From the IMG/VR virus record IMGVR_UViG_3300013103_000070, positions 1 through 21,371 of that record: 21,371 nucleotides of DNA. The stretch is one strand, 5' to 3'. A program made the translations under genes and the position numbers. Positions within the stretch are counted from its first letter, which is position 1. Every line of letters begins with the position of its first letter. The notes below the pieces were generated by a model. The model made no database searches. It worked only from the letters and a program-made list of their open reading frames with translations, and was not told the DNA's origin. The stretch comes from a virus. Positions 1-21,371 of the stretch are shown piece by piece.

Positions 1-960
1 CGCCCCACCCACATCATCTGCGACGACCTGTTGAAAGACGACGATGTGGAGAGCGCCTCCCGCAGGGAAGCCGTCTATCGCTGGTTCAAGCGGGCGGTGA
101 TGAACCTGGGCAAGGATGCCCTCATTGTGGTGGTGAACACCATCATGCATCCCGACGATCTGCCCAGTCGGCTCAAGAACGAAATCAAAAAAGGTAAGCT
201 AAAGGGGTGGGTGTGCCTATGGCTCAGGGCTCACACGCCCGAAGGACAACCCATCTGGCCCCAGCGCTGGAGCCTGGAGGATTTGCGCCAGAAACGGGAG
301 GACGTGGGCGAGGATGTGTGGGCCACGGAGTTTTGCAACGACCCCGTGCCTGAGGGGTCCAAGAAGTTTCGGAAAGACTGGTTTGTCTTCTACGACGTGG
401 CCCAGATAGACCCGACCCAGTTGGTGATCACCTGTGCCGTAGATCCGGCAACGGGAACGAGCACTGGCGACTACACGGCAGTGGTGGCTGTGGGAGTGCC
501 CAAGGGCTTTCGGTATCCCATATATGTTTTGGAGGCCTGGGGGGCCAGGTGCTCGGAGTTCGAGCTATTGGCCAAGCTGGTGGATCTCTACGGACTCTAC
601 CCTCACATGAAGATGATGGGTTTTGAAGAGCAGAACTTCCAGAAGATCTACAAGAACCTGTGCATCCGGGAGGCCTGGGAGCGCTACGGGGTGAAACTGC
701 CAGTGAAGGGGATAAAGCAGACGGGAGCCAAGGCCCTTCGCATTGCCAGCCTGTCTCCCCTGGTGGAGGCGGGAGTGATTCGCTTCAGAAAGACCCAGAC
801 CCTATTGCTGGATCAACTGGAGGCCTTCCCCAAGGGCCACGATGATTTGCCCGATGCCCTGGAGATGGCCGTTTCCCTGTTGCCCAAGCAGAACAGGATC
901 CCCAAGGCCATCCCCTTGAGGATTCGGCGCCAGGCAGCGGATATATTGAGGAGGTATTGA
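1..960 (+). CDS. Phage terminase large subunit (Mu gp28-like), 5' partial
   Basis: This is the DNA-packaging motor ATPase and nuclease that cuts phage DNA and pumps it into the prohead through the portal. The frame is open from base 1, so the true start and the Walker A part of the ATPase lie outside the window; the TTG at 31 is not a credible start. The visible 319 residues begin with a hydrophobic stretch ending in CDD (about bases 13-27), which fits the end of the ATPase domain. The RNase H-like nuclease domain follows. Its acidic residues are seen as the Asp of VDPATG (codon 442), the Glu pair of FEEQN (625-630) and HDDLPDA (838-858). The portal gene follows after a repeat-filled gap, the usual terminase-portal order. 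Assignment to the Mu gp28 type rests mainly on the neighbouring portal and MuF genes. Confidence 0.9.
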   Translation, partial: RPTHIICDDLLKDDDVESASRREAVYRWFKRAVMNLGKDALIVVVNTIMHPDDLPSRLKNEIKKGKLKGWVCLWLRAHTPEGQPIWPQRWSLEDLRQKREDVGEDVWATEFCNDPVPEGSKKFRKDWFVFYDVAQIDPTQLVITCAVDPATGTSTGDYTAVVAVGVPKGFRYPIYVLEAWGARCSEFELLAKLVDLYGLYPHMKMMGFEEQNFQKIYKNLCIREAWERYGVKLPVKGIKQTGAKALRIASLSPLVEAGVIRFRKTQTLLLDQLEAFPKGHDDLPDALEMAVSLLPKQNRIPKAIPLRIRRQAADILRRY

Positions 961-964
961 GAGC

Positions 965-1013
965 TCATGGCTCATGGCTAATGGCTAATGGCTAATGGCT
1001 AATGGCTGATGGC
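965..1013 (+). repeat. Heptanucleotide tandem array A (T[C/A/G]ATGGC)n
   Basis: Seven consecutive 7-base units are present: two TCATGGC, four TAATGGC and one TGATGGC, followed by a diverged unit TCGTGGA that creates a GGAGG. The array starts five bases after the terminase stop. A period of seven puts an ATG into all three frames in turn, each one quickly closed by TGA or TAA. Related arrays lie before the protease gene and after the capsid gene. No function is known to me. Confidence 0.9.
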
Positions 1014-1025
1014 TCGTGGAGGAAT

Positions 1026-1130
1026 AACCAGATGAACCAGATAAACCAAATAAACCAGACAAACCAGACAAACCAGATCAACCAAACAAACCAAATAAAC
1101 GAGATGAACGAGATAAACGAGACAAACCAG
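1026..1130 (+). repeat. Nonanucleotide tandem array A (AACCAGAYA-like)n
   Basis: Eleven 9-base units at 1026-1124 are followed by a partial unit at 1125-1130. Typical units are AACCAGATA, AACCAGACA, AACCAAATA and AACGAGATA. The array directly follows heptamer array A and ends ten bases before the portal start. Read from the ATG at 1032 it encodes Asn-Gln-Ile/Thr triplets. The plus strand, and so the mRNA, is rich in A and C and almost free of self-complementarity. Confidence 0.92.
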
Positions 1131-1136
1131 GGGTGA
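1032..1136 (+). CDS. Possible 34-aa Asn/Gln/Ile/Thr-repeat leader peptide
   Basis: A small reading frame made almost wholly of the nonamer array encodes Met, then repeated NQI, NQT and NEI triplets, ending in NQG. GGAGG at 1018-1022 stands nine bases before the ATG, a better Shine-Dalgarno site than the one seen at the portal start. The frame stops at TGA 1134-1136. The portal ATG is only three bases further on and in the same frame, so the two would be one protein if that TGA were lost. The equivalent array before the protease gene is in frame with, and possibly fused to, its gene. It may be a translation-coupling leader or simply a by-product of a 9-base repeat. Expression is unproven. Confidence 0.3.
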   Translation: MNQINQINQTNQTNQINQTNQINEMNEINETNQG

Positions 1137-1139
1137 GGG

Positions 1140-2348
1140 ATGACTAGGAAGTACTTGGGCCAGGAGGTGGTGAGCCAATACGAGGCCATCTTTGCGGGGT
1201 TCCTGGACTATATGCCCAACCCCGATCTGCTCCTTTCCACCACGGGGGAGACCCTGGAGGTTTATAACAAGATGCTCCTGGACCCCCACATTTCTTCCAT
1301 GCTGGACCTGAGAAAGAGCTTCACCAAGGGGCGGGCCTGGGACCTGGAGCCGCCGGGAAACGACGCTGTTTCGACACGATCCACGGAGCTGGTGAAGGAC
1401 GTGCTGAAAAAGACCAACCTGGCCCACGGTATTTCCCAGCTCCTTACGGCCCTGGAATACGGATTCGCCGTGGCGGAGCTGGTGTGGCGCCAGGAGGATG
1501 GCCTGTGGATTCCCTCCCTGAAGGGCAGGGCCCAGAAGCGCTTTGTCTTTTCTCTCAAGGGGGAGCTTATGCTGGCCGACCCCTACCCCAAGACCTTAAG
1601 GACTAAGTACAAGTTCATGGTCTACAGGAACCAGCCCAGGGACGAGAACCCCTATGGCACGGCCCTTTTGGCCCGTTGCTACTGGCCCTGGACTTTTAAG
1701 CGGGCAGGGTTGCGCTTTTGGCTCACCATGTGTGAAAAGTTTGGCGTGCCCACCATTCTGGCGCTGTTTAAGTGTGACAGCGATGAAGAAGCGGAGAGAC
1801 GGGCCCAGGCCATTGCCGCAGCCCTTTACAACATCCAGTCCAACGCTGCGGCGGCCCTGTCCAACGTGGATGATGTAAAGATCCTGGAGGCCAGGGGGGC
1901 CGGAGAGGACTTTTTGAAACTCGTTACCTTCTGCAACTTCGAGATCTCCAAGGCCATCACCAACCAGATTTTGTCCTCCGACATCGGCGATTCTGGCTCC
2001 TATGCCCTATCCAAGGAACACAAGGATACCCTGAATCGCCTAGCCCTGGAGGATGGCAGGGCCCTGGCAGAGCTCATAAATAACACCCTGATTCCCTGGA
2101 TCGTAGAGTTGAACCTGGGAACGAAGGCACCGGTGCCTACTTTCGAGTTTGATTTCTTTGAGATACCTCCCTGGGACATGGTGAAGGATGCCATAGACCG
2201 GGGAGTGCCTATTTCCCGGCGGGCCCTGTACACCCGCTACAACCTGCCCGAGCCGGAGAGCGAAGACGATGCCTTCGTTGCACCCAAGAAGGCCCAGGAG
2301 GTGGCCTTCTCCGACCCTTTTGGGAGGGGCAGGATCAGGTTGAAGTGA
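1140..2348 (+). CDS. Phage portal protein, DUF935 / Mu gp29-like
   Basis: Portal proteins form the dodecameric ring at one capsid vertex through which the terminase pumps DNA and to which the tail connector attaches. The 402-residue product has the DUF935 pattern: an N-terminal helical region with DPHISSMLDLRK and a W-D-L-E-P stretch, a central part with YGTALLARCYWPWTFK, and a C-terminal half with ISKAITNQILSSD followed by SGSYALSKEHKD and a helix ending in PWIVELNLG. Mu gp29 itself is roughly 500 residues, so this is a compact version. The start at 1140 has only GGGGTGAGGG just before it and sits three bases after an in-frame TGA that ends the repeat-encoded leader. The MuF gene starts inside the stop codon (GTGA overlap), implying coupled translation. 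Confidence 0.92.
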   Translation: MTRKYLGQEVVSQYEAIFAGFLDYMPNPDLLLSTTGETLEVYNKMLLDPHISSMLDLRKSFTKGRAWDLEPPGNDAVSTRSTELVKDVLKKTNLAHGISQLLTALEYGFAVAELVWRQEDGLWIPSLKGRAQKRFVFSLKGELMLADPYPKTLRTKYKFMVYRNQPRDENPYGTALLARCYWPWTFKRAGLRFWLTMCEKFGVPTILALFKCDSDEEAERRAQAIAAALYNIQSNAAAALSNVDDVKILEARGAGEDFLKLVTFCNFEISKAITNQILSSDIGDSGSYALSKEHKDTLNRLALEDGRALAELINNTLIPWIVELNLGTKAPVPTFEFDFFEIPPWDMVKDAIDRGVPISRRALYTRYNLPEPESEDDAFVAPKKAQEVAFSDPFGRGRIRLK

Positions 2349-3844
2349 TACCTCTGGCCAAGCCTGCCCCTGGTGTGGAGGCCAGGGAGCAGGAGATCCA
2401 GGTACACCTGGGAGAGCTGGAATCTCTGGTTCAGGACTACCAAAAGATCGGAGGGCAGATGCTCTATGATTTCCTGGTCTCGGCCCTGCCCACCATCATC
2501 CGCCGCAAGAAACCAGCAGCCGAGGTGTTCAAAGGTCTGGAGAGGTGTGTCTACAACATGATGCTTTTGGCATATCTCTTGGGATGGGTTCATGTCACGG
2601 AGCTAGCTCGGGGAGAGGCAATATTTGCCGAGATAGTGCCCGAGCCCCTGCCGATGGAGGAGGCCATTACCCTTTTCAAGGCCCGGGTGCCCCTGGAGCC
2701 CCAGGAGTTCTATGCTTTACAGGCCCCCTTGAGGCTTCGAGCCTTTACCGTGGCCCGTCTGGTGGGTCTGGACGCTATAAACCGGGTGAAGGAAGCCATC
2801 TCCCGGGTCCTGGAAGAAGGGCAAACCCTTAGCCAGTTTTTGGAAGAGGTGGGGGCCCAGGCAGTGATCCAGCGGGCTGGATTCGACACCACCAGCCCCT
2901 GGTACTGGGAGACGGTCTTTCGCACCAATGTGATGAGCGCCTACTCCTCAGGGCGGTGGGCAGCCATCCAGAAGCACAAGGGAGCCTTTCCTTACCTGGA
3001 AATTCTCACCATTCCCGACGAGAGGCGCTGTCCCATCTGCGGCCCTTTGCACGGTATGGTGAAGCCCGTGGAAGATCCTTTTTGGCAGAGCCATCACCCT
3101 CCTCTGCACTTCAATTGTCGGTGCGTGGTGAGGCCCATCCACAAGAGAGAAGCCCAGGACATGAACATTGAGCCCAGCCCGGTGAGGACCCAGGATCTAC
3201 CTCCGGTGATGGAGGGTTTTGGCGGCGTGCCCTCTCTGGCCGCCCTGCCTCCCTCCATGTTGGAAAGGGCCAGGGAATACGGCATCCTGGACGAAGTGAT
3301 GGGCCTGGCAGAGAGATTGGGCCTGTCCTGGATGGCAGACCCCCTGGAGGCGGTCGTAAGGGCCAAAGAGGATACCATTGTCCACCTGGATCACGAGAAG
3401 TGTTTCGTTTTTGACTCTTCTGGAAAGACAGTCTTTCAAAAGGAAGGAAAAGAAAGCAGCATTTTTCTTACTAAAGAGGAGGCGGAGAAGCTTAGGAATC
3501 GAGTCTTTACCCATAACCATCCTGGCGGAGCTAGCTTTTCATGGGCTGACATAGACACCCTTTGGAAGACCGGGCTAAAGGAGATCAGGGCCGTGACAAA
3601 AGAGTTTTTGTATAGAATGAAAATCTTAGAACCCGGGGAGGGCCTCCAGAAAGCAGAGAAAATGTGGTGGGACTTGTTTAGGAAAGCACGTGAAGAACGC
3701 GGGAAAGAAATACAGCGGTTGATAGACGATGGGTTTGCGCCCGATGAAGCGGGTAGAATGGCATGGGCAAGGATGACTCATGAAATCTGGTTGCAGATAA
3801 CCGCCCAAGTTCCCTGTCTCAAATACGAAAGGCTACGGCGATGA
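2345..3844 (+). CDS. MuF head morphogenesis protein with C-terminal JAMM-like extension
   Basis: This minor head protein (Mu gp30 / SPP1 gp7 type) is associated with the portal and with early prohead assembly. The 499-residue product starts at GTG inside the portal stop. Residues about 190-265 carry the MuF core: FRTNVMSAYSSGRW, the RCPIC pair (C229, C232), LHG, then PPLHFNCRC (C258, C260), which together could bind a metal. After about residue 300 there is an extension not needed for the MuF role. It has a Glu (E351) ahead of a VFDSSGK strand, then H390-N-H392-P followed by Ser399, Asp402 and Asp404, resembling the JAMM/MPN metalloprotease site, and a helical tail. Phage MuF proteins often carry C-terminal effector-like domains. 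The catalytic reading is inference. Its 3' end overlaps the convergent minus-strand gene by 12 bases. Confidence 0.88.
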   Translation: MIPLAKPAPGVEAREQEIQVHLGELESLVQDYQKIGGQMLYDFLVSALPTIIRRKKPAAEVFKGLERCVYNMMLLAYLLGWVHVTELARGEAIFAEIVPEPLPMEEAITLFKARVPLEPQEFYALQAPLRLRAFTVARLVGLDAINRVKEAISRVLEEGQTLSQFLEEVGAQAVIQRAGFDTTSPWYWETVFRTNVMSAYSSGRWAAIQKHKGAFPYLEILTIPDERRCPICGPLHGMVKPVEDPFWQSHHPPLHFNCRCVVRPIHKREAQDMNIEPSPVRTQDLPPVMEGFGGVPSLAALPPSMLERAREYGILDEVMGLAERLGLSWMADPLEAVVRAKEDTIVHLDHEKCFVFDSSGKTVFQKEGKESSIFLTKEEAEKLRNRVFTHNHPGGASFSWADIDTLWKTGLKEIRAVTKEFLYRMKILEPGEGLQKAEKMWWDLFRKAREERGKEIQRLIDDGFAPDEAGRMAWARMTHEIWLQITAQVPCLKYERLRR

Positions 3845-4045
3845 TTTGGAGTCTTTGCGGCTCTTGCGGTAGCGGCAGGTGTCCTCCTCTTTGTCCCAGA
3901 CGGCTTCTATTATGTCCCTGTCGGAGATAAATTTGTTTACTGCCAAGCACTCCCATGTTTCGGGGTCCAAATACTTACAGCCGAAGCAGATTTCAGGGAT
4001 GCCGCCATCTACGCGGCAGAATATTTCCTCACGTGTTTTCGCCAT
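3833..4045 (-). CDS. Small Cys-rich protein, minus strand, unknown function
   Basis: This is a 70-residue protein on the strand opposite to the late genes. I chose the start at 4045 because AAAAGGGGG lies a few bases upstream and a sigma70-like promoter at 4064-4093 lies inside the longer reading frame that would start at 4114. The protein reads MAKTREEIFCRVDGG, then CFGCKYL, WECLAV and DTCRYRK, giving five cysteines including one CxxC pair, with a Lys/Arg/Ser-rich tail. This suggests a small metal-binding or disulfide-bonded protein. No signal peptide or membrane segment is seen. It interrupts the head operon as an independently transcribed cassette, the arrangement called a moron in phage biology. 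It could act during lysogeny or as a regulator, but I do not recognise the family. Confidence 0.7.
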   Translation of the reverse strand: MAKTREEIFCRVDGGIPEICFGCKYLDPETWECLAVNKFISDRDIIEAVWDKEEDTCRYRKSRKDSKSSP

Positions 4046-4063
4046 GTTGTCCCCCTTTTCCCT

Positions 4064-4093
4064 AAGATACGTTTTGAAGCGATATGCTGTCAA
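4064..4093 (-). promoter_or_regulatory. Sigma70-type promoter for the minus-strand Cys-rich gene
   Basis: On the minus strand there is a perfect TTGACA (4088-4093), an 18-base spacer and TATCTT (4064-4069). Transcription would start near 4057, giving a very short leader containing the GGGGG ribosome site and then the ATG at 4045. The site is absent from the coding consensus of neighbours and sets the start choice for the gene. Confidence 0.6.
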
Positions 4094-4143
4094 TCCTGTC
4101 CCATAGATTCCCACTAGCTAAGGCCCTAAGAGACATTGCCCGT

Positions 4144-4166
4144 CAGACGCAAAATTTTGGCTTCTG
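4144..4166. promoter_or_regulatory. Imperfect dyad, possible operator
   Basis: Arms CAGACGC and GCTTCTG (six of seven pairs) flank a nine-base AT-rich centre AAAATTTTG. The dyad lies about 50 bases upstream of the minus-strand promoter, in a gene-free stretch (4046-4350) whose other contents are the TTGAACAC repeats and heptamer array B. The shape suits a dimeric repressor, but no regulator is visible here. Confidence 0.3.
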
Positions 4167-4210
4167 AGGCCCTTTACCTTTTTAGACGATAAAGACATGG
4201 CCCAAACTTT

Positions 4211-4250
4211 TTGAACACCTTTTTGAACACTTTTGAACACCTTTGAACAC
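4211..4250. repeat. Four direct repeats of TTGAACAC
   Basis: Copies of TTGAACAC start at 4211, 4223, 4233 and 4243, separated by short T-rich spacers. The steps of 12, 10 and 10 bases place the copies on nearly the same face of the helix, as expected for cooperative protein binding. They lie between the divergent minus-strand gene and the plus-strand protease gene. A short simple repeat with no function is the alternative. Confidence 0.75.
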
Positions 4251-4272
4251 CCCCAAGGGAGAGGGGTCAGGC

Positions 4273-4356
4273 TCATGGGTGATAGCTCATGGCTGATGGC
4301 TGATAGCTGATGGCTGATAGCTCATAGTTCATGGCTCATGGCTGATGGCTCATGGA
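4273..4356 (+). repeat. Heptanucleotide tandem array B (T[C/G]AT[G/A]GC)n
   Basis: Twelve 7-base units alternate among TCATGGC, TGATGGC, TGATAGC, TCATAGT and TCATGGG. The last unit, TCATGGA, supplies the ATG at 4352 that begins the longest form of the protease reading frame. As in array A, the block ends in TGGAGGA and is followed at once by a nonamer block, so the pair behaves as one composite element. Confidence 0.92.
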
Positions 4357-5722
4357 GGACCAGATAAACCAGATAAACCAGACAAACCAGACAAACCAGA
4401 TTTGGCAGGTTTGGCAATGGCTTGGGTCAGATACCTTTATATATAGGCTCAAGATGTGGCTGGAGCTGGCTAAAATAGGGCAGTACAACGGTAAGGAGCT
4501 CACCCGTTCCGATTTCGAGCAAGTGGTGGAGACTTTTCAGGGTGAGGCGCCTGTAACCTTGGGCCATTCTTTCGCCGACTTTATGCCCGCCTTTGGCTGG
4601 GTTAAGGCAGTGAAGCTGGAGGACGAGACCCTCTACGGCGACGTGGATCTTTTGCCGCTTCTGAAGGATGCCTACGATAAGGGCTTTTTCAAAAAGTGGT
4701 CCATTGGCTTGCGCAAGAACTCCGAAGGCAAAAAGTACCTTCATCATCTGGCCTTTCTAGGCAGCGTTCCGCCCCTCATCAAGGATCTGAAACCCGTGGG
4801 CCAGGTAGCCTTTAGCGATGATGTGGAGATCTTCGAATTTGCCGCTCTGGAGGCGGACAAGCTGGGCGTCATTGCCAGGGCTCTCACAGGTTTGAGGGAG
4901 TGGCTCCTGGAGAAGTTTGGCAGGGAAGACGCCGATAAAGTGGTGCCTCCCTACGATCTGGACTGGTTGAAAGAGCCTCCTGCCCAGAACTTTGCCGACT
5001 CCCCTCCTCCCCTGTCCAAGCTACCCATCAAGGAGGTGGCCTGGGACAACGATGGGGCCAGGGCCCGGGTTTTCGAGAAGTATGGGATAGCAGGGCTCAA
5101 GGCCTACTGTCTCTACCGAGACCCCAAGAGCGATCCCGAAAACAAGACGGCCTATAAGTTTCTGGTGGTAGACATAGTGGACGGGAAGCCTGCTCTGGTG
5201 CCCAAGGCCGTGGCAGCGGCCCTGGGATACCTCCACGGTGCCAGGGGTGTCCAGATAGACGCTAAAGTGGCCAAGGCGGTGGAACCCAAGCTTTTGGCCC
5301 TGAAGGAGCGAATAGACAAGGAGAAAAAGAAGGAGGAGCCCATGAAATTTTCCGATTTGCCCAAAGAGGAGCAGGAAAGGCTATTGGCCGAGGCCAAGGC
5401 CCAGGTGGCCCAGGAGTTTGCCGATAAGGAACGTGCCCTTACCGGTGAGCTCTTGGCCCAGAAGAAGAGAGAGCTAGAGGAAGCTATCAAGGGCAGGGTG
5501 CCCAAGGAGAAACATCCTCTGGTGCTGGCCCTGGCCGATGCCATGAGTCCCGTGGAGAAGATGGAGTTCTCCGACGGTGACACCAAGTACGAAAAGAGCC
5601 CCCTGGATGTGCTCATCGAGATCTTCAAGGCCCTGCCATTGCCGGTTCAGCCAGGGGAGCAGGACTTTGGCGATCCCCCTACTCTGGATAAGCCCCTGGG
5701 GGATCTGACCAAGTACATGTGA
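4352..5722 (+). CDS. Head maturation protease (Mu gpI-like) with scaffold domain
   Basis: This protein cleaves head proteins, including its own scaffold part, during prohead maturation. Up to 456 residues. After an NQ-rich N-terminus encoded by the nonamer array, the recognisable fold runs from MWLELAKIGQYNGK to about residue 165, with VTLGHSFADFMPAFGWV, KKWSIGLR and YLHHLAFLGSVPP. The His of GH, the Ser of WSIG and the later His residues would suit the serine protease active site of this group. A middle domain (about 215-320) with YKFLVVDIVDGKP is often seen in these proteins. The last 126 residues form a charged helical scaffold. The ATG at 4352 has no clear Shine-Dalgarno site. The in-frame ATG at 4454 starts exactly where the conserved domain begins and is a serious alternative. 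Confidence 0.87.
   Translation: MEDQINQINQTNQTNQIWQVWQWLGSDTFIYRLKMWLELAKIGQYNGKELTRSDFEQVVETFQGEAPVTLGHSFADFMPAFGWVKAVKLEDETLYGDVDLLPLLKDAYDKGFFKKWSIGLRKNSEGKKYLHHLAFLGSVPPLIKDLKPVGQVAFSDDVEIFEFAALEADKLGVIARALTGLREWLLEKFGREDADKVVPPYDLDWLKEPPAQNFADSPPPLSKLPIKEVAWDNDGARARVFEKYGIAGLKAYCLYRDPKSDPENKTAYKFLVVDIVDGKPALVPKAVAAALGYLHGARGVQIDAKVAKAVEPKLLALKERIDKEKKKEEPMKFSDLPKEEQERLLAEAKAQVAQEFADKERALTGELLAQKKRELEEAIKGRVPKEKHPLVLALADAMSPVEKMEFSDGDTKYEKSPLDVLIEIFKALPLPVQPGEQDFGDPPTLDKPLGDLTKYM
4358..4402 (+). repeat. Nonanucleotide tandem array B (AACCAGAYA)n
   Basis: Five 9-base units (GACCAGATA, AACCAGATA, AACCAGACA twice, AACCAGATT) follow heptamer array B directly. In the protease frame they encode QIN/QTN triplets. 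Degenerate units may continue as TGGCAGGTT just after. The units match those of array A, 3.3 kb upstream. Confidence 0.9.
5342..5722 (+). CDS. Nested internal-start head scaffold protein (gpZ-like)
   Basis: A scaffold made separately from the 3' third of the protease gene, as known for lambda C/Nu3 and Mu I/Z. AGGAGG at 5331-5336 stands five bases before an in-frame ATG at 5342, one of the strongest ribosome sites in the window although it lies deep inside a gene. The 126-residue product begins MKFSDLPKEEQERLLAEA, continues as a Glu/Lys/Ala-rich helix suited to coiled coils, and ends in a Pro-rich stretch and GDLTKYM. It would assemble with the capsid protein and be removed by the full-length protease. 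The function is inferred from position and the site. Confidence 0.72.
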   Translation: MKFSDLPKEEQERLLAEAKAQVAQEFADKERALTGELLAQKKRELEEAIKGRVPKEKHPLVLALADAMSPVEKMEFSDGDTKYEKSPLDVLIEIFKALPLPVQPGEQDFGDPPTLDKPLGDLTKYM

Positions 5723-5735
5723 AGAGGAGGGTGTG

Positions 5736-6314
5736 ATGGCCTTTGACGCTGTATTGGGAACCCAGCAGTTTACCGAAAAGCAGGTGGCAGCCGGTGGTCA
5801 CGGTCCCTTTGGGATAGCCTGGCCCGTAAAGGCCGACCAGGGAGTGCTGGAGGCTGGCACCGTGGTGGCCGTGGACGAGAACAATAAGTTGGTGCCCTAC
5901 GGAGAGACCAGCAAGGAGATAGGTACCGGAGACGGATCCAACAAGGATTTCTCCGGCAGCCTGGACGCCAAACCCTTACAGCCTGGCACTGTGGTGGTCA
6001 CTGATGGCACCCAGACCCTTTGCGATGACGGATGCGGCCGTCTCTACGGCGACGGCTCCGGCACGGTGAACTATGAGACCGCCAAGGTGAACGCCAGCTT
6101 CACCGCTGCCCCCGACAACGGAGCCACCGTGTCCGCCTCTGCCAAACGAAGACTTTTTGGCGTGCTGGCCAACAAGGTGGACACCACCAAGGAGACGGTG
6201 GCCGTGGTGTACCGCCACGGCACGGTGAACAAAGCAGCCTTGCTGGTGGACGGAGCGGCCATAGACGATGCCGACGTGGCCAGGCTGGTGGAGATAGGAA
6301 TCTACTCCATTTGA
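5736..6314 (+). CDS. Head decoration protein, lambda gpD-like, with inserted beta module
   Basis: gpD-type proteins bind the outside of the expanded capsid as trimers and stabilise it. The 192-residue product starts best at ATG 5736, five bases after GAGGAGG; a GTG at 5733 is too close to that site. The N-terminal part (PFGIAWPVKADQG, then GTVVAVDENNKLVPY) and the C-terminal part (FGVLANKVDTTKE, VVYRHGTVNKAALLV, VEIGIYSI) together resemble gpD. Between them, about residues 60-135, sits an insert starting GTGDGSNKDFSGSLD and containing TDG, CDDGCGRLYGDGSG and FTAAPDNG, a beta-rich module common in phage virion proteins. Lambda gpD is about 110 residues, so the insert accounts for most of the extra length. 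The gene sits just before the capsid gene, as in lambda. Confidence 0.82.
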   Translation: MAFDAVLGTQQFTEKQVAAGGHGPFGIAWPVKADQGVLEAGTVVAVDENNKLVPYGETSKEIGTGDGSNKDFSGSLDAKPLQPGTVVVTDGTQTLCDDGCGRLYGDGSGTVNYETAKVNASFTAAPDNGATVSASAKRRLFGVLANKVDTTKETVAVVYRHGTVNKAALLVDGAAIDDADVARLVEIGIYSI

Positions 6315-6326
6315 AGGAGGTAAAGG

Positions 6327-7319
6327 ATGCCTGTGAACATAGACCTTAGAGAGTTTTTCACCCCCGAGGCGGTGGCTCAGGTACTAAAGACCCTGCCGCC
6401 TCTGAAGACCCCCGTGGTGGACACTATCTTTCCCGACAGCAAGCGCAGGCAACACGGGCTGCCTGTGGTAGGCGTGGACGAGATCGTGAAGACCACCAAC
6501 GCCGTGCCTGTGGTGAGGAGGGGATCTCCCAGCGTGCCTATTGGCGACGAAGGACGGACCATCACCTACATCGAGCCCCAGCCCATAGACGTGAATTCCT
6601 TTTTCACGGCCAAGGACCTCAATGACCTGAAACTCTTGGATAAGGCAGGGCGTCAACAGGTGGTGACCAACAGGATAGACGACATGCGTCGGGTGGTGAG
6701 GGCCACCACGGAAGGGTTGGCATCCCAGGCCCTCACGGGACAGATCGCCTGGCCCATGAAGACCGAGGGCGGGGTCCTGGACACCTACCAGGTGGGTTTT
6801 GGCTCTCCCCTTACCTACTCCCCGGATCTCACCTGGGGCGATGCCAACAAGAAGGCCAAGGACATCCTGAACGATCTCATCCAGATGGAGTCCCAGGTCC
6901 AGGATGAGTCGGGCTACGCCGAGATGAAGATCTGGGCGGGGCGTCAGGCCTTCCTGGCCTTGGCCGGGGTGGTGGAGAACATCTCCAACAAGAGCGCCAT
7001 CAAAGTGAGCATCTCCGAGAGGGCCATCAACCTGGCCGGATACAGCGTGGAGCTCATGAATGTGAGCTACTACGACCCCGCCACCAAGACCAGGAAGAAG
7101 ATCGTGGACGAGAAGAAGGTGGTGATGTGGGCCAACGATGCCCCCTTCACCCTTCTTTACTGCGCCATTGATGACATGAAGGCGGGGCTTTTGCCCATGC
7201 CCTTCTACGCAAGGCCCGTGGATGAGGATGATCCATCGGGCGTGAAGATCCTGGGTAAGAGCAAGCCCCTGCCTATACCTGTGCCCAAAGCTATTTGCTG
7301 GGCCACGGTGGTGAGCTGA
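6327..7319 (+). CDS. Major capsid protein, phage capsid E family (HK97-like fold)
   Basis: Main shell protein of the icosahedral head. AAGGAGGT lies just upstream of the ATG, a full-strength site fitting a highly expressed protein. The 330 residues follow the lambda gpE pattern: an N-terminal part with VVDTIFP, then VVRRGSPSVP and the IEPQPIDVN segment; a helix with RIDDMRRVVRATTEGLASQAL; and a C-terminal part with SYYDPATKTRKKIVDEKKVV, AIDDMKAGLLPMPFYARPVD and ending in PLPIPVPKAICWATVVS. Although other head genes are Mu-like, this pair (gpD-like plus gpE-like) is of lambda type rather than Mu gpT. The stop codon TGA at 7317 is also the first unit of heptamer array C, so gene and repeat array overlap. 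Confidence 0.88.
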   Translation: MPVNIDLREFFTPEAVAQVLKTLPPLKTPVVDTIFPDSKRRQHGLPVVGVDEIVKTTNAVPVVRRGSPSVPIGDEGRTITYIEPQPIDVNSFFTAKDLNDLKLLDKAGRQQVVTNRIDDMRRVVRATTEGLASQALTGQIAWPMKTEGGVLDTYQVGFGSPLTYSPDLTWGDANKKAKDILNDLIQMESQVQDESGYAEMKIWAGRQAFLALAGVVENISNKSAIKVSISERAINLAGYSVELMNVSYYDPATKTRKKIVDEKKVVMWANDAPFTLLYCAIDDMKAGLLPMPFYARPVDEDDPSGVKILGKSKPLPIPVPKAICWATVVS

Positions 7320-7428
7320 TGGCTGATGGCTGATGGCTGATGGCTGATGGCTGATGGCTGATGGCTGATGGCTGATGGCTAATGGCTGATGGCTAAAAAC
7401 TATCAGCTATGAGCTATCAGCTATGAGC
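7317..7428 (+). repeat. Heptanucleotide array C with inverted half
   Basis: Nine exact TGATGGC units at 7317-7379 are followed by TAATGGC and another TGATGGC (to 7393). After TAAAAA the same family appears in opposite orientation (CTATCAGCTATGAG, twice, 7400-7428). The first TGA is the capsid stop codon, and every unit contains the stop-start overlap TGATG. The two orientations allow a long imperfect hairpin. Unlike arrays A and B there is no nonamer block. It fills the only sizeable gap between capsid and connector genes. Confidence 0.93.
7385..7407 (+). other. Hairpin at the centre of array C
   Basis: GCTGATGG (7385-7392) pairs with CTATCAGC (7400-7407), with one G-T pair, around the loop CTAAAAA. 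Pairing can continue outward with few mismatches toward about 7350 and 7428 because both flanks are heptamer units. No U-run follows, so it is not a standard terminator. It could lower or stabilise transcript levels after the abundant capsid message. Confidence 0.6.
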
Positions 7429-7441
7429 ACAGAGGTAAAAG

Positions 7442-7825
7442 ATGGGGATCTGGCTGACGGCGGATGAGCTGAAGGAAGACATGGACCCTGGCATCTATGA
7501 CCAGGTGACCCGGGGAGATGACTCGCTGGGGGACTGGGCCATCTCCCGGGCCGAAACCTGGTTCACGGCTTACCTGCGCCGCAGTGGGATTACGCTAACG
7601 GATGAGATGCTTCCTGCCGCCAAGCAGATCATCTCCAAACGGGCCCAATATGAGCTCTACGCCAGGCAGGAAGTGGAAGAGATGGCCCGGGACAAGCGCC
7701 AGGACGCCAATGAACTGGTGAGGGCCCTTTTGGGAGACGATCCCGAAGGCGACACTGATATGGAGAGACCTGTGGCGGCTGTGAAGGTCCCTGAGGGGCA
7801 AAAAATAGACTGGAGCAAGTTCTGA
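7442..7825 (+). CDS. Head-tail connector protein, Mu gp36-like (DUF1320)
   Basis: Proteins of this type lie at the capsid-tail junction and close the portal after packaging. The 127 residues start with MGIWLTADELKEDMD, then a helical core around WAISRAETWFTAYLRRSG, AKQIISKRAQYELYARQEVEE and an acidic linker, ending in VPEGQKIDWSKF. The lengths and helix pattern fit DUF1320, and the position after the capsid gene and before gpG-like and gp37-like genes is the Mu order. AGAGGT stands five bases before the ATG. The stop overlaps the next start (TGATG). The similarity is weaker than for its neighbours, so the assignment depends on context. Confidence 0.65.
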   Translation: MGIWLTADELKEDMDPGIYDQVTRGDDSLGDWAISRAETWFTAYLRRSGITLTDEMLPAAKQIISKRAQYELYARQEVEEMARDKRQDANELVRALLGDDPEGDTDMERPVAAVKVPEGQKIDWSKF

Positions 7826-8364
7826 TGTTGCAAATGAAGGTGGAAGCCAGGGACATGGAGGCCAGCAACTTGCTGGCAGCCCTCCAGGAGCGCCTGGCCA
7901 ACACCAGGCCCCTCATGGAAGAGATCGGTTTATATCTGGTGTCCCAGACCATGCTCCACTTCGTCCAGGGGGGGCCGGGCTGGCCTCCCCTGAGACCTTC
8001 CACCGTTGCCAGAAGGCGAAAAGGCTCGGCGGTGCCTTTGAGGGACACGGGACGGCTCATGAACTCCATCGCCTACAAGGCCGAAAACGACATAGTGACA
8101 GTGGGGACCAACGTCCAGTATGCCGCTGTGCAGCAATTTGGGGCTAGGAGGGGCCAGTTTGGGACCCAGGAAGTGGTGCAACATGTAAGGGCCCATCTGA
8201 GGCGCCAGCACGGACGCCAGGTCCCCGTGAGGGCCCACGAGAGGAGAAGGACCATCCAGATGCCCTGGGGAGACATTCCGCCCAGGCCCTTCTTGTACAT
8301 GACGCCTCAGGACGAGGGGCGGATTTTGCGCATGGTGAGGGAGCACTTTGAGTTATCTGGCTAA
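7825..8364 (+). CDS. Phage virion morphogenesis protein, Mu gpG-like
   Basis: A head-completion protein of the Mu gpG family (PF05069 type) thought to help join head and tail. The 179-residue product shows the family's signature: a helical N-terminus with LVSQTMLHFVQGGPGW, then PPLRPSTVARRRKGS, LRDTGRLMNSIAYK, VTVGTNVQYAAVQQFGARRG, and near the end IPPRPFLYMTPQDEGRIL. The region between (about 125-150) is rich in Arg and His and longer than in many relatives. The start is the ATG that overlaps the previous stop by one base. The 3' end overlaps the next gene by 17 bases. Confidence 0.85.
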   Translation: MLQMKVEARDMEASNLLAALQERLANTRPLMEEIGLYLVSQTMLHFVQGGPGWPPLRPSTVARRRKGSAVPLRDTGRLMNSIAYKAENDIVTVGTNVQYAAVQQFGARRGQFGTQEVVQHVRAHLRRQHGRQVPVRAHERRRTIQMPWGDIPPRPFLYMTPQDEGRILRMVREHFELSG

Positions 8365-8764
8365 CATAGAGGACACCATAGTGGCCCGGCTGAAAGAGGC
8401 CCTGGGCATCACCAATGTGGATGGGGCCCGGGGCACCTGGCAGGAGGTGATGGCAGGGCTCTTCTCTCTGCCGGGGGTGAGGGTGGTCTACGAGGGCTCG
8501 GATTTTGCCTTGGAAAACCAGTTGGAGCGAGAAGACCTGAGTTTCACCGTGCTCTTTGCCTGTCGGGATATTAGGGGGGCTGGCAGGGATGACGCCTACA
8601 CCATGCTGGAGGAGGGCAGGGCGGCCCTGAGGCGATTCAGGCCTGAGGTGGACAACGTGGACATGAAGCCTTTCGTGCCGACCAAGACCCTCTTCGTGGG
8701 GGGAGACGCCGATAAGGTGGTCTACGCCCTGACCATAAAAACCCGGGTCAAAAGGAGAGTTTGA
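8348..8764 (+). CDS. Mu gp37-like (DUF1834) tail-completion protein
   Basis: A protein of about the usual size for the gp37 group (138 residues), probably a tail terminator or completion factor. It begins MSYLANIEDTIVARLKEALG and has a central GVRVVYEGSDFALENQLEREDLSFTV segment of alternating strands, then GRDDAYTMLEEGRAAL and a strand pair near the end. The TTG start lies within the end of the gpG-like gene, which would couple translation. The order gp36-gpG-gp37 is typical of Mu-like phages, and this order supports the call more than the sequence does. Confidence 0.68.
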   Translation: MSYLANIEDTIVARLKEALGITNVDGARGTWQEVMAGLFSLPGVRVVYEGSDFALENQLEREDLSFTVLFACRDIRGAGRDDAYTMLEEGRAALRRFRPEVDNVDMKPFVPTKTLFVGGDADKVVYALTIKTRVKRRV

Positions 8765-8776
8765 GGAGGGATAAAA

Positions 8777-8959
8777 ATGGCTGAAGAGAGGCTTGCCCAG
8801 GAAAAGCAGGAGAAAAAGGCACCACCCAAGGTGAAAGTGAAACTTAAAAAGCCCCACGAACACGAAGGAAAGGAGTACCCCGCTGGGAAGGTGATCACTG
8901 TTCGGGAAGACCAGGCCCAGAGGCTCTTCTCGTGGGGCGTGGCGGAAAAGCTGAAATGA
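8777..8959 (+). CDS. Small basic tail-module protein
   Basis: A 60-residue protein with a Lys/Glu-rich start (MAEERLAQEKQEKKAPPK) and a compact C-terminal part KPHEHEGKEYPAGKVITV...RLFSWGVAEKLK. Small proteins with this pattern (kPH-h-Gk-y-pG...A..L...GvA) are common between the gp37-like gene and the tail tube in Mu-like phages, but their job is not known to me. GAGGAGG is found well placed before the ATG. Confidence 0.75.
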   Translation: MAEERLAQEKQEKKAPPKVKVKLKKPHEHEGKEYPAGKVITVREDQAQRLFSWGVAEKLK

Positions 8960-8973
8960 GGAGGGAATGAGAG

Positions 8974-9705
8974 ATGGCTGGTTTCCTTGGAAAAGGCGAG
9001 GTTTATATTGATAGAGATCTCCAGGGCAAGTTTCTGCCCATAGGCAATGCCATTAAGTTTGCCATTGCCGAGACGGAGGCGGATGTCAAAGAGAGGATCT
9101 CCCGGCGGATAGATACCTACGGCCAGGCCCTGGATAGGGTGGCCCTGGCCAAGCCCGCCAAGATAACCATCGAGCTCAATGAGATCGACGCCAAAAACCT
9201 GGCCGTGGCCCTGCGGGGGCTGGTGGAGGATGTGACAGATAGTGGGAGTGTTACCGGAGAGGATGCCACAGCAGCCCTGGGAGCCTACGTGAAGCTGGCC
9301 CACGATGGTATTGACGAGGCCACTGTTGCTGTGACCAACGAGGACGGCTCCACCACGTACACGAAGGACACGGACTACGAGATCCGGGGCTCCGTGGGTC
9401 TCCTCAAGGCCCTGGAAGGCGGAGATATCACTGACGGTCAGGCTCTCAAGGTGGACTATCAGTACAACGAAACCTGCAAGAAGATCCTGGGCTCCAAGAA
9501 GACGGAGATCGAGGGCGCCCTCATTCTGGAGGGCATCAACATGGCGAACAACAAGGCCTGCCGGGTCTATGTCTGGAAGGCCAGGCTCATGCCCACCAGC
9601 GAGGTGGACTTCCTGGCCGAGGACTTTACGGGCATTACCCTGGAGGGCACCCTCCTCACGCCTCCCAACAAGACGGAGCCTTACGAAGTGAGATACGTGG
9701 AGTAA
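8974..9705 (+). CDS. Major tail tube protein
   Basis: This protein polymerises into the hollow tail tube through which DNA passes. The 243 residues start MAGFLGKGEVYIDRD and include GNAIKFAIAETEADVKERISR, KPAKITIELNEIDAKNLAVAL and, near the end, KTEIEGALILEGINMANNK and TGITLEGTLLTPP, a pattern seen in siphophage tube proteins. Between about 115 and 165 is an insert with VTNEDGSTTYTKDTDYEI and ITDGQALKVDYQY, a short beta module often placed on the outside of the tube. No tail sheath gene precedes it, which argues for a non-contractile tail. It is followed by the chaperone and tape measure genes in the standard order. Confidence 0.82.
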   Translation: MAGFLGKGEVYIDRDLQGKFLPIGNAIKFAIAETEADVKERISRRIDTYGQALDRVALAKPAKITIELNEIDAKNLAVALRGLVEDVTDSGSVTGEDATAALGAYVKLAHDGIDEATVAVTNEDGSTTYTKDTDYEIRGSVGLLKALEGGDITDGQALKVDYQYNETCKKILGSKKTEIEGALILEGINMANNKACRVYVWKARLMPTSEVDFLAEDFTGITLEGTLLTPPNKTEPYEVRYVE

Positions 9706-9724
9706 AGCAATGGGTGGAGTGAGG

Positions 9725-10048
9725 ATGTCTAAAAAGGTGCGCCTGGGCGACAGGGATGTGATGGTCAAAGAGCTCACCGTAGCCCAGGTGCGCCAGCTCC
9801 TGGACGAGTTTGAGAGGCCCGGGGAGGTCCACGTGCTGGACATGATGTTCGAGGAAGCTCCGGCTATGGCTCTATCCATGAGCACTGGCTTGGAAGTGGC
9901 CGAGCTTGAGGAGTATTCCCCTAGCGAGCTGGAGCCTTTGAAAGAGGCTTTTCTGGAAACCAACCCTTTTTTCGTCCGTCTGGTGAAGCGTCTGTCCAGG
10001 ATAGGCCGGGAGGCATTGAAGAACTCGATAGAGGAATCTGCTGGCTGA
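9725..10048 (+). CDS. Tail assembly chaperone, unshifted product (gpG-like)
   Basis: Chaperone that keeps the tape measure soluble and recruits tube protein. From ATG 9725 it has 107 residues: MSKKVRLGDRDVMVKELTVAQ, an acidic middle (LEVAELEEYSPSELEPLKEAF) and NPFFVRLVKRLSRIGREAL. GGAG at 9716-9719 is five bases from this ATG. An upstream in-frame ATG at 9710 also has GGAG seven bases before it and would add five residues, so the start is open. Two canonical slippery heptamers overlap at NPFF (9964-9973), allowing the longer GT product. Low sequence similarity is usual in this family; position and the frameshift make the case. Confidence 0.8.
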   Translation: MSKKVRLGDRDVMVKELTVAQVRQLLDEFERPGEVHVLDMMFEEAPAMALSMSTGLEVAELEEYSPSELEPLKEAFLETNPFFVRLVKRLSRIGREALKNSIEESAG

Positions 10049-10152
10049 TCATGTGGGGCCACAGCCAGGTGTGGGATTACGGGTTTGGCTGGTTTGTGAA
10101 GGCCCTTCAGGCCACGACCGAGTTACTTAAAGAGAGAAACAAAGGCCCATAG
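9725..10152 (+). CDS. Tail assembly chaperone fusion made by -1 frameshift (gpGT-like)
   Basis: After the slip at 9964-9973 the -1 frame stays open for about 60 codons to TAG 10150-10152, through the end of the unshifted gene. The extension reads RPSGEASVQDRPGG, then CWLIMWGHSQVWDYGFGWF and a final helix KALQATTELLKERNKGP. The total is about 142 residues from ATG 9725. A Trp/Tyr-rich segment in this place is typical of the T part, which binds the tape measure or tube. An ATG at 10051 lies inside the extension but has no ribosome site, so the extension is best explained by frameshifting. Its last 30 bases overlap the convergent minus-strand membrane gene. Confidence 0.75.
9964..9973 (+). promoter_or_regulatory. 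-1 frameshift slippery site C CCT TTT TTC
   Basis: In the zero frame the bases read C CCT TTT TTC. They contain two overlapping X XXY YYZ heptamers, CCCTTTT and TTTTTTC. Slipping back by one base allows full re-pairing in the second and mostly in the first. It lies about 80 bases before the zero-frame stop, the usual place in siphophage chaperone genes. Confidence 0.75.
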
Positions 10153-10398
10153 GACAACATATAGAACCACTACCGCTAAGGCCAGGAATAAGAACCCGAC
10201 AACGAATATGCCTAGCAAAGAGCTTTCTAGTTCGTAAATCCGCTGCTGGGGAGCTTCAGGCAAGAGAAGACAGAAGAGGTTGAAGGCCATGAAAGCAACA
10301 AAGGCCCATCCCAGTATTTGGACTTTCAGATTGGGCCTTTGGGGAGGCATGAGCCCTCTGGGTTCAGGAGATTTCTTCTTAAAGGCAAATCCTTTCAT
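10123..10398 (-). CDS. Two-helix membrane protein, minus strand, unknown function
   Basis: A 91-residue protein opposite to the tail genes, lying exactly in the gap between chaperone and tape measure. The N-terminus is basic and proline-rich (MKGFAFKKKSPEPRGLMPPQ). Two hydrophobic segments follow, at about residues 26-46 (GWAFVAFMAFNLFCLLL) and 60-90 (LGIFVVGFLFLALAVVVLYVV), joined by a short EAPQQRIYELESS loop. This predicts an inner-membrane hairpin. GGGAGG (10412-10417 read on the minus strand) lies 13 bases before the ATG, a long spacing. A longer form starting inside the tape measure gene is less likely. Holin or superinfection-exclusion protein are both possible, but no endolysin is near and I see no clear promoter. 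Confidence 0.62.
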   Translation of the reverse strand: MKGFAFKKKSPEPRGLMPPQRPNLKVQILGWAFVAFMAFNLFCLLLPEAPQQRIYELESSLLGIFVVGFLFLALAVVVLYVVLWAFVSLFK

Positions 10399-10411
10399 GG
10401 GATTAAAATAA

Positions 10412-10423
10412 CCTCCCGGGAGG
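10412..10423. promoter_or_regulatory. Palindromic Shine-Dalgarno site serving both strands
   Basis: CCTCCCGGGAGG is a perfect 12-base palindrome between two divergent genes. Read rightward it gives GGGAGG nine bases before the tape measure ATG at 10433. Read leftward it gives GGGAGG 13 bases before the membrane-protein ATG at 10398. In either transcript the palindrome could also fold and limit access to the ribosome site. Confidence 0.6.
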
Positions 10424-10432
10424 CATGAAGCA

Positions 10433-13400
10433 ATGGCTTTGGTGAGCGCCCTGGACATTGTGATACGGGTTAAACCCGAAGGCGGGGTGGCTATTCGCCG
10501 CCTGGAAAAGGATGTTCGGGGCACCCTGGGGCGCATTCGCATCGAAGGACAGAAGACCTCCAAAGGGCTAAAACACGCCTTCGATGTGCTTCAGTTCCGC
10601 CCTTTGAGGGAGGTGGAACGGGATATCAAAAGGATCCGGGCTGCCTATGCCCGCCTGGCCCGCTCCGGGCAGCTTTCCGGCCGGGAGCTCTACAAGGCTC
10701 AAATCCAGATGAAGACCCAAATAGCTGCTCTCCGGGCTGAGACCAACGGATGGGTCAATGCAATGGCCCAGGCCAAGATGGGGCTTTTAGGCCTGGCTGC
10801 GGCGGGATATTCCGTGGTGAAGGTCTTTGGGGCCTACGAGGGCTACACCCAGCGCATGGCCGAGGTGTTCACCCTGGTAGATGCCTCCCGGGAGAAATTC
10901 GCCGCCCTGTCCCGGGAGATCCTGGAGATGACCAGGCGCATTCCACAAAGCGCTGAAGAGCTGGCCGCCGCCGAGTACGACATCATTTCCGCCGGGGTGG
11001 CCATGTCCAAATCCACCAAGGTGCTGGAGCTATCGGCCAAGGCAGCCGTGGCAGGGGTGACGGACACCAAGACAGCGGTGCGAGCGGGCCTGGGGGTTCT
11101 CAATGCTTACAGCATGGGAATAGACCGGCTGGGGCACGTGTACGATGTGCTCTTCGAAACGGTGCGTCAGGGAGTGACTACCTTCCCAGAACTCTCCCAA
11201 TACCTGGGGGAAGTCTTGCCCGTGGCTACGGCAGCCAAGGTGGGGTTTGAGTCTGTGGCGGCAGCCATCGCCACCATGACCAAGGCAGGCATGAGGACGC
11301 CCATTGCCACCACGGCACTAAAAGGCGCCATAAAGGCGCTTTCTGTGCCTACCCCAGAGGCCAAGAAAAAGTTTGAGGCCCTGGGAATCACCTGGAAGGG
11401 GCTAATCCCCACTTTGGAGGAGCTAAAAAAGCGCTCTTTGAGCCTAAACCAGCTCAGGGCCCTTGTTCCGGATACGGAAGCTTTAAACGGTGTCATTACC
11501 CTTCTCAATCACCTGGACGGACTCAAAAAGACCCTGGGCGACATGAAGGGGGCCGCCGGAGCAATGGAGGAGGCCAACAGCAAGATGGCCGACACGCCGG
11601 CCAACAAGATCAAGCTCTTTAAAAACGAACTGGAAAACCTGGAGATCCAATTGGGAGGGGTGTTGTCTAAGGGATTGTTGCCAGTAGTAGAGGGTTTGGA
11701 GCTTTTTGTCGGGGGGCTACAAGAGGCAGATCCAGCAACCAAAAGTCTTGTAACCATACTTGCGGCAGGTCTTAGCGCCTTGGCCCTGTGGCGCTTAGGG
11801 CTAGCCAGCCTGGTGATGGGATTAAAGGGACTGGCCATTGAGGCCGGGGCAGCTGCGGCATCCACAGGGGCCCTCGGTGTGGCCCTGGGAGCCATGAACG
11901 TGGCCTATGCCGCCATCCAGATTGGGCGTTTGGCCTATCAGATCAACGAATACAGAAGGGCCCTGGCCCACCTTCGCGAGGCCCAGGACTACTGGGAAAA
12001 GCAGGCCCAGGCCCACAAAGATTTCGCCGAGGTGGAGATAAAGACCCAGGCGGAACTGGCGAAGATGACCGATGAAGAGCTGGAGCAGTACCGGCGACGC
12101 CTGGCCGGGGCCATTCGATATTATGGCTTCTTGAAGGCTTCCCTGACCGCTCAGGCCCAGGAGACCAACTGGCTGGGGAAGAAGACTGAGGCGGCCAAAG
12201 AGGCGGAAAAGGAGCTGGGAAGGCTCACCCAGCAACAAGAGCAGTACATCCAGGCCGTAAGAGAGTTGCGCAAAGAGGCCGTGGCTCCCGTGGAGGGGTT
12301 TGACTCGGCCAAGTTGGCCACCGACTGGAAGACCCTGGCTGATTCCCAGAAAAAGGCCATCGGTGAGCTGGGCAAGTCTGTCCGGGAACTCATGGTGAGC
12401 TATCGCCTCCAGGAGAAGGAGCTGGAACTGAGCCTCTCCGGGGCCAAACGGGAGCAGGCGGTGAATGCCCTCAGAGCTAAGATGTACGATGAGCTCACCG
12501 TAAAGGTGCTCAACTTCTACGCCGAGCGGTCCCGGGCCCTGGATGCCTATCTGGAGGAATTGAGAACCGAGGCTTCCAAGGAAGGGGCCAACGCTCAAGA
12601 GATCGAGATGTACCAGGAAGAGATCCTGGCAGCCAAGGTGAGGGTGGCCAGGGAGGCCAAGGCTGCCATTATCGCCGCCCTGGACGAAGCCCTGAACAAG
12701 GAGCGCCAGTACACCCGGGAGATCGAGAACTTGAACCGACAGATTGCCGCGGCCCAGATGGACCTGGAAAGCCAGCTGAGAGATTTGAGGCGCTCCCGCA
12801 TGGACCAGGAGGAGGCCCAGGCCGATAAGATGAAGGAGGCCTGGGAGAAGGTCTCCAGGGCCCAGGCCGAGCTGGCCAGGGGCAACTACGAGTTGGCCAA
12901 GAAGGGTTTTGGCGACGCCCAGAGGCTCTTTGGGGAAGTGGCCAGATCGGCCAAGGATGAGGGAACCTTCCGGGAAGCCTACAGGGGCTTCGAAGAGGCT
13001 GGTCAGGGGGCCATTCGGGTAATGGAGCAGATCCGGGCTGAGAAGCAAAGGGCCTTGGAGGACTTGCGCCAGAGTATGGAGGGGTTGAGCGGCCTACTGA
13101 AGAACCTCAACACCAAGCTGGCGGAGTTTGCTAAGGAGCTCACAGGTATCCCCCAAGAACGAAAAGCCCAGATCCTCTTCGGGGCCGTGGGCCTGGACGA
13201 CATCAAGCGGGAGTACGACGCCATCAGGGACAAAACGGTGACGGTAACAGTGAAACAGCAGACCGTGGAGGCCCATTCCGGTGGCGGGCTGGTAGGTTGG
13301 AGGCGTTTTGCCACAGGCGGCAAGGTGCCGGGCTGGGGGGGCAGGGATACGGTGAAGGCTTGGTTAACCCCTGGCGAGTACGTGCATACTACCAAGAGCG

Positions 13401-13669
13401 TAGCCTATTACGGTGTGCAGGCCATGCGGGCTATCAATGAGCGCCTCATCCCCAGGGAGGCGCTGTTGAGCTTGGTGCCTGGGCTCAGGGTACGGATGCC
13501 AACTGTGCCTGTGCCATCTGGTGTTCACAGGTCGTCTTTCCAGCACCAGGAGGTCCACGTCCATCTCACCGCCTCCCAGGTGGCGGCCATGACCCAGAGG
13601 GGCAAAAGACTTCTGGAGGAGCTAGGTGAGGAGATTGCCCTGGTCATGGCCAGAGGAGGGACCATCTGA
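10433..13669 (+). CDS. Tail tape measure protein, TP901-type core
   Basis: Sets tail length and is released during DNA entry. The 1078 residues contain the TP901 core at about 130-330 (AEVFTLVDASREKFAALS, AAEYDIISAGVAMSKSTK, AGLGVLNAYSMG, PELSQYLGEVLPVATAAKVG, TALKGAIKALSVPTPEAKK). Hydrophobic Ala/Gly-rich stretches follow (about 440-505), then long Glu/Gln/Lys/Arg-rich coiled coils (about 505-925). The C-terminal region has HSGGGLVGWRRFATGGKVPG and DTVKAWLTPGEYV, seen at the end of many tape measure proteins. With the common rule of about 0.15 nm per residue the tail would be near 160 nm, an estimate only. The start uses the palindromic GGGAGG site. The stop overlaps the next gene (TGATG). 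Confidence 0.92.
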   Translation: MALVSALDIVIRVKPEGGVAIRRLEKDVRGTLGRIRIEGQKTSKGLKHAFDVLQFRPLREVERDIKRIRAAYARLARSGQLSGRELYKAQIQMKTQIAALRAETNGWVNAMAQAKMGLLGLAAAGYSVVKVFGAYEGYTQRMAEVFTLVDASREKFAALSREILEMTRRIPQSAEELAAAEYDIISAGVAMSKSTKVLELSAKAAVAGVTDTKTAVRAGLGVLNAYSMGIDRLGHVYDVLFETVRQGVTTFPELSQYLGEVLPVATAAKVGFESVAAAIATMTKAGMRTPIATTALKGAIKALSVPTPEAKKKFEALGITWKGLIPTLEELKKRSLSLNQLRALVPDTEALNGVITLLNHLDGLKKTLGDMKGAAGAMEEANSKMADTPANKIKLFKNELENLEIQLGGVLSKGLLPVVEGLELFVGGLQEADPATKSLVTILAAGLSALALWRLGLASLVMGLKGLAIEAGAAAASTGALGVALGAMNVAYAAIQIGRLAYQINEYRRALAHLREAQDYWEKQAQAHKDFAEVEIKTQAELAKMTDEELEQYRRRLAGAIRYYGFLKASLTAQAQETNWLGKKTEAAKEAEKELGRLTQQQEQYIQAVRELRKEAVAPVEGFDSAKLATDWKTLADSQKKAIGELGKSVRELMVSYRLQEKELELSLSGAKREQAVNALRAKMYDELTVKVLNFYAERSRALDAYLEELRTEASKEGANAQEIEMYQEEILAAKVRVAREAKAAIIAALDEALNKERQYTREIENLNRQIAAAQMDLESQLRDLRRSRMDQEEAQADKMKEAWEKVSRAQAELARGNYELAKKGFGDAQRLFGEVARSAKDEGTFREAYRGFEEAGQGAIRVMEQIRAEKQRALEDLRQSMEGLSGLLKNLNTKLAEFAKELTGIPQERKAQILFGAVGLDDIKREYDAIRDKTVTVTVKQQTVEAHSGGGLVGWRRFATGGKVPGWGGRDTVKAWLTPGEYVHTTKSVAYYGVQAMRAINERLIPREALLSLVPGLRVRMPTVPVPSGVHRSSFQHQEVHVHLTASQVAAMTQRGKRLLEELGEEIALVMARGGTI

Positions 13670-14046
13670 TGGGTGGCGTGCTGAGATTTAGCTACGGCGC
13701 CACGGTTATCAGCATCCAGGATGTCCAGGAGCTGGGCGACACCGCCGGGACGTCCATGAGCGCCACCCGGGATGTGACCGGGGGCAAGGTGATCCAGGTC
13801 TTTGCCGGCTCCGCGGTGGAGCTGGGAGACACCATCACCGTGGCGGGCCGCCTGTCGGCTGATGAGTTCCAGGACCTGGTGGCTCTCCAGGAATCCGCCC
13901 AGGTGGCCCAGGCCGACTACTGCCCCGACGGCGAGACTGCCCAGGCCTCGTGGAAGGTCATCGTCAGGAGGCTAGAAAACCGGCGCCTCATCCCCCTGGA
14001 CTGGGTGGATGTGACGCTGGTTCTGGAGATCGTAGAAACGATTTAA
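13669..14046 (+). CDS. Distal tail protein of unknown type
   Basis: A 125-residue, beta-rich protein with no membrane segment: MGGVLRFSYGATVISIQDVQ, then a Val/Gly/Asp-rich middle (TGGKVIQVFAGSAVELGDTI) and a C-terminus of alternating strands ending VDVTLVLEIVETI. One cysteine is in DYCPDGETAQASW. It overlaps the tape measure stop, so it is translated with it. I do not recognise the family. By position it could be the distal tail adaptor linking tube and tip. Families in this location diverge strongly. Confidence 0.6.
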   Translation: MGGVLRFSYGATVISIQDVQELGDTAGTSMSATRDVTGGKVIQVFAGSAVELGDTITVAGRLSADEFQDLVALQESAQVAQADYCPDGETAQASWKVIVRRLENRRLIPLDWVDVTLVLEIVETI

Positions 14047-14057
14047 GGAGGTAAATT

Positions 14058-14456
14058 ATGGCATTAGTAGTTCCCAATCAGGGCGAGGTCGAGATGCTGG
14101 CCCGCATTTTGAACAAAAACACGCCTTACGATGTAGAGTTACGGCTTTTCGTCAATGACATAACTCCAGATGAAAACACCGTCATCGGTGATCTCACCGA
14201 ATCTACAGGAGATGGATATAGCCCACAAACTCTTTCTGGCGCCAATTGGACCATCTCCACCGATGGCAGCGGAGTGACCACGGCTGAATATCCCCAGGTA
14301 ACCTTCACTTACACTGGGGCTGAGGCTAACGTATACGGCTATTACGTGACCAGTAATGGCGTTCTCCTGTGGGCCGAGAGGTTCAGCGACGGGCCGTATA
14401 CCATCCCCTCGGGCGGCGGCGAGATCAAAGTTACGCCCAAAATCACCCTCGATTGA
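14058..14456 (+). CDS. Virion structural protein, MALVVPN-type
   Basis: 132 residues starting MALVVPNQGEVEMLARILN, with FVNDITPDE, a GDGYSPQTLSGANWTI stretch, VTFTYTGAEANVYGYYVT and WAERFSDGPYTIPSGGGEIK. Proteins with this start and a late W-A-E-R-F stretch recur in tail or structural modules of unrelated phages. I know of no defined function beyond virion association. AAGGAGGT before the ATG suggests strong expression. The gene heads a set of small beta-rich proteins leading to the beta-helix fibre. Confidence 0.65.
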   Translation: MALVVPNQGEVEMLARILNKNTPYDVELRLFVNDITPDENTVIGDLTESTGDGYSPQTLSGANWTISTDGSGVTTAEYPQVTFTYTGAEANVYGYYVTSNGVLLWAERFSDGPYTIPSGGGEIKVTPKITLD

Positions 14457-14468
14457 TAGGAGGCCATC

Positions 14469-14927
14469 ATGGGCGTGAGCTATATTGGCGTAATCGAGGG
14501 ATCCGACAAGAACGTCGCCACCCATGAAATTTCCGAGGGGGGCGTCACCAAGCACATAGGCCGCGATGCCCCAGCCGCTGGCGTCCTTACCCTCCCAGAC
14601 ACGCCCCAAATCTCCGAGGCTACTGCTGCGGGGACCAAGAGCGGAGATGTGGATGTTCAGGGGAAGGGGCGGATTGTCTGCAAGATCTCCTACTCGGCTG
14701 ACAATGTGGAGGCGACCTGGCGGGTCTATTTTAAGGATTCTGCTGGGACCCTGATTCTGGCGACGGAGGAGATTTCGGTCGCCAACCTGGGCATTGCCGA
14801 TGGCAGCCGTTACCTGGGGCAGGGCATAGTCCTGGCAAACGAGGTGGGAGCCGCCAGCGTGGAGCTGGAACTTGTCACCGCTCCAACCAACAGCGGCAAT
14901 GCGAGCGCATGGGTTGTGGGGGTGTGA
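14469..14927 (+). CDS. Hypothetical tail/structural protein
   Basis: A 152-residue Ala/Gly/Val/Thr-rich protein with predicted strands throughout: MGVSYIGVIEGSDKNVATHE, KISYSADNVEATWRVYFKD, then a Gly/Ala/Val-rich end NSGNASAWVVGV. There are no membrane helices, signal peptide or known motif. TAGGAGG is well placed before the ATG. It lies one base before the beta-helix gene. An accessory fibre or tail-tip component fits the position but is not shown by the sequence. Confidence 0.6.
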   Translation: MGVSYIGVIEGSDKNVATHEISEGGVTKHIGRDAPAAGVLTLPDTPQISEATAAGTKSGDVDVQGKGRIVCKISYSADNVEATWRVYFKDSAGTLILATEEISVANLGIADGSRYLGQGIVLANEVGAASVELELVTAPTNSGNASAWVVGV

Positions 14928-14928
14928 G

Positions 14929-15657
14929 ATGGGGCTTCAAACACCTCTGATAATTACACCGAAAAAGAAAGCGGTGAACATTGAGGAATGGTCTCGAACG
15001 ATCGAAATCAAGACTACAATGTCTGCCGCCGACGTCCAAAGGGAAATAGATTCCCTGGGCAGATACTTGGCAAACGGGGTGACTATAACTTTTCAGCTCG
15101 AGGACGGGCTACATAGTTGGGACGACCAGGTGAAGATCTCGGGGTTCTTGGGACCAGGAAGAATCTATATCTTTGGAAACTCCTCAGACAATTCTCGACA
15201 GTTGTCCAAAAATGTGGTAATTAGCACTCCTGCTGATGTTATCCGCACCATTTGGGTAACCACCAACTTCAATTTCATGGTTTACATCGCATATATCAAG
15301 TTTCAGAGGCTTGACCTTACTACACACAAGTACGCAGTAGTTTCAGACATGGTTGCAGGAAGAGTGTGGGTGGACTATTGTTCGTTTGAATTCTCCAATA
15401 ATTCTTATGGAAATGCTATCTATTATCTTTTGACTACTGAAGGGCAGTGCCATGAAAACTACTTTAAATACGGATACAGGGCTATTTATTGTACGAGTAA
15501 TGCTTTTGTGCGCAATTACAACGGTGAGAGTGATTCTTCCAAGCCGGCTTACGGTCTATGGGCTAGTCTCTGGGGCAAGATTCGAAAAGAGGGAACAGTT
15601 CAACCAAGTGGTTCGAGTTCCAGCGAACACACAGAGCTGGGCGGAGAAATATTGTAG
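14929..15657 (+). CDS. Beta-helix tail fibre/spike-like protein
   Basis: 242 residues from ATG 14929, one base after the previous stop. The longer form from 14872 would run through the preceding gene and is rejected. The N-terminus (MGLQTPLIITPKKKAVNIEEW) leads to SAADVQREIDSLGRYLANGVTITFQLEDG, a pattern seen at the start of phage pectin-lyase-like fibre proteins. Repeated short strands with Asn, Phe and Tyr ladders follow (VWVDYCSFEFSNNS, ENYFKYGYRAIYCTSNAF). The end GTVQPSGSSSS...GGEIL is like the closing cap of such proteins. A role in binding or degrading host-surface glycan is inferred. Base composition is visibly more A/T-rich than in flanking genes, consistent with exchange of receptor-binding genes. 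Confidence 0.68.
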   Translation: MGLQTPLIITPKKKAVNIEEWSRTIEIKTTMSAADVQREIDSLGRYLANGVTITFQLEDGLHSWDDQVKISGFLGPGRIYIFGNSSDNSRQLSKNVVISTPADVIRTIWVTTNFNFMVYIAYIKFQRLDLTTHKYAVVSDMVAGRVWVDYCSFEFSNNSYGNAIYYLLTTEGQCHENYFKYGYRAIYCTSNAFVRNYNGESDSSKPAYGLWASLWGKIRKEGTVQPSGSSSSEHTELGGEIL

Positions 15658-15720
15658 GGGGAGCCGTCACTGTGGGCTCAGAGCGCAAAGTTACGAGGTA
15701 TTGGTAAAACAAGGACATAA

Positions 15721-16314
15721 ATGACCTCTATTAACCTCATCCTCTTCTGGGGCCAGCCCCAGGGAAACGTTTACAAAGCTTCTGGCGGCGCCGTTACGGG
15801 CGGCTCCGCCGATGTGTCGGTCTCTGTTGTCTACGAGGCTAGCGGCGGTGCTGTCACGGGGGGCTCGGCGGATTACAGCCTGGAGCTGCCCTATTCCCAT
15901 GAATACGTAGCCAGCGGCGGTGCCGTTACTGGTGGCGAGGCCGATGTTTCGATTTCTGTTTTCTACGAGGCCAGCGGTGGTGCTGTCACGGACGGTGAGG
16001 CTGATATTTCAGTTTCCGCCGTCTACGAGGCCAGCGGTGGCGCTGTCACGGGCGGCTCTGCCATCGCCTGGATGACCCTCCGGGAGTACGAGGCCAGCGG
16101 CGGTGCTGTCACGGACGGTGAGGCTGAGCACGCCCTGGAGCTGGCCTATGAGGCTTCCGGTGGCGCTGTTGCGAGCGGCTCTGCCATCGCCTGGATGACC
16201 CTCCGGGAGTACGAGGCCAGCGGCGGGGCCGTCACTGGGGGCTCTGCTCTCACGGTCTACATGGGAGCCTGGGATGTCACCCCTGTACCCCGGGTCCAGA
16301 GGTTTGCCGCATGA
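15721..16314 (+). CDS. ASGGAVTGGSA tandem-repeat structural protein
   Basis: 197 residues: a short MTSINLILFWGQPQGNVY head, then eight copies of an 11-residue core [KEV]ASGGAVTGGSA (variants DGEA, GGEA, ASGSA) separated by 8-11 variable residues such as DVSVSVVY or IAWMTLREY, and a tail VTPVPRVQRFAA. The Gly/Ala/Thr/Val pattern with a regular period suggests stacked beta turns as in a fibre shaft. AAGGA lies five bases before the ATG. Two 50-base stretches are identical, showing recent internal duplication. The stop shares ATGA with the hub-like gene. I do not know a named family; a tail-fibre shaft or tip accessory fits the position. Confidence 0.7.
   Translation: MTSINLILFWGQPQGNVYKASGGAVTGGSADVSVSVVYEASGGAVTGGSADYSLELPYSHEYVASGGAVTGGEADVSISVFYEASGGAVTDGEADISVSAVYEASGGAVTGGSAIAWMTLREYEASGGAVTDGEAEHALELAYEASGGAVASGSAIAWMTLREYEASGGAVTGGSALTVYMGAWDVTPVPRVQRFAA
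16054..16226 (+). repeat. 50-bp perfect direct repeats inside the repeat-protein gene
   Basis: Bases 16054-16103 and 16177-16226 are identical. The offset is 123 bases, that is 41 codons or two protein repeat units, so the reading frame is kept. Recombination between the copies would add or remove two repeats. Confidence 0.85.
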
Positions 16315-17951
16315 CAGAGTACAAATCTATAGATCGCAGCAAGGGCCTGGCTCCGGCCTATTCCCTGGAATCCCGGGATCTCCAGCGGCTGTTTGACGAT
16401 GCCACCGTCACCAACGCTGTGGCTCTGGAGATCCCCAACAACCAGGGTTTCATCCAGGTGGAGGGTCCCTGGCAGTCCATAGCCCTGGACTGCTGCACCG
16501 GCCAGGCCGTGGTTACCATAAACGGTGTGGACACCCTCCGGGCCAAACTCTTTGCCCCCGTGGAGCTCTATGTTGCCCTCACTCATGAGGTGGCCCAGGG
16601 CATAACAGGTGAGCTCCTTCTGGGTGAGGTGTCCTCTGGTCAGGCGGCCCAGTCCCTAGCCAGCCAGGCCGGCGTGGCCCTGCAATGGGACACCCGCCTT
16701 AATTACCCCCTGGTAAACGCCCTGGAGCCCCTGTGGCATTATTCTGGCATTCTCCTGGAGGGGCTACGCAAAATCATCGAGCCCTTCAATCAGGGTGGCG
16801 AGGAGCTTGCGGCCATATTCCCCGATGTAGACGCCGTCCGGGTGGTGGCCGTGGTGGAAAAAAATCCCATCACCCTGGATGTCGGTGCTGCAGATGTGGG
16901 CCATTTCATCGAAAACCTCACTATCCAGAGGGCCAAGCGGGCCCGGCCTTTGCGCCGAGTCATTTACAACATAGACACGCCCCGGGCCCTGGCCACTGAG
17001 ACAGAGCAATCCACCCACACCTATACGGACCAGACAGGCCAGCAACAGTTTAGGGTGGACTACACCAAAACCTACATTGGCCCCATCATCTTATCCGAGG
17101 AAACCACCAAATATGTGTGGTGGCCCGGGGGCGGCATAGTTTCGGGGCGCTGGGTCCTGATGAAGCGCGAGACCATTACTAATACATACGACCCCACGCC
17201 TACACCCCAGAATGTGCTCTGGAAGCGGGATTTTCTCTTGGCAAGTCGCCAGGAGGAAATCACTCACTACCGGAATGATGGTCAGCCTGGCTGGGGTGAA
17301 AACAATGAAGTTTCTTATACCTACGACTCTGACGGTTACATCTTCCAGGAGATCCAGAACCGCAGCAAAATGCAATATTACGGCCCAGACACAGGTAAAA
17401 AAGAAGGGGAAGAGATCGTTCAGGAATACGAGCGCATTACTGACGAGCTATATGTGGTCTCCCGTCAAACCCGCACATATACTGCGTGGGTGAGCAGTGA
17501 AGATGAAATAACATGGGAGGAGGAGATTCATTACGACACCCAATTGAGCACGGGCCAGCCTCCCAGAGTGAGTCCTATCGCTCCCGCACGAGACGATTCT
17601 CGGGTTGACCACCAGGAAGAAACCCTGGACCTGGGCACCGTGGGCGAATCCCTGGAGGTCAACTGGTTCGGCCACGACAACTACTGGAACTGGTTCAAAG
17701 CCAGGGTCCAGGCCGAGCGATTTACAGTGCGCTTTGAAGCACCATCCATGTACGATTTGCGTCCTGGCCTTTGGATAGACCTCACCACCAGTGCCGACAC
17801 GGTCATCAAGGCCATCCAGGGCAACACTGTCGTGGAGGTAGCCCTGAGGGACATTTTAGATTATCTGCCGCCCCTATTTGTGCACTCCGTGTTTGTTGAG
17901 CGCCAGGGCAGCCGCCAAATTACCCGCGTGGAGGCTGTGGGATGGAAGTGA
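16311..17951 (+). CDS. Tail hub / tail-tip protein (tentative)
   Basis: A 546-residue protein starting in the ATGA overlap. The N-terminal 190 residues look like a mixed alpha/beta domain (GFIQVEGPWQSIALDCCTGQ, VVTINGVDTLRAKLFAPVEL). The centre (about 230-440) is rich in Tyr, Trp and Thr with YTYDSDGY and THYRN elements, like flexible beta surface loops. The C-terminal part with MYDLRPGLWIDLTTSADTVI, ALRDILDYLPP and ITRVEAVGW resembles the closing domain of phage hub proteins of the gp27/gp44 group. A small beta-barrel-like protein and the big tip protein follow, as expected for the tail end. The assignment rests on position and this weak resemblance. Confidence 0.5.
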   Translation: MTEYKSIDRSKGLAPAYSLESRDLQRLFDDATVTNAVALEIPNNQGFIQVEGPWQSIALDCCTGQAVVTINGVDTLRAKLFAPVELYVALTHEVAQGITGELLLGEVSSGQAAQSLASQAGVALQWDTRLNYPLVNALEPLWHYSGILLEGLRKIIEPFNQGGEELAAIFPDVDAVRVVAVVEKNPITLDVGAADVGHFIENLTIQRAKRARPLRRVIYNIDTPRALATETEQSTHTYTDQTGQQQFRVDYTKTYIGPIILSEETTKYVWWPGGGIVSGRWVLMKRETITNTYDPTPTPQNVLWKRDFLLASRQEEITHYRNDGQPGWGENNEVSYTYDSDGYIFQEIQNRSKMQYYGPDTGKKEGEEIVQEYERITDELYVVSRQTRTYTAWVSSEDEITWEEEIHYDTQLSTGQPPRVSPIAPARDDSRVDHQEETLDLGTVGESLEVNWFGHDNYWNWFKARVQAERFTVRFEAPSMYDLRPGLWIDLTTSADTVIKAIQGNTVVEVALRDILDYLPPLFVHSVFVERQGSRQITRVEAVGWK

Positions 17952-18142
17952 TACGCCGCTTGTTGGGAAAGCGAGACGAAGGCTACCAGGTGGGCTACCT
18001 GGTGGGGAAAACCCAGGACGGCAAGTGGCTGGTGCGTTTGAGCGGCACCACTAGGCTCATCGAGCCCGTCACCGACGAGCCCGTCACCAATGGCGCCCAG
18101 GTGATCATCCGGGGGCAGGTGGGGCTGGGAGCGCGAAAATGA
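17942..18142 (+). CDS. Small beta-barrel-like tail protein
   Basis: 66 residues overlapping the previous gene by 10 bases and the next by 4 (ATGA). After MEVIRRLLGKRDEGY come four to five short strands: VGYLVGKTQDGKWLVRLS, RLIEPVT and AQVIIRGQVGLGARK. The size and strand order recall an OB-like barrel, as in baseplate spike proteins (gpV, gp5 N-domain), but there is no spike region. It may cap or bridge hub and tip. Function is not established. Confidence 0.6.
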   Translation: MEVIRRLLGKRDEGYQVGYLVGKTQDGKWLVRLSGTTRLIEPVTDEPVTNGAQVIIRGQVGLGARK

Positions 18143-20085
18143 AGCGCGTTCGGGTCCTGGGCTACCTCCCCGACGGCCGTGTAATGTGCGCCGACGGCCA
18201 AATCCGCCGCCACCTGGGAAACCGTCCCGCTGCCCCGGACGAATGGGCCTGGGCCGACGGGCAATATATTTTGGGCTATAGGCTTAGCAGCCACTCCGCA
18301 ATAGGCTTGAGAACAACTCAAAAATACAAACCCGAAAGTGGTGTTATCGAGGGTCTGCTGCTAATCTTTGCCCAAGAGGTTAGAGGCAAAATTTTGGGTT
18401 ACGGAGACGGTACGTCTACCCAGTTTGTGTTCACCCTAGATACCTGTATGGCTAAAGGCAGCCTGAATTTGAGCTACACAGTTGGGGGGCTAGCAGGGAA
18501 TGCACAGGATGACTCCTATGGCTTTGTTCAGGGTGACTACCTGACACAAGGAACTTCAGACTACAACCAGATAACGTTACAATTCACATTGCCCCCAGAT
18601 GCAGAAACACCTATAATCGCAAACTACCAAGGGTTTCGACAAGTTATATACGACGTTGAAGCTGGCAAAGCATCGCTTATTACTGAGAATTTCCTCCCCT
18701 TTGATGCTGTAGATTACTGGACAGATGGCTCCGGCTCTACCATCGCTTTTGCTTCCGGAAGGGATAAAGATCACCAGATCATCTGGATAGCCAGGGCCCA
18801 CGGAGACTGGTGGGATGGAGCTCGGCATTCACTGCTGATGGCAAAGTCCGTTAATGCCCCACATCAAACTATTTTGTTTATCAAATTCACAGAACGCTGG
18901 GTGCTGGATAACGAAATTTATAGCCGGTTTGATAGAACTGGCCCAGATACTTTTCGCCTAATCCAGGGAAGATATTACGAGCAAGATAACTACAATGGAG
19001 AGGAGCTAATAATAGAAACTATAGAATATCAGATCCAAAACGGACAGCTTATGGCAACTGGACAGTCGAAAGACTCTTACCCTGACGCCTATTCCTGGGA
19101 GGATGCAATTGAGACAAAAATATTCGAACTACCCGATCCCGATATTGATGATGCTTATGGGCAAATGTCTCCAACCTACTTTAATCCTGCCCTTGGGGAC
19201 TTTGTGTTTGCGCCCTGGGGGTACTCCTTAATTCAGGAAGATAGTTTCGACAGGGTCGTGGGAGTTACCGAACCGGATTATTGTCCTGCCACTAGCGAAG
19301 CAGAATGTGGGTCAGATTTAGGTGTCTTTAGAGACAGTGTCGAGGATATAACCTTGGATAAATCAATTGAGATGAAAGGCTTTGGACTTCTTCGTTTCTA
19401 CGACTCTATGACAATTAAAGAACGGGAATGGTGGGAGGGATGTTCCTGGAATACAGACACTAAGTTTTGCTACCCTGTCTTGGGACATGGGGAGAAGGAG
19501 ACCGACTATCACTGCGAATACGCTCCTGATCCTGAGAGTATCTACGCTTGGTTTCCTTTTCCCATGCTTGAATACGACAAGTACGGAGGAGACTTGTACA
19601 AGAAGCAGACCTGGGACATTGACTACGCCTATGAGCAAAACCCGGGCACAGGAGAATGGGAGGTCAAAGTTCATGCTTATAAGAACTGTACCTGTGAGGG
19701 CAATTCTGCCGAAAAAGACCATCACATCTTGCAGGTGGCCGAAGCACTAGATTTATGGGGGTCGGGTCAGGTAGATAAGGACATGTATGGGCATGACGAG
19801 ACAAAACAGGTCGTAGCTGCGAGCTGCTACAATTGTGGCGATGCCCACCAGGTAGACTGTGACTGGGAGACAGTTAGTTCTATCCGCTTCTACTGCAACT
19901 TTGAGCGGTTAAGCATTGCACAAGTTAAAGATGCTCTTTACTACGCCGTAAGAGAAGATGGAACGGTGGCGATTAGGAAAGGAAACCAAGACATAACCAA
20001 CCAAATTCGTCTAGCTCTTCAAGCCCAGGACCTGGTCTTTGATGATGAACTCTTTGTAGGCATGGTGGCATGGGTCACTCCCTGA
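18139..20085 (+). CDS. Large tail-tip / receptor-binding candidate
   Basis: 648 residues, the last gene of the tail run. The N-terminus (MKRVRVLGYLPDGRVMCADG) leads to a module at about 80-170 with ILGYGDGTSTQFVFTLD and LQFTLPPDAETPIIANYQG, related to the insert of the decoration protein. The remainder has many Asp, Tyr and Trp residues and no membrane segments. From about residue 370 it is rich in cysteine (over ten, in groups such as CPATSEAEC, KNCTCEG and SCYNCGDAHQVDC), so disulfides or metal sites are likely. From about base 18290 the DNA is more A/T-rich than the head genes. Position and composition point to a host-recognition protein. The family is not recognised. Confidence 0.6.
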   Translation: MKRVRVLGYLPDGRVMCADGQIRRHLGNRPAAPDEWAWADGQYILGYRLSSHSAIGLRTTQKYKPESGVIEGLLLIFAQEVRGKILGYGDGTSTQFVFTLDTCMAKGSLNLSYTVGGLAGNAQDDSYGFVQGDYLTQGTSDYNQITLQFTLPPDAETPIIANYQGFRQVIYDVEAGKASLITENFLPFDAVDYWTDGSGSTIAFASGRDKDHQIIWIARAHGDWWDGARHSLLMAKSVNAPHQTILFIKFTERWVLDNEIYSRFDRTGPDTFRLIQGRYYEQDNYNGEELIIETIEYQIQNGQLMATGQSKDSYPDAYSWEDAIETKIFELPDPDIDDAYGQMSPTYFNPALGDFVFAPWGYSLIQEDSFDRVVGVTEPDYCPATSEAECGSDLGVFRDSVEDITLDKSIEMKGFGLLRFYDSMTIKEREWWEGCSWNTDTKFCYPVLGHGEKETDYHCEYAPDPESIYAWFPFPMLEYDKYGGDLYKKQTWDIDYAYEQNPGTGEWEVKVHAYKNCTCEGNSAEKDHHILQVAEALDLWGSGQVDKDMYGHDETKQVVAASCYNCGDAHQVDCDWETVSSIRFYCNFERLSIAQVKDALYYAVREDGTVAIRKGNQDITNQIRLALQAQDLVFDDELFVGMVAWVTP

Positions 20086-20090
20086 CTCTC

Positions 20091-20115
20091 TCCACATTTC
20101 TCTGCTCAGTGTGGA
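20091..20115 (+). terminator. Weak stem-loop after the tail-tip gene
   Basis: TCCACA (20091-20096) pairs with TGTGGA (20110-20115) around a 13-base loop, six bases after the stop of the tail-tip gene. Only a short T-rich stretch (ATTTTC) follows. It may end the tail transcript, but it is small and could be chance. Confidence 0.25.
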
Positions 20116-20118
20116 ATG

Positions 20119-20147
20119 TTGATTTTCTCCGCTAAAGTTGCTAAAAG
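20119..20147 (+). promoter_or_regulatory. Possible promoter for the two exported proteins
   Basis: TTGATT (20119-20124) and TAAAAG (20142-20147) are separated by 17 bases, in an A/T-rich gap of 92 bases with no gene. The match to the -10 consensus is only moderate. A second -10-like stretch, TAATAA, lies downstream but has no partner. Confidence 0.3.
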
Positions 20148-20177
20148 GGTACTAATAATTCTGGGGGGGGACTAATC

Positions 20178-20552
20178 ATGAAAAAGCTTATGTTTCTTAT
20201 GGTTGCTGTCTTTATGTTTTCTTTGACTGCCCTAGCGTTCGACGTGCAACGAATCGTATGGGATCAAAATATTTGCTCAACAAACGGAGCCTTCTGTTTT
20301 AGGGGCAATATTGAATATGATAGAAAATCCAAGGACATAAGCATAAACGGGCGTTTCAGCAAAAGCTCGGGTCCCGGGATTGTCACGATATGGTTTGAGG
20401 GAGTAACCAGCGGCGGAAAGAGAGCCGTGGTGCACATGTCTTTCAAAGTGAGGGGACGTTATAGCGAAATAGTGCGGCACAGCGTATACACCGGCTACTG
20501 GGGCCAAGTAGATTGGCATCTGGATGATATAACCTTTGAGCCTTTAAAGTAG
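20178..20552 (+). CDS. Small exported protein, unknown function
   Basis: 124 residues with a clear signal peptide (MKKLMFLMVAVFMFSLTALA, cleavage likely after ALA). The mature part is beta-rich: FDVQRIVWDQNICSTNGAFC, NIEYDRKSKDISINGRFS, VTIWFEGVTSGGKRAVVHMSF, ending in VDWHLDDITFEPLK. Two cysteines nine residues apart may form a disulfide in the periplasm. A G-run (GGGGGGG) seven bases before the ATG acts as ribosome site. The DNA is A/T-rich compared with the head genes. Lying after the tail genes near the likely phage end, it is a candidate lysogenic-conversion or superinfection-exclusion gene. No family recognised. Confidence 0.68.
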   Translation: MKKLMFLMVAVFMFSLTALAFDVQRIVWDQNICSTNGAFCFRGNIEYDRKSKDISINGRFSKSSGPGIVTIWFEGVTSGGKRAVVHMSFKVRGRYSEIVRHSVYTGYWGQVDWHLDDITFEPLK

Positions 20553-20563
20553 GTGCAGAAGTC

Positions 20564-20926
20564 ATGCCTAAAGCCAGGGCCTGGATGAGATGGGTTACGC
20601 TACTGGCGTTTGCAGTGGTTTTTAGTCTACCTGCCCTGGCAGGAACCCCAGAAATCGGAGGGACTGCCAAAGTAGCAGGCTCCAGCTGGGTCGGATGCAA
20701 AAACAGAGAGGAGCTAGAAAAGCTCAGCGAATATGCCCATCAGCATGACGAGGTTGCGTTCAAAAAGCTATTGGCTAGGGACCTAGCTAATGGAGAATGC
20801 CGCTACATGAAAAATGGCGAAACGGTCTACATCACCGATGTATCAATCCTGGGATATACCAAGGTAAGACCCCGTGGCGAGATAGACGAATACTGGGTAT
20901 TAACCCAAGCTCTGGAGCCCCAATAA
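20564..20926 (+). CDS. Small exported Cys-pair protein, unknown function
   Basis: 120 residues. A basic start and hydrophobic core (MRWVTLLAFAVVFSLPALA) form a signal peptide with cleavage after residue 26. The mature part has GTAKVAGSSWVGCKNREELE, a helix (KLSEYAHQHDEVAFKKLLA), NGECRYMKNGETVYITDVS and TKVRPRGEIDEYWVLTQAL. The two cysteines probably bridge the helix to a small SH3-like barrel. Periplasmic proteins with a similar C...G-C-R pattern and K-V-R-P-R-G stretch occur in other bacteria, but I cannot name a function. The start is uncertain because there is only GGTG upstream; M8 or M10 would be alternatives. It follows the previous gene by 11 bases. Confidence 0.65.
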   Translation: MPKARAWMRWVTLLAFAVVFSLPALAGTPEIGGTAKVAGSSWVGCKNREELEKLSEYAHQHDEVAFKKLLARDLANGECRYMKNGETVYITDVSILGYTKVRPRGEIDEYWVLTQALEPQ

Positions 20927-20997
20927 AGTCCGCCCTTGGAAATGCCTCTCCCTGTGACACATTAAAACAGATTTTGACACGCTTTGACAGCGATTGC

Positions 20998-21040
20998 CTT
21001 TGTCGCATCTAAATTCCACTTTGTCGCATTTTAAATTCCA
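20998..21040. repeat. Tandem direct repeats, possible transposase-binding sites at phage right end
   Basis: Two adjoining copies of CTTTGTCGCAT-(C/TT)-TAAATTCCA lie at 20998-21018 (21 bases) and 21019-21040 (22 bases). To their left are degenerate relatives (TTTGACACG, TTTGACAGCG, TGTGACACATTAAAACA). Read from the right, the sequence starts TGTTCAGTGGAATTTAAAAT, a TG-first terminus as in Mu-like ends. Several repeats just inside an end are typical of Mu-like phages and IS21-type elements. The rest of the 20927-21123 gap holds three GTTAGAT copies (21069, 21081, 21099) and no gene. Confidence 0.55.
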
Positions 21041-21123
21041 CTGAACAGACAGGGTTTAATAGCAAGATGTTAGATGCGTTGTTAGATAAATGAATGAGGT
21101 TAGATGATGGAAGGTGCTGTAAA

Positions 21124-21213
21124 TGGCGGAGGGGGAGGGATTCGAACCCCCGGACCCCCTTCGGGGTCAAGTGATTTCAAGTCACCCGCCTTCGTCCACT
21201 CGGCCACCCCTCC
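21124..21213 (-). tRNA. tRNA-Ser(UGA)
   Basis: Read on the minus strand the gene starts GGAGGGG, pairing with CCCCTCC before the discriminator G and an encoded CCA (21124-21126). The D-arm contains GGCCGAGTGG, the anticodon loop is CTTGAAA (anticodon UGA), a long variable arm (GACCCC...GGGGTC) marks serine, and the T-loop is TTCGAAT. All stems pair, so the gene looks intact. Its 3' end faces the phage genes. Confidence 0.95.
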
Positions 21214-21222
21214 GCAAGAAAA

Positions 21223-21252
21223 ATAATGGCCCTTGGCAAGGAGAAGAGTCAA
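21223..21252 (-). promoter_or_regulatory. Promoter for tRNA-Ser
   Basis: On the minus strand TTGACT (21247-21252) and CATTAT (21223-21228) are separated by 18 bases. The predicted start lies a few bases before the mature tRNA 5' end at 21213. Confidence 0.55.
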
Positions 21253-21321
21253 GGGAAACTTGATATGAAGATAGAGCCTGGGTTATTCTCTCGAAGCACT
21301 TTAGGAGGCGACGTAAACAAG

Positions 21322-21371
21322 ATGGACATAGTGATCTTCAGAGTAGCGGCCGTTTTTTACCTGGCTTCAGC
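21322..21371 (+). CDS. Start of a membrane protein, 3' partial (possibly cytochrome c assembly CcsA-like)
   Basis: The frame begins at ATG 21322 and runs off the window after 16 codons: MDIVIFRVAAVFYLAS. A hydrophobic first helix with a Y-L-A-S ending is typical of CcsA/HemX-like cytochrome c assembly proteins, but 16 residues cannot prove it. AGGAGG at 21303-21308 lies 13 bases before the ATG, longer than ideal. The gene is divergent from the tRNA and is probably host DNA. Confidence 0.4.
   Translation, partial: MDIVIFRVAAVFYLAS

Follow-up and report, generated by a model that had tools for sequence, protein, structure and literature searches.

Does the ORF at 9725-10048, which lies between the genes for the major tail protein (phrog_807) and the tape measure protein (phrog_28), give rise to one protein or to two? 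The window, by which we mean the whole stretch of 21371 bases analysed here (IMG/VR record IMGVR_UViG_3300013103_000070), contains genes for the head and tail of a siphophage whose portal is of the Mu type (PF06074; Table 1). The original prediction claimed that a programmed -1 frameshift makes a tail chaperone fusion from this ORF, as in the G/GT device of siphophages. Our results agree with this claim. Judged from its sequence, the ORF is almost certainly a G/GT-type tail assembly chaperone gene with a predicted -1 slip to a fusion protein, in view of the gene order, the in-phase heptamers, the conservation in all 55 relatives of an independent set, the selection in relatives, and a weak, concordant similarity to known chaperones. 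Since the G/GT-type arrangement is already known, the frameshift device itself is not new; what is new here is a broad family of it.

Table 1. Coordinates of the features discussed in the text. Positions are those of the window unless a relative is named.
Feature	Position	Strand	Remark
Tandem repeat arrays	963-1014, 1026-1130, 4270-4355, 4359-4401, 7315-7394, 7400-7428		
Major tail protein, Ig-like domain type	8974-9705	+	phrog_807, E 3.3e-50
Putative G-like tail assembly chaperone, zero-frame product, 107 aa	9725-10048	+	phrog_7608
Slippery heptamer C CCT TTT	9964-9970	+	In zero-frame X XXY YYZ phase
Slippery heptamer T TTT TTC	9967-9973	+	In zero-frame X XXY YYZ phase; overlaps C CCT TTT
Putative -1 frame extension (T-like), 60 codons and TAG	9970-10152	+	Conserved motif and purifying selection in relatives
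Antisense ORF for 91 aa, with two membrane helices predicted by hydropathy	10123-10398	-	Conserved place in relatives whose gap spans at least 119 bases
Tape measure protein	10433-13669	+	phrog_28, E 2.9e-54; Pfam PF10145, E 1.6e-32
Antisense ORF in L003	5306-5509 of L003	-	
Antisense ORF in L004	5060-5263 of L004	-	

Zero-frame product

The start at 9725 was picked by an SD-like tetramer upstream of it, with the ATG at 9710 as an alternative start, and the zero frame ends at the stop codon TGA 10046-10048. For the reading 9710-10045, a match to phrog_7608 was obtained (E 3.6e-16). This family, labelled 'unknown function', was matched by all 19 first halves searched, while two families labelled 'tail assembly chaperone', phrog_1442 and phrog_344, were weakly matched by 9/19 and 7/19, respectively (best E about 0.001).

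The structure of the first half was predicted with a pLDDT of 92.7. Its top VIA match was the HK97 chaperone 2ob9 (Z 4.3, rmsd 4.0, 72 residues), a match so weak that the VIA notes warn against relying on it alone, and Foldseek gave an E of 5.2 for the same structure, again a weak fold match. A sequence search of the PDB returned no convincing relatives. The segment VTVRELS is common to the first half and the annotated chaperone of phage JBD30 (hhalign probability 73, 22 columns).

If the family is what it appears to be, phrog_7608 ('unknown function') can be given a role, namely that of the first half of a tail chaperone with a frameshift. None of 23 extensions matched any PHROG at E < 0.06, and because the second half is absent from PHROGs, genomes with a chaperone of this family are annotated with half a gene. 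A literature search on phrog_7608, of incomplete coverage, yielded nothing relevant.

Slippery site and -1 extension

Near the end of the ORF, CCCTTTTTTC (9964-9973) carries two overlapping canonical heptamers, both in phase, just as had been noticed from the sequence alone. The -1 frame is open from 9970 to 10149 and closes at TAG 10150-10152. The original prediction counted 60 open codons past the zero-frame stop; there are indeed 60 open codons from the slip, but only 34 of them lie beyond the stop. Reading after either slip gives RPSGEASVQDRPGGIEELDRGICWLIMWGHSQVWDYGFGWFVKALQATTELLKERNKGP up to this TAG, and the 142-residue fusion is identical from both slips, with the junction ...NPFF-RPSGEAS... 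that had been predicted. The extension is also Trp-rich, as claimed, with 5 Trp in 60 residues.

In lambda, a low-level -1 slip is described as leading to a fusion that binds the tape measure protein with its first half and the tail tube protein with its second (PMC5009743). By analogy, most ribosomes in the window would follow the zero frame to TGA 10048 and release the 107-residue chaperone. A minority would move one base back on CCCTTTTTTC and produce the 142-residue fusion, with its Trp-rich C-terminal part from the -1 frame. The first half might then coat the tape measure protein, the extension might recruit the tail tube protein, and both forms of the chaperone would depart before the virion is completed. 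The slippage itself and its rate, like these binding roles, are what we infer from the observed sequence, phase, conservation and selection.

Conservation in relatives

Single-protein scans of viral contigs with the fusion or the major tail protein gave no relatives. The tape measure protein as query led to two contigs, L003 and L004, which opened up the chaperone family. In addition, tblastn of the fusion gave weak matches (33 records, E 0.09 to 0.3) to Pseudomonas phage F10 and phages related to it, and all 20 F10-type matches among those listed begin at fusion residue 82, which is the slip. In L003, L004 and F10 alike, there is a heptamer in phase and the -1 extension can be aligned.

An alignment of these three with the window, extension included, was used to collect a first set from viral contigs. 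Heptamer and extension were present in 79 of its 80 loci (the best 80 of 111), the exception being L066, in which the end of the extension is altered. This count is not independent, because the search had used the extension. The search was therefore repeated with a query that ended before the slip, which gave 12 genome loci and 43 viral-contig loci with 48 distinct extensions. Loss of the heptamer or of the -1 frame was looked for here, and both were kept in all 55 loci.

The extensions in this independent set are 46-67 residues long. The consensus of the extension is LER...ALI..GH...W.YPW..F..A; G-H is present in 48/55 loci and G-Y or G-C in the other 7, with an aromatic motif (W-Y-P-W) after it. 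The genome loci include contigs of Pseudomonas, Cycloclasticus, Desulfogranum, Desulfococcus and Magnetococcales, as well as of Rhodocyclaceae, Methyloversatilis, Halothiobacillus and Phycisphaerae. A survey of the genus to which L105 (P. citronellolis) belongs, covering 25 genomes, added 10 loci in 9 genomes, all with heptamer and extension (10/10); one of these Pseudomonas-type loci, L156, occupies the same place as L105.

The letters of the heptamer vary among the 48 distinct loci and the X XXY YYZ phase is constant. Most frequent as the first in-phase heptamer was T TTT TTC (27 loci), followed by C CCT TTT (7), T TTT TTT (6), A AAC CCT (4), T TTT TTG (3) and T TTT TTA (1).

Selection on the extension

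In relatives, purifying selection acts on the part of the extension that lies beyond the zero-frame stop. For this stretch, pN was well below pS in the pairs L141/L148 (0.03/0.24), L105/L122 (0.08/0.56) and L133/L138 (0.05/0.30), and the median pN/pS was 0.45 over 126 pairs in the chosen range. Close pairs showed dN/dS values down to 0.09-0.2; one pair had a value of 1.08, on about two changes. These tests apply to relatives, as the closest relatives of the window are too distant for a test on its own extension.

Codon use at the slip points in the same direction. Where Phe-Phe is encoded at this site, the first codon is TTT in 33/33 distinct loci, compared to a TTT share of 34% (1108/3253) among the Phe codons of long ORFs in these loci, although the loci are related and the 33 cases are thus not 33 independent events.

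Alternative explanations

Might the open -1 frame reflect mere chance, or a sequencing error? In 20,000 control runs, in which the zero-frame codons were shuffled and the downstream DNA was dinucleotide-shuffled, an in-phase heptamer of some kind turned up in 26% of cases, as a chance origin would have it, yet a heptamer whose -1 frame stays open for 34 or more codons beyond the stop, the length observed, in only 0.8%. By itself the window is therefore suggestive, not conclusive. Conservation and selection across dozens of contigs refute chance and error alike, and we regard this explanation as next to impossible. Within the window, an in-phase heptamer with a -1 frame passing the stop was found in 3 of the 22 ORFs tested, including the chaperone ORF. 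The portal ORF has an in-phase CCCTTTT at 2315, and the -1 frame there belongs to the next gene (start 2345). At 20543 there is an in-phase TTTAAAG; its -1 frame continues for 124 codons beyond the stop of ORF 20178-20552, and the next listed ORF starts from 20564.

Alternatively, the -1 product could arise without a ribosomal slip. The extension has its own ATG at 10051, 2 bases after the zero-frame stop, and re-initiation at this codon could yield it as a separate small protein. The arrangement TGATCATG in the window is in line with this idea, and so is the Met of relative L022 at the same place. However, conserved residues of the extension sit upstream of this ATG, and re-initiation would have no need of the in-phase heptamers that were kept in 55/55 relatives. 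It had also been predicted that the extension lacks a ribosome site of its own, which was borne out: 15 bases separate the ATG from the nearest upstream GAGGA (10031-10035), too far for a usual ribosome site. Hence, we find re-initiation hardly credible. Slippage of RNA polymerase on the T run, rather than of the ribosome, is highly improbable as well. It would be plausible at the T9 run of L003/L022 (one contig), and the window has a T6 run, but six is short for such slippage, the heptamer A AAC CCT of 4/48 distinct relatives contains no run, and the X XXY YYZ phase is always kept.

Stimulators of slippage

Downstream mRNA structure was considered and rejected as a stimulator: there is none at the slip of the window (z +0.47), and in the locus set, with a mean z of -1.05, 11/50 loci fell below -2. 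Upstream of the slip, an SD-like tetramer at a distance of 6-14 bases occurs in 30/50 distinct loci, compared to 7.4 expected from upstream positions, and in relatives the anti-SD energy peaks about 7 bases upstream of the slip. Possibly, an internal Shine-Dalgarno sequence acts as stimulator in these relatives. Glu codons at the SD-like site were GAG in 32/43 cases, no different from those further upstream (179/251), and conserved Glu-Val-Asn residues may therefore account for the excess of SD-like tetramers. The window has no such site: the closest SD-like tetramer finishes 16 bases before the slip, and nothing beyond the pair of heptamers points to a stimulator.

Comparison with known chaperone genes

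The arrangement in the window is the same as that of lambda G/GT and HK97 gp13/gp14, with no significant sequence similarity and a weak fold match to the HK97 chaperone. Lambda slips on G GGA AAG, whereas the window has two overlapping C/T heptamers. Comparison of the extension with those of HK97 and JBD30 by hhalign gave no detectable similarity. Furthermore, unlike in lambda and HK97, an antisense gene is predicted between the extension and the tape measure gene of the window.

The gp012-type ORF of Pseudomonas phages F10, MD8 and LESphi2 belongs to the same family, with T TTT TTC in phase and a homologous -1 extension. The extension in F10-like loci ends 1 base before the tape measure gene and, unlike in the window, there is no antisense gene. 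In the records of F10, MD8 and LESphi2 this ORF is annotated as a hypothetical protein or a tail assembly protein, and a joined CDS is absent. In the available part of the MD8 paper, the word 'frameshift' appears once, about the lambda stf gene (PMC8508860). Both MD8 (NC_031091, 10588-11115, BamE-like) and F10 (NC_007805, 8679-9311, prepilin-type by annotation) have an extra sense gene just before the chaperone gene.

For the D3112-like phage PaMx73, a frameshift in core ORFs 35/36 has been predicted in print (PMC4378225). JBD30 has T TTT TTC followed by a -1 extension of 86 codons that ends at the tape measure gene. The D3112/JBD30-like chaperones share this predicted device with the window; the first halves are distantly alike over the 22 columns mentioned above, and the extensions are without detectable relation.

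Among phages with a related major tail protein, the tape measure gene lies within about 70-120 bases of it in 6/12 regions, and such a short distance leaves no chaperone gene at the usual place. The phages without one there are HS6, MuM16-1, PCA1, ACF1, B8b and 1/44 (L006, L007, L008, L009, L011 and L015).

Antisense ORF between the extension and the tape measure gene

The original prediction overlooked a putative antisense membrane-protein gene at this locus. The extension and the tape measure gene of the window lie 280 bases apart. Most of this gap is filled by the minus-strand ORF 10123-10398, which at its 3' end shares 30 bases with the end of the extension. A sigma-70-like site was found on neither strand for this ORF, and two weak terminator-like sites are present on the minus strand, where 1.3 are expected.

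The same gap was surveyed in 59 loci: the 55 loci of the independent set, the window, and L093-L095, which were included because the antisense gene had already been seen in L093 and L094. The start of the tape measure gene was out of reach in two, leaving 57 loci. In 33 of these the gap measures -32 to +70 bases, so that the tape measure gene comes directly next, and no minus-strand ORF of 40 codons was found there. The gap is 119 to 828 bases wide in the other 24 (22 distinct). A minus-strand ORF with two hydrophobic segments is present in 17 of these wide gaps and one with a single segment in 5. The remaining two, L128 and L129, are copies of one phage and had none, but slightly wider limits gave a minus-strand ORF with two segments here too. 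In dinucleotide shuffles, two hydrophobic segments occurred in 0-2% of cases. The antisense ORF was also found in a further locus, L155, and in several Pseudomonas-type loci its ATG shares the sequence CATG with the ATG of the tape measure gene.

In close pairs of relatives, pN/pS was lower in the minus frame than in the five other frames for three of four pairs (0.30, 0.25 and 0.40), with a tie in the fourth (0.63); this test concerns relatives, none being close enough to the window for a test on its own antisense ORF. Searches of antisense proteins against PHROGs (10 queries) and NCBIfam (9) gave no convincing family except for the zinc-ribbon part of L139, and tblastn of the L093 protein against phages gave no match. 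In the literature, as far as an incomplete coverage and partial texts go, we found nothing relevant on an antisense membrane gene between the chaperone and tape measure genes.

HK97 gp15, the product of a superinfection-exclusion moron, offers a parallel. Like the antisense ORF, it is a small predicted membrane protein encoded exactly between the chaperone and tape measure genes, and an exclusion role and a dependence on the tape measure protein have been described for it (PMC10883804). It differs in strand (sense) and in build, with a single hydrophobic stretch at the N terminus followed by a polar tail, whereas the proteins described here are antisense and mostly have two stretches. As HK97 gp15 lies on the other strand and is built differently, the likeness concerns place and likely use and amounts to an analogy, not to membership. 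Based on this analogy, we propose that the antisense membrane protein may block superinfection. A broader idea is tentative and, in our view, rather doubtful: the gap between the GT part and the tape measure gene could be a family-wide, dedicated site for a small antisense membrane protein, mostly with two helices, that the lysogen produces and that acts on the adjacent tape measure protein to exclude superinfecting phages. It would then be a widespread counterpart of HK97 gp15 on the opposite strand, missed by annotation. If it is a true exclusion gene, this would offer a simple rule for finding such genes beside tape measure genes.

Other features of the window

A second minus-strand ORF, 3836-4051, lies between the ORFs at 2345 and 4352. 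It encodes 72 aa, contains Cys and begins with MAKTREEIFCRVDGG; family searches gave no convincing family for it. Tandem repeats of 7 bases (GCTAATG/GCTGATG/GGCTCAT) and of 9 bases (AACCAGATA) occupy the gaps just 5' of the ORFs at 1140, 4352 and 7442, and the 9-base array overlaps the start listed for the ORF at 4352. Finally, ORF 15721-16314 is built from repeats of YEASGGAVTGGSA.
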